Positions 1-64,000 of a DNA stretch of 64,000 bases are shown in pieces. The notes beneath the pieces are model-generated. The model saw only the letters and a list, made by a program, of their open reading frames with translations, was not told where the DNA came from and did no database searches. The stretch covers positions 2,235,684 to 2,299,683 of the forward strand of contig OY282457.1 of the NCBI GenBank assembly GCA_958296235.1, in the 5' to 3' direction. Origin of the DNA: an uncultured Candidatus Binatia bacterium (GTDB lineage: Bacteria > Desulfobacterota > Binatia > Bin18). The position numbers were made by a program, and so were the translations under genes. Position 1 is the first letter of the stretch; each line of letters begins with the position of its first letter.

Positions 1-303
1 AGATCACTGTTTGAGCGACATCAGTCAAGGGGAGAGGACGATGAGGATTGGATTGAGAGTATTCCAGATACGCAGGGCCTTGACCCTTCAGACCAGGTTG
101 CCGAACGCGAACTTGGACAGCATATCCGGGCCGCTATTGACGAGTTGACGCCTGCCCATAAAGCGGTCATATTACTACGGGCGGTCAAGGGGCTGTCCTA
201 TGAAGAGATCAGTCAGGTGTTACAGTGTTCCAGAGGAACGGTGATGAGCCGCCTGCACTATGCAAGAAAAAAGCTGCAAAAACGCCTCGGGCACGACCTC
301 TAA
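1..303 (+). CDS. ECF-type RNA polymerase sigma factor, C-terminal part (5' end outside window)
   Basis: The first 100 visible codons, in frame 1 and ending at TAA, encode the promoter -35 recognition domain (sigma region 4) of an extracytoplasmic-function sigma factor. The helix-turn-helix reads YEEISQVLQCSRGTVMSRL, preceded by the usual run ELTPAHKAVILLRAVKG and followed by a basic tail (ARKKLQKRL). Region 2 lies upstream of the window. The next gene encodes a membrane protein with an anti-sigma-like N-terminus, the normal partner arrangement. Which ECF group it belongs to cannot be told without region 2. Confidence 0.93.
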   Translation, partial: RSLFERHQSRGEDDEDWIESIPDTQGLDPSDQVAERELGQHIRAAIDELTPAHKAVILLRAVKGLSYEEISQVLQCSRGTVMSRLHYARKKLQKRLGHDL

Positions 304-407
304 CCAAGACTTCTGGCCTATGATTCGCATCCGTTGTCAGACACCGCCGCCCTCCTTCCCCCGCGCCGTCAGGTGGGAAGCTCGTTAAGATCAGGATAGC
401 CCAACGT

Positions 408-962
408 ATGGCGAGTTGTTCTCACCCCTCACAACTCATTTCTCTTGTGTACGACAACGAGCTTGATGAGGCTCGGCATTATGTGGCGGCTTCTCAGATC
501 GCCGATTGTCCAGCATGTTCCCACCGGATGCAATTGCTCGAACACACGCACGAGGCCCTGTGTCAAACGCTCGACGAGGAAGTCTCTCGTCTTGATTTCT
601 CAGATTTCTGGCCTCGCATTGAGCAGGGCATGGCAGCCCAACCGCCATCTCCAGCGAGCCAGTGGGCGCACCGTTTTCGACCCTGGCGCATGCAGTGGCA
701 CGCTCCCCTTTCGTGGCATATTCCGGTGTGGGCAACGACCGTTGGGCTGTGTCTCTTTGCCGCGGCGGTCTCCACTCAGCTCCCGACTTCGAGGGGAGCG
801 GTCCATATCCAGACTGCCAGGAAGCCGGCGCTCGTAGCCCTCAACAATCAAGCCCAGATCGAATCTCTCTCCGCAACCTCGGCCGTCCTGGTCTGGAATG
901 AGCCGACGAGTAATGCCACGGTTATCTGGGTCGATGAAACACCGGGGGAAAAGCTGCCATGA
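408..962 (+). CDS. anti-sigma factor-like membrane protein (zf-HC2-like)
   Basis: This 184-residue protein probably holds the sigma factor encoded just upstream in an inactive state at the membrane. The N-terminal 60 residues look like an anti-sigma zinc domain: Cys4, then the acidic DNELDEARHY stretch, then a CPAC pair. One oddity is that the canonical H-x3-C-x2-C is not seen, because Gln occupies the expected His position before CPAC, so zinc binding may differ or be lost. A single hydrophobic segment (about residues 103-121, VPVWATTVGLCLFAAAV-like) is followed by about 60 residues outside. The stop overlaps the next start as ATGA, so the two are translationally coupled. Family assignment is from layout and context. 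Confidence 0.75.
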   Translation: MASCSHPSQLISLVYDNELDEARHYVAASQIADCPACSHRMQLLEHTHEALCQTLDEEVSRLDFSDFWPRIEQGMAAQPPSPASQWAHRFRPWRMQWHAPLSWHIPVWATTVGLCLFAAAVSTQLPTSRGAVHIQTARKPALVALNNQAQIESLSATSAVLVWNEPTSNATVIWVDETPGEKLP

Positions 963-1447
963 GTACGCGTCGCCTGTCCTCTCCCGTGCCAGCCATCCTC
1001 GTGTTTTGTCTGTGTACCGCCTCAGCCGCCGCAGGTGATATGGTTCATATCCGTGTTGAGACCGTCCTGGCAACGGACGCCTCACAAGAATTTGATAATC
1101 GTCTGACCGGAATGCGCTCTCAGCTTCTGGCCTTCCGCTATTCGGCCTATCGCCTGGTTCAAGAGGAGCGGCGCAAAGTCGAGTTTGGCAAACAGGCCAA
1201 TTTCTCCCTGCCCGGTGGACGGTTCCTCCAGGTCGTTCCAAAAGAGTATGTGAACGAACAGATTGCGCTGCGCGTGATGCTGATGGAAGGCGCCTCCCCC
1301 TCTCCGCTGATGAGCACCCTGTTATCAATTCCGAATCGGGGCATGCTTTTTGTCGGTGGACGCAAACACCAAGGCGGGACGCTCATCGTTCGTATCGGCG
1401 CGTCGGCGGACACCCTTCCCCCCACAATCATCAAGACGGAAGAATAG
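959..1447 (+). CDS. small exported protein of unknown function
   Basis: A 162-residue protein whose ATG overlaps the stop of the anti-sigma-like gene, so it belongs to the same operon. The first 25 residues are a Sec-type signal peptide (basic STRR start, hydrophobic VPAILVFCLCTASAAA, cut near Ala-Gly-Asp). The mature part is about 135 residues with alternating beta-like stretches (FSLPGGRFLQVVP; GGTLIVRIGA) and no motif I can assign to an enzyme. Placed beside an ECF sigma/anti-sigma pair, it could be a periplasmic sensor or modulator of that pair; this is inference from position only. Confidence 0.7.
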   Translation: MSTRRLSSPVPAILVFCLCTASAAAGDMVHIRVETVLATDASQEFDNRLTGMRSQLLAFRYSAYRLVQEERRKVEFGKQANFSLPGGRFLQVVPKEYVNEQIALRVMLMEGASPSPLMSTLLSIPNRGMLFVGGRKHQGGTLIVRIGASADTLPPTIIKTEE

Positions 1448-1498
1448 CCTCGCTCTGCTCCAGACGCGGCGCTTCCGGCAGAATCGCCGGAGGCTATT
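1443..1498. terminator. bidirectional terminator-like hairpin between convergent genes
   Basis: The arms AATAGCCTC (1443-1451) and GAGGCTATT (1490-1498) are perfect inverted repeats. They enclose a second stem, CCGGC/GCCGG, in the loop. The structure sits exactly between the convergent ends of the exported-protein gene and uppP. The T-tract is weak (ATTTCC), so termination strength is uncertain. Confidence 0.45.
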
Positions 1499-1522
1499 TC
1501 CCTTGACAGAACGGGAATGCTG

Positions 1523-2335
1523 TTACCCCAGCAGGTGGAATCCTATACTCACCAGACCACCCAGGGGCCATAAATACCACGCAAACAGGTGAAACCGCTC
1601 TTGTTGGACGAGGCGGAGGATGAGAGCAATCGCCGCATAGCCGACGCTGCCGGCGATCACCATACCGGCGACGTAGGGGCCGAAGGGCGGAAGGGCCTGC
1701 TCTTCCAGCTTTGAGACTTCCAGCAGGGTGGCCCCAAGAATAGCCGGAATGGAGATAAGTAAAGAGAAGCGCGCCGCGAGTTCTCTCTTGAGGCCCAGGA
1801 GAATGCCGCCTGTAATCGTTACCCCAGAACGAGATATGCCTGGGATAACGGCAAAGCCCTGAAGGATACCGATGACGAGCGCGTGGAGCGCGGACATCTG
1901 TGTTGTCGGCGGGCGGGCTCCTTGTCCTTTGCCCCACCAGAGCAAGCAACCCGTCAAGAGGAGCATGCAACCGACAACATCGGGCCGGAGGAAAAATGAA
2001 ATGAAGAGGGTGTCAATGCACAGCCCGAGGAGTGTGGTCGGGAGCAGGGCCAGAACGATATGGAAAACAGTCTGCCTTTCGCGGCCAGAGAAGACGCTCG
2101 GCGAAGGAGGCGTGGTGCGGATGAGACCAGCGCACAGTCCGTAAAGGTCGCGACGGAAATAGGTCAGGAGAGCGCCTGCCGTCGCAACGTGCAGGGCAAT
2201 ATTATACAGCAGATCAATCTCCCCTGAACGGCCAAGGAAATATTGGACAAGGACCAGGTGGCCGGAAGAAGAAACAGGAAGAAACTCGGTTAAGCCTTGC
2301 AGGACGGCGAGCAGACAGGCGTCAAAATATCCCAT
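1523..2335 (-). CDS. uppP: undecaprenyl-diphosphatase UppP/BacA
   Basis: A 270-residue polytopic inner-membrane phosphatase that recycles undecaprenyl pyrophosphate to the monophosphate carrier used for peptidoglycan and O-antigen synthesis. Both family signatures are present: LTEFLPVSSSGHLVL near residues 15-29 and GISRSGVT near residue 165, which supply the glutamate, serine and arginine of the active site. About eight hydrophobic segments are visible, and the length matches the family. It lies downstream of the rfb genes on the same strand, a sensible grouping since both feed lipid-carrier-dependent polysaccharide assembly, but the roughly 150-bp gap leaves co-transcription open. Confidence 0.96.
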   Translation of the reverse strand: MGYFDACLLAVLQGLTEFLPVSSSGHLVLVQYFLGRSGEIDLLYNIALHVATAGALLTYFRRDLYGLCAGLIRTTPPSPSVFSGRERQTVFHIVLALLPTTLLGLCIDTLFISFFLRPDVVGCMLLLTGCLLWWGKGQGARPPTTQMSALHALVIGILQGFAVIPGISRSGVTITGGILLGLKRELAARFSLLISIPAILGATLLEVSKLEEQALPPFGPYVAGMVIAGSVGYAAIALILRLVQQERFHLFAWYLWPLGGLVSIGFHLLG

Positions 2336-2486
2336 GATACAGTGTAGCCGGCGCTTCCCATAGAGAGACCAGCGGGCAGGCTTTTAGTGATATATCAACA
2401 AATACACGGGATGTTGCCGCCTCTTGTTTCACCCGCCTGAAGGGGCGGGAAGCGGAGAGGGCGTCGCCGCTCCAGTCTGTGCTGTT

Positions 2487-3056
2487 TCAATCCATTCCTG
2501 GCTCTGGCTGAAATATGGGCAAGGAGGCTTCAACGTCCCGCAGGAAAGGGGCGGCCAAGTCTTTTGCTGAGAGCAGCGGCGTCTTCACTGGCCACTCAAT
2601 GCCAATATCCGGATCATTCCAGGCCAAGCCGATTTCATCAGTTGGATCATAGAAATCCGTACACTTATAGACAATTTGAGCGCGTTCACTCAGGACAGCA
2701 AAACCGTGGGCAAAGCCGGGTGGAATATAGACCTGCCGAAAATTTTTGGCCGAGAGGACAACGCTTATCCATTGGGCAAAGGTTGCGGCTCCTCGGCGGA
2801 TATCCACCGCCACGTCAAAAATTTCGCCTTCCAAGACTCGGATCAGCTTTCCTTGAGGATGCTGAATCTGGGCGTGGAGCCCACGGAGCGTACCAGACGA
2901 TGATTGAGAATGATTGTCCTGGACAAACGTCGCCGCGATCCCGCCCTCTTGATAGGTACGGGCGTGGTAGGTTTCGAGGAAGAAACCGCGCGCATCGTGA
3001 TAGACGTCCGGTTCAACCACTGTAACGCCTGGGAGTCTGGTCGGGAGAAAGCGCAT
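2487..3056 (-). CDS. rfbC: dTDP-4-dehydrorhamnose 3,5-epimerase
   Basis: RfbC/RmlC converts dTDP-4-dehydro-6-deoxy-glucose to the L-lyxo form, the third step of dTDP-L-rhamnose synthesis. The protein starts MRFLPTRLPGVTVVEPDVYHD and contains the family core FFLETYHARTY, FVQDNHSQSSSGTLRGLH and the cupin part VYIPPGFAHGFAVLSE; the catalytic His and Tyr regions are intact. I chose the ATG at 3056 over 3071, which overlaps the rfbA stop, because AAGGGAG lies about 6 nt before it. It follows rfbA and rfbB on the minus strand. The reductase gene rfbD is not in the cluster. Confidence 0.95.
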   Translation of the reverse strand: MRFLPTRLPGVTVVEPDVYHDARGFFLETYHARTYQEGGIAATFVQDNHSQSSSGTLRGLHAQIQHPQGKLIRVLEGEIFDVAVDIRRGAATFAQWISVVLSAKNFRQVYIPPGFAHGFAVLSERAQIVYKCTDFYDPTDEIGLAWNDPDIGIEWPVKTPLLSAKDLAAPFLRDVEASLPIFQPEPGMD

Positions 3057-3067
3057 GTCTGCTCCCT

Positions 3068-3943
3068 TCATGCTGATTCATTCTGAATCAAACGGAAGAG
3101 ATATTGGCCATAGGCATTGCCCTTCATGCTGTTGGCCTGCCGGAGCACTTCAGCTTCAGAAATATACCCCATGGTATAGGCAATTTCTTCGACACAGGCG
3201 ACCATCAAGCCCTGCCGGTCTTGCAGCGCTTGAATAAAATTCGAGGCGTGGAGCAGGGACTCATGTGTCCCGGTGTCCAACCAGGCGATTCCTCGACCGA
3301 GTTTTTCCACATGCAGACCTCCCAGGCGGAGATACGCTCGATTCACATCCGTGATTTCCAACTCCTCCCGGTGGGAGGGTCTGAGGGCGGCGGCAAGAGA
3401 GACAATCTGGTTGTCGTAGAAATAGAGGCCGGTGACAGCGTAGCTTGAGCGCGGTGCGGACGGCTTCTCTTCGAGGCCGATGGCCCGGCCTTGAGCGTCG
3501 AAGTCCACCACTCCGTACTGCTCCGGGTTGCGGACTTGATAGGCAAAAATAGTCGCCCCACTCGTACGCTGGGTCGCCACGCGCAACGAGTCCGGAAAGC
3601 CGTGGCCGTAGAAAATATTATCGCCGAGAACAAGCGCAACCGCGTCACTGCCAATGAAATCACGACCAATCAGAAAGGCTTGGGCAATGCCTTCGGGGCG
3701 GGGTTGCGTCGCATAGCTGATCTCCAGGCCAAGCCACTGACCATCTTTCAGGAGACGCCGGAAGCCGTCCTGCTCATGGGGGGTCGTAATGACAAGGACC
3801 TGACGAATCCCCGCCAGCATAAGCGTGGAGAGCGGGTAATAGATCATCGGTTTATCGTAGATTGGCATGAGCTGTTTGCTGACTGCCCGGGTAATGGGAT
3901 ACAGCCGCGTGCCAGAGCCGCCGGCGAGGATGATACCTTTCAT
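3068..3943 (-). CDS. rfbA: glucose-1-phosphate thymidylyltransferase
   Basis: A 291-residue RfbA/RmlA that makes dTDP-glucose from dTTP and glucose-1-phosphate, the first step of the dTDP-sugar pathway. The nucleotide-binding N-terminus [20 protein letters not shown] is at residues 4-23. The metal-binding region ([15 protein letters not shown]) and sugar-binding EEKP are also present, and the length is typical. The start has AAAGGA upstream. The ATG overlaps the rfbB stop region by 4 bp, so the three rfb genes form one operon in the order B, A, C. Confidence 0.97.
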
Positions 3944-5040
3944 GCTCTATCCTTTGTCAGGGGCGCGGCGCCTAATCCCAGACGCTCTCGGTCATACCTG
4001 TCCACCCCAATAGCTTCACACCACCGCCGATTGTCCACATACCAACGGACCGTTTGTGCCAGGCCCTGCTCGAACGTATAGCGTGGCTGCCAGCCGAGCT
4101 GGGTTCTGATTTTTGTTGCATCAATGGCATAGCGTCGGTCATGGCCAGGACGGTCCGGCACACAGGTTATCAGGTCAGAGTAGGCAGCCCTGCCTTGCTT
4201 CTTGAGCTCCACATTTTTTGAGGCGGGCAGCAGCTCTTCAAGAATCGTACAGAGCTGCTCCACAACCGCACGATTGGTCCGCTCACTCCCCCCGCCGATA
4301 TTATACTGTTCCCCACTCGTGCCCTGCCGCAGAGCCAGCAAAATGCCCCGACAATGGTCTTCAACATGCAGCCAGTCGCGGACGTGTTGCCCATCGCCAT
4401 AGATGGGGAGGGGTTGGCCCTCAAGGGCATTCAGAATCATCAGCGGAATGAGTTTTTCGGGAAATTGATAGGGGCCGTAATTGTTTGAGCAACTCGTGAG
4501 CAGCGTGTGGAGACCATACGTCTCATAATAGGCTCGGACAAAATGGTCCGCGCTCGCCTTTGAGGCGGAATACGGCGAGTTCGGCGCGTAGGGGCTGGAT
4601 TCGGAAAAACTGCCCTGAGACCCGAGGCTTCCGTATACTTCGTCTGTCGAGACGTGCAAAAACCGGAACTGCTCCTGGGCGCGCGAGGCAGCCGCATATT
4701 TTCGGGCTTCCTCCAGCAGATAAAACGTCCCAATCAGATTTGTTTCAACAAACGGCCAGGGGTTGTCAATGGAACGGTCCACATGGGTCTCCGCGGCACA
4801 GTTCACCACGGACTGCGGCCGATACGTCTGGAATAATTCCGCCACCGTGGGCTGCTCGGCAATATCGGTCCGGGAAAAGCGTACACGCGGATTCTGGAGG
4901 ACGTCTTCAAGATTGTTCAGACTGCCGGCATAGGTCAACTTATCAACAATAACGAGAGAAGCCGTTGTTTCGGCCAGCGCCAGGCGGACAAAATTACTCC
5001 CGATAAACCCGGCCCCACCAGTAATCAACATGGTCTCCAT
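3940..5040 (-). CDS. rfbB: dTDP-glucose 4,6-dehydratase
   Basis: A 366-residue short-chain dehydrogenase/reductase of the RfbB/RmlB type that converts dTDP-glucose to dTDP-4-dehydro-6-deoxyglucose. The NAD-binding motif [16 protein letters not shown] is at residues 7-22. The catalytic [10 protein letters not shown] (Thr-Asp-Glu) and YSASKASAD (Tyr-x3-Lys) are in their expected places, followed by the [16 protein letters not shown] substrate loop. It is the promoter-proximal gene of the rfb cluster and is coupled to rfbA. Its product is a branch point for several deoxysugars, and the absence of rfbD here means rhamnose is likely but not proven to be the end product. Confidence 0.97.
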
Positions 5041-5167
5041 ACGCGCTCGGACCCCTGTCTTTCGCCCCTGCCTTTGTATCAGCCGGCTGGGCCGATACAG
5101 CCCATCCTAGACGAGTGGAAAGCGTGTTCACAGTCCGTACAGGCAGTCCAGATTGCTACCGGGCGGG

Positions 5168-6556
5168 TTATGGCTGAACCGGCGGCGGCAGGAGGCTGGC
5201 CAGCACCTCGCGATAGCTGGTCGGGTTCAGGCGGAACCGCGGGTAGTCTCGGTCAACGCCGGTGTAATAGCGGAGCAGGAGCAGGTAGCGCCGAACCAGT
5301 TCCGGGAGCAGGAAGTTTTGGCGGACATGTTCCTGGGCTTGCCGACCGAGCTGCGCCGTTTGCTCTGGCTCATCAAGAATCCGGGCCATTTTCGCCGCAA
5401 TCGCCTCAACGTCCAGCGGTTCAACCAGATAGCCCGTCTGCCCGTCAACGACCTGCTGCACAATCCCGCCGACACGCGAGCCAATGACCGGGGTCCCTTG
5501 CCACAGCGCCTCGGACACGACCAGACCAAAGCCTTCACGGGTTGAGACATGGACGAAGCCCCGGGCCAGACGCATCAGCGAACCAACGACCTGATCGTTG
5601 TTTTCAACATTGACCCAGAAACGGATATCGGGGTCAGCGCCAGCCTGCGCTTGCAGCTGCTCCAGCATGGCTGCGCCTTCGGGGTCGTCGGTTGCGGTAT
5701 TGCCGAGAAAGATAAGGTAGGGTGCCGGGTCGTAGGTCCTCTCCTGACGCAGGCGTTTGAAGGCGCTCAGGATAGTCGCCTGATTTTTATGGATATCGTA
5801 GCGGGAAATGGCGGCCAGAATCGGACGGTCCGGGTCGAGCGCGTGCTGTTGGAACAGTGGGGTCAGCGCCTCTTTTGCCCGGTTTTCGGTATACTGCCGA
5901 TTTTTTTCCGCCCGCGGGTCAATGCACGGAGTAATCTGGTAGTGGGGAATCTGTAGCTCCGGTCCGACAAACTCGGGCATGGTAAAAATCGCTCCCGCGT
6001 ACTGATTGAGGTAGGGCGCCAGGAAGCGCCACACCGTCGGGTTCGGCGTTGACGTATCAATATGACACCGCCACAGTACATTGCCCATGAGCAGGCCACT
6101 CATAATCAGCGCTGCGGGTTGCGGGTCATGGACAACGATCAGGTCAGATTCGATTACAGGGTTTGTGGCGAGAGCGGCCAGATTATCCAAATAGGTTTCA
6201 AAAAGTTCCTGAAGAGCAATCGGCTGGTCCACACCCTGGAGTGTGTTGTGAAACTTCTTGGTGACGTGAAAAAACGCCTCATGGCCCTGGATGGCAAACC
6301 AGCGCGCGTGGACGCCGAGCGAGCGGGCCAACGGAATCACGCTCCGCAGCATCTCCGCCACCCCACCGCCCACGAAGGTTGAATTGATATTTGTCCAGAT
6401 CTTCCCCTCAACGGGAGTGGCAAGCTGCTTGAGCGCATCGACCCGTTCCTGGCCAATATAGGGTTCGTATTCGTCAATCGTCAGGATGGATTCTGGTGCG
6501 TATTCTTCCAGCATGGCCTGCCCGTCCCTCATATCTGGCGCTATAAAAAGCCTCAA
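5168..6556 (-). CDS. GT4-family glycosyltransferase, trehalose synthase TreT-like
   Basis: A 462-residue retaining GT-B glycosyltransferase. The N-terminal motif NSTFVGGGVAEML (about residue 58) is characteristic of the TreT branch, which couples an NDP-glucose with glucose to give trehalose. The C-terminal EGFGLVVSEALWQGTPVIG carries the E-x7-E donor-binding pattern of GT4 enzymes. The annotated start is TTG overlapping the stop of the DUF4301 gene (TTGA); an ATG eight codons in (6532) is the alternative. The coupling suggests joint action with the DUF4301 protein. The exact acceptor cannot be read from sequence; a glucosylglycerate- or trehalose-type product is the best guess. Confidence 0.82.
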   Translation of the reverse strand: MRLFIAPDMRDGQAMLEEYAPESILTIDEYEPYIGQERVDALKQLATPVEGKIWTNINSTFVGGGVAEMLRSVIPLARSLGVHARWFAIQGHEAFFHVTKKFHNTLQGVDQPIALQELFETYLDNLAALATNPVIESDLIVVHDPQPAALIMSGLLMGNVLWRCHIDTSTPNPTVWRFLAPYLNQYAGAIFTMPEFVGPELQIPHYQITPCIDPRAEKNRQYTENRAKEALTPLFQQHALDPDRPILAAISRYDIHKNQATILSAFKRLRQERTYDPAPYLIFLGNTATDDPEGAAMLEQLQAQAGADPDIRFWVNVENNDQVVGSLMRLARGFVHVSTREGFGLVVSEALWQGTPVIGSRVGGIVQQVVDGQTGYLVEPLDVEAIAAKMARILDEPEQTAQLGRQAQEHVRQNFLLPELVRRYLLLLRYYTGVDRDYPRFRLNPTSYREVLASLLPPPVQP

Positions 6557-8163
6557 TCGAGACGGGTTGTCAATGGGGGAGCAAGGGCGGGCTGATGCTC
6601 AGGGCGCAACAGGTCCATCACCGTCTTTACGGGCTGAAACGTGCTGCTCGGCACTTCCACAAAGACCGTATTCCAGCGTGCCATCGCACCGTTCCACAGC
6701 CCCGGTAATTCCAGGGCGCGCAGAGAACGTCCGTCTTTTGATTTCTCGGAGATCAGTCCAGTCGCCGGGTCGGTGCATTGTAATAACGGAAAGGGGCGTC
6801 CACGATAGTCACGCACACCGCACACGAGGTCCACCGGATTGAAATGAGTGGCCGCCTGCCAGCGCGCTCGTTGCTCCGCGTTTGTCATATCGACTTGGGC
6901 AGATTCGACAATTTGGAGCGAGAGCGCGCCGTTGGCCTGTCTGACCCAGAAAGGCCCTCCCCCTGGCTCTCCGGTATTTTTCACCATCCCGCACACACGC
7001 AACGGCCGATCAAGTTGCTCAATGAGGACAGTACGCTGGCTTGGGACAGGCGTCCTCGCAAAGTCTTGCGGCAGGACAAGTGACAGCTCGTCCTGAGCAA
7101 AGGTCCGGGCGGCCTCAACAGGGATACGCGCGCCGTCCGCCTCATTTGGCTGGGAGGCTTTGAGTTGGGCGATATGAAAGAATGCCTGCTGTTGGAGGTG
7201 GAGCAGATAGCCGCACAAGAGTTTTTTATAGCGGTAGGTATCGGGCTTGAGTCGGTCAGGCAGGACATTATCGATATTCTTGATAAAAATGATATCGCCG
7301 TGCAGGTCGGCCAGGTTTTCTAATAAAGCGCCGTGTCCGCCGGGACGAAAAACAAGGGCGCCGCCGCTATCCCTGACCGGGAGGTTGTCCGAGTCCACGG
7401 CGATGGTGTCTGTCGCCGGCTTCTGAACAGAATACGAGATGTCGAGGTAAGCGCCCTGCTGAGCGTAGCGGTGACGCACGCGGTCAAGATACGTCTGAAT
7501 GGCCGGCTGGTGGGGCACGGCAACTGTGAAGTGCAGACGCGCAACGGATGCAGCATCCTGTACATACTCCAGCGCTTCAACCAGATGTTCCTCAAAGGCG
7601 GTCCGGCTATAGTCTCCGTAGGCGTGAAATGGCACGAGTCCTTTGGGCAGGTTGGCGTAGTCCAGTCCCGTTGGTGTGAGGAGATAGGTGAGAAGCGTGT
7701 GATACTGCCCCTGACTCAGCAATCCCTCCAGCGTGCGGCTGCCTCCGCTCAAGACGGTCCGCAGTGCCTGGGCAAAAGCAAAGCGATCAAGCTGGTCGAG
7801 AAAGCGCTGGAAGGTCTGACAGGCGACATCTCCCTCGGCCGCTCTCCTGGCCAGCGTCCGGTTCGAGAGCAGCGCCGGCTGCTGGAAAAAAGAGAGCGGG
7901 AGTTGAAACATCCGACTGGCCGCGCCCGAGGCGGGAACAAACTTGAGCAGGCGGCCTGCGGCGGCAGCCTCGGCGTACAACTGTTCCAGGCGCGTCGTCT
8001 CGGCCGGGATGCGGATAATGCCATCGCCAAGCGTACACGCCCGCTCCAACTGAAGGGGAGGAAACCCCTGCTGAAACTGCTGGATACAGGTCGCAATCGT
8101 CTCGGGCAACATCCCGCGGGCCTGGAGCGCCGCACGGTCCTCAGCGGTCAGCTCATAGTGCAT
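6553..8163 (-). CDS. DUF4301 family protein
   Basis: A 536-residue protein matching the DUF4301 family in my recollection. The conserved blocks are FVPASGAASRMFQ (about residue 70), FRPGGHGALLENLADLHGD and IIFIKNIDNVLPDRLKP. The GGHGALLENL and KNIDN blocks recall sugar-nucleotidyltransferase-like (GT-A) folds, so a role handling a sugar phosphate or nucleotide is plausible but unproven. The open frame extends upstream to 8400. I start at the ATG at 8163 because GGAAG lies just before it and the upstream codons read like non-coding sequence and would run into the divergent kinase gene. It is coupled to the TreT-like gene. Confidence 0.8.
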   Translation of the reverse strand: MHYELTAEDRAALQARGMLPETIATCIQQFQQGFPPLQLERACTLGDGIIRIPAETTRLEQLYAEAAAAGRLLKFVPASGAASRMFQLPLSFFQQPALLSNRTLARRAAEGDVACQTFQRFLDQLDRFAFAQALRTVLSGGSRTLEGLLSQGQYHTLLTYLLTPTGLDYANLPKGLVPFHAYGDYSRTAFEEHLVEALEYVQDAASVARLHFTVAVPHQPAIQTYLDRVRHRYAQQGAYLDISYSVQKPATDTIAVDSDNLPVRDSGGALVFRPGGHGALLENLADLHGDIIFIKNIDNVLPDRLKPDTYRYKKLLCGYLLHLQQQAFFHIAQLKASQPNEADGARIPVEAARTFAQDELSLVLPQDFARTPVPSQRTVLIEQLDRPLRVCGMVKNTGEPGGGPFWVRQANGALSLQIVESAQVDMTNAEQRARWQAATHFNPVDLVCGVRDYRGRPFPLLQCTDPATGLISEKSKDGRSLRALELPGLWNGAMARWNTVFVEVPSSTFQPVKTVMDLLRPEHQPALAPPLTTRLD

Positions 8164-8374
8164 ATCCGACTTCCATCCAGAAGAAATATCTCCCCAGCGG
8201 GGAAAGGCTTTCCCATTTCTTTTACAGCCAGAGTCAGGTGGTTCGTCAAGACCAATCAACCCCTTTCGACTAGGCAGTTGGGTTGGAATATGGTTGCATA
8301 CGCAAGCGCGCTTCCCCGTCCTTCTCAGGTAGCCGAAGCGATTGAGGGAAAAGCTGCGCGCCAAGGAGAACCGT

Positions 8375-9463
8375 ATGGCCGTTGAGATTCCTGTCCTCAC
8401 CCAACAATTACAAGCATTCTGTCTGAGCCATTATGGACAAGCCGCGACTGTACACCAGGTCGAGGCCATGCCGGGCCATGCCGGGCTGAGTTTTGGCTTC
8501 ACCGTGGCGTATGAAAAAGACGGACAACCCGAGCGCGACTCTCTGGTTATGCGTCTGCCGCCCAAAGGCGTTCGCCAAAGTGGGAATACCGATGTCCTGC
8601 GCCAAGCGCCTTTATTGCGCGCGCTCAAGAAGAACGGGGTGCCTGTCCCGGAAGTGCGGTGGGCAGGTGACGACCTGCGCTGGTTCGAGGTGCCCTACCT
8701 GATGGTCGAACGCCTGCCCGGTCGGACCTTCCACGTCTGGGAACCCGACGCGTCGTTTGATCGGGCCGCCGAGGCTGTCGCCCTGCTCTACCGGCAAGGG
8801 GTGCAGGCTTTGGTCCAGGTCCACCAACTCGATTGGAAAACCGAGCTGGCCGGCTGGGAAGCGCCTCGCTCGCTCGAACAGGAAATCCGCTTCTGGGACC
8901 CCATTTTAGCCAAAGCCGCGGAGCCAGAATGGGTTGCCTGGGGCGAAGAGGTGCGCGCCCTCCTGCTGACCCACCAGCCCGCAGACCCGCCGATCGGCCT
9001 TTTTCATGGTGACTATCAGGGAACCAACCTGCTGTTTGACAAAAAGAGGAAACCTGTCCCGCCTCTGCCGGTCGAAGAAAGGCAGGTTTCCTCTTTACAG
9101 CCCGCGGGCGAGCAGCTGGTGGCTCTCCTGGATTGGGAGATTTCCGGTATCAGCGGGCATCTCCTCGACCTCGGCTGGCTGCTGGTCTTTATCGACCCGG
9201 AAAGCTGGGACGCTGAACGCCGTCCAATCGCAACGACCCCACCGATTGACGAACTCGTGGCTTTGTACGAAGAGGGCATGCAACGGAGGGTCCCCGATAT
9301 CAATTGGTATCGCGCCTTGGCCGGTTATCGCTTTGGAGCGATCAGCTGCTTTAACGTGGTGCTGCACCGTCGCGGCAAGCGCCACGACCCCGAATGGGAC
9401 CTGATCGCTCCGTCGGTCAAGACGCTTTTTGGCCGGGCCAAGGAGTTGCTGATCAGAGGTTGA
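8375..9463 (+). CDS. APH-fold phosphotransferase family protein carrying a palindromic insert
   Basis: A 363-residue aminoglycoside-phosphotransferase-fold (kinase-like) protein of the type often found beside acyl-CoA enzymes. The catalytic loop FHGDYQGTN (about residue 210) and metal-binding [11 protein letters not shown] are intact. The ATG at 8375 is preceded by AAGGAG with ideal spacing, so it is preferred over the upstream TTG at 8342. Between the catalytic loop and DWE the protein carries about 19 extra residues encoded by a 54-bp perfect-arm palindrome (9043-9096); the paralogue at 12181-13230 lacks it. The substrate is unknown; some relatives are acyl-CoA-dehydrogenase-associated or small-molecule kinases. 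Confidence 0.88.
9043..9096. repeat. protein-coding palindromic element, copy A
   Basis: A 54-bp element inside the APH-fold gene. The arms AAAGAGGAAACCTG (9043-9056) and CAGGTTTCCTCTTT (9083-9096) are a perfect 14-bp inverted repeat. The interior (CCCGCCTCTGCC-GTCGAAGAA type) resembles that of the copy at 21406-21457. It is read in frame and adds residues [18 protein letters not shown]. Confidence 0.85.
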
Positions 9464-9830
9464 AGTTTTTGAGTACCTCGCCCAACGCCGTCTCAATCTC
9501 ACGGCCGGCCCGGTCTCCCACGCCCTGCCGTCACTCGGCGCACCGCTGTAATCTTCGTTCCAGCAGTCTTGCACCCACTCCGCCACGTTACCATGCACAT
9601 CGTACAGCAGCCGTAGCACCTCCCCTTCGCCCACGCACACCCGTGCCGCCAACGCCTCGCGCGCGTGGCAAAATCGCGGGGCAGATATTCCTTGATGGCG
9701 ACACCAGTGTTCAGGTGGGTGTCCACCGCCCGGTAGGTAATCCCGAACCCGCCCGACCCCAGCACGGCCTTGATCTCGTATTCTCCCAGCCGCGCGCGGG
9801 GTTCAAGGTTGGGCGCGGGATATCAGAGAT
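9453..9830 (-). pseudogene. decayed serine/threonine kinase-FGE-sulfatase domain gene with coil-protein tail
   Basis: Read on the minus strand, this stretch holds pieces of at least two protein families. First comes a protein-kinase N-lobe ([18 protein letters not shown], the glycine-rich loop, then [13 protein letters not shown] with the VAIK lysine). A formylglycine-generating-enzyme-like stretch follows ([19 protein letters not shown], then APSDGRAWE). Finally EVLKNFNL ends at a stop, matching the C-terminus of the membrane-coil remnant at 12156. The pieces lie in different frames and the kinase catalytic core is gone, so nothing full length can be made. The 3' end overlaps the stop of the APH-fold gene. 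Confidence 0.75.
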
Positions 9831-9879
9831 GTCTTGACCCGCACCGGGCAGGGGCGTAGGTGTGTTGCAAGAGGTCGCC

Positions 9880-10668
9880 ATGACCATCATCAACACCATA
9901 GAAGACCTGATCCAAGTCCTGGACGAACATCCGCACTGGCTCGAAGCCCTGCGCGCCCGGCTGCTGACCCGCGAGTTGATTGAACTGCCCGAAAAGTTTG
10001 CCGCGTTTGTCGAAACCACCAACCAACGCTTTGACAAAGTAGAGCACCGCCTGGGCACGCTCGAAACCGATGTCAAGGAACTCAAAACCGATGTCAAGGA
10101 ACTCAAAACCGACGTCAAGGAACTCAAAACCGATGTCACAGGACTCAAAACTGATGTCACAGGACTCAAAACCGACGTCAAGGAACTCAAAACCGATGTC
10201 ACAGGACTCAAAACCGACGTTAAGAGCCTGCGAGACGATATGGGTATTCTCAAAGGCGCCCATGCCCGCAACGTGGCTGTGGAAGACGCGACCAGCATTG
10301 CCCGCGGCCTGGGGCTGCGCCGCACCCGCACCCTGAGCCGAGACGAACTGTGGGACCTGACCGAGACCGCGGACACTACCGACATTCCGCCCAATGCCCT
10401 GCGCAGCTTTCGGCAGGCCGACCTGATTATGGCCGCCACCGACCAGGCCGGCGAGCCATGTTATATTGCCGTGGAAATCTCCTTCACGGCCAATGGCCGC
10501 GACACCACCCGGGCCATGCGGAACGCGGAGTTCCTGACGCGGTTTACCGGCAAGCCGGCCTATGCCGTCATCGCCGGCCTGCGCCAGGATAACCGGACAC
10601 AGCCCCATATCGAAGCCGGAGAAGTGTGCTGGCATCAACTTGACCCGTCCGACCTCGAAGCGGACTAG
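9880..10668 (+). CDS. heptad-repeat coiled-coil protein with possible PD-(D/E)XK-like C-terminal domain
   Basis: A 262-residue protein. I prefer the ATG at 9880 (AAGAGG upstream) to the GTG at 9862. Residues 1-60 are helical (IEDLIQVLDEHPHWLEALRA). Residues about 61-116 are eight near-identical heptads of the LKTDVKE/LKTDVTG type, a long parallel coiled coil. The C-terminal 130 residues contain FRQADLIM followed by YIAVEISF, a D...E-x-S pattern on adjacent strands resembling PD-(D/E)XK nuclease-like folds, with Ser where Lys is usual. No known gene name fits. It stands alone in an accessory patch; a DNA-related function is inference only. Confidence 0.75.
   Translation: MTIINTIEDLIQVLDEHPHWLEALRARLLTRELIELPEKFAAFVETTNQRFDKVEHRLGTLETDVKELKTDVKELKTDVKELKTDVTGLKTDVTGLKTDVKELKTDVTGLKTDVKSLRDDMGILKGAHARNVAVEDATSIARGLGLRRTRTLSRDELWDLTETADTTDIPPNALRSFRQADLIMAATDQAGEPCYIAVEISFTANGRDTTRAMRNAEFLTRFTGKPAYAVIAGLRQDNRTQPHIEAGEVCWHQLDPSDLEAD
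10060..10227 (+). repeat. eight tandem 21-bp heptad-coding repeats
   Basis: Eight consecutive 21-bp units, each starting at CTC and encoding LKTDVKE or LKTDVTG (first unit LETDVKE). Units differ by only a few bases, so the array is prone to copy-number change by slippage, which would alter coiled-coil length in whole heptads. Confidence 0.9.
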
Positions 10669-11174
10669 GGCGTTTCACGCTAAGCTCTGACCGGGCCATC
10701 GCGTTCTCGTCATGCCGGACGTGATCCGGCATCCATACTTCGACTCTTCCCCTTGATGTGGCTCAGGACAGACTCGGCACAAACGGCCTCGCGTTCGCCC
10801 TGAGCGGAGCGGAGTTGAAGGGCCTGTCCGGGCGGCTGAGAGTCTGGACGCCTGCCCTGTATTTACAGGGGTGACGTTCTTTCGCAGGCATGACGAGTGG
10901 CTACACAGCATGGTCAACGGCCTCATGCAGCGCACGACCCTTACCGTGGCGACACGGTTTCGTGCAGAATAGTGATGGCCGCAGCTTCACTACGTCCAAC
11001 GCTGAAACAGGCGATTTTGGACATGTGTATAGCCCTCCTGCACGACGGATAATAGGCATGTGGAAAAGAGGAGTAAACCGGCCAGAACTTAAGCGGGGCG
11101 AGAAGCTGGGGTATGAACCGTGCGAGTTAAACTCACTTCTCTTCCTGCCTGCATGAGGCTATATAGTTATCGGA
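10669..11174. other. 506-bp gene-free stretch with short hairpin repeats
   Basis: I see no supportable gene here. It begins with the 15-mer CTAGGGCGTTTCACG, also found after the gene ending at 50715. It contains the hairpin ATGCCGGA/TCCGGCAT (10712-10732), shared with 26883-26903. It also contains a CCCTGAGCGGAGCGGAGTTGAAGGGC segment type related to the large hairpin at 49099-49184. The rest (10890-11150) shows no convincing coding signal. Confidence 0.6.
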
Positions 11175-11624
11175 ATGCGACGAGTGTATCTGGATGTCTG
11201 TTGTCTCAATCGCCCCTTTGATGCCCAAGATCAGGACCGGGTACGATTGGAAGCAGAGGCCGTACTCTTAATCCTGAAACATTGCGAGGCCGGCGAGTGG
11301 CAATGGATCGGAAGTGTCGTCGTACACCATGAAGTGGATGTCATTCCCAATCAGGACCGAAGGAATCGGCTGAAGGAAATACTGAAAAGAACGAGCGCCT
11401 GTGTTGCGCTCAGCAACCCAATGGTTGAGCGAGGAGAAGCGCTGCAAGGGATGGGGCTCAAGGCGTATGATGCGCTGCATGTCGCCTGTGCAGAACACGC
11501 ACAGGCCGATGTTCTGCTCACGACAGACGACCGGCTGTGCCGGGTGGCGACTCGGAATGCCCACCGACTTAAAGTGCGAGTCGAAAACCCCTTAACATGG
11601 CTACAGGAGGAACTTGAGCAATGA
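11175..11624 (+). CDS. PIN-domain ribonuclease toxin (VapC-like)
   Basis: A 149-residue PIN-domain protein, a predicted Mg2+-dependent RNase. The acidic residues are in the usual places: Asp in VYLDVCCLNRPFD near the N-terminus, Glu in VVHHEVD, Asp in KAYDALHVACAEHA (about residue 97) and LLTTDDRLCRVA (about residue 116). The gene overlaps the next small gene as ATGA, which probably encodes the antidote; having the antitoxin downstream is the reverse of classical vapBC. Toxicity is inferred from the family, not from this sequence alone. Confidence 0.88.
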   Translation: MRRVYLDVCCLNRPFDAQDQDRVRLEAEAVLLILKHCEAGEWQWIGSVVVHHEVDVIPNQDRRNRLKEILKRTSACVALSNPMVERGEALQGMGLKAYDALHVACAEHAQADVLLTTDDRLCRVATRNAHRLKVRVENPLTWLQEELEQ

Positions 11625-11848
11625 ATGAATCCACACTGACATTGGAGCAAATCCGCGCCCGGGGCATCCGGGTTCTTGGGGAGCAGTTGGGCATCGTGGG
11701 GATGGTGCGGTTTCTGCAACAATCAGAAACCGGCTGGGGCAACTATACAGAGGAGAGACACCAGTGGTTGGGCGACCCGGATGTCAGGGCGTTAGCCAAG
11801 GACATTCAAACGCACTATCCGGGGAAGCCAACCGGGGAAACCGCCTGA
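11621..11848 (+). CDS. small protein coupled to PIN toxin, probable antitoxin
   Basis: A 75-residue protein whose ATG overlaps the PIN toxin stop. The sequence (LTLEQIRARGIRVLGEQLG, then GMVRFLQQSETGWGNYTEER) is of a type I recall as a frequent partner of PIN-domain genes, although I cannot name a family. It has no obvious ribbon-helix-helix or AbrB DNA-binding motif, so it may neutralise the toxin without acting as a classical repressor. The antitoxin role is inferred from coupling. Confidence 0.65.
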   Translation: MNESTLTLEQIRARGIRVLGEQLGIVGMVRFLQQSETGWGNYTEERHQWLGDPDVRALAKDIQTHYPGKPTGETA

Positions 11849-11877
11849 CACCGAGGAGGCCCGCATGGAGCATGTGA

Positions 11878-12156
11878 ACGCACCGCCTGCGTGAGGATAT
11901 CAACGCCCAGTTTGACCGACTGTTTCAACTCCTGCTGGGCTTGCTAGTGACATTTACCGCTTTGGTCATCGCCACCATTAGCTTTGCCCTGTGGGACCGC
12001 CGCACCATGCTGCGCCCGGTAGAGGGGCGCGTCAGCAGCCTGGAAGACGAAGTGGCGGGCAATCGACCGCGGACCGCCGCCCTGCTGGACGCCTTGCGCG
12101 CCCTCAGTCAACGCGACCCCGAGTTGGCCGCAGTGCTCAAAAATTTCAACCTCTAA
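11878..12156 (+). pseudogene. 5'-truncated membrane coiled-coil protein
   Basis: An open frame after TGA at 11875 encodes HRLREDINAQFDRLFQLLLG, then a hydrophobic segment (LLVTFTALVIATISFALW), then DRRTMLRPVEGRVSSLEDE and a C-terminus VLKNFNL. This is the typical end of small proteins with an N-terminal coil plus one membrane helix, but the N-terminal coil is missing. An ATG with GAGGAG-type RBS at 11865 leads into another frame and stops after nine codons. I read it as a remnant after deletion. A shorter TTG-initiated product from 11941 cannot be excluded. Confidence 0.6.
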
Positions 12157-12180
12157 AGAAGACAGCGCTCAGCGCCGGGC

Positions 12181-13230
12181 CTATCCGGCCTCGGCCATAA
12201 TCCGTTGGGCGCGCTGCACGAGCTGGGGCACCTTCCACGCAAACTCGGCGGCCTTCGGGTTGGCCGCGGTTCCTTCGAGATAATGCCGATACAGGCCCTC
12301 CAGAATGATGGCATACTTCCAGACCGCCAGGCAGCGATAGAAGGGAAAGTGTTCCATGGTCCGGCCGGTGCGCTGCGCATAGCGCGCGGCCATCTCTTCG
12401 CGGGATAAAAAGCCTGGCAACTGGGTCATGGCATTGCTGTCAATCAGGTCCGGGGTGTCTCGCTCATCACCGGTGGGTCCCCAGAAGCTGAGCAGCCAAC
12501 CGAGATCGGTCAGCGGGTCGCCGAGGGTCGCCATTTCCCAGTCGAATATGGCGACCAGGCGGGCCGGGGCGGACGCCCGAAACATCACGTTATCGACCTT
12601 GTAATCCCCATGCACCAGCGTGGCTTCACCCGCCGGCGGCAGCCGCTGTTGCAGCCAGTCGCCGACTTCCTTGAGGCCGGGCAATGGCCGGGTATGCGGC
12701 ACGGTCAGCTCACACTGTTTGGTCCAGCGTGTGAGTTGGCGCTCAAGATAGCCCTGCGGCCGGCCAATGTTTTCCAGGTCCGTGCCCTGCCAGCGCACAG
12801 CGTGGAATTCGGCCAGGGCGTCGATTAATTCTTCTCCGAGTCGTTGGCGTTCTTCCTGGGCGGCAAAAACTTCCGGGAGGGTTTCGCGGATCACGAGACC
12901 GTCCACGCGCTGCATCAGATAAAAAGGAACGCCGAGAACGGCCCGATCTTCACACGCAATCACCGGCTGTGGAGTCCGCGCGTCAAAGGCGGACAGGGCC
13001 GACAGCACCCGGTATTCACGCAGCATATCGTGGGCGGTCGGCAGGAGGTCCCCGCTCGGCGGACGCCGCAGGACCCAGCGTTTGTCTCCCCAGGAGACAA
13101 AAAACGTTTCGTTTGAGTAGCCGGCTTCGTGTCTTTCTATCCTGATGTCGCCCTCCGTCAGGGAGAGCCTGTCACGCAGAAAGCCAATAAGATTCGGCAG
13201 GTGAATGAGCGGGCGGTCTTCCTGAACCAT
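12181..13230 (-). CDS. APH-fold phosphotransferase family protein
   Basis: A 349-residue kinase-fold protein of the same class as the one at 8375-9463. The N-lobe contains IERHEAGYSNETFFVSWG and the catalytic loop is VHGDYKVDNVMF (about residue 207), followed by AIFDWEMATLGDPLTDLGWL. Proteins of this class often accompany acyl-CoA dehydrogenases and CoA-transferases, and a CoA-transferase lies two genes upstream here. Its ATG has a purine-rich GAGAAGAGAGAAG tract upstream and it begins 26 bp after the helicase stop, so the two are probably co-transcribed. The substrate is unknown. Its uninterrupted loop serves as control for the insert seen in the paralogue. Confidence 0.9.
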   Translation of the reverse strand: MVQEDRPLIHLPNLIGFLRDRLSLTEGDIRIERHEAGYSNETFFVSWGDKRWVLRRPPSGDLLPTAHDMLREYRVLSALSAFDARTPQPVIACEDRAVLGVPFYLMQRVDGLVIRETLPEVFAAQEERQRLGEELIDALAEFHAVRWQGTDLENIGRPQGYLERQLTRWTKQCELTVPHTRPLPGLKEVGDWLQQRLPPAGEATLVHGDYKVDNVMFRASAPARLVAIFDWEMATLGDPLTDLGWLLSFWGPTGDERDTPDLIDSNAMTQLPGFLSREEMAARYAQRTGRTMEHFPFYRCLAVWKYAIILEGLYRHYLEGTAANPKAAEFAWKVPQLVQRAQRIMAEAG

Positions 13231-13256
13231 TACGCTTCTCTCTTCTCTCCCATTTT

Positions 13257-14618
13257 TCAGGTTTGATAGGCAGCGTGTTGACGGCGGCGCTCACTGATGC
13301 GTTCTTCCACCGTTCCCGCGGTAATGACTTCGTACAAAATCGCCTGCTTGCCTTCCCGTTTGCGCAAAATGCGGCCCAGACGCTGTACGTGCTCGCGGGT
13401 GGAACCGGAACCGGACAAAATAATGGCAACACTCGCCTCCGGGATATTCACACCTTCGTTCAACACTTTTGACGTGGCCAGGGCCAGATACTCCCCGTGG
13501 TTAAAGGCTTCGAGTATGGCTCTGCGCTCCTTTGTCGGCGTTTGATGGGTGAGAGCGGGAATCAAAAACGCGGCCGAGATCGCGTGCACCGTGTCGTTAT
13601 CGCTGGTGAAAATAAGAGTCCGGTCACGGGCGTGCTTTTTCAGCAGAAAATCAAGGGTGCGTAGCTTGGCCTGAGTGCCCAGCGCCAGTTTTTTTGCCCG
13701 CTGGTGGGCGAGCAGGGCACTGCGGCCCTTCCGACTCGTCGCGCTTTCACGGATAAAGCGATGCCAGCCGGCCAAGCCGGCCAGGACGATGCCGTGGTCC
13801 ACTATAAAATCGTAGAACGTACTCCGGGCCTGACGGTATGCCTCTTCCTCCTGTGGCGTGAGCGTAACCTTGAGGCGTTCAACAACGTAGTCGGACAGAT
13901 ACTCTCCGGCCAGCTCGGTAATCCCTTGGGCATACACCTGCGGGCCAATCAGGGTATCAAGCAGCGCCTCACGCCCGTCGGCCCGTTCTGGCGTGGCTGT
14001 TAAGCCTAAGCGATAGGGTGCCAGACACATCTCCGCGGCATGACTGTACACGTCGCCCGGCAGGTGGTGGCATTCGTCAAAGATCACCAGGCCCCACCGG
14101 TTGCCCAGACGGTCCATATGCCGATACGCGCTGCTGTAAGTTGTCACCGTCAGGTCTTCAATTTCATAATATCCCCCGCCAATAAGCCCGATGGTTTCGC
14201 CGAACGCCGCGCACAGCAGGTCGTACCACTGATTCATGAGATCGATCGTGGGAGCGACCACAAGGGCGCTACGCTGGACAATTTCCAGGGCCTTTTGGCC
14301 GACATAGCTCTTCCCGGCGCCAGTCGGCAGAATGACCGTGCCGCGCCGTCCCGCGTTGGCCCAGGCCGCCAGCGCGTCACTCTGAAACGGACGCGGCGTC
14401 TGGGTCAAACGGCTGGCCAGGGTCAGCGTGCGGTAAGCCGGCGCGGCGTTCGTATAAGAGGTATCGCGCTGCCTCAAGGTCTCAACGACCTGGCGATAGT
14501 GATGAGCCTGGGTCCGCCAACGATCGACCCGGCCATCCCACTGAAAGCAGGCGGGCGGGATAAACCCTTCGGGCGGGTCGTGGAGCACAAGAGTCCCGAG
14601 GTCGAATGACAGGCGCAT
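13257..14618 (-). CDS. superfamily 2 DNA helicase, XPB/RadD-like
   Basis: A 453-residue SF2 helicase. Motif Q/I region: PFQSDALAAWANAGRRGTV then LPTGAGKSYVGQKA (Walker A, about residue 96). Motif II is IFDECHHLPGD (DECH type). Motif III is LGLTATPERADGRE. The C-lobe has LIFTSDNDTVHAI, TSKVLNEGVNIPEASVAI and QRLGRILRKREGK (motif VI). The gene is compact, close to XPB/RadD-like repair helicases, with a roughly 80-residue N-terminal extension in place of a named domain. It lies between a CoA-transferase and an APH-fold gene, an odd context. A role in DNA repair is inferred from the family. Confidence 0.9.
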   Translation of the reverse strand: MRLSFDLGTLVLHDPPEGFIPPACFQWDGRVDRWRTQAHHYRQVVETLRQRDTSYTNAAPAYRTLTLASRLTQTPRPFQSDALAAWANAGRRGTVILPTGAGKSYVGQKALEIVQRSALVVAPTIDLMNQWYDLLCAAFGETIGLIGGGYYEIEDLTVTTYSSAYRHMDRLGNRWGLVIFDECHHLPGDVYSHAAEMCLAPYRLGLTATPERADGREALLDTLIGPQVYAQGITELAGEYLSDYVVERLKVTLTPQEEEAYRQARSTFYDFIVDHGIVLAGLAGWHRFIRESATSRKGRSALLAHQRAKKLALGTQAKLRTLDFLLKKHARDRTLIFTSDNDTVHAISAAFLIPALTHQTPTKERRAILEAFNHGEYLALATSKVLNEGVNIPEASVAIILSGSGSTREHVQRLGRILRKREGKQAILYEVITAGTVEERISERRRQHAAYQT

Positions 14619-14639
14619 GGCAGGAGGGATGAGAGGTGA

Positions 14640-14693
14640 GGGCTGGGGGTGAGGGGTTGGGCTTCCCCCGCCCCAATTCCCAACCCCCAGCCC
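14640..14693. repeat. G-rich intergenic hairpin
   Basis: GGGCTGGGGGT (14640-14650) pairs perfectly with ACCCCCAGCCC (14683-14693), followed on the plus strand by CTTTTTC. The T-tract would serve plus-strand transcripts, but both flanking genes are on the minus strand, so I treat it as a relative of the hairpin repeats found around the Tad genes and not as a terminator. Confidence 0.55.
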
Positions 14694-14699
14694 CTTTTT

Positions 14700-15911
14700 C
14701 TACACCACGTGTTTCTCGCGGAGCTGGGCGATTTGCTGGGCGCTCAGGCCCACGTTGCCCAGGACTTCGTCCGTATGCTGCCCGAGCGCCGGCGCAAAGG
14801 AACGGATCGAGCCCGGTGTGTCCGACAGCTTAATGGCCACGCCGGCCTGGGTCACTTTTCCGGCGTGGGGGTGATCGAGCTCAACCGTCATCCCGCGATG
14901 TCTCACCTGTGGGTCTTCAAAGACTTCGGGCACCTCGTAGACTTTTCCGACACACACATCGGCTTGCGTGAAAAAATCGTACCACTCATCGCGTGTTTTG
15001 GTGAGCAGAATATCCTGGAGTTCTTTTTTCACCTGCTGATGACGCTCGGTTGAATGCTGGGAGAAATCTCCCTTCTTCATGCCGCAGTCCTTCCAGTCCG
15101 GGCGGTCCAGCGCGTCACAGACATTATTCCACAGCCAGGGCTCGGTACAGCCGATGGAGAGCTGTTTGCCGTCTCTGGTCTGATACACACTGTAATAGGC
15201 GTATCCGCCGCCAAAGACCCCCTTGGCCCGGCCCGGCATGATCCCGTCGGCAAAATAATCACGGACATTCGGCGTAGCCGCGAGCAATGAAATCGTGGTG
15301 TCCAGATAGGAGATATCAACCAGCTGCCCCTGGCCGGTCTGTTGTCGGGCAAACAGGGCAAACATGATACCCAAAGCGCCGTGCATGGAGGCGCCGGCAT
15401 AGTCGGCAATGATATTCAGCGGAATGGAGGGCGGACCCTCGGGTGGTCCAATCAGGTCCAGGACACCGCTCAAAGAGAGATAATTCAGGTCGTGGGCCGG
15501 GAAATTCCGGTACGGACCGTCCTGGCCGTAGCCGCTCAAAGAGCAGTAGACGATGCCGGGGTTGATTGCTCGCAGGGTCTCATAATCACCGCCCAGCCGC
15601 TGCATCACGCCAGGCCGGAAGCCTTCGACCAGCACGTCATACTCCTTGGCTAAGGCGTGCAGGATGTCCTGGCCGGCCGGGTCTTTCAAATTCAGGGTAA
15701 GACTCTTTTTGTTCCGATTCGTGAAGCTGGTGGCCAGTTTGCGAGCCTCATCCGGCTTGGGTGACGCGCCCGAACCGGCCAGCTTTCCAGTGGGGGGCGG
15801 CTCGATTTTCAACACCTCGGCCCCCATGTCCGCCAACATCATGGTACAGAATGCACCCGGTCCGACCCGCGTGAGTTCAAGAACTTTTATGCCATCAAGC
15901 GCTAATGCCAT
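14700..15911 (-). CDS. CaiB/BaiF CoA-transferase family protein, alpha-methylacyl-CoA racemase-like
   Basis: A 403-residue class III CoA-transferase-fold enzyme. The start IKVLELTRVGPGAFCTMMLA and LADMGAEVLKIEPP form the CoA-binding Rossmann part, and CSLSGYGQDGPYRN is the family signature. It has the AMACR-type pair: His and Asp in FPAHDLNYLSLSGVLDLIG and Asp in LNIIADYAGASMHGA, consistent with alpha-methylacyl-CoA racemase (2-methylacyl-CoA epimerisation in branched fatty acid breakdown). Length fits the family. It is the first gene of a minus-strand run with the helicase and the APH-fold protein. Racemase against transferase activity cannot be settled by eye. Confidence 0.88.
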   Translation of the reverse strand: MALALDGIKVLELTRVGPGAFCTMMLADMGAEVLKIEPPPTGKLAGSGASPKPDEARKLATSFTNRNKKSLTLNLKDPAGQDILHALAKEYDVLVEGFRPGVMQRLGGDYETLRAINPGIVYCSLSGYGQDGPYRNFPAHDLNYLSLSGVLDLIGPPEGPPSIPLNIIADYAGASMHGALGIMFALFARQQTGQGQLVDISYLDTTISLLAATPNVRDYFADGIMPGRAKGVFGGGYAYYSVYQTRDGKQLSIGCTEPWLWNNVCDALDRPDWKDCGMKKGDFSQHSTERHQQVKKELQDILLTKTRDEWYDFFTQADVCVGKVYEVPEVFEDPQVRHRGMTVELDHPHAGKVTQAGVAIKLSDTPGSIRSFAPALGQHTDEVLGNVGLSAQQIAQLREKHVV

Positions 15912-16243
15912 GCTGCCCTCCTTACAAGAATGAAGAATATTAATGAAGAGTATTGTCGGGGATTGTTATAAACGATCCGCCTATACGGGCGCTAGAGGCG
16001 ATCGGAGTAGTGAGGAGTGGTGTGTATCTCTCTACGGAGGTCCTCAATCTTTATGGTCTCTCGACAGGACGAATAGTAAGGGAATTTATATGCCGTCCTA
16101 ACCATGTACGGGGGAGAGCACGCTCCGGCCCGGTCATTAGGCACGAGGGCTTTGATTCACACTAGAAACCAACGAGAGGAAATCAATGGAACGAAAAGAA
16201 ATAAATAGAGAAGAATTGAGACTGTTTAATGTATAGTTTAACC
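15912..16243. other. 332-bp gene-free boundary of the AT-rich island
   Basis: No supportable gene. Base composition drops toward the right end (TAAATAGAGAAGAATTGAG). A 70-codon open frame at 15953 begins with TTG, lacks an RBS and has no recognisable motif. I see no tRNA or clear attachment-site duplication here. Confidence 0.5.
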
Positions 16244-16432
16244 TTAACGTCTCTCAGCATTAAATGCGTTTTTAAGGGATTCGATAGCCTTTTCACATTC
16301 TGCTGGAGAGCCATAATTTTGAACCGAGTGGGCAACAGGCTTGTTTCGGTGGTCCCGAGGCTTCCATATAAATCTCGGTTCTTTGAGGTCATCAAGGTCT
16401 AGATCATCTGCGTCTCGAACGTAAAATACCAT
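16244..16432 (-). CDS. small YegP/DUF1508-like protein
   Basis: A 62-residue protein, counting from the ATG at 16432; the frame is open further upstream into the methyltransferase start, and that extension is unlikely to be coding. The core PRFIWKPRDHRNKPVAHS, then NYGSPAECEKAIESLKNAF, follows the DUF1508/YegP pattern (hydrophobic strand, basic turn, then a G-S-x2-E-C-x2-A-I-x2-L-K helix). AAAGGAG lies about 16 nt before the ATG, a little far. It is divergent from the DNA methyltransferase, with 75 bp between. Function is unknown; it could be cargo of the same acquired island. Confidence 0.5.
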   Translation of the reverse strand: MVFYVRDADDLDLDDLKEPRFIWKPRDHRNKPVAHSVQNYGSPAECEKAIESLKNAFNAERR

Positions 16433-16507
16433 CTTAGTAGGGGGATAGCTCCTTTCTCGTAATGATGCGTAGCGGAGTCTATGGAAGATTTTTAACAGGA
16501 CAAGAGT

Positions 16508-17989
16508 ATGGCGCAACCGAATTGGCAAAACCGGACGTTATGGACAGGCGATAATCTTGACATTATGCGGGGGATGAATTCTGAATCCATAGACCTCATT
16601 TATCTTGATCCCCCGTTCAATTCCAATAGACAGTTTGCCGCTCCCATAGGCAGCAAAGCAGCGGGTGCGGCGTTCAAAGACACCTGGGCCCTGAGTGACG
16701 TAGACGAAGCGTGGCACGGAGAAATTGCAGACAAAGACCCGACTTTATACGCCATTATCGACGCAGCCGGATTGAGTCACGGCAAGGGAATGAAATCCTA
16801 TCTGATTATGATGGCCGTGCGCTTATTGGAAATGAAGCGTCTTCTGAAGCTATCTGGCTCTGTGTACTTACATTGCGATCCAACCGCGAGCCATTACTTG
16901 AAAACACTGATGGATTCGATCTTTGGAGCGGGAAATTTTCGGAGTGAGATTGTGTGGCGGCGGTCCAACGCGCATAGCAAGATCACAAAACAGTTTGGCC
17001 CAATTCATGACACGTTATTGTACTACTCGAAATCGGAGGAACGGATATTTCATCCGGGAGTACGACCGTACACGAGGGCGTATATTGAGGACAGGTTCAA
17101 GAAAAGAGATGAGCACGGTCGGTATCAAACAAACTATCTCACAGGACCGGAGACCAGGGAGGGGGAGAGTGGTGAATCGTGGCGTGGATTTGACCCGACT
17201 TCTGTTGGTCGGCACTGGGCCATTCCACGTTCGCTACGTGAATTTCTGCCGTCGGGCGGAAATGGGATGAGTAGCCACGAAAAACTCGAATGCCTCTATC
17301 AGCAGGGATTTATTGTGTTTCCTAAGAAACCCGGTGGTCAACCAATGTACAAACAATATGTCGGTTCTGGTGTCCCATATCAGGATGTGTGGGCATATCA
17401 GCCGAACACAAGAGGTGTGCTTTATGAGTCTGACGAACATATTGACGAGGATGTGAAATGGCTCGAAGCTGAACCTGAGAAAGTAGGCTATCCGACGCAG
17501 AAACCCTTAGGATTATTGAATCGGATCATACGGACAAGCTCAAACAAGGGCGACATGGTACTTGACCCCTTTTGTGGATGTGCAACGGCCTGTGTGGCGG
17601 CTGAGAAGTTTGGGCGACAATGGATAGGGATTGATTTGTCTCCAGTGGCCGCCACATTAGTCAAATCCCGACTCAAGGAGGAAATGGGGCTGTTTTATGA
17701 CGTGCATCACAGAGCAGACATTCCTCACCGGACCGACTTAGGGAAACTGCCTTCCTACAAGACGCATAAACATACGATGTACGGGAAGCAGGAGGGCATT
17801 TGTGCGGGCTGTCTGATTATGTTTCCCTTCCGTAACATGACGATAGATCATATTATCCCCCAATCAAAAGGCGGGAGTGACCATCTGGATAACTTACAAC
17901 TGTTGTGTGGGGCGTGTAACAGCATGAAGGGAACACGGTCGCAAGAGGAGTTTATCGCGCAGTTGAAAACAGCAGGAATGCGGCAATAA
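16508..17989 (+). CDS. site-specific DNA methyltransferase fused to an HNH nuclease domain
   Basis: A 493-residue two-domain protein. The methyltransferase is beta-class (amino-methylating, N4-cytosine or N6-adenine). Catalytic motif IV DPPF is at residues 34-37 in IDLIYLDPPFNSN. The AdoMet-binding motif I comes late, as MVLDPFCGCATACVAAEK (about residue 350), followed by GRQWIGIDLSP. The usual F-x-G-x-G is F-C-G-C-A here. After about residue 425 comes a zinc HNH domain: CAGC, TIDHIIPQSKGGSDHLDNLQ and CGAC. The gene starts a low-GC island. A fused modification-cleavage protein suggests restriction-like or mobile-element defence, but the target site and cleavage activity are unknown. Confidence 0.92.
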   Translation: MAQPNWQNRTLWTGDNLDIMRGMNSESIDLIYLDPPFNSNRQFAAPIGSKAAGAAFKDTWALSDVDEAWHGEIADKDPTLYAIIDAAGLSHGKGMKSYLIMMAVRLLEMKRLLKLSGSVYLHCDPTASHYLKTLMDSIFGAGNFRSEIVWRRSNAHSKITKQFGPIHDTLLYYSKSEERIFHPGVRPYTRAYIEDRFKKRDEHGRYQTNYLTGPETREGESGESWRGFDPTSVGRHWAIPRSLREFLPSGGNGMSSHEKLECLYQQGFIVFPKKPGGQPMYKQYVGSGVPYQDVWAYQPNTRGVLYESDEHIDEDVKWLEAEPEKVGYPTQKPLGLLNRIIRTSSNKGDMVLDPFCGCATACVAAEKFGRQWIGIDLSPVAATLVKSRLKEEMGLFYDVHHRADIPHRTDLGKLPSYKTHKHTMYGKQEGICAGCLIMFPFRNMTIDHIIPQSKGGSDHLDNLQLLCGACNSMKGTRSQEEFIAQLKTAGMRQ

Positions 17990-18127
17990 GGGGTCAGGAA
18001 GGAGAGCATAACGTCTTACGTGTAAGTCCTAATGGCTTTGCAGCGAATTAGACGCTATAGGGTCACAAACGTCCAGCCCTCTTCTTCAGTTGACTCACTA
18101 ATGCTTCGTTCGATGAGGGAAGATACA

Positions 18128-18325
18128 ATGGCTCAGATAGAAATTGAAAAATCACTGCTTGAGCAGATTTTCGATGAAATGTTGACTTCCTTAGAAGGGC
18201 AGAAAGAGTTTGACGCCTGTTCGGTAGAAGTAATTAAGCGTCTGACAGACAGCGGCAATCTGAAAACACAAAAAGTTATCGAGGGCCTCAAATCCGTGGT
18301 CGGAGGAAGCGATGAAGCTCCTTGA
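18128..18325 (+). CDS. 65-residue protein coupled to SMC-like ATPase
   Basis: A small acidic helical protein (MAQIEIEKSLLEQIFDEML start). GAGGGAAG lies about 6 nt before the ATG at 18128, which makes this start better than the upstream in-frame one at 18032. Its last 14 bases overlap the start of the ATPase gene, so the two are translationally coupled and probably form a complex. I recognise no family. The arrangement (small component followed by an SMC/Rad50-like ATPase) resembles the middle component of ABC three-component conflict systems, which is an analogy, not an identification. Confidence 0.7.
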   Translation: MAQIEIEKSLLEQIFDEMLTSLEGQKEFDACSVEVIKRLTDSGNLKTQKVIEGLKSVVGGSDEAP

Positions 18326-20774
18326 AGTAGAGATTCTCAATATCCGTGGCATAGTAGACCAAACGCTAACAGCAAACGGAGAGAATATCGTTATCTGGGG
18401 ACCGAATGGGTCAGGCAAGAGTGCCGTTGTAGATGCTCTTGATTTTGTTTTAACAGGGAGGGTCACAAGGCTTGAAGGTAGCGGAACAGGGAAGTTGAAG
18501 CTTGATAAGCATGGCCCTCACATAGATAGTAACTCGACCGATGCAACCGTACGAGCGAAAGTGAAGTTGCCAGGCGTTGAAGAACCAATTGATATCAAGC
18601 GATGTATGGCAAGCCCAAGCATCTGTGAGTACGATAAATCGCTAAAAGCTACAGTCCAACCTCTGCTACAGCTTGCCAAACGTGGACAACATGTATTGAC
18701 GCGTCGGGAAATTCTTCAATTCGTCACAGCAGACCCAAAAACCCGCGCTGAGGGAATTCAAGAACTCCTTGACGCCAAAGAAATTGAATCTACACGCCAG
18801 GGACTTGTGAAAGCCAAAAACAGGCTCAAAGCAGAGCTCAAAACAGCACGGGGGAATCTGGATACAGCCAAAAGGGGGGTAGCCTCAACGGTTCACCAAG
18901 TGAGGTTCGATTCGACAAACACTATAGAGACCATAAATCAGAATCGTCAGGTTTTGAAAGGCCAGCCAATAAAAGAGCTTCACCATACAGAACTCAAGAA
19001 GGGTATCGTGGCCCCAATCGCCCAGAAAAGTGGAGAATCCGTAAATGTAACTATCTTCGAGGGTCAGGTGCAGGCTGTCCGAAGGTTTTTATCTAGCGCC
19101 AGCAAAGAAATAGGCCAAAAAGATGAAGACTTGAGGAGTTTCATAGCTTCAGTCAAATCAAGCCCTGCATTGCTGCGTGCCTATACGCAGAGACAACTTA
19201 TCGTTCTTGGCCGCCGCCTTGTAGACGAATCTGGGAACTGTCCGTTGTGCGAAGTTGAATGGCCTGCTGGTGAACTAAGCGTTCGTCTTGATGAAAGGCT
19301 CTCTACTGCCAACGATGCGACAAAACAGCAAGAGGACATTCGAGGACTGGCTCAAGATATCACTGGGTTTCTAAAGAGTCTTCAGCAAAGTATCGAGTAC
19401 GTGTGTGGTATCGCCGAATTGGCTGGATTTGAAACGGAATTTTCTAAGCTTCGCGCGTGGGGAAACAGGCTAAAAGACCTTACTTCCTCGCTTGGTGAAC
19501 CGTTAGAGAAATATCCTTCTGAAAAATATAGCGCTTCGCAAGTCAGAAATTTGTTAGCTCCGAACGATGTAGAAGAGTTACTCACAAGTCTTACGGTGAA
19601 GATAAAGAAGAGGTATCCCGCAAGTACCCCAGAGCAAACAGCGTGGGACACTTTGACAGGCCTTGTTGAGAACTTAAAAGTTCTGGAGCGAGACGCCGAA
19701 AAGGCTCGGGTTGCAGAACTGGTATATAGAAGAGCCGTCGCCGTCGAAGAATGTTTCGAGAAGGCAAGAAATAAAATCCTCGGTGCTCTATACGAAAGTG
19801 TGAAGGACCGTTTCGTTGAGTTCTATCGATTTCTGCATGGACCAGATGAAGGAAACTTCGGAGCGAACCTCAAGCCAGAAGGGGCTGCGCTGAATTTTGA
19901 AGTAAACTTCCATGGACATGGGGCGCATCCGCCGCATGCTCTTCACAGCGAGGGCCATCAGGATAGCATGGGACTATGTTTGTATCTCGCTCTCGCGGAA
20001 AGACTCACCCTCGGCAGGATTGACCTTATTATACTTGATGATGTGATGATGTCAGTAGACGTGACACATCGAAAGAAGCTGTGTCGCTTGATAACTGAAT
20101 TTTTCCCTGAACGCCAGTTTCTAATTACTACTCACGACACGACCTGGGCTTATCAGTTACGTACGGCAGGTGTGGTAGATAAGGCCGGCCTTATTGAATT
20201 CTATAACTGGAATGTCAAATCTGGACCAAGTGTCAACCATGCAACTGAAATGTGGCCAAAGATTCAGGGGGACCTTGATAAAAATGATATTCCATCCGCC
20301 GCTGGCAAGCTCCGTCGGGGCTCAGAACAATTCTACAGTTTGGTCTCCGAAAATCTTCGAGCACGTGTGGTATATAAGCCTGATGGACGGTGGGATTTGG
20401 GCGAACTCCTCCCGCCCGCTGTTGGACGATACAAGCAACTCCTTAAAGAAGCAAAGAAGGCTGCTCAGTCATGGCATAATGACGAGGCGCTTAACGCCTT
20501 AAAGGAAGCGGATAGCATCATCGGACAAATTCTACAAAAAGTGAACGCTGAGCAATGGGCTATTAATACGGGCCTTCACTATAATCAATGGGAGAACCTG
20601 ACACGTATGGATTTCCTTCCTGTCGTTCAAGCCTTCCAAGACCTCTACGCCCACCTGACATGTGTGAATTGTGGTAGTGTTCTGTATGTGACACCCGCCA
20701 CCGACAACCCCGATAGCCTTCGGTGCAAATGTGCAAAAGTTAACTGGAATCTGAAGGCAAAGCCCAAGACGTAG
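18312..20774 (+). CDS. SMC/Rad50/RecF-like AAA (ABC-type) ATPase
   Basis: An 820-residue ATPase of the Rad50/RecF group. Residues 1-12 (MKLLEVEILNIR) and Walker A IWGPNGSGKSAVVDALD (about 28-44) start the head. Two coiled regions flank a hook-like CPLC at about residue 309. The ABC signature is SEGHQDSMGLCLYLAL (about 544), Walker B LIILDDVMMSVD (about 571), and the H-loop LITTHDTTW (about 604). The C-terminus adds a four-cysteine zinc ribbon (CVNC at about 783, then C-x-C). Codon use and GC are lower than in the genes outside 16-20.8 kb. With the methyltransferase-HNH gene it makes a plausible anti-phage or anti-plasmid module. Confidence 0.9.
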   Translation: MKLLEVEILNIRGIVDQTLTANGENIVIWGPNGSGKSAVVDALDFVLTGRVTRLEGSGTGKLKLDKHGPHIDSNSTDATVRAKVKLPGVEEPIDIKRCMASPSICEYDKSLKATVQPLLQLAKRGQHVLTRREILQFVTADPKTRAEGIQELLDAKEIESTRQGLVKAKNRLKAELKTARGNLDTAKRGVASTVHQVRFDSTNTIETINQNRQVLKGQPIKELHHTELKKGIVAPIAQKSGESVNVTIFEGQVQAVRRFLSSASKEIGQKDEDLRSFIASVKSSPALLRAYTQRQLIVLGRRLVDESGNCPLCEVEWPAGELSVRLDERLSTANDATKQQEDIRGLAQDITGFLKSLQQSIEYVCGIAELAGFETEFSKLRAWGNRLKDLTSSLGEPLEKYPSEKYSASQVRNLLAPNDVEELLTSLTVKIKKRYPASTPEQTAWDTLTGLVENLKVLERDAEKARVAELVYRRAVAVEECFEKARNKILGALYESVKDRFVEFYRFLHGPDEGNFGANLKPEGAALNFEVNFHGHGAHPPHALHSEGHQDSMGLCLYLALAERLTLGRIDLIILDDVMMSVDVTHRKKLCRLITEFFPERQFLITTHDTTWAYQLRTAGVVDKAGLIEFYNWNVKSGPSVNHATEMWPKIQGDLDKNDIPSAAGKLRRGSEQFYSLVSENLRARVVYKPDGRWDLGELLPPAVGRYKQLLKEAKKAAQSWHNDEALNALKEADSIIGQILQKVNAEQWAINTGLHYNQWENLTRMDFLPVVQAFQDLYAHLTCVNCGSVLYVTPATDNPDSLRCKCAKVNWNLKAKPKT

Positions 20775-20851
20775 GGCACCACGCTTAGTGTCCTAGAAGA
20801 AACTCCTTAGCCCTGGTTGCCCCCTTATACAACTAGCTGAAGGTCAGGCTC

Positions 20852-22024
20852 GTGACTCCGCAAGAAAAACTGCAAAAAATCCGCGCTGAGCTCCAACAGA
20901 GTTTTCTCGAACGGCAGGCCCTCATCGATGGCGCGCTGGCAGCCTTGTTAGCCTCCCAGCACGTCCTTATTATCGGCCCTCCGGGGACGGCCAAGTCGAT
21001 GCTGGCGGATGAGATGTGTCGCCGTATTACCGGGGCGCGCTATTTCCAGTGGTTGTTGACGAAATTCACGACGCCAGAAGAACTCTTTGGAGCGGTCAGC
21101 CTCAAGGCGCTCGAAGCCGACGATTATCGCCGGGTCACGGATCACAAACTGCCCGAGGCACACATTGCCTTTTTGGACGAAGTCTTCAAGTCCAGTTCAT
21201 CGATATTGAACGCGATCCTCAGCATTATCAACGAGCGGGTCTTTCACAATGGCAAAGAGGCGGCGGCAGTGCCGCTCCTGACGCTCTTCGGGGCCAGCAA
21301 TGAACTCCCCGAGGACGAGGAACTCGTTGCGCTGTACGACCGTTTCCTGCTGCGCTTCAGCGTGGATTACATCCAGGAGGACTTTCGCTTCCTGCACATG
21401 CTTCAAAGAGGAAACGTGTCCCGCATCCGCCCGTCGAAGAAGGACACGTTTCCTCTTCAGGCGCACAGACCCGCGGAACGCACGACGCTGACCCTCGACG
21501 AGCTGCGCCAGTTGCAGGCCGAGGCGCACGCTGTCACCGTCCCGGATGCCGTTCTTGGGGTCATCGCCGAGGTGCGCCGAGAGCTGCGCGCGCAAGACAT
21601 TCTCGCGTCCGACCGTCGCTACCGCCAGAGTGTCGGTCTGCTGCAAGCCGTGGCCTGCCTGGATGGACGCCGTAGCGTCACCGAGACCGATGTCTTCTTT
21701 CTCGAACACGTTTTATGGAAGGAGCCGTCGGAGCAGGCCGCGGTGCATAGCGTGATTCATGGCTTGATTCATGGCTATGAGGATGAGGTGCAGGAACTCC
21801 TGTTTCAGACCAGGGAGTTGCGCGATTATGCCGAGCGGCCCTGGGAGGACGCCGAGCAGCGCGCCCGCGCGATCATTGAGGCCCATACCAAAATTCGGAA
21901 TATCCTGACCAAGGTGGAGGAAATCCACCAACACGTCCAGGAGGCCGGGCGCGCCATCGATAAGGTTGAACAGGCGAAACGAGAGATTCAAGAGATCCAA
22001 GGCCAGTTATTGGAACGGCTCTAA
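20852..22024 (+). CDS. MoxR-family AAA+ ATPase (RavA-like)
   Basis: A 390-residue MoxR ATPase with a GTG start preceded by GAAGG. Walker A GPPGTAKSMLADEM (about residue 43), Walker B IAFLDEVFKSSSSILN (about 108), sensor 1 TLFGASNELPEDEEL and the arginine-finger region LYDRFLLRF are all intact. The C-terminal 60 residues form a coiled tail. It is followed 12 bp later by a VWA protein, the classical MoxR-VWA chaperone-like pair that inserts metals or remodels complexes. Around residues 185-202 the protein carries residues encoded by a 52-bp palindromic element (21406-21457). Confidence 0.92.
   Translation: MTPQEKLQKIRAELQQSFLERQALIDGALAALLASQHVLIIGPPGTAKSMLADEMCRRITGARYFQWLLTKFTTPEELFGAVSLKALEADDYRRVTDHKLPEAHIAFLDEVFKSSSSILNAILSIINERVFHNGKEAAAVPLLTLFGASNELPEDEELVALYDRFLLRFSVDYIQEDFRFLHMLQRGNVSRIRPSKKDTFPLQAHRPAERTTLTLDELRQLQAEAHAVTVPDAVLGVIAEVRRELRAQDILASDRRYRQSVGLLQAVACLDGRRSVTETDVFFLEHVLWKEPSEQAAVHSVIHGLIHGYEDEVQELLFQTRELRDYAERPWEDAEQRARAIIEAHTKIRNILTKVEEIHQHVQEAGRAIDKVEQAKREIQEIQGQLLERL
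21406..21457. repeat. protein-coding palindromic element, copy B
   Basis: A 52-bp element in the MoxR gene. The arms AAGAGGAAACGTGTCC (21406-21421) and GGACACGTTTCCTCTT (21442-21457) are a perfect 16-bp inverted repeat. Its interior (CGCATCCGCCCGTCGAAGAA) aligns with copy A. It is read as RGNVSRIRPSKKDTFPL, a different reading frame from copy A. Confidence 0.85.
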
Positions 22025-22036
22025 GACCCCCGAAAG

Positions 22037-23638
22037 ATGACCATGCCACGCCGGCGCGCCAGGAAAAAATCCGCATTCAGCCTCCCACCACCAGAGCCGC
22101 TGCCGGATAATGTCCATTGGGTTGAGAGCGACTCGTATGACCGGGCGGTCTATGAGCAGCTCCGCGCCACCTCCCCCTCTTTACAGCGCCTTGAAGAGAG
22201 TGGGGCGTCTCTTCTGCCGCATTTTCCTGCGCTCCTGCGCGACCTGTTTTGCGCGCTCTTTAAGTATAATGTCGTCTTTTTCAAAACCGACGCCGTGCTC
22301 CCCAGCGCAGCGGTGAACAAGGAGTTGCTTACCGCGCTGCATACCGGCGAGTTGGCGAACCTGCTGCGCGAAGCCACCGTCCTGGATGAAGGGCAGGCTG
22401 GGCTGGCCACCGCGCTCTTGGGCGAAGGTGCCCTGCGCGTGCTGAAATCTGAAAAGCCACTGACCCGGCGCGACTTACTCGATATCTGGAATGTAGAGAA
22501 ACAAGAAGCGCTGGTACAGCAGAACATCGACGAAGCCCGCAATGCCAGAGAACTCGCTGAACAAGCGGATACTGCCGAGGATATCTCACAAGAAGCCACA
22601 CAGATGCTCGAACAGACGGCCGAGCGTATGGCCAGCCAGGCGCGGGCCGAAGACACCCGGCTGCGCCGCCTGGCCAAACAGCTCGACCAGGACCTGGCCC
22701 GCGGACGCCAGGAGACCCATAATCGTTTTCTCAAAGAAGCCATTACGGTTGCCCAGAATCTCGATGACGCGACCCAGGAGGCCGAGTCGTGGGGGCTGGC
22801 CGTTGGTGGGGGCCATCAATCTTCACCCGGCCGCCAGATTGAGCTGGGAAAGCGTCTGGCTGGGAACGACAAGCTGAAAAAGCTGGCCAGGATGGTCGGG
22901 CGGATGAAGCGCCAGGCGCTCGCCTTGCGGCGGAAAAACTTTGAACGCACAACTGACGAGGTCTTCGAGGTGGGCATTGGAGCCGAACTCAGCCGCTTGC
23001 TCCCCCACGAACTGGTGAGCTTGCAGCATCCCCTGTTACGCCAGGACTTTATCCGGCGCTTTGTGGATAATGAACTCTTGCAATACGACTTGCGCGGGGT
23101 GGAGGCGCAGGGCAAAGGCCCACTGATCGTCTGCCTCGACGGCAGCTCGTCCATGCTGGGTGACAAGGAAATCTGGGCCAAAGCGCTCACGCTGACGCTG
23201 CTTGAAATTGCCCGGCGCGAACGGCGCCGGTTTCGGGCGATCTGTTTCTCGTCCGCGGACGCGCCGCTGTACCGCGTCGATCTCAATACGCGGCTACGCT
23301 ATGAAGCGGACATGGACAAGGTGCTGGAACTGGCCGAATACTTCCCCGGCGGTGGAACCGATTTTGAAAAACCCCTCGATGCGGCCCTGGCGTGCATCCA
23401 GGAGTCTCGTTTTCAGCGGAGTGATATCGTGTTTATTACCGACGGCGAATGCCGCGTCCACGCCGAATGGGCCGAACGCTTTGCCGCGGAAAAGGACGCG
23501 CTCGGCTTCTCGCTCTTCTCAATTCTGATTGACGTTGGCGCCAGTTCACTGGGTTCTCTCACACCTTTCAGCGATAGAATTACGAGCGTTTCCCAACTGA
23601 CCAGCGAGGAGGCCAGGGATGTGTTTGTCAAATTGTAA
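22037..23638 (+). CDS. VWA-domain protein, partner of MoxR ATPase (ViaA-like)
   Basis: A 533-residue protein. The N-terminal 200 residues are helical, and the central part is a charged coiled coil (about residues 150-230, rich in Glu, Arg and Gln). The C-terminal von Willebrand A domain starts PLIVCLDGSSSMLGDKEIW, with a DxSxS metal site at about residue 367, and continues FPGGGTDFEKPL (the conserved Thr) and VFITDGECRV (the conserved Asp). No signal peptide is seen, so it is cytoplasmic like ViaA. It starts 12 bp after the MoxR gene, an obvious operon. The substrate of the pair is unknown. Confidence 0.88.
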   Translation: MTMPRRRARKKSAFSLPPPEPLPDNVHWVESDSYDRAVYEQLRATSPSLQRLEESGASLLPHFPALLRDLFCALFKYNVVFFKTDAVLPSAAVNKELLTALHTGELANLLREATVLDEGQAGLATALLGEGALRVLKSEKPLTRRDLLDIWNVEKQEALVQQNIDEARNARELAEQADTAEDISQEATQMLEQTAERMASQARAEDTRLRRLAKQLDQDLARGRQETHNRFLKEAITVAQNLDDATQEAESWGLAVGGGHQSSPGRQIELGKRLAGNDKLKKLARMVGRMKRQALALRRKNFERTTDEVFEVGIGAELSRLLPHELVSLQHPLLRQDFIRRFVDNELLQYDLRGVEAQGKGPLIVCLDGSSSMLGDKEIWAKALTLTLLEIARRERRRFRAICFSSADAPLYRVDLNTRLRYEADMDKVLELAEYFPGGGTDFEKPLDAALACIQESRFQRSDIVFITDGECRVHAEWAERFAAEKDALGFSLFSILIDVGASSLGSLTPFSDRITSVSQLTSEEARDVFVKL

Positions 23639-23665
23639 CGAGCAGTGCAGAGGGAGCGCGCCGGT

Positions 23666-24940
23666 ATGACGGCCTTAGCCGGCCTCCGCGTTCTCGACCT
23701 GACCGACCTCAAAGGGGCCATGTGCGCCAAACTCTTTGGCGATATGGGGGCGGATGTCATCAAGGTCGAGCCACCCGAGGGGGACGCCATGCGTCGCATT
23801 GGCCCCTTTCTCAATGGCCAACCGCGCCGAGGAGGAAACCTGTCCTCTGCCAGGCACGAGAGGCTGGACCCGTTTCCTCTTTCTGACCGGAGTCTGCTGT
23901 TCTGGTTCTATAATACCAGCAAACGGGGCATCACCCTCGACCTGAACCAGCCCGCCGGCCAGGAGTTGGCCAGGCAGCTGGCGGCAAAGGCAGACGTTCT
24001 GGTCGAGTCAGCCGCGCCAGGGACACTCGCCCGGCTCGGCCTGGGCTATGACGAGCTGAAGCAACTCAACCCAAATCTGGTGCTCACCTCGATTACACCC
24101 TTTGGACAGACCGGACCGTATAAGGACTACCGCTCCTCAGACATGGTGGCCGAGGCCCTGGGGGGCATGATCTGGACCAACGGGTTTCCCGATGAGCCAC
24201 CGCTGCACGCTCTGGGCCTGCAAGCCTACCATAGCGCCTCCTTTTTTGCCGCGATCGGCACGCTGTTGGCCCTGTTGACGCGAGATGCCATAGGCGAGGG
24301 CCAGTGGGTGGACGTGAGCATACAGGAAGCCGTGGCCGGGGCAGTCGAACATATAGCGCCGTTTTATCATCAGGGCCTCGGCATTGAGCGCCGGCGCGGC
24401 AGCCTGCACTGGAGTCGCTATTTTCGCGTGGCTCGGTGTCGCGACGGCTATGTCATGCACTGTTCGTTGGGGGATTGGACCTCGCTGGTCGAATGGGTCA
24501 AAGGAGACAGGAAAGCCCAGGACCTTGAGGAGGCGCGCTGGGAAGACCTGACCTATCGAAAAGAGCGCGCCGAACACCTGTTTGCTATTCTTGATGACTG
24601 GGCCAAAGACTACAGCGTGGCTGAACTCATGGAAGGCGCGCAGCTCCGGCGTATTCCGTATGCCACAGTTCGACCGCCCGAAGCCTTAGTGGATGATCCC
24701 CAGTTAAACGACCGCGGCTTTTTCTCCGATATTGAGCACCCGGAGTCAGGCCGCAGGCTGCGATACCCCGGCGGTCCCATCCACTTTACGACAACGCCGT
24801 GGCGCATTGCCCGCCGTCCGCCCCTCCTGGGCGAGCACAACAGCGAGGTGTACCGCGGCGAGCTGGGCCTGACCGAAGAACGGTTGGCGGAGCTTGCCCG
24901 GGCCGGCGTCATCTCGGCCGCCCCTCAGCAGACCGAGTGA
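23666..24940 (+). CDS. CaiB/BaiF CoA-transferase family protein with palindromic insert
   Basis: A 424-residue class III CoA-transferase-fold protein. I take the ATG at 23666 (AGGGAG 9 nt upstream) over the GTG at 23645. It has LRVLDLTDLKGAMCAKLFGD, MGADVIKVEPPEGD and the signature TSITPFGQTGPYKDY. Where active members have a nucleophilic Asp, this protein aligns as Tyr (LQAYHSASFFAAIG), so catalysis by the usual route is doubtful; a large subfamily shares this feature. Between GPFLNGQP and LLFWFYNT it has 18 more residues than the homologue at 51676, encoded by a palindromic element. It is separated by 27 bp from the VWA gene. Confidence 0.87.
   Translation: MTALAGLRVLDLTDLKGAMCAKLFGDMGADVIKVEPPEGDAMRRIGPFLNGQPRRGGNLSSARHERLDPFPLSDRSLLFWFYNTSKRGITLDLNQPAGQELARQLAAKADVLVESAAPGTLARLGLGYDELKQLNPNLVLTSITPFGQTGPYKDYRSSDMVAEALGGMIWTNGFPDEPPLHALGLQAYHSASFFAAIGTLLALLTRDAIGEGQWVDVSIQEAVAGAVEHIAPFYHQGLGIERRRGSLHWSRYFRVARCRDGYVMHCSLGDWTSLVEWVKGDRKAQDLEEARWEDLTYRKERAEHLFAILDDWAKDYSVAELMEGAQLRRIPYATVRPPEALVDDPQLNDRGFFSDIEHPESGRRLRYPGGPIHFTTTPWRIARRPPLLGEHNSEVYRGELGLTEERLAELARAGVISAAPQQTE
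23832..23879. repeat. protein-coding palindromic element, copy C (diverged)
   Basis: A 48-bp element in the CoA-transferase gene. GAGGAAACCTGTCC (from 23832) pairs with GGACCCGTTTCCTC (to 23879) with two mismatched positions. It is read in the same frame as copy B, giving GGNLSSARHERLDPFPL. Arms and ends match copies A and B, while the interior has diverged. Confidence 0.8.
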
Positions 24941-24982
24941 AGCGGCCTGAATATGATTGACTCCTGCGTTCTCTGCCTTGTT

Positions 24983-25146
24983 CTCTCCCCCCTGGAACGT
25001 GTGCTGTCCATTGTGTCGCCGGCCCCCCGGGCGGTCCGTCCGCCCCCTCACCCGGCCCTTCGACAGGCTCAGGGCCACCCTCTCCCTCCAGGGGAGAGGG
25101 GAAGACAAGGGAAAGACAAGAAACCCGCTCCCGCTGGGAGAGAGGG
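24983..25146. repeat. hairpin-rich intergenic repeat, copy 1
   Basis: The spacer between the CoA-transferase and cpaA contains the block ATTGTGTCGCCGGCCCC, then CGGTCCGTCCGCCCC, then CCCTTCGACAGGCTCAGGGC, then CCCTCTCCCTCCAGGGGAGAGGG (a perfect 9-bp stem), ending with CCGCTCCCGCTGGGAGAG. The same block recurs at 26580, 30452 and 39647, always in this orientation. Confidence 0.8.
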
Positions 25147-25182
25147 AAAACTCAGACGGATGCCTGACGTAGAGGAAAACCC

Positions 25183-25683
25183 GTGCTTGAACCCGGCTTG
25201 CTGTTGATATGCTGTGCGTTGTTCGGCGCTGCGGTGGTTTCCGACCTGGTCCGCCGTTCCATCCCCAACAGCGTGCCGCTGGCCCTGCTGGTCCTGTTTG
25301 CCGTCTATGCCGCGGTCGCCGACCAGACCGCCCCGCTGTGGACCCATATCGTCACCGGCGCGGTTCTGCTGCTGGCGGGTTTTGGCCTGTTCGCCGCCGG
25401 CGCGCTCGGTGGCGGCGACGGCAAGCTCATGGCCGCGGCCGGCCTGTGGGTCGGCCCGCTCGACATCATCCTCTTTCTGACCGGCATGGGCCTGCTCAGC
25501 CTCAGCCTCGGCCTGTTTGCCCTGCTGCCGTTCGACGCCACCCGCCGCCTGCGGCCCAATCTCCCCTTTGCGGTCGCCATTGCCCCGCCAGCCATTGTCC
25601 TCTTGACATCGCGCGCCTTTTCCGCAAGAGCTATTGATAATCTCTCCCTGGAGAGCGAGTGGCTGTCATCAATAGCTTTTTGA
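25183..25683 (+). CDS. cpaA: Flp/Tad prepilin peptidase CpaA/TadV
   Basis: A 166-residue polytopic A24-family aspartic peptidase that would trim and process the Flp pilin and pseudopilins of this locus. The two catalytic aspartates are visible: Asp21 in VVSDLVRRSIPN and the Asp in LGGGDGKLMAAAGLW (about residue 84, GxGD-type). It has five to six hydrophobic segments. It starts with GTG and is 3 bp upstream of cpaB. It lies on the plus strand, converging on the minus-strand Tad operon. Confidence 0.9.
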   Translation: MLEPGLLLICCALFGAAVVSDLVRRSIPNSVPLALLVLFAVYAAVADQTAPLWTHIVTGAVLLLAGFGLFAAGALGGGDGKLMAAAGLWVGPLDIILFLTGMGLLSLSLGLFALLPFDATRRLRPNLPFAVAIAPPAIVLLTSRAFSARAIDNLSLESEWLSSIAF

Positions 25684-25686
25684 CCT

Positions 25687-26550
25687 ATGCGAAAATATCG
25701 CTCTCTGCTGTTGATTCTTCTGCTGGGGGTTGTCCCCATTATCGCCCTGCTTGTCAGCGTATTGCTGTACTTCGGCTCGGATGACCCGCCGCCCCAACAA
25801 GTGGTGCAGGAGCCGCCGCCCCCGCCCGAACCTGTCATCCCGCCGCCGGTCGATGTGCTGGCCGTGGCCCGCGACCTGGACGTTGGCGCGCTGCTCACAT
25901 CCAATGATGTTACCCATGTGCCGATCGCGCCTGGGCTCGTCTTGTCCAGCCACCTGCGCCGGGACCAGACCGGGCTATCCGCGCTGCTCGGTTCTGTGGT
26001 CCGCACGCCGTTGCTGGCCGGCACGCCGCTGTCCTGGTCGGCGCTGGTGCGTCCCGGCCAGGACGGTTTCCTGGCCGCGGCCCTCAGGCCCAACCACCGC
26101 GCCGTCACCATTGCGGTCAACCAGGAGACGAGCCACGCCGGTCTGATCTCCCCAGGCGACCGGGTCGATGTCATCTTCACCATGCAGCTTGACAGCAGTG
26201 ATCCGCTCAACGCATCCAGCCGGACGGTCCTGGAGAATATCCGCGTTGTGGCCGTCAACCGTCGGGTCGAGCTCGCCTCGGGCGCGGCCGAAGAGAGTGG
26301 GGGCGGCCAAGCCGGACAGGGGCAGACTGTTACCCTCGAAGTCCTGCCCCTGGAGGCCGACCAACTCGTTCTGGCCACGACCAGGGGCAGCCTGTCGCTC
26401 GTCCTTCGTCCGCTCAGCCAGGCCGGCCACTCTGGTCCGCGGCCGCCGACCGGCCTCAGAACCCTCCTGCCGCCGCCGGAGAGTTCCATCCCGGTTCGGG
26501 TCCAGGTTTTTCGCGGCAGCGACCGCGAGGAGGTCCTGCTCTCGGAATAG
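25687..26550 (+). CDS. cpaB: Flp pilus assembly protein CpaB/RcpC
   Basis: A 287-residue periplasmic protein anchored by an N-terminal helix (LLLILLLGVVPIIALLVSVLLY). A proline-rich linker (about residues 37-55) follows, then an SAF domain (VDVLAVARDLDVGALLTSND) and the CpaB core (VTIAVNQETSHAGLISPGDRVDVIF). RcpC/CpaB modulates secretin assembly at the outer membrane. It forms a two-gene plus-strand unit with cpaA. The C-terminus (VRVQVFRGSDREEVLLSE) is the expected Flp-CpaB ending. Confidence 0.9.
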   Translation: MRKYRSLLLILLLGVVPIIALLVSVLLYFGSDDPPPQQVVQEPPPPPEPVIPPPVDVLAVARDLDVGALLTSNDVTHVPIAPGLVLSSHLRRDQTGLSALLGSVVRTPLLAGTPLSWSALVRPGQDGFLAAALRPNHRAVTIAVNQETSHAGLISPGDRVDVIFTMQLDSSDPLNASSRTVLENIRVVAVNRRVELASGAAEESGGGQAGQGQTVTLEVLPLEADQLVLATTRGSLSLVLRPLSQAGHSGPRPPTGLRTLLPPPESSIPVRVQVFRGSDREEVLLSE

Positions 26551-26579
26551 GCCAGCAGAGGTTGGCAGGTTTACGCATT

Positions 26580-26904
26580 TGCCCCCTCACCCCAGCCCTC
26601 TCCCTCCAGACGTGTGATGCGCATTGTGTCGTCGGCCCCCAGGCGGTCCGTCCGCCCCCTCACCCGGCCCTTCGACAGGCTCAGGGCCACCCTCTCCCTC
26701 CAGGGGAGAGGGAAAAACAAGAGCCCCTCTCCCGCTGGGAGAGGGGTTGGGGTGAGGGTCGAACCGGCTGGGGGCCGCCGAGCCATGTAATCTGCATCAC
26801 ACGTTCCAGGGGAGAGGGAGTAAAGACAGCCCGTCATTCCTGCGAAAGCAGGAATCCAGGTCCCCAGCCCCCCGGCCGCTGGATGCCGGATCAAGTCCGG
26901 CATG
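26580..26904. repeat. hairpin-rich intergenic repeat, copy 2, plus two classical hairpins
   Basis: The 357-bp spacer between convergent cpaB and tadC is filled by repeats and has no gene. First comes the same block as copy 1, with CCCCTCTCCCGCTGGGAGAGGGG as an extra perfect stem and a tail GTAATCTGCATCACACG. Then come ATTCCTGCGAAAGCAGGAAT (26836-26855) and ATGCCGGATCAAGTCCGGCAT (26883-26903). Confidence 0.85.
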
Positions 26905-26907
26905 ACT

Positions 26908-27864
26908 CTAGCCGACGATGCCGCGCAGCGCTTCCAGCGTGAGCATGATGCCCGGACCAGCGACCAGCATGACCGTGCCCGGCATCACCAGCAGCAGCAT
27001 GGGCAGGCTCATCAGCACCGGCAACCGCTCAACCTGGGCAGCGATACGGGCCGCCCGCTGCGTACGCTCGCTGCCGGCGATGTTCTGCATTGACTGGGCC
27101 AGCGGCGTGCCGTAGCGCTCGCCCTGGACAACGGTTGTGGCCAGGTCGCGCAGGCCGTCTACTTCGGTGCGCGTGTACAGATCGTTCAACGCGGTTTTGC
27201 GGTCGGCGCCGATCCGCAACTCGGTCTCAACCTGGCTGAGTTCCCGGGCCAGGTCGGGCGCCAGCGGTGTGAGTTCCTGGGCCACCCTGGTCAGGGTGCG
27301 CTCAAAGGTCAGCCCGGATTCGAGGCACAGCGTTATCAGGTCGAGCGCGTCGGGCAGGGCCGCGGCCATATTGGCGAGCCGGCGGGAGGCCAGGCGGCGC
27401 AGCCCCATCTCGGGCAGCATCCCGCCGACCACCGCGCCGATCAGACCGATCAGCACAATCAGCGCGGTATAGTCCCCCAGCGACTCGCTTTGCGCCGCCC
27501 AGAAGCCGGCCAGGCAGCCGGCCGTCACGGTGACGACGAGCTTGATCGCCATGAACACCGACAGGGCGTCGGGCTGGCGAAAGCCGGCCTTGGTGAGGAG
27601 CTGGCGCAGTTTGGCCCGCTCCGCGGCCCCGACCGGAATCAGTATGGAGGCGATGTTGAGCGCGCCGACCAGGATCAGGTACAGGGGGCGGTTCGAGGCG
27701 TTCCGCCGGGCGCGCTGTTCCGGTTCGCCATACGCCGCCAGCGCCCAGGTCCGTACCCCGGTCAGCCGGCGATCAAGCACCTGGATGCGACGACTCTCCT
27801 GGAACACAAAACGGATTGCGACAGACAGAATAAGCAGGCCGACAACGGCAATGATCCATATCAT
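26908..27864 (-). CDS. tadC: Tad pilus inner-membrane platform protein TadC
   Basis: A 318-residue GspF/TadC-type platform protein. An N-terminal membrane helix (IWIIAVVGLLILSVAIRFV) and two more near residues 105-150 are followed by the GspF domain (ALPDALDLITLCLESGLTFERTLTRVA) and C-terminal membrane segments (LPMLLLVMPGTVMLVAGPGIM). With TadB it forms the base on which the TadA ATPase drives Flp pilus polymerisation. It is the last gene of the tadA-tadB-tadC run on the minus strand, 39 bp after tadB. Confidence 0.93.
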   Translation of the reverse strand: MIWIIAVVGLLILSVAIRFVFQESRRIQVLDRRLTGVRTWALAAYGEPEQRARRNASNRPLYLILVGALNIASILIPVGAAERAKLRQLLTKAGFRQPDALSVFMAIKLVVTVTAGCLAGFWAAQSESLGDYTALIVLIGLIGAVVGGMLPEMGLRRLASRRLANMAAALPDALDLITLCLESGLTFERTLTRVAQELTPLAPDLARELSQVETELRIGADRKTALNDLYTRTEVDGLRDLATTVVQGERYGTPLAQSMQNIAGSERTQRAARIAAQVERLPVLMSLPMLLLVMPGTVMLVAGPGIMLTLEALRGIVG

Positions 27865-27903
27865 CAGTCTTCTCCATACCGTGATTATGAATGTCCATTT
27901 TTC

Positions 27904-28935
27904 TCAACGGGCAACGCGGGACGCCAGGCCGCGGGCAACCAGCAGCCCGGCGATAATGCAGCCTGTGCCATAGCGCAGCAGGGTTGCGCCCGACTCGGTA
28001 TAGAACAGCATCTCGACGGCCTGCGGGTTGCTGAATTTCTGGAGGGCCAGCACGACCACCGGAATCGAGGCGACGACTGTCAGGGTCAGCCGCGTCTGGG
28101 CCGTGGCGCTACGCGCCTTGAGCGCGGTCTCGCGGCGGGTGCGCAGCATTGCCGACAGATTGCCGAGCGCGCCCGATATGACGCCGCCGGTCGTCCGTTG
28201 CAGGCAGACCGCGGCGGAAAACAGGGTAAACTCCGGGATGCGGATATAGGTTGCGGTGCTGCGGATGACTGTCTCCGGGTCAAGCCCGGCGGAAATCCCC
28301 TCGGCAATCCCGCCCAGCACGCCGCTGATCGGTGGCTGGGCCTCCTCGGCCACGACTGAAATGGCTTCCGCCGAGGGCAGGCCGGCCCGCATCAGACGCA
28401 CCACATGGTCTACGGCTTCGGGAAAGAGCCGCAGGAACTCGGTCCGCCGGCCGGCGTCTTGCAGGGCCAGCACGGCCCAGCTCGCCCCCAGCCAGCTTAC
28501 CGGTGCCAGCAGCAGCACCGACACCAGCCCGTACTGGATGAAGGCCGCGGCCAGGCAGAGCACCAGCGCGGCCAGCCCGCCCAGCCCGAGCGCCTTGGGC
28601 AGGGCCTTGTCAACCTCAAGCATAGAGAAGCGCGACTGGATGGTGTCAAACAGCCACGACTTGGCGCGCCGCTGGCGGAAGACGCTGATCTCGACCGGGC
28701 CCTCGCCGTCCGTTGGCGCGTCTCCGCTCAGCGGCGCGGCAACCCGGCGCAGCCGGCGGTCGAGCGCCTTGCGCTCCGAACGGGTATCCAGCCACAGCAC
28801 GACGACCAGTATTTCTATCAGCAGGGCCGCCAGGGCGCTCAGCGCGCTCAGCAGCGGGTTGCCGGACGCGGCCAGCACGACCACGACCGGCAGCAGGACC
28901 CCGACTATGCAGCCGGCAATCAACACCGCGTTCAT
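27904..28935 (-). CDS. tadB: Tad pilus inner-membrane platform protein TadB
   Basis: A 343-residue GspF-type protein. Two N-terminal hydrophobic segments ([34 protein letters not shown]), a cytoplasmic stretch, another membrane pair near residues 125-165 and the GspF core ([22 protein letters not shown]) are visible. It is the partner of TadC. The start overlaps the tadA stop by 4 bp, so translation is coupled. The length is slightly above average for TadB but there is no extra domain. Confidence 0.93.
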
Positions 28936-30344
28936 GCCGCTGCCTCCACGTCATTCCCAGTCATCTGGAGCGCCTCCATCAGCTCGGAGCGCAGGCCGAC
29001 AGCCTCAACCGATTCCATCCATGACGGTTGGCGACCGCTGCCCTCAAACTCATGCGCCTCGCCCGGCCGCCGCCGCCACATCTCCTCGGTCGTCACCACA
29101 TCGCCCTCCAGCCCGACCACATCGGTGATGCTGGTCACGCAGCGGTGGCCGGAGCGCAGCCGGGCCATCTGGACGATGATATCAAGGGCCGCCACAATCC
29201 GCCGGCGAATCGCCATCAGCGGCACATCGTTGACGGCTTGCAGCATGTTTTCGAGCCGCATCAGGGCGTCGCGCGGATTGTTGGCGTGGACCGTACACAT
29301 GGAGCCGGGGTGGCCGGTATTCATCGCGTTCAACATCTCCTCAGCCTCCTCGCCCCGGACCTCGCCGACGATGATCCGGTCGGGCCGCATGCGCAGGGCG
29401 TTGATCAGCAGGTCGCGGATCGTCACCATGCCGGTTCCCTCAACACTCATGGTGCGCGTTTCCAGCCGGACCACATGCGGCTGCTGGAGTTGGAGTTCCG
29501 CCGAGTCTTCGATAGTGACCAGCCGCTCGGCGTGGTTGATCTCGCGCGACAGCGCGTTCATGAAGGTTGTTTTGCCGGCCCCGGTGCCGCCCGCAACCAG
29601 GATGTTCAGCCGGGCTTTGACACAGATCTGGAGCAGCTTGGCCATTGCCGGGGTAAAGGCCTGACGGGTGGCCATTTCTTCCAGGCTGATGCCCTTGACC
29701 ACAAAGCGCCGAATCGAGATGGCCGCTCCGTCCAGCGCCAGCGGGGGAATAATGATGTTGACCCGGCTGCCGTCGGGCAGTCGGGCGTCCACCATCGGGC
29801 TGGACTCGTCCACCCGTCGGCCAACCCAGCCGGCGATGCGCTGGGCAATATTGAGCAGGTGTTGCGCGTCGCGGAACCTGATGTCCACCGGCTCCAGCTT
29901 GCCCCGGCGCTCGACATAGACCGACTTGACGCCGTTGACCAGGATGTCGGAGATATGCGGGTCATTGAACAGCGGCTCCAGCGGTCCGAGTCCCTTGATG
30001 TCGTCCACCAGCCGCTCAACGACCCGTTGCCGGTCGAGCGGGGTCAGGTCGGCGGCGACGGATTCTTCGGTATCGAGAAAGGCCCGCAGCTGGACGGCCA
30101 GCTCGCCGCGGCCCAGTTCGGACGCCTTGGCCATGTCGAGAGACTGCACGATGACCGGGTGCAGTTGGGCCGCCATGTCGGCGACCAGCACAGACGCGGT
30201 CTGGTTGTGAGCCGGCAAAACAGGCTCAACCGCCGCGGTGGCCCCGGTCTCCTCTCTCCGCTCGCGCGGCGCTTCAACCGTGTTGTCCTGTTTGATGTGC
30301 TCTTTTGCCGCCCTGGGGCGGCGTCCAAAAGGGCTGCGTGCCAT
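28932..30344 (-). CDS. tadA: Tad secretion ATPase TadA/CpaF
   Basis: A 470-residue hexameric traffic ATPase that powers Flp pilus assembly. Walker [17 protein letters not shown], Asp-box [17 protein letters not shown], Walker [21 protein letters not shown] and the His-box region [17 protein letters not shown] are all present. I start at the ATG at 30344 (AAAGGA six bases before). The frame stays open upstream to 30419, but those codons translate the intergenic repeat and are not real protein. It is followed by tadB (coupled) and tadC. Confidence 0.95.
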
Positions 30345-30368
30345 TGTGTGTCCTTTGCATAGATAACA

Positions 30369-30680
30369 TCGGCCCCCTCTCCCTCCAGGGGAGAGGGCTG
30401 GGGTGAGGGGGCATTTCAAACTGAGACACTACCATAGATTCTCTCTCTTTGGACGTGTGATGCACATTGTGTCGCCGGCCCCCGGGCGGTCCGTCCGCCC
30501 CCTCACCCGGCCCTTCGACAGGCTCAGGGCCACCCTCTCCCTCCAGGGGAGAGGGAAAGACAAGAGCCCCTCTCCCGCTGGGAGAGGGGATGGGGTGAGG
30601 GCGAAACAGCGGTGAGGGCGAAACAGCGGTGAGGGCGAAACAGCGCCCTGGGCCGCTGAACAACTTGATTTGCATCACAC
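30369..30680. repeat. hairpin-rich intergenic repeat, copy 3
   Basis: The 352-bp spacer between cpaE and tadA has no gene. It holds a short partial copy (CCCTCTCCCTCCAGGGGAGAGGG, 30376-30398) and a full copy from about 30452, ending with GCTGAACAACTTGATTTGCATCACACC. It also contains three 17-bp direct repeats at 30594-30644. Confidence 0.85.
30594..30644. repeat. three tandem 17-bp repeats
   Basis: GGTGAGGGCGAAACAGC occurs three times without interruption (30594-30610, 30611-30627, 30628-30644) at the distal edge of repeat copy 3. The other copies show only one unit or none, so it looks like a local slippage expansion. Confidence 0.9.
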
Positions 30681-30696
30681 CTCCTTGGGGTGTCTG

Positions 30697-31845
30697 TCAC
30701 GAGTTGCCGGCGCCTTGCTCCTCACCTGCCAGCGATACCACCTGGCGCGTCAGGCCGCTGATCAGGTCGTTCAGGGCCTGGCGATATTTTTTACTCAGGC
30801 TGCGCTCCGGCCAGCCCTGGTTGGTCGAGGCCGGCAGGGCCGGCTCGAACGGCACGGTCACATCGGGCTTGCGGCCGGCCAGCGCGTAGCTGATCTCGTC
30901 CGCGGCCAGCGCGCTCTTGCGTACCCGGGTGTGGCTCTCGACCAGGGTGACGCGACGTTCCTTGCCGAGCAGGGCCAGGCGGTGGACCGCGCGGTTGAGG
31001 CTGACCAGCGTCGGCTCAAAGACCAGCACCCGTTCGTCGGCGTTCTCGAACAGCGCAAACAGCGTATCGGTATCGGTGGCACCGTCCACAATCACCAGGT
31101 GTGAGCGGTTGGCGAGTTGTTCGGTCAGCCATTGGAGAGCGTCGGCCTTTGGCTGCGGGGGCAGGCTGTCGCCGGCGCGGTAGCCGTAGACCGAGATGCG
31201 CGGCGAAGCCGCGGTCTGCACGCCGTCAATCAGGTCTGTGTTCGGCTCGTCGGTGGCGGCCACCTCAAGCAGCTCGTCCAGCCCCCGGGCCGGCTCGACA
31301 TCAAGCATCAGCGGCAAGGCCCCGGAGGTCCGCTCAAGGTCAAGCACGGAGACATAGCTGCCCTGGCCGGCGGCTGTCCGGGCCATGATCGCCGCCAGCG
31401 TCGTGGCCCCACTCCCGCCGCAGCTGGCAAAGGCGACCACCCGCCCGGCGTACAGCCGGGCGGGTGTGTCATCGTTCTTGAGCGCAGTCGCCACCGCGTC
31501 GTGCACGTCGCTGACCGACACCGGCTTGGGCAGATAGTCGCTGACCCCGTAGGCCAGCAGTTCACGGGTGAAGCGGGCCGTGTCGTTCGAGCTGATGGCA
31601 ACGACCAGCGTTCCCAACTCACACACGCCGGCCAGCTCATGGATACGTCCGGCGGGGAACTCGCTGCCGTCGAGGTCAACAAATATCAGCCGCGGCGAGG
31701 TCTCGGCGGCCAGGGTTTTGATCGCTGTCCCGATATCGCCGCGCTGCACCTGCGCGCCGCGGCCGGTCAGCGCTTCGGTCAACACCCGTTGCGTCCCGGC
31801 GTCAACGGCAAAAGCGCGGATATCGTTCTTGTCGTTCGCTTCCAT
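30697..31845 (-). CDS. cpaE: Tad pilus localisation ATPase CpaE/TadZ
   Basis: A 382-residue MinD/ParA-like protein. The N-terminal 125 residues form a receiver-like domain (PRLIFVDLDGSEFPAGRIHE, then YGVSDYLPKPVSVSDVHDA). The ATPase part begins VVAFASCGGSGATTLAAIMA, a deviant Walker A in which the signature first lysine is Cys; TadZ proteins often have atypical P-loops. LVIVDGATDTDT is the Walker B-like region. CpaE/TadZ sets the polar location of the Tad machine. Repeat copy 3 separates it from tadA, so tadA may need its own promoter or read-through. Confidence 0.9.
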   Translation of the reverse strand: MEANDKNDIRAFAVDAGTQRVLTEALTGRGAQVQRGDIGTAIKTLAAETSPRLIFVDLDGSEFPAGRIHELAGVCELGTLVVAISSNDTARFTRELLAYGVSDYLPKPVSVSDVHDAVATALKNDDTPARLYAGRVVAFASCGGSGATTLAAIMARTAAGQGSYVSVLDLERTSGALPLMLDVEPARGLDELLEVAATDEPNTDLIDGVQTAASPRISVYGYRAGDSLPPQPKADALQWLTEQLANRSHLVIVDGATDTDTLFALFENADERVLVFEPTLVSLNRAVHRLALLGKERRVTLVESHTRVRKSALAADEISYALAGRKPDVTVPFEPALPASTNQGWPERSLSKKYRQALNDLISGLTRQVVSLAGEEQGAGNS

Positions 31846-31951
31846 ATCTCACCTCAGTGCAGACTTCCCTCACCCTGACCCTCTCCCCGCCCGGCGCTTT
31901 CGCCGCTTATGGTCCGAATCCCCCATTCGTTCATGGTATGCGGCCCTGCCA

Positions 31952-32260
31952 TTATTGTATGACGGTGGTTTTGATTTCCGGCAGCTCTTTCACTTCGTCG
32001 TCCGCCCAGCGTCCATAGGCCCCGGAGACCGAGCCGTGGGCCGACACCGGGCGGCTGTCCTGGGCGGCCTCAACATTCTTGTCGCGCGTAGTCCGGGCGG
32101 AGTCAAGCTGGTGTTGGACATCCTCGAGGCCGACCAGGGTGGCGCGGGCAGACGGAATGGTGGAGCGGTCGAACGCTATGGGCAGGACGGTGCAGCCGGG
32201 CGCGGCAACGGCCAGGCAGATGGCAAGAAGTGTGGCTATCGGGAATGGCAGCCTGGTCAT
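31952..32260 (-). CDS. small lipoprotein in Tad locus (CpaD position)
   Basis: A 102-residue protein with a lipoprotein signal peptide (ATLLAICLAVAAPGC, lipobox AAPGC, Cys near residue 23). The mature part is mainly helical (ARATLVGLEDVQHQLDSART). It occupies the place where CpaD or another Tad pilotin-type lipoprotein is encoded in other species, but it is shorter than CpaD and I see no shared motif. Its start overlaps the stop of the coil protein gene by 4 bp, so it is part of the secretin operon. A role in secretin stability is inference. Confidence 0.7.
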   Translation of the reverse strand: MTRLPFPIATLLAICLAVAAPGCTVLPIAFDRSTIPSARATLVGLEDVQHQLDSARTTRDKNVEAAQDSRPVSAHGSVSGAYGRWADDEVKELPEIKTTVIQ

Positions 32261-32616
32261 GGGGTGTCTCCTGCGCGGGGTGGCGCGGTGCGCTCAATCA
32301 GAATGCGTAAGGCATCGCCCTGAGTGCGGAAGGCGTCGCCCTGGGCGCGGAAGGCATCGCCCTGCTGGCGGAGGGTTTCCATCATCTCGGCGTGTTGGGT
32401 CCTGAGAGTTTCCATCGTTTCGGCGTGGCGGTCGGCGTGGCGTCGGTCGCGTTTCACGCTCTCGGTGGTCATGGTGCGAATGCCCCAGACCAGAATCCCG
32501 GCTTGGACAACGCCGACCACCGCGGCCACGATAACGCTGGCAATGTCGGTCCAGGTCGGCTGGGCCAGGATGCGGACGGCTTCCAGAAACTGCTCGTGGG
32601 TGAGGGCGGCGTTCAT
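32257..32616 (-). CDS. small membrane coiled-coil protein in Tad locus
   Basis: A 119-residue protein: about 20 residues, then one membrane helix (IASVIVAAVVGVVQAGILVWGI), then a coiled coil of heptad-like units (TLRTQHAEMMETLRQQGDAF, then RAQGDAFRTQGDAL). The C-terminus GDALRILIERTAP is nearly identical to that of the coil protein at 35707-36195, so the two are paralogues flanking the secretin and pilin genes. It lies 45 bp after the secretin stop and is coupled to the lipoprotein gene. Function unknown. Confidence 0.75.
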   Translation of the reverse strand: MNAALTHEQFLEAVRILAQPTWTDIASVIVAAVVGVVQAGILVWGIRTMTTESVKRDRRHADRHAETMETLRTQHAEMMETLRQQGDAFRAQGDAFRTQGDALRILIERTAPPRAGDTP

Positions 32617-32661
32617 GGGGTGTCCTCTGGGATGCTCTCAGGACACTCTAATGGATGTCCT

Positions 32662-35187
32662 TTAATAATAATAGCCGCGCAGCCGACGACCTGCGCTGGG
32701 CTGCTCTCTGTTCTCGGCCAGCGGGATGCTGGTCGCATCGGTCAGCCGGGCGGTGACAACCACAATCAGTTCGGTCGCGTTGGAGCGCGCCGTGCGCGAG
32801 CTGAACAGCAGGTTCACCAGCGGAATATCCTTGAGAAAGGGCATCCCGGATTCGGTTGTTTCGCTCTGGTCGCGGTACAGCCCGGCAATGACGATGGACT
32901 CGCCGTTGCCGACCTCAACCGTGGTCTCGGCCCGCCGGCCGTCAATGACCGGAATATCGAGTCCCGTGACAGTGATCGAATCGGTCGCCGACCGCTGCGA
33001 GACCTCCGAGCGCACGGTCAGCACAATCCGCCCGCTGTCTACCACGGTCGGCACAAAGTCGAGCAGCACGCCGAACTTTTTGTAGGAGAAAGCGATCACC
33101 CCCTCATCAAAACCGGCCGGCAGTGGAAATTCGCCGCCTGAAAAAAAGCTGGCGGTTTCGCCCGACACCGCGGTCAGGCTGGGGCGGGCCAGGACGCTGA
33201 CCAGCCCCGCGGTTGCCAGCGCGTCGAGCAGCACCCGCACTTGGGTGGTGCCGATGAGTTGCTGTCCGACGGCCGCCGCGGCCGTGCCTCCGGGCAAGAT
33301 CGCTCGTATGAACTGGTTGGTCGTTTCATTGACAAAGTCGCGCCCGATGCGGAAACCGGCTATGCGGGTGCCGTTCGCGTCAACGGCATCCCAGTTGATG
33401 CCCAGCGATTCGCTCACGCTGCGCTGCATCTCGGCGATCTGGACCTCAAGATTGACCTGCTGCGCGCTGGCAACGCGGATACGGTTTGTGACCGGAACCT
33501 CCTCTGGCAGGGCGGCAACGGCCAGCCGCATGGCCAGGTCGGCCTGGGCCGCGGAGGCGACCACGCCGCTGAGTTCGACCCCTTTGTTGAGCTGCCGGAC
33601 GCCCATGTCCTTGAGCGCGGGCGCGCCCTCCAGCGCGTTCCTGACCGGCCCGACATCAACCACCGTCGCCACCGTCCATTCGGCGATCAGCGCGCCGGCC
33701 TGGTCCAGGGCGGCTAACGAGGTCCGGCCAATGGCCTTGCCGAGCAGGTGCAGCACCGAGGATGACACAAGATTCACATCGGCCAGGGCAGGATTGCCGA
33801 TAAACACCGAGGCCGCCGGCGTCTCAAGGCGGATGATGCGGCTGTGGCCGAGGGACAGGGTGAGGAGGGGCGGTTCCGGCGGCTGTTCCGCCGCTGCTGC
33901 GGTCGTGTGGGCCGGGCTGGGGTCGGGCGGCGGCTGGGCCGCGGCAGTCGGGGCGGCCGGCTGTTCTCCCTCTTCTTCGGGAAGGGGGTCGGAGAGAGGA
34001 TGGTCCGGCGGCTGTTCCACCGCGGCCGACGCGAGCTGGGCTTCGGCTTGGGCCGCGGTTGGCTGGTCCGGCTCGGGACCGGCCAGCATGTCAAGGACGA
34101 TCTTGGTTATTTCTCCCTGGTGTAAGGGAAAGGTCCGCAGCCGGTAGTCGTCAGTCAGGGCGGCCATGACAGTGCGCCCGTCGGGGCCAAGGGCAATATC
34201 GGTGATGTACGCGCCGAGATGGCTCCATACCTGCTCAAATGTTGTTTCAAGCCGGTGGTCAAACACGACCGTCAAGGTCTTGTCCGCAATACTGGCCGTG
34301 TAGCCGACGTCCCCCGGCCAGTCAAAGACGATGCGCCCAAAGTCGTCATGCACCCAGGCTCGTGTCACAACCTGTTCTGATTCTGACGCGGCCTCGGCCT
34401 GGTCGGGCGGCGGCTCAGCAGTGTGCTCCGGTTCGGATTCCGCCGGCTCGGCTTCGGGTTCCGGCGGCTCGAACTCCAGTGGTTCGGGCGACGACTCAGC
34501 GGCCGGCTCAGCAGTTTGCTCGAACTCTGGCGGTTCTGGCGACTGTTCGGCCGGCGGCTCTTGGGCCGATTCGGATTCCGGCGGCTCGAACTCCAGGGGT
34601 TCGGGCGGCGACTCAGCGGCCGGCTCAGCAGTTTGCTCAAACTCTGGCGGTTCTGGCGACTGTTCGGCCGGCGGCTCTTGGGCCGATTCGGATTCCGCCG
34701 GCTCGAACTCCAGTGGTTCGGGCGACGGCTCGGCGGCCGGCTCAGCAGTTTGCTCAAACTCTGGCGGTTCTGGCGGTTGCTCGGCGGCGGGCTCTTGGGC
34801 CGGTTCGGGGGCCGGCGGCGGTTCGGCAGTGTGCTCCGGTTCGGATTCCGCCGGCTCGGCCTGTTCGGGCGGCTGCTCGGCGGGTGGTTCGGATGCCGGA
34901 GGTTCGGGCAGATGTCCGGCGGCTGGCTCTTGGGCCGGTTCGGGGGCCGGCGGCTCGGCTTCGGGGGCCGGCGGCTCGAACTCCAGTGGTTCCGTCGGCT
35001 CAAACTCCAGTGGTTCTGGAGGCGGCTCGGCGGCCGGCTCCTGGTTGGGTTCAGGTTCGGCCTGGGGCTGTTCGGCGACCGACTCCTGCGGCTCCTGGCC
35101 GTAGCCGGGGCTGTGCCCCTGCCACAGCAGAAGAGAGACGACAGCCCCAAGTATCAGCCTGAACGATGGCTGTAGCGTATCGAACAC
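32662..35187 (-). CDS. cpaC: Flp pilus outer-membrane secretin CpaC/RcpA with long Pro/Glu-rich region
   Basis: An 841-residue secretin, much longer than the usual 450-550. After a signal peptide (residues 1-30) comes a roughly 240-residue stretch rich in Pro, Glu and Ala, built from imperfect repeats such as PEPPEFEQTAEPAAE and PEPLEFEP. Then comes an AMIN-like domain (about residues 280-370, ending EITKIVLDMLAG) and a BON-like secretin N-domain (IIRLETPAASVFIGNPALAD). The secretin core runs from NLEVQIAEMQRSVSESLGIN to the C-terminal TELIVVVTARL. The core is intact, so the Pro/Glu region is an insertion, perhaps a periplasm- or peptidoglycan-spanning spacer. It is transcribed toward the coil and lipoprotein genes. 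Confidence 0.92.
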   Translation of the reverse strand: MFDTLQPSFRLILGAVVSLLLWQGHSPGYGQEPQESVAEQPQAEPEPNQEPAAEPPPEPLEFEPTEPLEFEPPAPEAEPPAPEPAQEPAAGHLPEPPASEPPAEQPPEQAEPAESEPEHTAEPPPAPEPAQEPAAEQPPEPPEFEQTAEPAAEPSPEPLEFEPAESESAQEPPAEQSPEPPEFEQTAEPAAESPPEPLEFEPPESESAQEPPAEQSPEPPEFEQTAEPAAESSPEPLEFEPPEPEAEPAESEPEHTAEPPPDQAEAASESEQVVTRAWVHDDFGRIVFDWPGDVGYTASIADKTLTVVFDHRLETTFEQVWSHLGAYITDIALGPDGRTVMAALTDDYRLRTFPLHQGEITKIVLDMLAGPEPDQPTAAQAEAQLASAAVEQPPDHPLSDPLPEEEGEQPAAPTAAAQPPPDPSPAHTTAAAAEQPPEPPLLTLSLGHSRIIRLETPAASVFIGNPALADVNLVSSSVLHLLGKAIGRTSLAALDQAGALIAEWTVATVVDVGPVRNALEGAPALKDMGVRQLNKGVELSGVVASAAQADLAMRLAVAALPEEVPVTNRIRVASAQQVNLEVQIAEMQRSVSESLGINWDAVDANGTRIAGFRIGRDFVNETTNQFIRAILPGGTAAAAVGQQLIGTTQVRVLLDALATAGLVSVLARPSLTAVSGETASFFSGGEFPLPAGFDEGVIAFSYKKFGVLLDFVPTVVDSGRIVLTVRSEVSQRSATDSITVTGLDIPVIDGRRAETTVEVGNGESIVIAGLYRDQSETTESGMPFLKDIPLVNLLFSSRTARSNATELIVVVTARLTDATSIPLAENREQPSAGRRLRGYYY

Positions 35188-35281
35188 TGTGTTCTAATAT
35201 TACAGCCTGGAGCATGATTAGGCAACGGCGGAACGCCCGCGTATGCGGGCGGTTTTCGGTTTGTCTCAGACCCGTGGTGTA

Positions 35282-35581
35282 TTAGCCGGTCGGACCGCTG
35301 GGGCCGCTCGGACCGCTCGGACCGCTGGGGCCGCTCGGACCGCTCGGACCGCTCGGACCGCTGGGGCTGCCGCTGGGGCTGCCCACATCGTCGACAGTAT
35401 TTCCTATATTAGTCCCGATAGTAGTTATCGCATCTGTGATAGTGTCCGTGAATGTCGCCACCGCTGCCGTGACAGCCACAGCGACGCCCCCAATCAGAAT
35501 CGCGTATTCCAGGGCAGAGATAGCCCGGGTGTTGCGGAGATAGCGGCAAAAGCCTTTCAGGTGGTGTGTGATCGTCCTCAT
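35282..35581 (-). CDS. flp: Flp-type pilin with collagen-like C-terminal tail
   Basis: A 99-residue Flp prepilin. A basic leader (about residues 1-20, ending RYLRNTRA) precedes the processing region ISALEYAILIGGVAVAVTAA, with Glu at +5 and Tyr at +6 as in Flp pilins. The -1 residue is Ala where Gly is usual. After the hydrophobic helix and a short Thr/Ile/Asp-rich segment, the last 33 residues are Gly-rich: two GSPS units, then seven Gly-Pro-Ser triplets and a final GPTG. This is collagen-like and unusual for a pilin. GGGAGGGAAG lies before the ATG. It sits upstream of the secretin gene. Confidence 0.92.
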   Translation of the reverse strand: MRTITHHLKGFCRYLRNTRAISALEYAILIGGVAVAVTAAVATFTDTITDAITTIGTNIGNTVDDVGSPSGSPSGPSGPSGPSGPSGPSGPSGPSGPTG

Positions 35582-35706
35582 TGCGCTTCCCTCCCGTGTG
35601 TTGGAATGTTTATGGGTTTGTGTTTCTGAAACAGAGACTTTTTATTCTATACTCATCGCGCTGGCATCTTTCAAGACACCCTTCTCTCTCGCAGCGGTCG
35701 GCGCGC

Positions 35707-36195
35707 TCAGGCTCCGACCGGCTGGGGCGCGGTGCGCTCAATCAGCGTCCGCAAGGCGTCGCCCTGCTGGCGGGATGCCTCGTTCTGCTGGCGGAGGGCG
35801 TCCACGGCTTCGCGCAGGGCCTCGCCCTGTTGGCGCAGCGCGTCACCCTGCTGGCGGAATGCCTCACCCTGCTGGCGGAATGCCTCACCCTGCTGGCGGA
35901 AGCCTTCCTGGAGAGCTTCGCCCTGTTGGCGGAAGCCTTCCCGCAGGGTCTCGTTCTGCTGGCGGAAGCCTTCCCGCAACGCTTCGCCCTGTTGGCGCAG
36001 GGCGCCGCCTTGTTGGTGCAGGGATTCCATCATCTCCCTGTGGCGTTCCGCGTGTTCCTGGCCGCGGCGCTGGCTCTCGCGCCACATGAACCACAGGCCG
36101 CAGGCCACGACGCTGACCTGGGCCACCCCGACCCACAGGGCGGTTTGGGTGGCCGCGGCTTGGGCGGCCAGGGTGGCGATCTCAAATTCGGTCAT
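35707..36195 (-). CDS. membrane coiled-coil protein with RQQGEAL heptads
   Basis: A 162-residue protein: a short N-terminus, one membrane helix (LWVGVAQVSVVACGLWFMW), then about 110 residues of repeats such as LRQQGEALREGFRQQ and FRQQGEAFRQQGDALRQQ, all 7 or 11 residues in step. The end GDALRTLIERTAP matches the protein at 32257-32616. It lies between the pilin and tadG genes. The period and charge pattern predict a long coiled coil on one side of the inner membrane. No named family. Its place in the operon suggests a structural or regulatory role in the pilus machine, but that is a guess. Confidence 0.78.
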   Translation of the reverse strand: MTEFEIATLAAQAAATQTALWVGVAQVSVVACGLWFMWRESQRRGQEHAERHREMMESLHQQGGALRQQGEALREGFRQQNETLREGFRQQGEALQEGFRQQGEAFRQQGEAFRQQGDALRQQGEALREAVDALRQQNEASRQQGDALRTLIERTAPQPVGA

Positions 36196-36228
36196 CGCGC
36201 GCTGTTCTCCCGTTAAGCTGTGCTCCCG

Positions 36229-37734
36229 CTAATAGGTGCGCCGAAACTTTATCAACTGCCGCCCGATTGAGCTAAACGCATCCTTCAATGCCTCGGGCGT
36301 GGCGTTGTTGACAAAGACGTATGTTCCGTCCGGGTCGTCAGCCGCGCTCGAACACTGCGTCAGAGAGTTTTCAAGATTTGTCGAAGTGCTGCTCATGGCC
36401 GCAATGGTAAATATCTTGATACCGGCGTTCTTGGCTGCGGTACACGCCTGTTGCCGGTGTCTCCTACCCGTGTTTGCGTCAAGGTGGGTATCTTCGCCGT
36501 CAGTGAGAAGCACCAGCACTTTCTGGATGTCGGTTTGTGCCGGGTCCACGGGATGCGTTGAGTCGCCCCAGACGGACCGCCAGGTGGGGGTCAGCAAGAG
36601 CCGTCCCCAGGCCACGCCGAGAGCCGAATAGGTGGCTGACCAGTAGTCGCTCGGGTATTCCACCGATTCCAAGTCATCGATTGCCGTCCGTATCTCGTCC
36701 GTATCGGTCGTCAGCGGTATGATCGGCGGCGAGGAACAGTCAAACTGGGGAGACCGTAGCTTACTATTTCCATCGCCGCTGTAACACGTCTTCTGTTCCT
36801 TGTCATCGTAACACTGGTAAGAGACAGGATCGTTCTGCCCCGGCATTATTGAGCTGTAAAATCCCATGGTAAACGGCGCTTGGGCCGGCGGGGTGGTGGA
36901 GAGGTCGGGCGTGCTGCGTGGGTCGACACACCCCTGCCATGCCTCGGGTTTGGTGGCCGGGAGCGTATGTGTCTCGCTGGCTCTACTGAGGCTGTATGGC
37001 TTCGGATAGGTCCGCTCAGTCGGATATGTCGCCCAGCCGTTGGTCTCCCAGCTCGTCCGGGCGGCAGAGTCCAGTCGGACCCGGTAGGACCAGGGCACGA
37101 GTCCGATTGCCGCGGAACCGTCGCCCCCGGCGTTCAGCGTGTTGACGAGGTCCAGGGCGGCCCGTTTCACAATCTCCATCATGGACTGCTGGTGGCCTTT
37201 GATCATTTGGTTCTTTTGGGTGCCCTCAAAGACCAGGTCCATTGAGGGGGTGATATCAATGGCCAGGACTACCTCAACCAGTCTTTCGACCTGCTCGAAG
37301 CCGCTCTTTGCCTCTATCCTTGGGTTGACATTGCTCCCCAGCCAGCGTCCGAAGACTACCCCGCCGAGGTCAGCCGAGGCTTGTACGTCAACTGTGCCGG
37401 CGGCGCAGTTCGGGGTCACGTTGACGGTCAGGTTGCCTTCCTCTGCAACCTTCGCCCGTGGTCTCTCCGGCAGGTTGGCCAGAATATAGCGCCGGGCTAC
37501 GGGGGTAAGCGTGCTTGTGACCGCGCTCTCGTCGCTGCAATCAAGGCCCCTGATGCGCTCTGTCAGGGCGACGCCGGCCGAGTCGGAGGCGACCTTGAGC
37601 AGGTCACGCTGGTAGACCAGGTGGTTATGGTCGAAGACCAGGCCGATGCCGGCCAGGCTCATCACAGTAAAGGCCGCGGCAGTGAGTCCGGTGCCGACGG
37701 CGCGCGTGTCTCGAAAAAATGCTCTGATTTTCAT
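36229..37734 (-). CDS. tadG: TadG-like pilus assembly protein with VWA domain
   Basis: A 501-residue protein of the Tad minor-pilin family. The N-terminus FFRDTRAVGTGLTAAAFTVM followed by a single membrane helix is the TadE/TadG-type anchor. Residues about 150-500 form a von Willebrand A domain with the metal site VLAIDITPSMDLVFEG (D-x-T-x-S-type), VLVLLTDGEDTHLD and IGLVPWSYRVRL. The C-terminus IGRQLIKFRRTY is typical for this group. TadG is thought to act at the tip or base of the pilus. It is upstream of the coil and pilin genes and 10 bp downstream of tadE. Confidence 0.9.
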   Translation of the reverse strand: MKIRAFFRDTRAVGTGLTAAAFTVMSLAGIGLVFDHNHLVYQRDLLKVASDSAGVALTERIRGLDCSDESAVTSTLTPVARRYILANLPERPRAKVAEEGNLTVNVTPNCAAGTVDVQASADLGGVVFGRWLGSNVNPRIEAKSGFEQVERLVEVVLAIDITPSMDLVFEGTQKNQMIKGHQQSMMEIVKRAALDLVNTLNAGGDGSAAIGLVPWSYRVRLDSAARTSWETNGWATYPTERTYPKPYSLSRASETHTLPATKPEAWQGCVDPRSTPDLSTTPPAQAPFTMGFYSSIMPGQNDPVSYQCYDDKEQKTCYSGDGNSKLRSPQFDCSSPPIIPLTTDTDEIRTAIDDLESVEYPSDYWSATYSALGVAWGRLLLTPTWRSVWGDSTHPVDPAQTDIQKVLVLLTDGEDTHLDANTGRRHRQQACTAAKNAGIKIFTIAAMSSTSTNLENSLTQCSSAADDPDGTYVFVNNATPEALKDAFSSIGRQLIKFRRTY

Positions 37735-37744
37735 AATGCCTCAC

Positions 37745-38278
37745 TTACGCCGGAGCCGTTGGCACACCGTCCTCGCGCGTTGGCAGGATGTGATGCTGGT
37801 AGAGCAGCTCGTCGTCCTGCCTGACACACACCTCGGCCACAATGATGACTTCGTCGGCTGACATTGTAAACTCGGCCGGCAGGGTGGCCGGGCCATTGGC
37901 TGAGCCGATTTTGCCGCAGTTGGCAAGGCCAGTGTCCGAGGCGGCGTTTGAGCCAAACAGATTTCTCTTGAGCCACACCACTTGAGGGCCTTCGTCCTGC
38001 TGTTCGACCGCGGAGACCACAAAGGCCGCGTTCGACGGGGCGATCTGGTTGTTGTACAAGAACTGCTCCAGGTCCCGGATGTAGTCGCTTTCCGGGGCCG
38101 TTTCCCGGCTCGTATAGTCGGCAACCGTTACCGCGGAATTCACCGCGGTGGCCTGCGAATCGGACAGCCGGTACAGGTCAAAGGCCAGGAGTGATACTGT
38201 AACCAGCGCCACTGTACCCATTGCGCACTCAAGCGCGGCTGCTCCGCGTGTCCAATGCTTGCCCCTGGACATTCTCAC
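37745..38278 (-). CDS. tadE: TadE-like minor pilin, first copy
   Basis: A 177-residue TadE-family pseudopilin. The start is basic (MRMSRGKHWTRG), followed by AAALECAMGTVALVTVSLLAFDL with the Glu needed for processing. The remainder is a periplasmic domain with two Cys (one in ANCGKIG, one in EVCVRQDD) that could form a disulfide. The GTG start overlaps the preceding stop (GTGA), so it is coupled to the second TadE-like gene upstream. An ATG two codons in (38272) is also possible. Confidence 0.85.
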   Translation of the reverse strand: MRMSRGKHWTRGAAALECAMGTVALVTVSLLAFDLYRLSDSQATAVNSAVTVADYTSRETAPESDYIRDLEQFLYNNQIAPSNAAFVVSAVEQQDEGPQVVWLKRNLFGSNAASDTGLANCGKIGSANGPATLPAEFTMSADEVIIVAEVCVRQDDELLYQHHILPTREDGVPTAPA

Positions 38279-38838
38279 GACGTTTCCTCCTGCACGCGAT
38301 CGTTGCGCATGACCGTCATTGCCGTCAGGCGGCCGTTGCCGAGGAGCCGCCGTTGCGTCCGGCCCAGCACGGTCTGCGGCTCCAGTTGCATCCGCACGAC
38401 GACCATCTCGCCGGCGTCGCCTCCAAGGGCGGCATTACTGCCCTGCGAGACTGTGCCGGCCAGCATGGTGGACGGATTATCGTAGACGCTGACCGTAATG
38501 CTCAGGCAGAACTCGCTCGAATCTTGCCCGTCCGCTGCGGAGCACGTCCCGTCGCTGGCCGCCAGGTCAAAGTCGAGCATGTCGCCGACCTCGGCGCGGA
38601 CAGCCTCCACGCACTGGGTGCGCAACTGGGCGACGCTGCTGGCCGCGGTGTCTGCCAGCGCGCTGGCGCGCGCCACCCGGTACGCGGCCCGATTGAGCAG
38701 GTCGCCGACCAGGAGGGTGTTCACAATCTCGAACACGCCGGTCAGAGCAAAGACGAGGAAGGAAGTGGCCATAGCGCCTTCCAGGGCAACTGTGGCGCGG
38801 CTGTCTCGAAAAAATGGTATGAACCGAAGGTATTTCAT
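38275..38838 (-). CDS. TadE/TadF-like minor pilin, second copy
   Basis: A 187-residue pseudopilin. I use the ATG at 38838 because a strong GGGGAAGGGGG tract precedes it; the nine upstream codons are not needed. The N-terminus KYLRFIPFFRDSRATVALEG carries the TadE-type processing site (Glu at +5 after the cut), followed by a membrane helix (ATSFLVFALTGVFEIVNTLL). The periplasmic domain has several Cys. Together with tadE and tadG it makes a set of three anchored minor subunits. Whether it is TadE or TadF cannot be decided by eye. Confidence 0.85.
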   Translation of the reverse strand: MKYLRFIPFFRDSRATVALEGAMATSFLVFALTGVFEIVNTLLVGDLLNRAAYRVARASALADTAASSVAQLRTQCVEAVRAEVGDMLDFDLAASDGTCSAADGQDSSEFCLSITVSVYDNPSTMLAGTVSQGSNAALGGDAGEMVVVRMQLEPQTVLGRTQRRLLGNGRLTAMTVMRNDRVQEETS

Positions 38839-38898
38839 TTTACCCCCTTCCCCTGAGTCGCGCAAAAAGTTGTGCTGATAATGTGTGTCAACATGGTT

Positions 38899-39576
38899 CT
38901 ATCCCTCGTTGCCGGCAATGAGCTGCGCCAGAGCCGGTCCGTCGCCCCCCAGCCAGTACGAGGCGCTTTTGCCGGCGTACAGCTGGCGGGCTTCGTCCAT
39001 CCGGCCCGATTCGATCAACATGCGCACCAGATTAGCGGTAATGGCCGGGTGGCGCGACTGCGACAGCTGCAGGGCTTCGTCAAAGCGGCTCTGGGCCAGC
39101 GGGTAATCGCTCTCCAGGCTGGCGACGACGGCCAGACCGTTGGCCACCCAGGACGCCAGCGGCGTGTTCTGGGCCAGGGCCTCCGCGGCCAGGAAGTGGG
39201 TCTTGGCCTGGGCGAAGTCTTCCCGCCCCAGGCTGGCCCGACCGGCCCCGAGCAGGGCCTCTGCCTTGACGGCCTTGGTTTCGGCCAGGCTGCCGGCCTG
39301 GGTGAACAGCGTGTCAGCGGTGGTGAAGTCGCCCGAATGCAGGGCCATATAGGCCAGACCGAGTTTCGGCTCCGGCGCGCTGGGGAAGGTTTGGGAGAGC
39401 TGTTCGTACAACCGGCCGGCGGCGACCGGCTGGCCGGTTTCAATGGCTGCGGCCGACACCTTGAGGCTGCTGTCCAACATGCGCTGCTGGACCGGGCCGA
39501 ACGGACGACCCGAGCGGGACGAGCTGCACGCGCTGAGGAATATGACAAGTCCGGCCAGCATGACAAGCCCATACAC
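38899..39576 (-). CDS. tadD: TadD-like TPR lipoprotein
   Basis: About 225 residues. The lipoprotein signal GLVMLAGLVIFLSACSSS leads into tetratricopeptide repeats (AAGRLYEQLSQTFPSAPEPKLG, then YMALHSGDFTTADTLFTQAG, and LLGAGRASLGREDFAQAKTH). TadD is an outer-membrane-associated TPR protein needed for secretin stability. The start is unsure: the open frame runs back to 39930, but residues there translate the intergenic repeat. GTG at 39576 gives a plausible short signal peptide, and ATG at 39561 is the alternative. No good RBS is visible. It is the first gene of the minor-pilin group. Confidence 0.75.
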   Translation of the reverse strand: MYGLVMLAGLVIFLSACSSSRSGRPFGPVQQRMLDSSLKVSAAAIETGQPVAAGRLYEQLSQTFPSAPEPKLGLAYMALHSGDFTTADTLFTQAGSLAETKAVKAEALLGAGRASLGREDFAQAKTHFLAAEALAQNTPLASWVANGLAVVASLESDYPLAQSRFDEALQLSQSRHPAITANLVRMLIESGRMDEARQLYAGKSASYWLGGDGPALAQLIAGNEG

Positions 39577-39957
39577 AGGGAATGGGGAAAGGGAGGGGCG
39601 GAAAGCGGGCAGCGGGCGTCTCAAAGCCGTGGGCCGGTGTCCTGCCCATTGTGTCGCAAGCCCCCTCACCCGGCCCTTCGACAGGCTCAGGGCCACCCTC
39701 TCCCTCCAGGGGAGAGGGAAAGACGAGAGGCCCGCTCCCGTTGGGAGCGGGGTTGGGGCGCTGAACAACTTGAGCTGCATCTCTCCCGCCAAGGGGGAAG
39801 AGTCAATGTGAGTGTGGTCATTCACCCTGAACATGCTGTTTCTCATTTCTGTAATGAGAAGGGAGAAGGTGCTAGAAATCATCATAGTGCATACATTCAG
39901 TATGTGTGTCAATGCTTTTGTGCAATTCAAAAGGGTAAAAAAAAGTCAGGACAGGAA
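39577..39957. repeat. hairpin-rich intergenic repeat, copy 4, and AT-rich spacer
   Basis: No gene is supported in these 381 bp. Copy 4 of the Tad-locus repeat runs from about 39647 (CATTGTGTCGCAAGCCCC) to 39795, ending GCTGAACAACTTGAGCTGCATC. The rest (39800-39957) is AT-rich, with a run of short A/T tracts (GTAAAAAAAAGTCAGG), and is a likely promoter region for the minus-strand tadD group, although I cannot pick boxes with confidence. Confidence 0.7.
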
Positions 39958-41712
39958 CTACATGCCGGCTCCGGCCGGCAGGGCGATCCGCACCATTGTT
40001 CCTCGGTTCGGCAATGAGTTGAGGGCGATGCTTCCTCCATATTTATGGACGACATGCTGGGTTGTGGTGAGGCCCATCCCCAGGGCATCGTCTCTTGACG
40101 TATAGAACGGAGTAAAGACCTTCTTGAGATGCTTAGGCGCGATCCCTGCCCCGTTGTCGGTGATGATAATCAAGACCTTTCCGTCTTCCTGTCTGGTCTC
40201 AATTCGTATGACGCCATCCTTGTTTCCGCGGTCCTGAACCGCTTGCACGGAATTTTCGATGACATTTGTCAGGAGCAGGGATATTTCCGCTTCCGAGGCT
40301 AGGACGGTTGGAACCGGGTTCAGTTCCTTGGCGACAATGGCCTCCTCCGTCTGCGTTTTTTCCACGATCTCCTCAATGGCGTCATTGATGTCCAGCTGAG
40401 TGGGAAGGTCGTCTTCTCCCTCTGAGAAAGACGGCAGGCGGTCGGCGACCTCGACGATGCTATGGGTCTGAGCGCGCAGGCTCGCCACCACTGCGGCCGC
40501 GGCCGCGGTTTGTATCCCTTCGTCAACGCCCGCGCCCTGCGCCTCTTCGTCCGGTTCGTCGTCCGGTTCGTTTCCGTCGCCTGATTCCGGCAGGGTGTTG
40601 AGGTCGGGGGTGAGGGCGAATGCGTCGTGCGGTTGCCCCTGCATTTTATCGAGGCTGTCGAGGTTGCCGTTGATTTGTTCCACGAAGGTCGTCAACTGTG
40701 TGGCCATGACCTCAAGCCCTATCCGGCGCGACACATTCTCGGTGGCCGGGCTCGCGTCTCCGAGGAGCGAGGTGGTCAGGTCTGCCAGGCCCGTATCCTG
40801 TTGGGGGCCTGCGCGCCTGACGCTTCTGGGGAACTGGAAGGCGACGGCCGCGGACTCTTCCTGTTGTCTGTCGCTTTTGGGCATGCGTAATGCAATGAAC
40901 AGCCACACCAGCCACAGGCCTCCGCCCGAGGCCAGGACGCCGCGTTGGTAGTTGCTGACCAGGGTCTCTTTCCTGTCTATCTCGGATTCCAGACCGCTGA
41001 TCAAATCTTCTCCGAAATCGACGATGGAGTTCGCGACAGCATCCTGGAAGAACGCTTCCGTCGGCTCTTGTCTGTCGAGCAGGACTTGTCCGTGGGCGAC
41101 GAAGTTCGCAATCGGGTTGGCCAGAAACGGGTAGCGCGCAACAAGGCCGTCGCCCAGGTCTTCCAGCACGCGCACCAGACGTTCCTTTTCCGGCGGAGCC
41201 GGCGTGGTGAGATAGGTGTTGATCTCGTCGGTAACGGTGGAGATGTTGCGGATGAACGCCGGATCGCCGCCCCTCTCCCGCACTTGCCGCATCACACTGG
41301 CTGCGGCCAGCGGCAGGTAACGGACGGAGTTGCGCAGGATGGCATAGCCGGTCTTAAAGCGCTCGGTCCGCTCTTCCTTGGCGTTAATGGCGCTCTGGTA
41401 GGCGCTGAGGGTGTTGTGCAGATTCTCCGGCAGGTCGGGGATGCCCAGCATCGTCTCCGACAGATTCTTTTTGAGTCGTTCCATCCGGGGGATGAAGTCG
41501 ATCAGGGCGTCGAAATCAGACCCCGGGTCGGACCTGACCCGGGCGGTTTCGATGCTCCACTGGGACTCAAGTTGATTGATCCTCTGGATGAGGGAAATGG
41601 AGAGGCGGTGGTTGGCCGGCTGAATTTTTCCGGCCTGCCAGTACAGCCCGGCTGCGACCGCTCCCAGAATAACGGACAGAAAAATGCCGATGATAATTGA
41701 TCTGGATCTCAT
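39958..41712 (-). CDS. membrane sensor histidine-kinase-like protein
   Basis: A 584-residue protein. The first membrane helix (IIIGIFLSVILGAVAAGLYW), a periplasmic helical domain of about 230 residues (DAHL-like), and a second helix (GVLASGGGLWLVWLFIAL, near residue 265) precede a cytoplasmic part. The C-terminal ATPase domain is complete: N-box LLTNVIENSVQAV, G1 ITDNGAGIAPKHL, F-box FTPFYTSRD and G2 ALGMGLTTTQHVVHKYGG. A canonical phospho-acceptor H-box is not obvious; a His in AQTHSIVEVADRL is the nearest candidate. It lies 25 bp downstream of the cytochrome c peroxidase gene. No response regulator gene is adjacent. Confidence 0.85.
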   Translation of the reverse strand: MRSRSIIIGIFLSVILGAVAAGLYWQAGKIQPANHRLSISLIQRINQLESQWSIETARVRSDPGSDFDALIDFIPRMERLKKNLSETMLGIPDLPENLHNTLSAYQSAINAKEERTERFKTGYAILRNSVRYLPLAAASVMRQVRERGGDPAFIRNISTVTDEINTYLTTPAPPEKERLVRVLEDLGDGLVARYPFLANPIANFVAHGQVLLDRQEPTEAFFQDAVANSIVDFGEDLISGLESEIDRKETLVSNYQRGVLASGGGLWLVWLFIALRMPKSDRQQEESAAVAFQFPRSVRRAGPQQDTGLADLTTSLLGDASPATENVSRRIGLEVMATQLTTFVEQINGNLDSLDKMQGQPHDAFALTPDLNTLPESGDGNEPDDEPDEEAQGAGVDEGIQTAAAAAVVASLRAQTHSIVEVADRLPSFSEGEDDLPTQLDINDAIEEIVEKTQTEEAIVAKELNPVPTVLASEAEISLLLTNVIENSVQAVQDRGNKDGVIRIETRQEDGKVLIIITDNGAGIAPKHLKKVFTPFYTSRDDALGMGLTTTQHVVHKYGGSIALNSLPNRGTMVRIALPAGAGM

Positions 41713-41737
41713 ATGTACTCACTCCTGAGCGGCGAGG

Positions 41738-42880
41738 CTATCGCCGGCCCCCTCTTCCTCCGCGGCCTCCCTGGGCGGCGGTGAGACGCTCACTGGTCAC
41801 GGCAGTGGCGGGGCTCTGGCCGGCCTGGGTATCTGTCTGGATATCTGTCACAGGCTCTTCACCCGCACTATCTACAGGGTCCTGCTGGGAATCAGTTTCT
41901 GCGGCTCCGCCGGCCAGGGTCTTGATGAACGCCACGATTGCCTCCTTGTCCTCATCCGGCGCTTCGCGTCCCAACTGAAACTCGAACATGGCATCGACCG
42001 CGTCGCGCAAGGTCGCTGCGCTGCCGTCGTGGAGATACGGGGCAGTGTGGGCGGCCATCCGCAGGCTCGGCACCTTGAATGCGTGGCGGTCGGCAGCGTT
42101 CCCGGTGATATTGAAGCGGCCCAGGTCGGCTTCGGTGATATTGCCCCGCTTTTTGAAGTAGTCGTTGATTACGCCGAACACCTGGAACATATTACCGCCT
42201 ACGTTTGCCCCTTGGTGGCAGGACGAGCAGCCATAGCGTTTGAACAGGGTATAGCCCTGTTTCTCGTGCTCGTTGATGGCCGCGTCATCGCCTTTGAGCC
42301 AACGGTCGAAGCGGCTGTTCGGCGTGGTCAGGGAGCGCATGAACTCAGCGATGGCGTCTTTGATAGTCTCGCGGCTGATACTGTCGGAATAAATCTGCCG
42401 GAAAAGTCCGGGATAGTCCTCGTCCTGGAAGAGTTTGGTCACCACCTCCGGCCAGATACTTTCCATCTCAAGCCTGTTCTGTACCGGCCCGTCAATCTGA
42501 TCGTGGAGGGTGTCCGCGCGCCCGTCCCAGAACTGTTTGAAGTTGAGGCCGGCGTTGAGCACGGTGGGCGCGTTCACCCTGCCGGCCCTGCCCTTAATCC
42601 CGGTGGAAACGACTTTCCCGTCGTCACCGCCGGCTTTGAGGTCGTGGCAGCTGGCGCACGAGATCGTGTTGTCCTTGGATAATCTGGTGTCATGGAACAG
42701 CCGCTCTCCCAGCGCTGCTTTGGCTGCGTCCACCTCAACTTCCGGCATCGGCCTGATCGGCTCCGCGGCGTATCCTTTTGACCAATACACGAGGCAGACG
42801 GCCACGAAAATCCCCAATACCGTCAGCGAGCGGTATCCCACCCCGCCTGTCCGGCCCGGTTCCTTTCGATTTGTATTCAT
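41738..42880 (-). CDS. di-heme cytochrome c peroxidase (CcpA/MauG family)
   Basis: A 380-residue periplasmic di-heme protein. The N-terminal signal/anchor is LTVLGIFVAVCLVYWSKGYA. Heme-binding motifs are CASCH (ISCASCHDLKAGG, about residue 77) and CSSCH (YGCSSCHQGANVGG, about residue 220), with APTVLNAGLNFKQFWDGRAD in between as in bacterial CCPs. These enzymes reduce H2O2 using electrons from cytochromes. The C-terminal 60 residues are low complexity and include GGRGGRGGRR. It starts 148 bp from the divergent TetR gene, with an operator-like site in its promoter, and precedes the sensor-kinase-like gene in an operon. Confidence 0.93.
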   Translation of the reverse strand: MNTNRKEPGRTGGVGYRSLTVLGIFVAVCLVYWSKGYAAEPIRPMPEVEVDAAKAALGERLFHDTRLSKDNTISCASCHDLKAGGDDGKVVSTGIKGRAGRVNAPTVLNAGLNFKQFWDGRADTLHDQIDGPVQNRLEMESIWPEVVTKLFQDEDYPGLFRQIYSDSISRETIKDAIAEFMRSLTTPNSRFDRWLKGDDAAINEHEKQGYTLFKRYGCSSCHQGANVGGNMFQVFGVINDYFKKRGNITEADLGRFNITGNAADRHAFKVPSLRMAAHTAPYLHDGSAATLRDAVDAMFEFQLGREAPDEDKEAIVAFIKTLAGGAAETDSQQDPVDSAGEEPVTDIQTDTQAGQSPATAVTSERLTAAQGGRGGRGGRR

Positions 42881-42906
42881 ACTTCCCTCTGTCTATGGAC
42901 GATTAA

Positions 42907-43022
42907 ATACAAACCAACGGTATGTCAAGTCTTTGTACGCTCCGGGCCGGAAGGACTGCTTCCGGGTACGTTCAGCGTTTTTCGCTCCCTCTATTGACTG
43001 GAATACAAGCCGCTTGTATAGG
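42907..43022. promoter_or_regulatory. divergent promoters with TetR-type operators
   Basis: For the plus-strand TetR gene, TTGACT (42994-42999) and TATAGG (43017-43022) are 17 bp apart, with the perfect palindrome ATACAAGC-C-GCTTGTAT (43003-43019) between them. For the minus-strand peroxidase gene, TTGACA is at 42928-42923 and an AT-rich -10 (TTTAAT) near 42907. Directly next to that -35 lies ATACAAACCAACGGTAT (42907-42923), which matches the palindrome at 12 of 17 positions. Both sites would block polymerase if bound. Confidence 0.65.
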
Positions 43023-43028
43023 TCAGCA

Positions 43029-43676
43029 ATGCCCGTCCCCTCCCCCCCGAAATCAGGAATATTGACGGGTGTCAAGCGTTCCAAAGCTGAACAATCCGCC
43101 AAGACGCGGGCCGCGCTGCTGGCCGCGGCCAAAGAACTGTTTACTGAGAAAGGGTACGCCGGCACGTCTACTGAGGACATTGTGAAACGCGCCGGGGTGA
43201 CCAGAGGCGCGCTCTATTATCAGTTCACGGACAAGACCGACCTGTTCAGGGCGGTGTCCGATGAGGTGCGGGCCTATTTGGGACAGACCATTCATGCGCG
43301 CGTCCTGGCTACTGAGGGCGATACCTGGCATCGGATTGTCGAGATCGGCTGCTCGGCCTTTGTTGAGGTTGCGACTGACCCGAGCGTGCGGCGCATGATC
43401 TATCTCGACGGCCCGGCGGTCCTGGGCCATTCCGTGTCGCCCAGCAACCACAACGCCCCGGGGATGATAATTCTGGGCGAGGGCTTTAAGCGGTTGATGG
43501 CCGAGGGGCTGATTGAAGAGCAGCCGCTCGAACCGCTGAGCCGCCTGTTCTGGGGGATTTTCTCTGAAGCCGGGGCTTATATTGCCGGCGCGGCCAACGC
43601 AGACGAAGCCAAGAACGAAATAAAATTTGTTCTGCATTCCCTGTACCAGGGGCTACGGGTCAAGTCCCAGCCATAG
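43029..43676 (+). CDS. TetR-family transcriptional regulator
   Basis: A 215-residue TetR repressor. The helix-turn-helix is in the first 75 residues: TRAALLAAAKELFTEKGYAG, then TSTEDIVKRAGVTRGALYYQ and FTDKTDLFRAV. The C-terminal half is a helical ligand domain with no specific motif that I can assign. The start at 43029 is tentative: the likely promoter ends just at this ATG, so a TTG at 43062 with AGGAA before it is possible. It is divergent from the cytochrome c peroxidase gene, and a perfect palindrome sits in its own promoter, predicting autoregulation and control of the peroxidase operon. Confidence 0.92.
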   Translation: MPVPSPPKSGILTGVKRSKAEQSAKTRAALLAAAKELFTEKGYAGTSTEDIVKRAGVTRGALYYQFTDKTDLFRAVSDEVRAYLGQTIHARVLATEGDTWHRIVEIGCSAFVEVATDPSVRRMIYLDGPAVLGHSVSPSNHNAPGMIILGEGFKRLMAEGLIEEQPLEPLSRLFWGIFSEAGAYIAGAANADEAKNEIKFVLHSLYQGLRVKSQP

Positions 43677-43973
43677 GCCGACACAGAAGGCGGGACCGAC
43701 GCGCTCATTGTGCCATTGTGATAGATGCCAATATCTTCATTCTGCGTGTCAACGGTCGTCTGGCAGAATTGCTGCCCCACGGAGAAATGATATGCCGGGC
43801 CGAATGGGAGCGCCGGCAGGCTGCCGGCACTTTTCATAAACATAAGAGTCATAAACATAAAAGAGCCCGAGGGCTGTAGAGAAGAATGGTGAGTCTGCTA
43901 GAATTGTGCTGTCGGACATTCCCATAGTGTGGGTGTGTCCAGAAGTAGAGAACAGGAGAGAGAAAACGCGGTC
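43677..43973. other. gene-free 297-bp spacer
   Basis: I see no supportable gene. Short open frames exist on both strands but none has an RBS or a recognisable motif. The segment CATAAACATAAGAGTCATAAACATAAAAGAG (43837-43867) contains a short direct repeat, CATAAACATAA. The purC leader lies at the right end (AGGAG at about 43953). Confidence 0.5.
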
Positions 43974-44867
43974 ATGAACGAACCCATTATCTTAACAACG
44001 AGTGTAGAGGGACTGCCGCCGCCCCGCCGCGGAAAAGTCCGTGATATTTACGAAACCGACGAACATCTGTTGATCGTGGCAACCGACCGGGTCTCGGCTT
44101 TTGATGTGGTGCTGCACGAAGGCATACCGGGCAAGGGACGGGTCTTGACCCAGGTGTCACGCTTCTGGTTTGAGCGCCTGGCCGACATCGTGCCGCACCA
44201 TCTCATTTCGGTTGACGTGGATGCCTTCCCGGCTGTTTTTCAGTCCGCTCGCGACAGCCTGGCCGGTCGCTCCATGTTGGTCAGAAAAGCGGAGCCGCTG
44301 CCGGTTGAATGTATCGTTCGGGGCTATCTGGCCGGGTCCGGCTGGCAGGAATACCGGGCGAGTGGAACCGTGTGCAGCATTCCGCTGCCCTCGGGACTAC
44401 AGGAGAGCGCCCGCTTGCCCGAGCCCATCTTTACCCCCTCGACCAAAGCCCCGCAGGGCGAGCATGACGAGAATATCGCCTTTGCGGAGGTCGAACGCTT
44501 AATTGGCGCGGACCTGGCCGCTCGGGTGCGGAACCTCAGCCTGGCCCTGTACAACGAGGCCCACGCCTATGCGGAGACCAGAGGCTTTTTCCTGGCGGAC
44601 ACCAAATTTGAGTTCGGCCAGTGCGACGGTCAACTCATTCTTATTGATGAAGCCTTTACGCCGGACTCATCGCGCTTTTGGCGGAGCGAAAACTATCAGC
44701 CCGGCAAATCTCAGGACAGTTATGACAAGCAGATTATTCGGAATTATCTGATTTCTCTGGGCTGGGACCGCAGACCACCCGCTCCGCATTTGCCGCAGGA
44801 GATTATCGATCAGGCGGCCTCCCGCTACCAGGAAATCTACGAAAACCTGACTGCTACAGACGGCTAA
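43974..44867 (+). CDS. purC: phosphoribosylaminoimidazole-succinocarboxamide synthase
   Basis: A 297-residue SAICAR synthetase, which joins CAIR and aspartate with ATP in purine synthesis. N-terminal PPRRGKVRDIYETDEHLLIV (ATP loop), VATDRVSAFDVVLHEGIPGKG, VECIVRGYLAGSGWQEY, FTPSTKAPQGEHDENI and EAFTPDSSRFWRSENY are all characteristic. Length fits the longer (yeast-like) PurC type. I start at the ATG at 43974; AGGAGAG lies about 16 nt upstream, rather far. It is followed 16 bp later by the TerC gene. Confidence 0.96.
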   Translation: MNEPIILTTSVEGLPPPRRGKVRDIYETDEHLLIVATDRVSAFDVVLHEGIPGKGRVLTQVSRFWFERLADIVPHHLISVDVDAFPAVFQSARDSLAGRSMLVRKAEPLPVECIVRGYLAGSGWQEYRASGTVCSIPLPSGLQESARLPEPIFTPSTKAPQGEHDENIAFAEVERLIGADLAARVRNLSLALYNEAHAYAETRGFFLADTKFEFGQCDGQLILIDEAFTPDSSRFWRSENYQPGKSQDSYDKQIIRNYLISLGWDRRPPAPHLPQEIIDQAASRYQEIYENLTATDG

Positions 44868-44883
44868 ACCCACGAGCGTACGC

Positions 44884-45828
44884 ATGGCACCCAGCATTGG
44901 CCTCTGGATCGGTTTTACCCTGATTGTTCTCGTCCTGCTGTTCCTGGACCTGGGGGTTTTTCATCGTGAAGCGCGCGAGGTGTCGCGCAAAGAGGCCGGT
45001 ATATGGAGCATGGTCTGGATCGGCCTGGCTCTGGCCTTTAACGCGGGGATTTATTATACCAGCGGGTCTGAGCTGGCCCTGGAATTTTTCGCCGGTTATC
45101 TGATCGAAAAATCGCTCAGCGTAGACAACATCTTTGTCTTCCTGCTGATCTTCTCCTACTTTTCCGTTCCCCTGGCGTATCAGCACCGTATTCTGTTCTG
45201 GGGGATTCTCGGCGCGCTGGTCATGCGCGGTATTTTTATTGCCGTTGGCGCGACGCTGCTGCACTATTTTCACTGGGTCATGTATCTCTTTGGCGCTTTC
45301 CTGGTCTTCACCGGAATCAAGCTGGCCGTCTCTGAAGATACCGAATCCGACCCCGAGGACAATCCCGCAATTCGACTCCTGCGGCGGGTGCTGCCGGTCA
45401 CGGACAAATACGAGGGGCAACACTTCTTCGTCCGGCATCAGGGGAAGCTCTTTGCCACCCCCCTCTTGGTCGTCCTCGTTTCTATAGAAAGCACGGACTT
45501 GGTCTTTGCGATCGACTCGATTCCGGCCATTTTTGCCGTTACCGACGACCCTTTCATCGTCTACACCTCAAACGTCTTTGCCATTCTGGGCCTGCGCGCC
45601 CTCTACTTCCTGGTTGCCGGCGTGCTCGATCTGTTCGTCTATCTGCGCCTCGGCCTGGGCGTGGTGCTGGGCTTTGTTGGCGTCAAAATGCTCCTGGTTG
45701 ACGTATATCCCATCCCGATTGGTCTCTCCCTGGGCGTGATCGCCCTGGTCCTGACCGTCACGATCGTCGCCTCACTACTCTTTCCGCCCACCGAGTCGGC
45801 CAAGGAAGATATTTCCGAGGCGGTGTAG
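44884..45828 (+). CDS. TerC/Alx-family integral membrane protein
   Basis: A 314-residue polytopic protein with about nine hydrophobic segments. The hallmark motifs are FFAGYLIEKSLSVDNIFVFL (about residue 60) and VSIESTDLVFAIDSIPAIFA (about residue 200), whose acidic residues line the metal path. TerC/Alx proteins are linked to manganese export and metal loading of exported proteins. The cytoplasmic loop near residue 155 is acidic (EDTESDPEDNP). I looked for a manganese riboswitch upstream, but the 16-bp gap to purC leaves no room for one. Confidence 0.93.
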   Translation: MAPSIGLWIGFTLIVLVLLFLDLGVFHREAREVSRKEAGIWSMVWIGLALAFNAGIYYTSGSELALEFFAGYLIEKSLSVDNIFVFLLIFSYFSVPLAYQHRILFWGILGALVMRGIFIAVGATLLHYFHWVMYLFGAFLVFTGIKLAVSEDTESDPEDNPAIRLLRRVLPVTDKYEGQHFFVRHQGKLFATPLLVVLVSIESTDLVFAIDSIPAIFAVTDDPFIVYTSNVFAILGLRALYFLVAGVLDLFVYLRLGLGVVLGFVGVKMLLVDVYPIPIGLSLGVIALVLTVTIVASLLFPPTESAKEDISEAV

Positions 45829-45829
45829 G

Positions 45830-47071
45830 TTGTCCAGAACAGGCCGGCGCGCGCTCGAAGGCATCCGCATTCTTGATTTCACCTGGGTGGTCGCCGGTCC
45901 GGTCGCGGTGCGTATCCTGGCCGACCAGGGGGCTGAGGTCATTAAAATCGAGCGGCGCGATACGCTTGATCTGGGGACGCGGCGGGGCGGCTTTTCCGGC
46001 AATCTGCACCGGGGCAAAGAGAGTACGGTTATCAATATGGCCAACCCGCGTGGCATTGCCATCGCCCAACAACTCGCGGCCCTGTCAGATGTCGTGATCG
46101 ACAATTTCAGCGCGCGAGTCATGCGCAACTGGGGGCTCGATTATGACAGCCTCAAAAAAATCAAGCCCGATATTATTGCGGTCTCCATGTCCGGCTTTGG
46201 GCATACCGGGCCGCACAAGGATTACGTCAGCTATGGGCCGACGCTCCAGGCTTTGTCCGGCTATACGCTCCAGATGCGTCATCCCGGCCACGAGCCGGCC
46301 GGCTGGGGCTATTCGTACGCGGACATGACCGGCGGCTATAGCGGCGCGCTGGCCGTCTTGATGGCCCTGTGGCATCGCAAACAAACCGGCCAGGGGCAGT
46401 TCGTTGACCTGTCGCAGTTTGAGGCGATTTCCAGCCTGGTCGGACCGGGTCTGCTCGACATCCTGAATAACGGCACTCTGAGCGAACCTGTTGGCAATCG
46501 TTCCCAGGAAGCGCCGGCGGCTCCGCACGGGGTGTATCGCTGCAAGGGCGACGACCGCTGGTGCGCGATTGCCGTCTTCACCGAAGCAGAATGGCAGAGT
46601 CTGTGCCATGTCTTGGGGCAGCCGGCCTGGACGCGCGAGACCCGCTTTGCCAGCCTTGCAGAGCGTCTTCAACATCAGGACGCTCTGGACGAATACATTG
46701 AATCCTGGACCCAGCAGCATACGGCCGAAGAAGTCATGACCCGCCTGCAAGCAGCCGATGTCGCTGCCGGTGTGGTTGCCAACGGGGAAGACTTGGACCG
46801 CGACCCGCAACTGCGGGCGCGGGGATATTGGGCGCGGCTGCCGGCCCAGGAAGGGGGGAAGACGGAGGAGGTCATCCTTGACGGGCCGCCGTTCAAGCTC
46901 TCAAAGACACCGGGCTACGTGGCCGCCCCAGGCCCGTTGCTGGGCGAGCATACGGATGACGTGCTGCGCCGCTTGCTCAACTACTCTGACCAGCAAATCG
47001 CTCAACTCAAAGCAGAGAAGGTCATTGCCTCGCACGCAGAGATTCATGCCGAGCGGACGAAACGGGACTAG
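45830..47071 (+). CDS. CaiB/BaiF CoA-transferase family protein
   Basis: A 413-residue class III CoA-transferase. It begins with TTG one base after the TerC stop. ALEGIRILDFTWVVAGPVAV, DQGAEVIKIERRD and VSMSGFGHTGPHKDY are family blocks. The nucleophilic Asp position is kept (GYSYADMTGGYSGALAV), as is GQGQFVDLSQFEA, so it should be active. Such enzymes move CoA between acyl donors such as succinyl-CoA and carboxylic acids. It is most similar in layout to the gene at 52904. Specific substrates cannot be read from the sequence. Confidence 0.9.
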   Translation: MSRTGRRALEGIRILDFTWVVAGPVAVRILADQGAEVIKIERRDTLDLGTRRGGFSGNLHRGKESTVINMANPRGIAIAQQLAALSDVVIDNFSARVMRNWGLDYDSLKKIKPDIIAVSMSGFGHTGPHKDYVSYGPTLQALSGYTLQMRHPGHEPAGWGYSYADMTGGYSGALAVLMALWHRKQTGQGQFVDLSQFEAISSLVGPGLLDILNNGTLSEPVGNRSQEAPAAPHGVYRCKGDDRWCAIAVFTEAEWQSLCHVLGQPAWTRETRFASLAERLQHQDALDEYIESWTQQHTAEEVMTRLQAADVAAGVVANGEDLDRDPQLRARGYWARLPAQEGGKTEEVILDGPPFKLSKTPGYVAAPGPLLGEHTDDVLRRLLNYSDQQIAQLKAEKVIASHAEIHAERTKRD

Positions 47072-47140
47072 GGAGGGACTACTCGTCGGCTCAGTACTTC
47101 GCCATCAATAGAGGAATTTGGATGAAAGGCGACGCGAATT

Positions 47141-47359
47141 GTGAGTAATAAGAGGAAACGGACGAAGTTCGTTCACGAAGGAAACTATGTTGCAGAAGTT
47201 GACGTAGAACTTCTGGAAGAGCCTGAAGGATGGTCCCCGTACCTTTCTCTTGAAGACGCGTATCGTCTTGACGATATACGGGAGGCGCTTCGGCGAGGTG
47301 ACGTGAAGACCGCTGCAAAATATGCGCGCGTGTTCAGTCTCACGCCTGTTGCTGTGTGA
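47141..47359 (+). CDS. small antitoxin-like protein
   Basis: A 72-residue protein with a GTG start. The sequence KFVHEGNYVAEVDVELLE, then WSPYLSLEDAYRLDDIREAL and RGDVKTAAKYARVFSLTPVA, is of a kind I have seen as short conserved hypothetical proteins near toxin genes; I cannot name the family. GAAAGG lies about 12 nt upstream. The next gene is a frameshifted DUF4258-type toxin, so the patch may have carried two toxin-antitoxin units. Confidence 0.6.
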   Translation: MSNKRKRTKFVHEGNYVAEVDVELLEEPEGWSPYLSLEDAYRLDDIREALRRGDVKTAAKYARVFSLTPVAV

Positions 47360-47436
47360 GGCCGCCTCACCCGTCGCCAGAGCGTATGCCTTAGCTCGGC
47401 ATCAGGCTGCTCGCTACGTGAGTGAGATGAGACATC

Positions 47437-47735
47437 TTGTACCCGAGAATCCTTGAACGCTTGAGAACGCGAATCCGTGAGCGCCGGTATGTTGTCACGC
47501 TTCACGCCCTGGATGAGATGGATGAGGACGCGTTGTCCTATTTGAAGTGGAGAGGGCGATTCTCACCGGAGAAATCATAGAGCGACAACGTGATCGAGCA
47601 ACGCGGGAATGGAAGTACTTGGTCCGAGGGAGTGCCGTTGATGGGCGACAGATAGTGGTCGTCAGCAAGCTGGGATATACAGACAGACTCGTGGTAATAA
47701 CAGCGTGGGCTGATGATGAACAAACTGAAATGTGA
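47437..47735 (+). pseudogene. frameshifted DUF4258 (MqsR/RelE-like) toxin gene
   Basis: The first part (from a possible TTG at 47437) reads YPRILERLRTRIRERRYVVT, then LHALDEMDEDALS, the DUF4258 N-terminus. Near 47539 the frame shifts by one base, and the rest continues in another frame as FEVERAILTGEIIERQRDRA, then REWKYLVRGSA and RLVVITAW. Restoring one base would give a full-length toxin. It overlaps the YgiT-type zinc-finger antitoxin gene, the usual partner. A sequencing or assembly error is the alternative explanation for the shift. Confidence 0.75.
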
Positions 47736-47961
47736 CACTTGCGGAGAGCAAGCCGCCCGAATCCGCCACGTCTCCCGCAGCTATGGCTCTGGCAAGGACC
47801 TGCTGGTGATTGAAAAGATTCCCCTGATCTCGTGCTCAAGCTGTGGGGAAAGCTATTTCACTGCTGAGACGCTTCACGAGGTCGAACGCATAAAGCTGCA
47901 TCGGCAAGGGTTCGCAGAGATCAGGCCAGTGTCCGTAGCAAGATTTCATCAGGCGGCCTGA
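47713..47961 (+). CDS. YgiT-type zinc-finger protein (MqsA-like antitoxin)
   Basis: An 82-residue protein with two CxxC pairs, CDTCGEQ and CSSCGESYF, forming the YgiT-type zinc ribbon found at the N-terminus of MqsA. The helix-turn-helix half of MqsA is missing, as in the many short YgiT antitoxins paired with DUF4258 toxins. The start overlaps the end of the frameshifted toxin gene. With the toxin broken, this protein is probably a relic, or it retains a regulatory role. Confidence 0.85.
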   Translation: MMNKLKCDTCGEQAARIRHVSRSYGSGKDLLVIEKIPLISCSSCGESYFTAETLHEVERIKLHRQGFAEIRPVSVARFHQAA

Positions 47962-47972
47962 TACCGCAGATT

Positions 47973-49007
47973 TCAACCAGCCGCCGGCAACTCCCAATAG
48001 CGCCGCTGCACGGCCCGCACGTTGGGCAGCAACCCCTGGCGTTCATAGGCGGGAAGCGGGCTGTCCAGCCGGTCGCCGCCCATTTCGTCCAGAACGTGGA
48101 GCACTGAGGTCTCCAGCCCTTCAAGATCGTAGCCGCCTTCGAGAATGGCCGCACAACGGCCCTGGGCCTGATCCCGCGCCACGCGCAGGAGGATACGCGC
48201 CAGGGCACTGAAGCCTTCTGCCGTGACGCTCAGACCACCGAGGGGATCGCGGGCGTGGGCGTCAAAGCCGGCCGAGATCAACACGAACTCGGGCTGAAAC
48301 TGGCGGCAAATTGGATCAATCACCTCTTCAAAGAGCGGCACAATGGCGGCATCTCCCCAGCCGGCGCTGAGCGGCAGATTAACGGTATAGCCCTCGCCGC
48401 TGCCCTGGCCGGCTTCTTCGGCAGCCCCTGTGCCGGGGTAGTACGGATATTGATGGGTCGAGAGATACAGCACGCCAGGATCAGCGTAGAAACTATGCTG
48501 GGTGCCGTTGCCGTGGTGCAGGTCCCAATCCATCACCAGAATCCGGCTCAGCCCAAACCGTTCCCGCAGATATTGCGTGCCCACGGCAACGCTGTTGAAG
48601 AGACAAAAGCCCATGACCCGGTTGCGTTCGGCATGATGGCCGGGCGGTCGCACCAAGGCGAAACCATTGTCTATCTCGCGCTCCATGACTGCATCCAGAA
48701 GAGTCAACAGACCGCCGGTGGCGAGGAGGGCCGTCTCATACGACTGCGCGGACACGCGAGTATCCGCGTCAAAAGCCGCTGCTTCAAGACCGGCGGAGGC
48801 GGCGACCTGACCAATCAGGCTGGTGTCGTGGACCAAAGCGAGTTCTTCATGCGTCGCCGGCCTGGGGTCAAACCGTTTCAACCCGGCGCGTTCATAAGAT
48901 GCGAAGCGGCTGAGTAAGCGACCGATCCGCTCCGCCCGTTCCGGGTGACCCGGACCTGGGTTGTGGTCCTGATAGCGCGCGTCCAGCACGATGCCTGTCT
49001 GTAACAT
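47973..49007 (-). CDS. histone deacetylase family protein (class II-like/AcuC-like)
   Basis: A 344-residue Zn-dependent deacylase. The active-site blocks are intact: RPPGHHAERNRVMGFCLFN (two catalytic His), ILVMDWDLHHGNGTQHSFY (Asp and His zinc ligands), HQYPYYPGTGAAEE, and ISAGFDAHARDPLGGL (Asp ligand). The C-terminal glycine and tyrosine segment EGGYDLEGLE is also present. Bacterial relatives deacetylate polyamines or acetylated lysines (for example on acyl-CoA synthetases). The neighbours (small toxin-antitoxin relics and tat genes) do not reveal a substrate. Confidence 0.93.
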   Translation of the reverse strand: MLQTGIVLDARYQDHNPGPGHPERAERIGRLLSRFASYERAGLKRFDPRPATHEELALVHDTSLIGQVAASAGLEAAAFDADTRVSAQSYETALLATGGLLTLLDAVMEREIDNGFALVRPPGHHAERNRVMGFCLFNSVAVGTQYLRERFGLSRILVMDWDLHHGNGTQHSFYADPGVLYLSTHQYPYYPGTGAAEEAGQGSGEGYTVNLPLSAGWGDAAIVPLFEEVIDPICRQFQPEFVLISAGFDAHARDPLGGLSVTAEGFSALARILLRVARDQAQGRCAAILEGGYDLEGLETSVLHVLDEMGGDRLDSPLPAYERQGLLPNVRAVQRRYWELPAAG

Positions 49008-49098
49008 TGATCGCTCCTTACCGGGCCGGGGGAGTATCCCCCCTCACTCCCCTCTTAATAACGTGTGCTGCAAGGTAGCGGCTTGGGCCCCAGTGCGT

Positions 49099-49184
49099 CC
49101 TTCGACTTCGCCCCTCTGGGGCTACGCTCAGGATGAACGGCGTCTGTCCCGTTCACCCTGAGCGTAGCGAAGCGGAGTCGAAGG
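49099..49184. repeat. 86-bp imperfect inverted repeat
   Basis: CCTTCGACTTCGCCCCTCTG (from 49099) and the ATGAACGG region pair with CCGTTCACCCTGAGCGTAGC and AGTCGAAGG (to 49184). This gives a long imperfect stem with a short loop around CGTCTGTC. It lies between the deacetylase and tat genes. A related single arm occurs at about 10800-10830. Confidence 0.75.
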
Positions 49185-49288
49185 GCCTGCCCGTGTGCAT
49201 CACACATTTAATAAGGGGCTGGGGGATGGGCCCTGGCCATAACTTGCGTCGGTTTTTCGATTATACTACCGTAACCCGAGAGGCAAAT

Positions 49289-49591
49289 ATGTTTGGCATC
49301 GGAATGCCGGAATTGGTGGTGATTATGGTCGTGGCGCTGCTCGTCCTCGGCCCGAAGCGCCTGCCCGAAGCGGCGCGCGGTTTGGGCAAAGCCTTTGCCG
49401 AGCTGCGCCGGGCAACGAGTGGGATCACTGAAGAGCTCGATAATGCCCAGATCATGCTGGACGAAGAAGTGCGCGCCGCCGAACGCAACGCGCGGCCCGG
49501 CTCTTCGGCCATGACGCCCTCTGCCTCTTCCGCTACGCCCCGCTCTTCAGAAAAGCCAGAAAAGAAAGAGAGCGTCGGAGGGGACAATTAG
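49289..49591 (+). CDS. tatB: twin-arginine translocase subunit TatA/TatB
   Basis: A 100-residue Tat subunit. The N-terminal membrane helix with Glu8 (MFGIGMPELVVIMVVALLVL) is followed by GPKRLPEAARGLGKAFAELR, an amphipathic helix, and a charged low-complexity tail. GPKRLP and the length favour TatB, but TatA-like features (GRGLGKA) are also there, and the window has no second copy, so it may serve both roles. I start at the ATG at 49289 (GAGAGG upstream); the longer open frame only translates the inverted repeat. It is 3 bp upstream of tatC. Confidence 0.88.
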   Translation: MFGIGMPELVVIMVVALLVLGPKRLPEAARGLGKAFAELRRATSGITEELDNAQIMLDEEVRAAERNARPGSSAMTPSASSATPRSSEKPEKKESVGGDN

Positions 49592-49594
49592 GGC

Positions 49595-50362
49595 ATGGTC
49601 TATGACGACCGGTCCATGCCGCTCACCGGCCATCTGGATGAGTTGCGCAGCCGTCTCATTCGATCCTTGCTCGCTATCTTCATTGTCTTTCTGCCAGCCT
49701 ATTTCTTTGCCAATGTGCTGTTTGATTTTCTCGCTCAGCCCCTCCACCACATAACCACCGATCCCCATTCGCTGATTGGCACCAGCCCGACTGAGGCGTT
49801 CTTTACGAAAATCAAGGTCGCTTTTATTGCGGCGCTCTTTGGCGCCAGCCCCGCTATTTTCTACCAGCTCTGGCAGTTCGTAGCTCCAGGCTTATACCCG
49901 CAGGAACGCCGCTACGTCTGGCCGTTTGTCATATGCTGTTCATTTTTTTTCGTGCTGGGGGCCGGCTTTTGTTATACCGTCGTCCTGCCGATTGCGTATG
50001 CGTTTTTCCTGGAAGAGTTCCGTAGCATCGGGGTACAGGCAACCTTAAAGATCAGCGAGTATCTGACATTTACGGCCAGAACGCTGCTCGCCTTTGGGGT
50101 CACGTTTGAACTGCCCGTCTTCGCCTTTTTCTTCGCGCGCGTGGGGCTCATCACCCACCGGACCCTTATTGGCGCATTCCGTTATGCCGCGGTCGGCGTA
50201 TTCATCCTGGCCGCCATCCTTACCCCGCCCGACGCCATCTCCCAAATGCTCCTCGCCGGCCCGCTGCTCCTGCTGTATGTGCTCAGTATCGGGGTGGCGT
50301 ATGTGTTTGGGAAGAAGGCGGAGGAGAGTGAGGAGACGGAGTTGGAAGAGTCGGACGAGTAG
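49595..50362 (+). CDS. tatC: twin-arginine translocase subunit TatC
   Basis: A 255-residue inner-membrane receptor for twin-arginine signal peptides. The N-terminal PLTGHLDELRSRLIRSLLAI contains the conserved HLDELR. SPTEAFFTKIKVAFIAALFG, PGLYPQERRYVWPFV and six hydrophobic segments follow, ending in an acidic cytoplasmic tail (KKAEESEETELEESDE). All invariant glutamates appear to be present. It forms a minimal operon with the TatA/B gene. Confidence 0.96.
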   Translation: MVYDDRSMPLTGHLDELRSRLIRSLLAIFIVFLPAYFFANVLFDFLAQPLHHITTDPHSLIGTSPTEAFFTKIKVAFIAALFGASPAIFYQLWQFVAPGLYPQERRYVWPFVICCSFFFVLGAGFCYTVVLPIAYAFFLEEFRSIGVQATLKISEYLTFTARTLLAFGVTFELPVFAFFFARVGLITHRTLIGAFRYAAVGVFILAAILTPPDAISQMLLAGPLLLLYVLSIGVAYVFGKKAEESEETELEESDE

Positions 50363-50373
50363 GGGAAAAAGCC

Positions 50374-50715
50374 ATGAGGACAGATATCAAAGTGACGCCT
50401 TCAAGCGGGAATGTGTTTGCCGACCTCAACCTGTCGAATCCAGAGGAGCGCTTAGTGAAAGCGACCATCGCCTTGAGCATTGGAGAATTGATTGAGAAGC
50501 GGTGCCTCACCCAAGAGAGAGCGGGTGCTGTTCTTGGCCTGCCACAACCGAGCGTCTCGAACCTGGTTCGGGGCAAACTGGAGAAGTTCACAATCGACCG
50601 GCTGCTCCGCTATATGCGGAAGCTCGACTACGATGTCACTATCAGTTTTAAGCTCAAGCCCAAGTCCCGCGACGAGGCCACAATACATGTCAAGGGAGCA
50701 CCCCTGCCAGCCTAG
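50374..50715 (+). CDS. XRE-family HTH protein, HigA-like
   Basis: A 113-residue DNA-binding protein. The helix-turn-helix is LTQERAGAVLGLPQPSVSNL, followed by VRGKLEKFTIDRLLRYMRKL and DYDVTISFK, the layout of HigA-type antitoxins whose toxin is a RelE-fold Gp49-like protein. No toxin gene is adjacent: tatC precedes it by 11 bp and another XRE gene follows. It shares SGNVF-x-D and FT-I/V-DRL motifs with the next gene, so the two are paralogues. Confidence 0.85.
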   Translation: MRTDIKVTPSSGNVFADLNLSNPEERLVKATIALSIGELIEKRCLTQERAGAVLGLPQPSVSNLVRGKLEKFTIDRLLRYMRKLDYDVTISFKLKPKSRDEATIHVKGAPLPA

Positions 50716-50760
50716 GGCGTTTCACGATAGGCCCTTGGCCGTGCAGGAGGATATCCCGTC

Positions 50761-51204
50761 ATGGCTGTTCGAGAGAAAAGCAAGCTCCGTTTTCTCTATA
50801 CCGAAGAGGGATTGCTGGCTGAAATAACGCCGGAAAAAGCGCACGCCGAAACGCCTGAAGGAGATGTTACGATGAGCAAAACACGTGGGGAAGAACTCGA
50901 ACTGGTTCATGGTAGTGGGAATGTATTCCGTGACTTCGATGATCCGCAAGCCGATATCTTACAGCTCAAGAGCATACTGGCGGCTCAGATTATCGGCATT
51001 CTGGATGACCGGAATCTGTCTGTTCGGAAAGCCCAACAATTAACCGGGATCGCGGCAAGTGAGTTTTCCCGGGTCCGTAACGCCAAGCTCACTCGTTTTA
51101 CGGTGGACCGCCTGATGACCCTCTTGAACAAGCTCGATCAGGAGGTAGAGGTCACGGTTACAATCCGGCCACGTACTCACACCCACCACCATGTCTCGGT
51201 ATAA
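50761..51204 (+). CDS. XRE-family HTH protein, HigA-like, with short N-terminal extension
   Basis: A 147-residue protein from the ATG at 50761 (GCAGGAGG upstream). A second start at 50872 (GGAGATGTTACG upstream) would give 110 residues beginning MSKTRGEELELVHGSGNVFR, which fits the family length. The HTH is LSVRKAQQLTGIAASEFSRV, then RNAKLTRFTVDRLMTLLNKL. The first 37 residues (RFLYTEEGLLAEITPEKAHA) have no counterpart in the neighbouring gene, so two products or a recent fusion are possible. No toxin partner is visible. Confidence 0.8.
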   Translation: MAVREKSKLRFLYTEEGLLAEITPEKAHAETPEGDVTMSKTRGEELELVHGSGNVFRDFDDPQADILQLKSILAAQIIGILDDRNLSVRKAQQLTGIAASEFSRVRNAKLTRFTVDRLMTLLNKLDQEVEVTVTIRPRTHTHHHVSV

Positions 51205-51219
51205 TCGGAATCAATACTC

Positions 51220-51501
51220 CTACTGCTCTTTGTTCGTGATATTTTCTGGATGCATCTTCTCCATCAACCAGTCATCGTACGCGGTCGGACGGGGGACCTG
51301 GTGCCAGTCCATATGCTGACGCAGGGATTCGAGCGCGGCCCAGGCGTCATCGATAAAGTCCGGCACGATCAGGAGCACGATAATAGCCTTGGTGTTGTCA
51401 ATCGTGCGGACAATGCCGAGTTCTTCGTAGGACTCAATGGCACATTTGATAAGCGCAATATCGGCCCGCTCAACCCGCAGGTAAATGTCGATCAGCTCCA
51501 T
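51220..51501 (-). CDS. DUF4911 family small protein
   Basis: A 93-residue protein from the ATG at 51501, preferred to the TTG at 51534. The sequence DIYLRVERADIALIKCAIES, then YEELGIVRTIDNTKAIIVLL and VPDFIDDAWAALESL, fits the DUF4911 pattern as I know it (alpha/beta sandwich, ACT-like). No function is established. It is convergent with the XRE gene and upstream of no obvious operon partner. Confidence 0.65.
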   Translation of the reverse strand: MELIDIYLRVERADIALIKCAIESYEELGIVRTIDNTKAIIVLLIVPDFIDDAWAALESLRQHMDWHQVPRPTAYDDWLMEKMHPENITNKEQ

Positions 51502-51675
51502 GTCCGCACCACAAAGAGTAGCCGTGTCCTCCAATCGATATTCGCTGTTGACACGTTTACTCTTCGAGTACTGCGTGCCAGGGCTGGAGTCAAGCTTGAC
51601 GTGACACCAGCGGCCTACTAGAGTCTGACTCTGCTGTGTCGGAGCTACCCGACCGGCTGGAAAGAAGGAGGGAGT

Positions 51676-52881
51676 ATGCCGGGTGCCTTATCAGGTTTTC
51701 GGATCATTGAATGCGGAGAAATGGTTTCTGCCGCCTACGCCAGCAAGCTCATGGCCGACATGGGCGCAGAGGTCATCAAGATTGAGTCGCCGCACGGGGG
51801 AGACGCGGCCCGTCAGCGCGGTCCGTTTCCAGGCGGAGAGCCACACACGGAAAAGAGCGGACTCTATCTTTTCCTGAACACCAATAAACGTGGGATCACG
51901 CTCGACCTGGAACAGCCCCAGGGCCAGGAGGTCTTTCAGCGTCTCGTCAAAGACGCGGACCTGCTTATCCATAATGTCCAGCCCGGGCATATGCCGCCCC
52001 TTGGTCTGGACTACGACCGTCTGGCAGCCATGAATCCCCGCCTGGTCATGACCTCCATCACCCCTTTCGGCCTCAGAGGACCGCACGCGGAGTATGAGGC
52101 GTCTGACCTCACCCTGTGGAATGCTGGCGGGCTGTGCTTTCTGAACGGCGGGGGGCCGGGCACCGACCATCTTCCACCGCTCAAGGCCTTTGGCCAGCAG
52201 TCCGGGTTTACCGCCGGGGTGCACGCCGCGGTGGCGTCGCTCGGCGCGCTGTTTGCCCGCCTGCGCGGCGGGTTGGGCCAGCACGTCGAGTTCTCCGTCC
52301 AGGAATGCCTGATGGGCATATCGGAGTTCGGGACCATGATGGCCGCCTATGCCGGCGTGGCGGTGACGCGGCTGGGACATAAACCGATTCAGCCGCTGGA
52401 CCTGTTGGAGTGCAAAGACGGCTGGATCTTCATCTGCTGTGTGGAGGAGCATCACTGGCACTCGTTTGTTGATCTGATGGACAATCCGGAGTGGGCCGCC
52501 GAGCCGATTTTCGAGGATCGACTGAAACGGGGCGAGAGCTGGGACGCGCTCAAGCTGCTCATTCAAGACTGGGTCAAGGATTTCACCGTACAGGATTTAT
52601 ACCTCAAGGCGCAGGCGCGCCGGATTCCCTTTGCCCCAGTCTCAACTATGGGCTATTTGCTGAACTCCGAACATCTCAACGCCCGCGGCTTTTTTGTCCA
52701 GCTCGATCATCCCGAAGCGGGCAGCCTGACCTATCCCGGCGCACCCCATATCTGCTCGGAAACGCCGTGGGAACTGCGCCGGCCGGCCCCGTGTTTGGGA
52801 CAGCATAACACCGAGGTCTATACCGAACTCGGCATGACCGCCCAGGACCTGGCTGCGCTTCAGCGAGCCGGGACCGTCTAG
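51676..52881 (+). CDS. CaiB/BaiF CoA-transferase family protein
   Basis: A 401-residue class III CoA-transferase-fold protein with a strong RBS (AAGGAGGGAGT). It has FRIIECGEMVSAAYASKLMA, DMGAEVIKIESPHGG and MTSITPFGLRGPHAEYEASD. The catalytic Asp position aligns as Gly (AFGQQSGFTAGVHAAVAS), as in a large subfamily whose activity is unclear. The part RGPFPGGEPHTEKSGLYLFL, then NTNKRGITLDL, shows the ancestral loop that is enlarged by a palindromic element in the paralogue at 23666. It is followed 22 bp later by another CoA-transferase gene; the two may work as a heteromeric pair. Confidence 0.9.
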   Translation: MPGALSGFRIIECGEMVSAAYASKLMADMGAEVIKIESPHGGDAARQRGPFPGGEPHTEKSGLYLFLNTNKRGITLDLEQPQGQEVFQRLVKDADLLIHNVQPGHMPPLGLDYDRLAAMNPRLVMTSITPFGLRGPHAEYEASDLTLWNAGGLCFLNGGGPGTDHLPPLKAFGQQSGFTAGVHAAVASLGALFARLRGGLGQHVEFSVQECLMGISEFGTMMAAYAGVAVTRLGHKPIQPLDLLECKDGWIFICCVEEHHWHSFVDLMDNPEWAAEPIFEDRLKRGESWDALKLLIQDWVKDFTVQDLYLKAQARRIPFAPVSTMGYLLNSEHLNARGFFVQLDHPEAGSLTYPGAPHICSETPWELRRPAPCLGQHNTEVYTELGMTAQDLAALQRAGTV

Positions 52882-52903
52882 GGGCAAGCAAAAGGAGAAG
52901 ATC

Positions 52904-54118
52904 ATGAGCCGACCGCCGTTGGATGGAATCCGCGTTGTTGACTTTTGCTGGGCGTGGGCCGGCCCGTATGGCTCCCTGCAACTGGCCCACCTGGGCGCGG
53001 ACGTCATTCGGATCGAGAGCGCCAAACGCTTATGTCCGTCACGCCTTATTCCGCCCTGGCCAGACAACGAATCGGGGGTGAATCGGGCGGGCTATTTTAA
53101 CCAGTACAACCAGGGCAAACGCTCCCTCACGCTGGACCTGAAAGCCCCGGAAGCCATCGATATTGCGAAGACGCTGGTCTCAAAGAGCGATATCGTGATG
53201 AATAATTTCGCCTCCGGGGTGATGGAAAAACTTGGGGTGGGCTATGACGTTCTGCGCCGCATCAAGTCTGACATCATCATGGTCTCTTTACCCGGCTATG
53301 GGACGAGCGGGCCGGAAAAAGACTTTGTGTCCTATGGTCCGCCGCAGGTCGCCCAGAGCGGCCTGTCAGCCCTGACCGGCTATGTTGGCGGTCCGCCCAT
53401 GATGGCGGGTTTTTCCTATGGCGACCCCAACGGCGGCATCCACGCCACGTTTGCCGTCATGAGCGCCTTACTCCACCGTGAAAAAACCGGGCAGGGCCAG
53501 TATATCGACCTCTCCCAGTGGGAGGCGGCGATCATGTTATTGCCCGAAGCCGTCATGGACTACAGCATGAACGGCACCCAACCCGAACGTATGGGCAATC
53601 GCGATCCCCACATGGCGCCCCACGGCGTGTTTCGTTCCAAAGGTGACGACCGCTGGGTCAGCCTGTCGGTCCGGGACGAGGCGGAATGGCAGCGCTTGGG
53701 TGCGGTCATGGGCCAACCCGAGCTCAGCTCGGACGCGCGTTTTGCCAGCCTGGCCGCGCGGAAGGAAAATGAGGCTGCGCTGGAAGAGATCGTGACGGCC
53801 TGGACCCAAGAGCGCACCGCGGACGAGGCCACGCAGGCGCTACAGAAGGTCGGCATTCCTGCTTATCCGTCGCTTGATGCGCTTGACATGATCAACAACC
53901 CGCACGTGGGCGCGCGGGACTATTTTGTGGAGCTGGAGCACCCCGAGGTGGGCACCCGCCGGCATATGGGCATTCCCTGGACCATGTCCCGCACACCGTG
54001 TGAGATACGGCGTCCGGCTCCCTGCCTGGGTCAGGACACGGAGGCCGTGCTGACCGACATCGTCGGCCTGAGTCAGAGCGAGATCGCCGCACTCCGAGCA
54101 AAGGATATTCTGACCTAG
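52904..54118 (+). CDS. CaiB/BaiF CoA-transferase family protein
   Basis: A 404-residue class III CoA-transferase, with AAAAGGAGAAG before the ATG. It has GIRVVDFCWAWAGPYGSLQL, HLGADVIRIESAKR and VSLPGYGTSGPEKDFVSYG. The Asp nucleophile is kept (FSYGDPNGGIHATFAV), and GQGQYIDLSQWEA follows. It is therefore probably the catalytic partner of the upstream CoA-transferase-like protein, which lacks the Asp. The VSYGP block is shared with the gene at 45830. The substrate is unknown; an amidohydrolase gene converges from the other side. Confidence 0.9.
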   Translation: MSRPPLDGIRVVDFCWAWAGPYGSLQLAHLGADVIRIESAKRLCPSRLIPPWPDNESGVNRAGYFNQYNQGKRSLTLDLKAPEAIDIAKTLVSKSDIVMNNFASGVMEKLGVGYDVLRRIKSDIIMVSLPGYGTSGPEKDFVSYGPPQVAQSGLSALTGYVGGPPMMAGFSYGDPNGGIHATFAVMSALLHREKTGQGQYIDLSQWEAAIMLLPEAVMDYSMNGTQPERMGNRDPHMAPHGVFRSKGDDRWVSLSVRDEAEWQRLGAVMGQPELSSDARFASLAARKENEAALEEIVTAWTQERTADEATQALQKVGIPAYPSLDALDMINNPHVGARDYFVELEHPEVGTRRHMGIPWTMSRTPCEIRRPAPCLGQDTEAVLTDIVGLSQSEIAALRAKDILT

Positions 54119-54128
54119 ATCTGCTGTC

Positions 54129-55238
54129 CTATAATCCGTATAAACGCCGCGCATTCTCATAGGTAATTTTGCGCTTGATCTCGGCGGGGATGCCGGCAAA
54201 GTTCCGCTCTATCACTGTGCGTGAGCGCGGCCAGGTTGAGGCGCGGTGGGGGAAATCCGACGCCCACATCAGATTGTCCGCGCCGCTCAGCTCATAGGTC
54301 ATGACCCCGGCCCGGTCGTCTTGAAAGGTGGCAGAGATCTGTCGTTTGAAATACTCGCTGGGCAGGAGGGTATTCGGGGTTGGGTCCACATACTTGAGCG
54401 TTTCGGACGAGATGTCCAGACGACTCAGATAATGGGCAATCCAGCCGATATCGTTTTCCGCGGAAACCAGCTTCAGCCTGGGAAAGCGTTCGCATACGCC
54501 GTTATAAATCAGATCGGTCAGCGAGTTTTGGACCTCGTGAATAATAGACATGTTTGAGGCAACCCGTCCCTTTTTGAGCCGGATGTTTTGCTTGCCGGTC
54601 AGAATATGCAGGCTCACCGGCAGGTTCAGATCCTGAGCGGCCGCCCAGAACGCATCAAAAGAGGTGTCGCTGTAGGGCACCTCTCGGGGGGAGGCTGCGT
54701 TAATCATGATCCCGCGCAATCCTTTATTGGCCACGCGTTGCAGCTCGCCCACGGCCTGCTCAATATCCTGCATGGCAATCAGCCCCAAACCAACAAGGCG
54801 CTGGGGGGCGTGGCTGGTAAATTCGGCTATCCAGTCGTTATAGGCCCGGAAGCACGCCCACTGAAGGTTGACGTCTGTGAGGTGGAAGAGGAACATGCCA
54901 AGAGTCGTATACAGCACTTCTCCCTCGACCCCGTCGATATCCTGATCCTTGAGCCGTTCGACCGGGTCCCAACCACTCGGACGCGCCTGCTCGTAGCCGA
55001 CGTTCTGATTGGTCGCCAAGTCTTTGGGGTCCTTGCCGGCGGCAAACCCGCCACCCACGGGAAACGGCGTGAGCCCTTCCGCAACAAAAAAGCTGCCCGG
55101 TTTGTCTTGATAGTCTTTGATGACGCGTGGCGCTCGGTCTCGAAAGCCCCGGTCGACGCGTTGAACCCAGAGGTCCGCAGGCTCTATGGTGTGCGAGTCC
55201 GCAGAAAAAATCGTGCTCGGCATGGAATCTTGGGCCAT
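54129..55238 (-). CDS. amidohydrolase (ACMSD/decarboxylase-like)
   Basis: A 369-residue TIM-barrel protein of the amidohydrolase_2 group. FSADSHTIEPADLW supplies the first metal ligands (D-x-H). LPVSLHILTGK has the barrel His, LVSAENDIGWIAHYLSRLD lies on strand six, and NLMWASDFPHRASTWP contains the conserved Asp-Phe-Pro-His. Such enzymes perform non-oxidative decarboxylation or hydrolysis of ring compounds, with Zn or Mn. It is convergent with the CoA-transferase pair. Its substrate cannot be deduced, but a catabolic role together with the CoA-transferases is plausible. Confidence 0.88.
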   Translation of the reverse strand: MAQDSMPSTIFSADSHTIEPADLWVQRVDRGFRDRAPRVIKDYQDKPGSFFVAEGLTPFPVGGGFAAGKDPKDLATNQNVGYEQARPSGWDPVERLKDQDIDGVEGEVLYTTLGMFLFHLTDVNLQWACFRAYNDWIAEFTSHAPQRLVGLGLIAMQDIEQAVGELQRVANKGLRGIMINAASPREVPYSDTSFDAFWAAAQDLNLPVSLHILTGKQNIRLKKGRVASNMSIIHEVQNSLTDLIYNGVCERFPRLKLVSAENDIGWIAHYLSRLDISSETLKYVDPTPNTLLPSEYFKRQISATFQDDRAGVMTYELSGADNLMWASDFPHRASTWPRSRTVIERNFAGIPAEIKRKITYENARRLYGL

Positions 55239-55407
55239 GTTGTCCCCCTTCCTTTGTGGCTGTGATTATCCTGCGGTTGGCTTGGCAATGTCAATCCGAC
55301 CGAACCCTTTGGGGTGTATTCTATTCGTCCTGTCGAGTGGGGTGTATAGACGCGCGGGCGAGGGGTAGAATCCGACCCTGACGGTATTGACAGTGCAGGA
55401 GATTCGT

Positions 55408-56385
55408 ATGCGCTACATCGTCTACGGAGCCGGTGGTATCGGTGGGGCCATTGGGGCACGGCTGTTTCAGCGCGGGCATGAAGTTATCCTGATCTGCCGG
55501 GGTGCGCACTTACGCGCCATCCAATCCACAGGACTGACCTTAAAGACCCCCAGGGAAACCCTTGAACTCGCAATCCGCGCGGTGAGCCATCCTGAGAACA
55601 TCACGTTTACCCCGGATGATGTCGTGTTGCTGACGATGAAGTCCCAGGACACAGAACTGGCGCTGCGCGACCTTGAGCGCGCGGGAGGTCGGGACCTGGC
55701 CGTCATCTGCGGTCAGAATGGGGTGGACAATGAACGCCTGGCCATTCGCCGATTTGCGCACGTCTACGGCATGGTTGTCTGGATGCCAGCCACTTATTTA
55801 GCGCCCGGCCTGGTGCTGAATCATGCCGAGCCCGTTGGCGGGATTCTGGATGCCGGGCGCTATCCCAACGGGGTTGACCCGCTCATCACTCAGGTGACGC
55901 AAGATTTGACCACCTGTGGCTTTCGCGCTGCGCCCGACCATAATATTATGCGCTGGAAATACACCAAGCTGCTGAGTAATGTGCGCAACGCCTTTCAGGC
56001 GGCGTGCGGATTTGAGGCGCGGTCGCGAAAAATTATTCGCGCGCTCCGCGCCGAAGCCCTCGCCTGCTACCAGGCCGCGGGGATTGAGTTTATGCCCGAA
56101 GATGAATTACAGGCGCGGGTACGCTCTCAGATCAAGCTCGCTGCTATTGAGGGCCACCCGCGGGCGGGCGGTTCGTCGTGGCAAAGTCTGATGCGCGGTT
56201 TACCGACGATCGAGGCTGACTTTTTGAACGGAGAGATCGTTATGCTGGGTAGACTCCACGGTATTCCCACCCCCTGCAACGCCCTGCTGCAACACGTTGC
56301 CAACGACATGGCCGCTGCCGGCCGGAAGCCGGGCAGCATTGCGGTTGCAGACCTGGAACGCCAGCTTGATGAGGTCGGCAGCTAG
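55408..56385 (+). CDS. ketopantoate reductase-like (ApbA/PanE family) oxidoreductase
   Basis: A 325-residue NADP-dependent reductase starting at the ATG at 55408 (GGAG seven bases before). The N-terminus has MRYIVYGAGGIGGAIGARLF. The middle contains VLLTMKSQDTELALRDLERA and VICGQNGVDNERLAIRRFA. The catalytic Lys lies in WKYTKLLSNVRNAFQAACG (about residue 190). The C-terminal helices carry RAGGSSWQSLMRGLPTIEAD, then FLNGEIV, close to PanE. Family members also reduce other 2-oxo acids, so pantothenate synthesis is not certain without companion genes, and none are in the window. Confidence 0.88.
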   Translation: MRYIVYGAGGIGGAIGARLFQRGHEVILICRGAHLRAIQSTGLTLKTPRETLELAIRAVSHPENITFTPDDVVLLTMKSQDTELALRDLERAGGRDLAVICGQNGVDNERLAIRRFAHVYGMVVWMPATYLAPGLVLNHAEPVGGILDAGRYPNGVDPLITQVTQDLTTCGFRAAPDHNIMRWKYTKLLSNVRNAFQAACGFEARSRKIIRALRAEALACYQAAGIEFMPEDELQARVRSQIKLAAIEGHPRAGGSSWQSLMRGLPTIEADFLNGEIVMLGRLHGIPTPCNALLQHVANDMAAAGRKPGSIAVADLERQLDEVGS

Positions 56386-56438
56386 GCGCTCGTGTGGGAG
56401 ACGTTCTGTCTTCCGCGCAGATCGGGTATAGTAACGCC

Positions 56439-58175
56439 ATGCCGTTTTCATTTGAGTCCAGCCTGCCCGCGTGGATGACGTTTACCGCGGGTGAGGTTCC
56501 CATCGTCTTGGTCGCCCCACACGGAGGCCGCCGCCCGGCTGACGCCCCGATTACCGATAGTATCAAGGTCAACGACCTGTATACGGCCGAACTCACGCAC
56601 GACTTAGCCGAACACACCCGGAGCTATGCGCTGATCAACCGCTCGCATGACCGGAACGAGCTGGACTTGAACCGGGTGAGTCAGGTCAAACACGAGGCGC
56701 CGTGGTTTCTGCGCGCCCTGGTCGAACTGCTGTCTGCGCTGACGGCGCGGCATGACTCGGCGCGCGTCTTTTTCATTCATGGCTGGAACGTGGTGCAGCC
56801 CGTGTGCGATGTGGGGATAGGCCTCCGCCAACGCGCGGGAAAACTGATCCGAGCCGGCAAGGGGGAACCGACGCTGGGTGTCTCGTTCTTTTCCGATGTC
56901 GTACTCCCCTTTTGTCAAGCCGCCCAGGAGCAGCAGATCGATGTCGCGATTGGACGGCGCTATGCCGCGGCCGCCAAAAATAATTTCATGCAGGTCTTCA
57001 GCGCGCGTTTTCTGCACGATGACGCGGCGCAGATACGAACGCTGGCCGAGCTGACCGTGCAGGGAAAAATTAACGCCGCCCAGCTGGAACTCGGCGTGGG
57101 CCTGCGTTGGCCCGGACCAGAGCGTGAGCGCTTTGTCCGCGTCTTTTGCCATACTTTAGGCAATTCTCTGCAAAATGGCGCCGGATCTGACCAGAAGGGG
57201 GACCGCGACTTTTCTGCGTGTTCTTTTCTTGAGGCTCCGCCGGCAGAGGACGCAACGCCGTACAATTCTTTGCTGCCCGAGACCTGGGAGCGGGAGCCGA
57301 CTCGCCTGGCCCTGCACTTTCACGACCCGAGAAGCGGGTTAGGAGTCATGGGAGGCGTAGAATTTGACCCTCAGGCGTCTGTCCATTCTGGCCGTCTGCT
57401 CCTTTCCCTGGGCGGGACTGAGATGGTGCTCTTTACCGGTGAAGACAGGCGCGGACCAGACCGGGGCCAGGTGCAGATCGGACAGTGCGTGTGGCGGCGA
57501 CAGCCGAGGGGACTCTCCATCCGCTACCGGGGCACGCTCATGCGCTTTGCCCATCCTCAGGCATTTATCCGGCTCGAAGACGGGCTGGCCGCATCCTGGA
57601 TAGAGCCGACTGAGGTGGACCTGCAGCTGTTGTTTCCCGCGCTGAAGGCCAGCTGTCCGGCGCTTATTCAGCTGTGTCAACTCCAGGGCCGCGTCGCTTT
57701 TCCGGACCGGGAGTATACCGTTGACGCCTGGGGCTTTGTTGACGTGCTCAGACCTGATGAAACCGACCGGCTCCTGCCGCGCCGTTTGTTGTCATTGCCC
57801 TTTGGGTCTGACCTGGGGATTTTTCTGGTCCGCTCCGAAACTCCTGACGGGCCCCATTCTTCTGGCATTGTCTATCAACACGGCAACCCCCAACCGCTGG
57901 ACCCCGGAGACTGGAAGCTCAAATACGCTTTTGAGCACGCCCGCCCCACACGGTTCTCTGTCTCCTTCTCCTCCTCTGCCCCGCTGTCGCTTGAGTGCCA
58001 GGGAGAAACCCTGACGGCCATTCCCATAGTGCGCCACACGCATGACGGGCCGGCCCTGGCTGTGACCTTTGGGCTGTCCAGAACCGTGTGGCACGGGCGG
58101 GAGGCATATGGAATCTATGAATTCTCCGAATACCTGAAGGATGCGTCAGCTCGGGTCGGGTCCCCTGAAGCGTGA
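56439..58175 (+). CDS. N-formylglutamate amidohydrolase-like protein
   Basis: A 578-residue protein from the ATG at 56439 (the frame opens at 56394). Residues 1-280 resemble the FGase fold: VPIVLVAPHGGRRPADAPIT supplies His, INRSHDRNELDLNRVSQ the N-R-x-D-x-N-R block, and RVFFIHGWNVVQ another His. The remaining 300 residues are mostly beta (GGVEFDPQASVHSGRLLLS; VQIGQCVWRRQPRGLSIRYR) and have no match I recognise. No signal peptide is visible. The substrate may be a formylated or amide compound; only the fold is supported. Confidence 0.7.
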   Translation: MPFSFESSLPAWMTFTAGEVPIVLVAPHGGRRPADAPITDSIKVNDLYTAELTHDLAEHTRSYALINRSHDRNELDLNRVSQVKHEAPWFLRALVELLSALTARHDSARVFFIHGWNVVQPVCDVGIGLRQRAGKLIRAGKGEPTLGVSFFSDVVLPFCQAAQEQQIDVAIGRRYAAAAKNNFMQVFSARFLHDDAAQIRTLAELTVQGKINAAQLELGVGLRWPGPERERFVRVFCHTLGNSLQNGAGSDQKGDRDFSACSFLEAPPAEDATPYNSLLPETWEREPTRLALHFHDPRSGLGVMGGVEFDPQASVHSGRLLLSLGGTEMVLFTGEDRRGPDRGQVQIGQCVWRRQPRGLSIRYRGTLMRFAHPQAFIRLEDGLAASWIEPTEVDLQLLFPALKASCPALIQLCQLQGRVAFPDREYTVDAWGFVDVLRPDETDRLLPRRLLSLPFGSDLGIFLVRSETPDGPHSSGIVYQHGNPQPLDPGDWKLKYAFEHARPTRFSVSFSSSAPLSLECQGETLTAIPIVRHTHDGPALAVTFGLSRTVWHGREAYGIYEFSEYLKDASARVGSPEA

Positions 58176-58268
58176 TTCCCGTGCGTCTCCGAGTCCGGGA
58201 CATCTTCGGGAAGAGCTCTCAACCTCGGGAGAAAAACGGGGAGGGCAGCTCGCCCATCGCCCGGCCTC

Positions 58269-59198
58269 CTACGCAATGGCCTGGAGAACCTGGTCCGCAG
58301 ACTCCGCAGACGCCTGGGCGGGCTTGTCTTTGAGGAAATCGATAAACTTTTGTGTCGCCTGGGTAAAACGGCGGCCCCGCTTGGAAATAAGGCCAAGGGG
58401 GCGCATCAGGACTTCGCCGGAAAAATGGACGACCTTGAGGGTCTCATTCTTGACCTCAAGAGAAACGGAAGGCTCGGGGACAATGGCGATCCCCGCGCCT
58501 ATTTCGACTGCGCGTTTGATCGTTTCAACATTATCCATTTCCATCATGTATTGGACCTTGACCCCATGCCGCCGGAAGAGACGATCAAGCGCCCGACGCG
58601 TTGGGATATCGCGCTCAAAGCCGATAAATTTCTCGCCGTCGAGCTTCTTGATATGAAGACGCCGGAGTGAGGCAAATCGATGTTGCGGGGCGCAAATCAG
58701 GACGAGCCGGTCCTCCCGGAACGGGGTGAGTCGAATCTGGGGTCGCTTACTCGGGTAGGCGACAATACCCAGATCGATATCGCCGCGACTGACATCTTCG
58801 TAGATTTTGTTGACGCGGGTATACTCCAGGTGGATATTGACATCGGGAAAGGTCTGCAAGTAGCGCTTGAGTGGCGAAGAGAGCTCATAGAGCCCGACAC
58901 TATAGACTGTGGCAACCCGAACCGTGCCCGCAACCGAGCGTGAGAGGGTCTGGATACCATCTTCGATTTCACGATACTTCTGCACAATCTCCTTGCCGGC
59001 CTCATACAAGACCTGACCGGCTTGTGTCAGGCGCACATTTCCCTTCGAGCGTTCAACCAGTTCTCGGCCGTAGCGTTCTTCCAGACCACGGATCTGCTGG
59101 CTGACCGCGGATTGGGTAATGAAATTTTTTGAGGAGGCAAGCGAAAAGCTCCCCGTCTCAACGAGATCACAAAAAACCTTAAGGGTTTCAATATGCAT
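58269..59198 (-). CDS. LysR-family transcriptional regulator
   Basis: A 309-residue LysR regulator. The winged HTH spans residues 1-60, with HIETLKVFCDLVETGSFSLA, then ITQSAVSQQIRGLEERYGRE. The effector-binding half starts TVRVATVYSVGLYELSSPLK. It is intact and of normal length. It lies convergent to the FGase-like gene and divergent from the 123-residue gene, 117 bp away; the spacer is AT-rich (TTTTTTTATTTTACTTATAG) and is the likely shared promoter region. Its target is not certain. Confidence 0.95.
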   Translation of the reverse strand: MHIETLKVFCDLVETGSFSLASSKNFITQSAVSQQIRGLEERYGRELVERSKGNVRLTQAGQVLYEAGKEIVQKYREIEDGIQTLSRSVAGTVRVATVYSVGLYELSSPLKRYLQTFPDVNIHLEYTRVNKIYEDVSRGDIDLGIVAYPSKRPQIRLTPFREDRLVLICAPQHRFASLRRLHIKKLDGEKFIGFERDIPTRRALDRLFRRHGVKVQYMMEMDNVETIKRAVEIGAGIAIVPEPSVSLEVKNETLKVVHFSGEVLMRPLGLISKRGRRFTQATQKFIDFLKDKPAQASAESADQVLQAIA

Positions 59199-59315
59199 GG
59201 TTGCTAATGATTGAAAGAAGATTTTTTTATTTTACTTATAGATGGAATTTCGTTATTCTGCCAGTCTCACACGGCACAAAAACACCCAGTTACTTTTTTG
59301 TAGAGGAGAGGCTCT

Positions 59316-59687
59316 ATGTTTGAACCAGACACCCTCCTGCCCGAGCAGTATTTCACCCTGCTCGGGCGTAAACCCCTGCAAGGTGAGAAACGGCTCCTGC
59401 TGGCCATGCTAGAGGATGCAGTGCATTGTTTCCAGACCTATCTGTTAGCAAAAAAACCCCATGAGCGGCGACTCTTTCAGGAAGCCGAGGAGTGGATTGT
59501 TTCCACCGATGGCCTCTGGTTCTTCTCTTTTGAAAATATTTGTGACGCGCTGGGTATCAATCCGGGCAGGATGCGTGATGCGCTCAAAACCTGGAAAGAG
59601 GAGCAAACGCTCCGCTATGCGCAGCGCGGCGAAGCCCTGGTTGATGTCGCTCTCAGCGCAGAGATTCCTGTCCGCGCCGACATCTGA
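59316..59687 (+). CDS. small HTH-like conserved protein
   Basis: A 123-residue protein with a good RBS (GTAGAGGAGAGG). It is mainly helical: EKRLLLAMLEDAVHCFQTYL, FQEAEEWIVSTDGLWFFSFE, then NICDALGINPGRMRDALKTW as a helix-turn-helix-like segment. I have seen similar short proteins in deltaproteobacteria without a named function. No membrane helix or signal. It is divergent from the LysR gene and could be its target or an independent DNA-binding regulator. Confidence 0.7.
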   Translation: MFEPDTLLPEQYFTLLGRKPLQGEKRLLLAMLEDAVHCFQTYLLAKKPHERRLFQEAEEWIVSTDGLWFFSFENICDALGINPGRMRDALKTWKEEQTLRYAQRGEALVDVALSAEIPVRADI

Positions 59688-59767
59688 TCTCCCCCGGTCT
59701 TGCCCCATAAGCGGATGGGGAAAGCAGCGCGTTGCGGCTTTCCCCGCCCCATCATCGCCCCGGTTAG

Positions 59768-60529
59768 CTACACTGGGGCAGCGGTCGTTCCCCCTCCGGC
59801 GAGGAGGGCAAAGAGGCAGAACGCGGCGGTCTCGACGAGTTCCGCCACCGCCCCCCAGTGGTCTCCGGCGACGCCGCCCAGGCGACGATTGCAGAACAGC
59901 GTAAAGCCGATAATCAGTCCGCCCAGGGGCAGAACGAGCGCAATACCGGCAATTTCAATCAGCGTGAACAAGACGCCCAGAGCGATGAGGCTGGAAAGGG
60001 CAAACTCATTGAACTGGATACCATGCACAAATGTCGCGCCTGGCCCCTCGTCCCGAGCGGGACGGGAGCTATAGGCCATCACCACGCACGCCCACCGACC
60101 CAGCATAGGGCTGAGCAAGAGGGCAATGTCTCGATAGCCGCCGAGTAACAGATTCAAGGCGCGGACTTTGCACCCCAGGATAAAAAAAAGGGCCAGGACG
60201 CCAAGCAGTCCACGCGCCGCTGTTCTCCGCGCCGGGTCCGAGCCGCCAAACAGCGCGTCTGCGCTCTTCATCACCCCATCAAGATGAACCCCTCGACTCA
60301 CCACGGCCAGCAACCCAACGAGAAGGATGCTCAGGAGTGTCGTTGGGAGTACGGGCCGGAGCAAGGAGTCCATCCCCCAGACCAGTCCACCGATGAGAAG
60401 CCCAATCAGCGGGAAAAAAATTGCGGACCGCCGACAAGCCGTTGCATCAAAAGATAGCGCTCTTTTCGTACGGATGATGGTGAGAAGGTGTAACGCCGTC
60501 AGGAAGTTGGTCAGCATCCTGGCTCGCAT
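59768..60529 (-). CDS. cobS: adenosylcobinamide-GDP ribazoletransferase
   Basis: A 253-residue polytopic membrane enzyme, the last step of cobalamin assembly (joins adenosylcobinamide-GDP and alpha-ribazole). It has SFDATACRRSAIFFPLIGLL, RGVHLDGVMKSADALFGGSD (the D-G-x3-x-x-D metal site) and LLSPMLGRWACVVMAYSSRP, RDEGPGATF. Seven hydrophobic segments are seen. I find no other cobalamin gene or B12 riboswitch nearby, so it is probably a stand-alone gene. The alternative ATG at 60517 is equally good. Confidence 0.93.
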   Translation of the reverse strand: MRARMLTNFLTALHLLTIIRTKRALSFDATACRRSAIFFPLIGLLIGGLVWGMDSLLRPVLPTTLLSILLVGLLAVVSRGVHLDGVMKSADALFGGSDPARRTAARGLLGVLALFFILGCKVRALNLLLGGYRDIALLLSPMLGRWACVVMAYSSRPARDEGPGATFVHGIQFNEFALSSLIALGVLFTLIEIAGIALVLPLGGLIIGFTLFCNRRLGGVAGDHWGAVAELVETAAFCLFALLAGGGTTAAPV

Positions 60530-60611
60530 ACCACTTTCCCACCGGCGCGCAAACGGCCAGAGTCGATGCCCGCCAGTAAAAAGCGGCGCAACGGACGCGG
60601 CTCTCCCTGGC

Positions 60612-62069
60612 TCATCCTAACGACAGAAATGACGCTCCGGCCAAAGACATGGACGCGGACGGGAAGACGCCCATCAGCACGGTGCCGATTGCGGCTATCA
60701 GGATGGCCACCCCTAACGCGGAACGGAGTGAGGGTAATTCGACAATGGCGTCGCCATCACGCATATACATATTAACGACGACGCGAATATAGTAATAGGC
60801 TGATACTGCGCTATTCAGCACGCCGATCACCGCGAGCCAGATATAGCCGGCCTGCACCGCGGCGCTGAATATATAGAACTTGCCGGTGAACCCGACCAGC
60901 GGCGGAACCCCCGTAAGAGAGAGCATGAACACGGTCATGGCCATCCCCAGGGCCGGATAACGAAAACCGAGACCGGCATAATCGTCAAGCTCTTCATGCG
61001 GCTCACCCTTACGCCCAACAGCGACCATCACTCCGAACGCGCCCAGATTCATCAGCCCATAGGCCACCAGGTAGTACAGCAGCGCCGCCCCGCCCAAGTC
61101 CTTGCCCGCAACCATGGCGACGAGGAGATAACCGGCATGGGCAATGCTTGAATAGGCCAGCATGCGTTTGATGTTATGCTGGACAAGCGCGGTGATATTC
61201 CCCACCGTCATGGTGAGGGCGGCTACGACCCACAGAATACCCTGCCAATCCGCATGGACCGCGCCCAGAGTATGCAGGAATATCCGGGCAAAGGCGGCAA
61301 AGGCGGCGGCCTTGACCCCCACCGCCATAAAAGCGGTAACGGTTGTTGGTGAGCCCTGATACACATCCGGGGTCCAGACGTGGAACGGGACAGCGGCAAC
61401 CTTAAACCCGAAACCGACGATCAAGAGACCCATGCCAATCAACAGTAAGGGCGAAGAGCCCTGGGCACCGACATGTTCGGCAATGGGTCCGAGCTGCACA
61501 CTGCCCGTCGCCCCATAAATCAGGGCAATGCCATACAGCAGGAATCCGCTCGCAAACGCTCCGAGGAGAAAATATTTGAGCGCCGCTTCATGAGAGGTGA
61601 GATGTTGCCGCCAGATCCCGGCCAGGACGTAGACGGCAATCGACATGGTTTCCAGACCCAGAAAGATAAAAATGAGGTCGGTGGCAGCAGCCATGACCAT
61701 CATACCGACTGTGGCAAAGAGAATGAGGGCGTAATACTCCCCGTGCCGAATCTCTGCGGTTTCGAGATAGCGCAAAGACATCAACACCGTTAGAGCCGCG
61801 ACCAAACAGAAGACGAGATTAAAGAACAGGGCATACGCATCAAGGGCGAACATGCCGCTGAACGACACAACGTCGTTATGGCCCCACAACAACCAGGAGC
61901 ACAGCGCCGTGGCAACAATACCCGTCAGGCTCAGCCAGCCGAGCAGCGAGCGCTCATCGTCTTTGATCCAGATATCCCAGAACAGAGCCAGCAGGCCGGT
62001 CGCGGACAGGAGCAGGGTCGGCAGGACCGAGAGCCAATTAATGGCGGGGAGTGTCATGTCCATACTCAA
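60612..62069 (-). CDS. nuoN: NADH-quinone oxidoreductase subunit N
   Basis: A 485-residue antiporter-like proton channel of complex I. Fourteen hydrophobic segments are visible. The conserved Lys and Glu helices appear in LGLETMSIAVYVLAGIWRQH and HEAALKYFLLGAFASGFLLY, and PFHVWTPDVYQGSPTTVTAF is the Proton_antipo_M signature. The TTG at 62069 overlaps the nuoM stop (TTGA); ATGs at 62063 and 62057 are alternatives. It is the last gene of the nuo operon, with cobS following 83 bp later. Confidence 0.95.
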   Translation of the reverse strand: MSMDMTLPAINWLSVLPTLLLSATGLLALFWDIWIKDDERSLLGWLSLTGIVATALCSWLLWGHNDVVSFSGMFALDAYALFFNLVFCLVAALTVLMSLRYLETAEIRHGEYYALILFATVGMMVMAAATDLIFIFLGLETMSIAVYVLAGIWRQHLTSHEAALKYFLLGAFASGFLLYGIALIYGATGSVQLGPIAEHVGAQGSSPLLLIGMGLLIVGFGFKVAAVPFHVWTPDVYQGSPTTVTAFMAVGVKAAAFAAFARIFLHTLGAVHADWQGILWVVAALTMTVGNITALVQHNIKRMLAYSSIAHAGYLLVAMVAGKDLGGAALLYYLVAYGLMNLGAFGVMVAVGRKGEPHEELDDYAGLGFRYPALGMAMTVFMLSLTGVPPLVGFTGKFYIFSAAVQAGYIWLAVIGVLNSAVSAYYYIRVVVNMYMRDGDAIVELPSLRSALGVAILIAAIGTVLMGVFPSASMSLAGASFLSLG

Positions 62070-63661
62070 CTCGCCCCTTTTAGGTCTACTGGGTCTTTGC
62101 GGTCTTTGGGGTCGGTTGGGTCAAGACTCAACCGACCCAAAGACTCAACCGCCCCAATGGACTCAACGGACTCTACCGACTTATTATCGGCGGTTTTGTG
62201 AATCCGAGCCAGGCTGGCTTCTACCGATTTTTCCATACGGCTGAGGAATGGCTTGGGGTAGAGACCCATCAGCAACATCAGGGCGATCAACGGAACGAAT
62301 ATGGCCAGCTCGCGGCGGGACAGGTCGGTCAGCTTGGCGTTCTCCGGCCGCGTCAGCGGTCCGAAAACAACCCGCTGATACAGACGCAGCATATAGACAG
62401 CACCCAGAACAACGCCGGAAACCGCTATCGCGCCGACCAGCGTGTTCGCCTGAAAGGTCCCCAAGAGAATGAGAAACTCCCCGACAAATCCGTTCAAGCC
62501 CGGCAGGCCGATCGAAGACAGCATGGTAATCAGAAAGACTGAGGCAAAGAGCGGCAGTTGTTTCCATAAGCCGCCGTACTCACTGATGAGCCGTGTATGG
62601 CGGCGCTCATACACCACGCCGACCAACAGGAAGAGCGCGCCGGTTGACAGGCCGTGGCCGAGCATCTGATACAGCGCGCCTTCGACCCCCTGTATGTTGA
62701 ACGCAAACAGCCCCAGCATGACAAAGCCGAGGTGGCTGACGGACGAGTAGGCTACCAGCTTTTTCATATCCGGCTGCACCAGGGCCACCAGCGCCCCATA
62801 CACAATACCAACCACAGAGAGCGCCATGATCAGCGGTGCCGCGGCGTGGGCGGCATCGGGGAAGAGGGGCAGGGCAAAACGCAGAAAGCCATAGGTGCCC
62901 ATTTTGAGGAGCACGCCGGCCAGAATGACAGAGCCTCCAGTCGGGGCTTCGACATGCGCGTCCGGCAGCCAGGTATGAAAGGGGAAGAGGGGAACTTTAA
63001 TAGCAAAGGACAGCGCAAACGCGGCGAACAACCACATTTGGGCGTTGACCGGAATCTCAAGGGTATACAGACGCAGGAGGTCAAAAGTGAGCGTGCCGTG
63101 CTGAGTATTATGGAGATAGGCGAGATACAGGATGGCCACCAGCATCAAGAGACTGCCGACCATAGTGTAGAGCAGGAATTTGAGCGCGGCATAAATGCGC
63201 CGTTCGCCACCCCAGACCCCAATCAGAAAGTACATGGGAATCAGCATGACTTCCCAGAATACATAGAAGAGAAAGACATCAACCGCGACAAAGGTCCCGA
63301 TCATGCCGGTTTCCAGGATGAGAAAGAAAAAGAGATACTCCCTGACCCGCTGTTCAACGCTGCTCCAGGTAGACAGAATCACCAGCGGAGAAAGAAACGT
63401 CGTCAGCAGGACGAGGAACAGGCTGATGCCATCGACGCCAACGTAGTATTCAATCCCGAATTCGCTGATCCAGGCATAGCGCTCAACGAATTGAAACGCG
63501 GCGGTCTCACTATCAAAGCCGGTGAACAGGCCGAGCGAGATGCAGAAGGTCAGCAGCGACGCGCCAAAGGCGGTTCGACGTGCCAGCTCCACCGCATTCT
63601 TGTTGAGGGTCAACAGGAAGAGCGCCGTCAGCAGCGGAATGAAAACAATGAGGCTTACCAC
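62066..63661 (-). CDS. nuoM: NADH-quinone oxidoreductase subunit M
   Basis: A 531-residue antiporter-like subunit of complex I. I use the GTG at 63661, which overlaps the nuoL stop by 7 nt, in preference to a TTG at 63694. It has FYVFWEVMLIPMYFLIGVWG (the conserved Glu helix), FHTWLPDAHVEAPTGGSVIL and VGIVYGALVALVQPDMKKLV, and FVGEFLILLG. The final 35 residues (SVESVESIGAVESLG, then DPTDPKDRKDPVDLKG) are low complexity and are coded by short repeats with an embedded perfect hairpin, an unusual tail for NuoM. Coupled to nuoN. Confidence 0.94.
   Translation of the reverse strand: MVSLIVFIPLLTALFLLTLNKNAVELARRTAFGASLLTFCISLGLFTGFDSETAAFQFVERYAWISEFGIEYYVGVDGISLFLVLLTTFLSPLVILSTWSSVEQRVREYLFFFLILETGMIGTFVAVDVFLFYVFWEVMLIPMYFLIGVWGGERRIYAALKFLLYTMVGSLLMLVAILYLAYLHNTQHGTLTFDLLRLYTLEIPVNAQMWLFAAFALSFAIKVPLFPFHTWLPDAHVEAPTGGSVILAGVLLKMGTYGFLRFALPLFPDAAHAAAPLIMALSVVGIVYGALVALVQPDMKKLVAYSSVSHLGFVMLGLFAFNIQGVEGALYQMLGHGLSTGALFLLVGVVYERRHTRLISEYGGLWKQLPLFASVFLITMLSSIGLPGLNGFVGEFLILLGTFQANTLVGAIAVSGVVLGAVYMLRLYQRVVFGPLTRPENAKLTDLSRRELAIFVPLIALMLLMGLYPKPFLSRMEKSVEASLARIHKTADNKSVESVESIGAVESLGRLSLDPTDPKDRKDPVDLKGAS
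62108..62137. repeat. hairpin inside the nuoM 3' end
   Basis: GGGTCGGTT and AACCGACCC are a perfect 9-bp stem around a 12-base loop (GGGTCAAGACTC), within GAGTC-rich repeats that encode the low-complexity NuoM tail. Confidence 0.7.
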
Positions 63662-64000
63662 AGATAATACCCCAGAATAAGGATCGCTCCACAACAGAAC
63701 GACAGGGCGTAGGTCTGGACATTGCCGGTTTGCCAGAAACGCAGGATCGAGCCGTTGGCCTGCATCACCTGCGCCGTCCCGTTGACCAGGCCGTCAATAA
63801 CGACCGTATCCCACACCTTCCACAGCCACTCCGAGGCGGCCAGCAGAGGCCGGACAATCGCCGCTTCGTACAACTCATCAACATAATATTTATTCAGCAA
63901 CAGCTGATGCAGGCCGGAGAACTGCCGGCTGAGACGGTCGGCCCCTCCTCTACCAGAGGCAAAAGGGGCGTCTTGCACATACAGCCGGTACGCCAGCCCA
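63655..64000 (-). CDS. nuoL: NADH-quinone oxidoreductase subunit L, C-terminal part (5' end outside window)
   Basis: The last 114 codons of NuoL. LLLNKYYVDELYEAAIVRPL is the lateral-helix region near the C-terminus, typical for NuoL. It continues with WKVWDTVVIDGLVNGTAQVM and a final membrane helix (ALSFCCGAILILGYYLW). It is the upstream neighbour of nuoM with overlapping stop and start, as in standard nuo operons (L, M, N order). Confidence 0.93.
   Translation of the reverse strand, partial: GLAYRLYVQDAPFASGRGGADRLSRQFSGLHQLLLNKYYVDELYEAAIVRPLLAASEWLWKVWDTVVIDGLVNGTAQVMQANGSILRFWQTGNVQTYALSFCCGAILILGYYLW

Follow-up and report, generated by a model that had tools for sequence, protein, structure and literature searches.

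Within the 64-kb window analysed here (the whole stretch of 64,000 nucleotides), the gene for a MoxR-family ATPase contains a palindrome that recurs, read in a different frame, in a phosphotransferase gene. This raises the question of what is being conserved, a protein motif or the DNA itself, and how such a sequence comes to lie inside the reading frames of unrelated genes. The palindrome in the MoxR gene (copy B) and its host are laid out as follows.

20852-22024, plus strand: MoxR-family AAA ATPase, host of copy B (bpMoxR, PF20030, residues 6-190; AAA_lid_8, PF17868, residues 234-302)
21405-21458: copy B, the full 54-bp element in the MoxR ORF (covariance-model match of 62.4 bits, E 2e-13; empty site in four congeners)
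21406-21421, plus strand: left arm AAGAGGAAACGTGTCC, perfect over 16 bp
21422-21441: 20-nt interior CGCATCCGCCCGTCGAAGAA, the part that occurs inverted at other loci
21442-21457, minus strand: right arm, the perfect reverse complement of the left arm

The perfect 16-bp inverted repeat reported for copy B in the first-pass annotation is borne out (21406-21421 and 21442-21457, around the 20-nt interior), and it is the only one with a 4-40 nt spacer in the 64-kb window, while mononucleotide shuffles (n = 20) yielded none. RNA folding of copy B gives -28.1 kcal/mol (z -7.1). The complete element has the consensus AAAGAG(T/G)AAACGTGTCC-N20-GGACACGTTT(A/C)CTCTTT, and copy B is translated within its ORF as RGNVSRIRPSKKDTFPL, from which tryptic peptides such as KDTFPLQAHRPAER are predicted. 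The insert corresponds to about residues 184-202 of MoxR, in a linker that joins the AAA core to the lid and is modelled with low confidence: AlphaFold2 gives residues 176-206 of the window MoxR a pLDDT <50. This predicted placement is in line with toleration in a linker, although the low pLDDT may also stem from a shallow alignment, parts of the core being low too.

The window holds four copies in total, the other three of which lie in or near the following features.

8342-9463, plus strand: APH phosphotransferase family gene (PF01636), host of copy A
9043-9096: copy A, in the APH-type phosphotransferase ORF in a frame unlike that of copy B; interior inverted in the G001 orthologue
22037-23638, plus strand: VWA-domain gene downstream of MoxR, without the element in the window
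23645-24940, plus strand: CoA-transferase family III gene (PF02515), host of copy C
23829-23882: copy C, in the CoA-transferase family III ORF and read in the frame of copy B; site unoccupied in G001 and G003
51513-51565: copy D, 53 bp, intergenic, flanked by opposite-strand genes; interior inverted in G001

Copies A and B had been said to share an interior core, and they do (CCCGC..TC.GCC-GTCGAAGAA; 87% identity across a 53-nt register). One of the congeners, G005, has an additional 54-bp copy in its VWA gene, in the third frame and at a site matching window position 23398/23399; in that genome a stretch of less than 4 kb, which spans the MoxR, VWA and CoA-transferase genes and extends past them, contains four copies (L070 3450-7207). 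The window also contains repeats of other kinds: a dispersed palindrome, CCCTCTCCCTCCAGGGGAGAGGG, in five exact copies (25078-25100, 26690-26712, 30375-30397, 30533-30555 and 39696-39718); a 27-bp repeat, GTCATGCCGGA..TCCGGCATCCA, with 96% complementary inverted copies at 10709-10735 and 26880-26906, which looks like a further REP-like repeat; and eight 21-bp tandem repeats at 10039-10262 (ORF 9862-10668) encoding the 7-residue repeat LKTDVKE, likely a coiled coil.

The element is not confined to the window. In the Candidatus Binatia source genome (G000; 4.62 Mb, single contig) there are about 90-100 copies: an arm-pattern search gave 67 + 64 matches against 7 + 4 for a reversed-pattern control, and a covariance model built from 45 copies found at least 88 distinct loci (144 matches, both strands), which rises to at least 98 with extra arm matches and short derivatives, a few of these extras being broken or doubtful. 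The congener G001 has at least 124 copies, 150 candidates having been scored for each of the two lists. Every genome of the genus (seven) and of its sister genus (two) carries the element, and the seven genomes surveyed from five further genera of the family all lack it. When 84,980 genomes were scanned for the exact pattern, 82 stretches came back, every one from records of Candidatus Binatia/Binatota or 'Desulfurellaceae bacterium bin18'. Rfam has no match at gathering score within the window, and the papers searched contained no account of Binatia palindromes. As far as could be found, this is a previously undescribed family, confined to two sister genera within Candidatus Binatia. Among its shorter relatives are 22-bp mini-palindromes, AAAGAGGAAACGTGTCCTCTTT, at three G000 loci (L007, L008 and L011; C1:2306476-2306497, 2368025-2368046 and 2410946-2410967), apparently internal deletions of the 54-bp element; the site at 2368025 holds a full-length copy in G001. 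G001 also has pairs of elements 24-46 bp apart (C1:1189412-1189545, 1738938-1739091 and 1608896-1609036).

Comparison of filled and empty sites gives the clearest view of how copies arrive. The MoxR gene has 390 codons in G000, G002 and G005 and 372 in G001, G003, G004 and G006, as the insert is present in three of these seven congeners, and the site is empty in the other four and in every more distant homologue checked. The empty genes read CACATGCTTC followed directly by AGGCGC, and in the alignment identical flanks border the 54 bp of the filled genes, so that filled and empty sites differ by exactly 54 bp, with neither target-site duplication nor loss. Further loci behave like MoxR, their flanks joining with a gap of 0 at the empty sites. 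When the G000 elements were compared with 1.6 Mb of G001, 67 of 98 could be assessed; 29 were filled, and of the 38 absent from G001, 16 had clean junctions. On this comparison of species the element is most plausibly mobile DNA of recent insertion, a point that the first-pass annotation had not made. About 90% of insertion sites lie outside genes.

These properties invite comparison with a classical MITE, that is, a derivative of a DDE-transposase insertion sequence (IS) with matching terminal inverted repeats. The element does have terminal inverted repeats (arms of 16-17 bp at both ends of its 54 bp), carries no transposase gene, is non-coding and of high copy number, and occurs at both empty and filled sites. 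Its junctions, however, are exact and without target-site duplication, 4-mer direct repeats in the flanks being observed 0 times against 0.4 expected and thus showing no excess. Neither a partner IS nor widely spaced inverted arms turned up in the genome stretches examined or among the G000 arm matches listed; in those stretches the search for an IS with matching ends met a few broken single arms and no IS-spaced pair. The bases immediately outside the element are not conserved, and there is no insertion 3′ of a fixed short target of the IS200/IS605 type; instead, a weak preference exists in the flanks, 3-6 bp beyond the element (T at +6 in 5/192 flanks, p 3e-13). A MITE origin is for these reasons unlikely.

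The copies are not spread evenly over the chromosome. In G000 the three nearest of ten bins of distance from dnaA hold 35, 22 and 14 of the at least 98 copies (KS p 7e-19), and in G001 the two nearest hold 42 and 27 of at least 124 (p 3e-15). GC skew does not mark the origin, and we take the dnaA region as oriC because dnaA is followed by dnaN, gyrB and gyrA and, in G001, the interval from dnaA to dnaN holds nine DnaA boxes within some 170 bp. Simple conservation (core/accessory geography) is insufficient to explain the clustering, as two distal 20-kb segments, the only two examined, are also about 70-90% conserved in G001. Local hopping fares no better, the similarity of interiors being independent of distance (Mantel rho 0.05, p 0.86), and no clear strand bias indicates replichore-oriented insertion.

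Changes in the arms are paired beyond chance expectation. Both sides have changed in 10 of 17 arm pairs, a value reached in 0 of 500 shuffles, and orthologous copies have 17 double arm changes against 8.6 by chance, roughly twofold, although 7 of the 17 stem from two pairs with poor alignment. Orthologous copies often have single unpaired changes as well, so the arms also decay. Subfamilies or hairpin-templated repair, as opposed to selection for a structure, may account for part of the covariation.

Together, strong oriC clustering in two species (where, again, the two distal segments are also conserved) and paired arm changes are what would be expected of a chromosomal or regulatory site kept by selection, such as an RNA hairpin, a terminator or a DNA-binding site of the origin region. 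Against this stand the fast turnover, with 38 of 67 copies absent from the sister species, the presence of copies within genes in either orientation, and the absence of the element from other genera of the family, which make a selected function decidedly improbable.

At orthologous filled sites the interior has the same orientation in 79 of 93 pairs between species and is inverted in 14, representing about eight independent loci. The inverted interiors sit between conserved flanks, as where AGCATCTGTTATTTATTGGA in one species is matched, at the corresponding position in another, by precisely its reverse complement, and the interior of copy A is inverted inside the ORF of its orthologue, where the 18-codon insert is still open. 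A second, independent insertion at the same site in the opposite orientation is a less probable alternative. For inversion in place, a cruciform or template switch seems likelier than a synaptic recombinase, given the spacer of only 20 bp.

Another candidate for a mover is a RAYT, the Y1 HUH transposase that mobilises REP/REPIN-type elements, which are likewise palindromic, lack target-site duplications and number about 100 copies. In G000 a single ORF of 249 aa matches Y1_Tnp (26 bits), but this ORF (L143) is accompanied by repeats of the GTAGGGGC type, i.e. GTAG REPs. Three other Y1 candidates have related GTAGGGGC repeats nearby and one more has a repeat of a different kind, and none of nine weak or moderate Y1 matches in the genus has a full arm of the 54-bp element nearby. 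Moreover, the element has no conserved GTAG/CGTC-like tetranucleotide tag, and two of the seven congeners (G005 and G006), with many copies, have no Y1 match at E 0.1 in their incomplete assemblies. With the Y1 matches sitting beside other repeats, we rejected RAYT/Y1 mobilisation as an explanation and give a REP/REPIN identity very little chance. The RAYT-like ORF is of separate interest (G000:C1:1477947-1478126; L143 1042-1788), as it is flanked and internally invaded by the GTAGGGGC-type REPs, which read within it as repeated GAGPRACP peptides, making them a second, unrelated repeat family translated in a gene.

To return to the copies inside genes, reading frames were surveyed at 164 distinct insertion sites sampled from seven genomes, using a three-periodic codon model (training set, 320 kb of G000) that finds the right frame in 112 of 120 training-gene windows. 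Sixteen of the 164 are clean in-gene copies, with hosts that include MoxR, APH, VWA and CoA-transferase genes; since the calls rest on the codon model and demand an open frame, divisibility of the length by 3 carries no independent weight here. The first base of the element falls at codon position 3 in 11 copies, position 2 in four and position 1 in one, and interiors occur in either orientation. In each case the 54 bp remain open as 18 codons and the host gene remains a single ORF, in any of the three frames. In-gene copies carry the double change T:A to G:C at position 7 of the arms more frequently (8/16, as opposed to 14/139; Fisher p 3e-4).

The translations that the first-pass annotation gave for copies A and B are confirmed in ORFs 8342-9463 and 20852-22024, and their frames do differ, the first base of the element being the third of its codon in copy A and the second in copy B. 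The annotation had argued from these two copies that the unit of conservation is the DNA (or an RNA hairpin) and not a protein domain, a view that a single shared frame with amino-acid-level conservation would have contradicted; neither is found across the 16 in-gene copies, tabulated by frame and orientation, which use all three frames and both orientations. Nucleotide identity is practically the same for same-frame (0.695) and different-frame pairs (0.685), whereas amino-acid identity collapses from 0.40 to 0.04. The frame table thus supports DNA rather than a protein motif as the conserved unit. Two further readings have little in their favour. A translational bypass or intron-like element, removed at the RNA or protein level, would suit exact insertion and a strong hairpin, but every clean copy within a gene is 54 bp long and keeps the gene's frame open, and no clear frameshifted or stop-containing copy lies within a conserved gene among those surveyed, so this is highly improbable. 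A protein motif common to the hosts, to which copies B and C with their shared frame (RGNVSxxR....DTFPL) might point, is scarcely credible and is ruled out as a general explanation by the frame table, as the peptides are unrelated between frames, most copies lie outside genes and the interior inverts.

We therefore favour, with considerable confidence, a non-autonomous mobile 54-bp DNA palindrome that inserts exactly and independently of frame, and that would be mobilised in trans or by a replication-linked process. Copies enter new sites as exactly AAAGAG...CTCTTT, without target-site duplication or loss, and in such a model a candidate enzyme acting in trans, or the replication-linked process, would work on the hairpin or cruciform form. 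The searches for a Y1 transposase in the genus and for an IS in the stretches examined yielded no mobilising enzyme. Resolution of a cruciform or template switching between the arms would later invert the interior in place. In-gene copies may owe their survival to a length (54) divisible by 3, to the lack of stops in most frames and to the tolerant loops or linkers in which they are kept, and the inserted peptide probably has no conserved function. A bolder version, which we offer tentatively and think rather doubtful, is that a hairpin of 54 nt is placed precisely by an uncharacterised system, in either orientation, with no duplication of the target and with a preference for the origin-proximal chromosome, and that the hairpin keeps flipping in place. 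If true, one mobile palindrome would both add and later rewrite short peptides in unrelated proteins. Frame-independent insertion and in-place inversion in ORFs illustrate a way in which non-coding DNA can repeatedly furnish proteins with new peptide segments. Clean empty sites in sister species allow age, junctions and fate to be read directly, and the oriC clustering and the junctions free of duplication suggest a mobilisation route that phyletic patterns could reveal.

Several known systems share some of these features. Cyanobacterial small mobile repeats (SDR5) are very small and mobile and have no coding function, and the present element is, by description, like them in these respects. 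Prokaryotic MITEs (PMC10969869) are similarly small and non-autonomous, with terminal inverted repeats and both empty and filled sites, but differ in their target-site duplications, which the junctions here lack, and in having a parent IS, which did not turn up in the genome stretches examined. REP/REPIN elements (PMC3116915, PMC3733652) are also short palindromes without target-site duplication at about 100 copies per genome; in contrast to those that accompany a RAYT, the 54-bp element has neither GTAG/CGTC tag nor associated RAYT and inserts inside genes. In chloroplast DNA, hairpin-loop 'flip-flop' small inversions reverse the sequence between arms among related species (PMC6824564). Those hairpins are not mobile, whereas the one that inverts here belongs to a mobile repeat dispersed over a bacterial chromosome.

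Rickettsia palindromic elements (RPEs) are about 150 bp long. A review (PMC10969869, on the work of Ogata et al.) describes them as encoding a conserved peptide, with nearly half of them inserted in ORFs. RPEs and their Wolbachia equivalents are, like our element, palindromic, dispersed, found in frame within ORFs of unrelated genes and translated as an insert. By description, the Binatia element is set apart through its 54 bp, its roughly 10% of copies in genes, its use of three frames, its lack of a conserved peptide and its different phylum. We know of no enzyme identified as mobilising RPEs. In its mode of action the element resembles the Rickettsia palindromic elements while being shorter, mostly intergenic, devoid of a conserved peptide and able to invert: a young, much smaller and independent family in an uncultured phylum. 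Translated mobile palindromes have hitherto been mainly a Rickettsiales curiosity.
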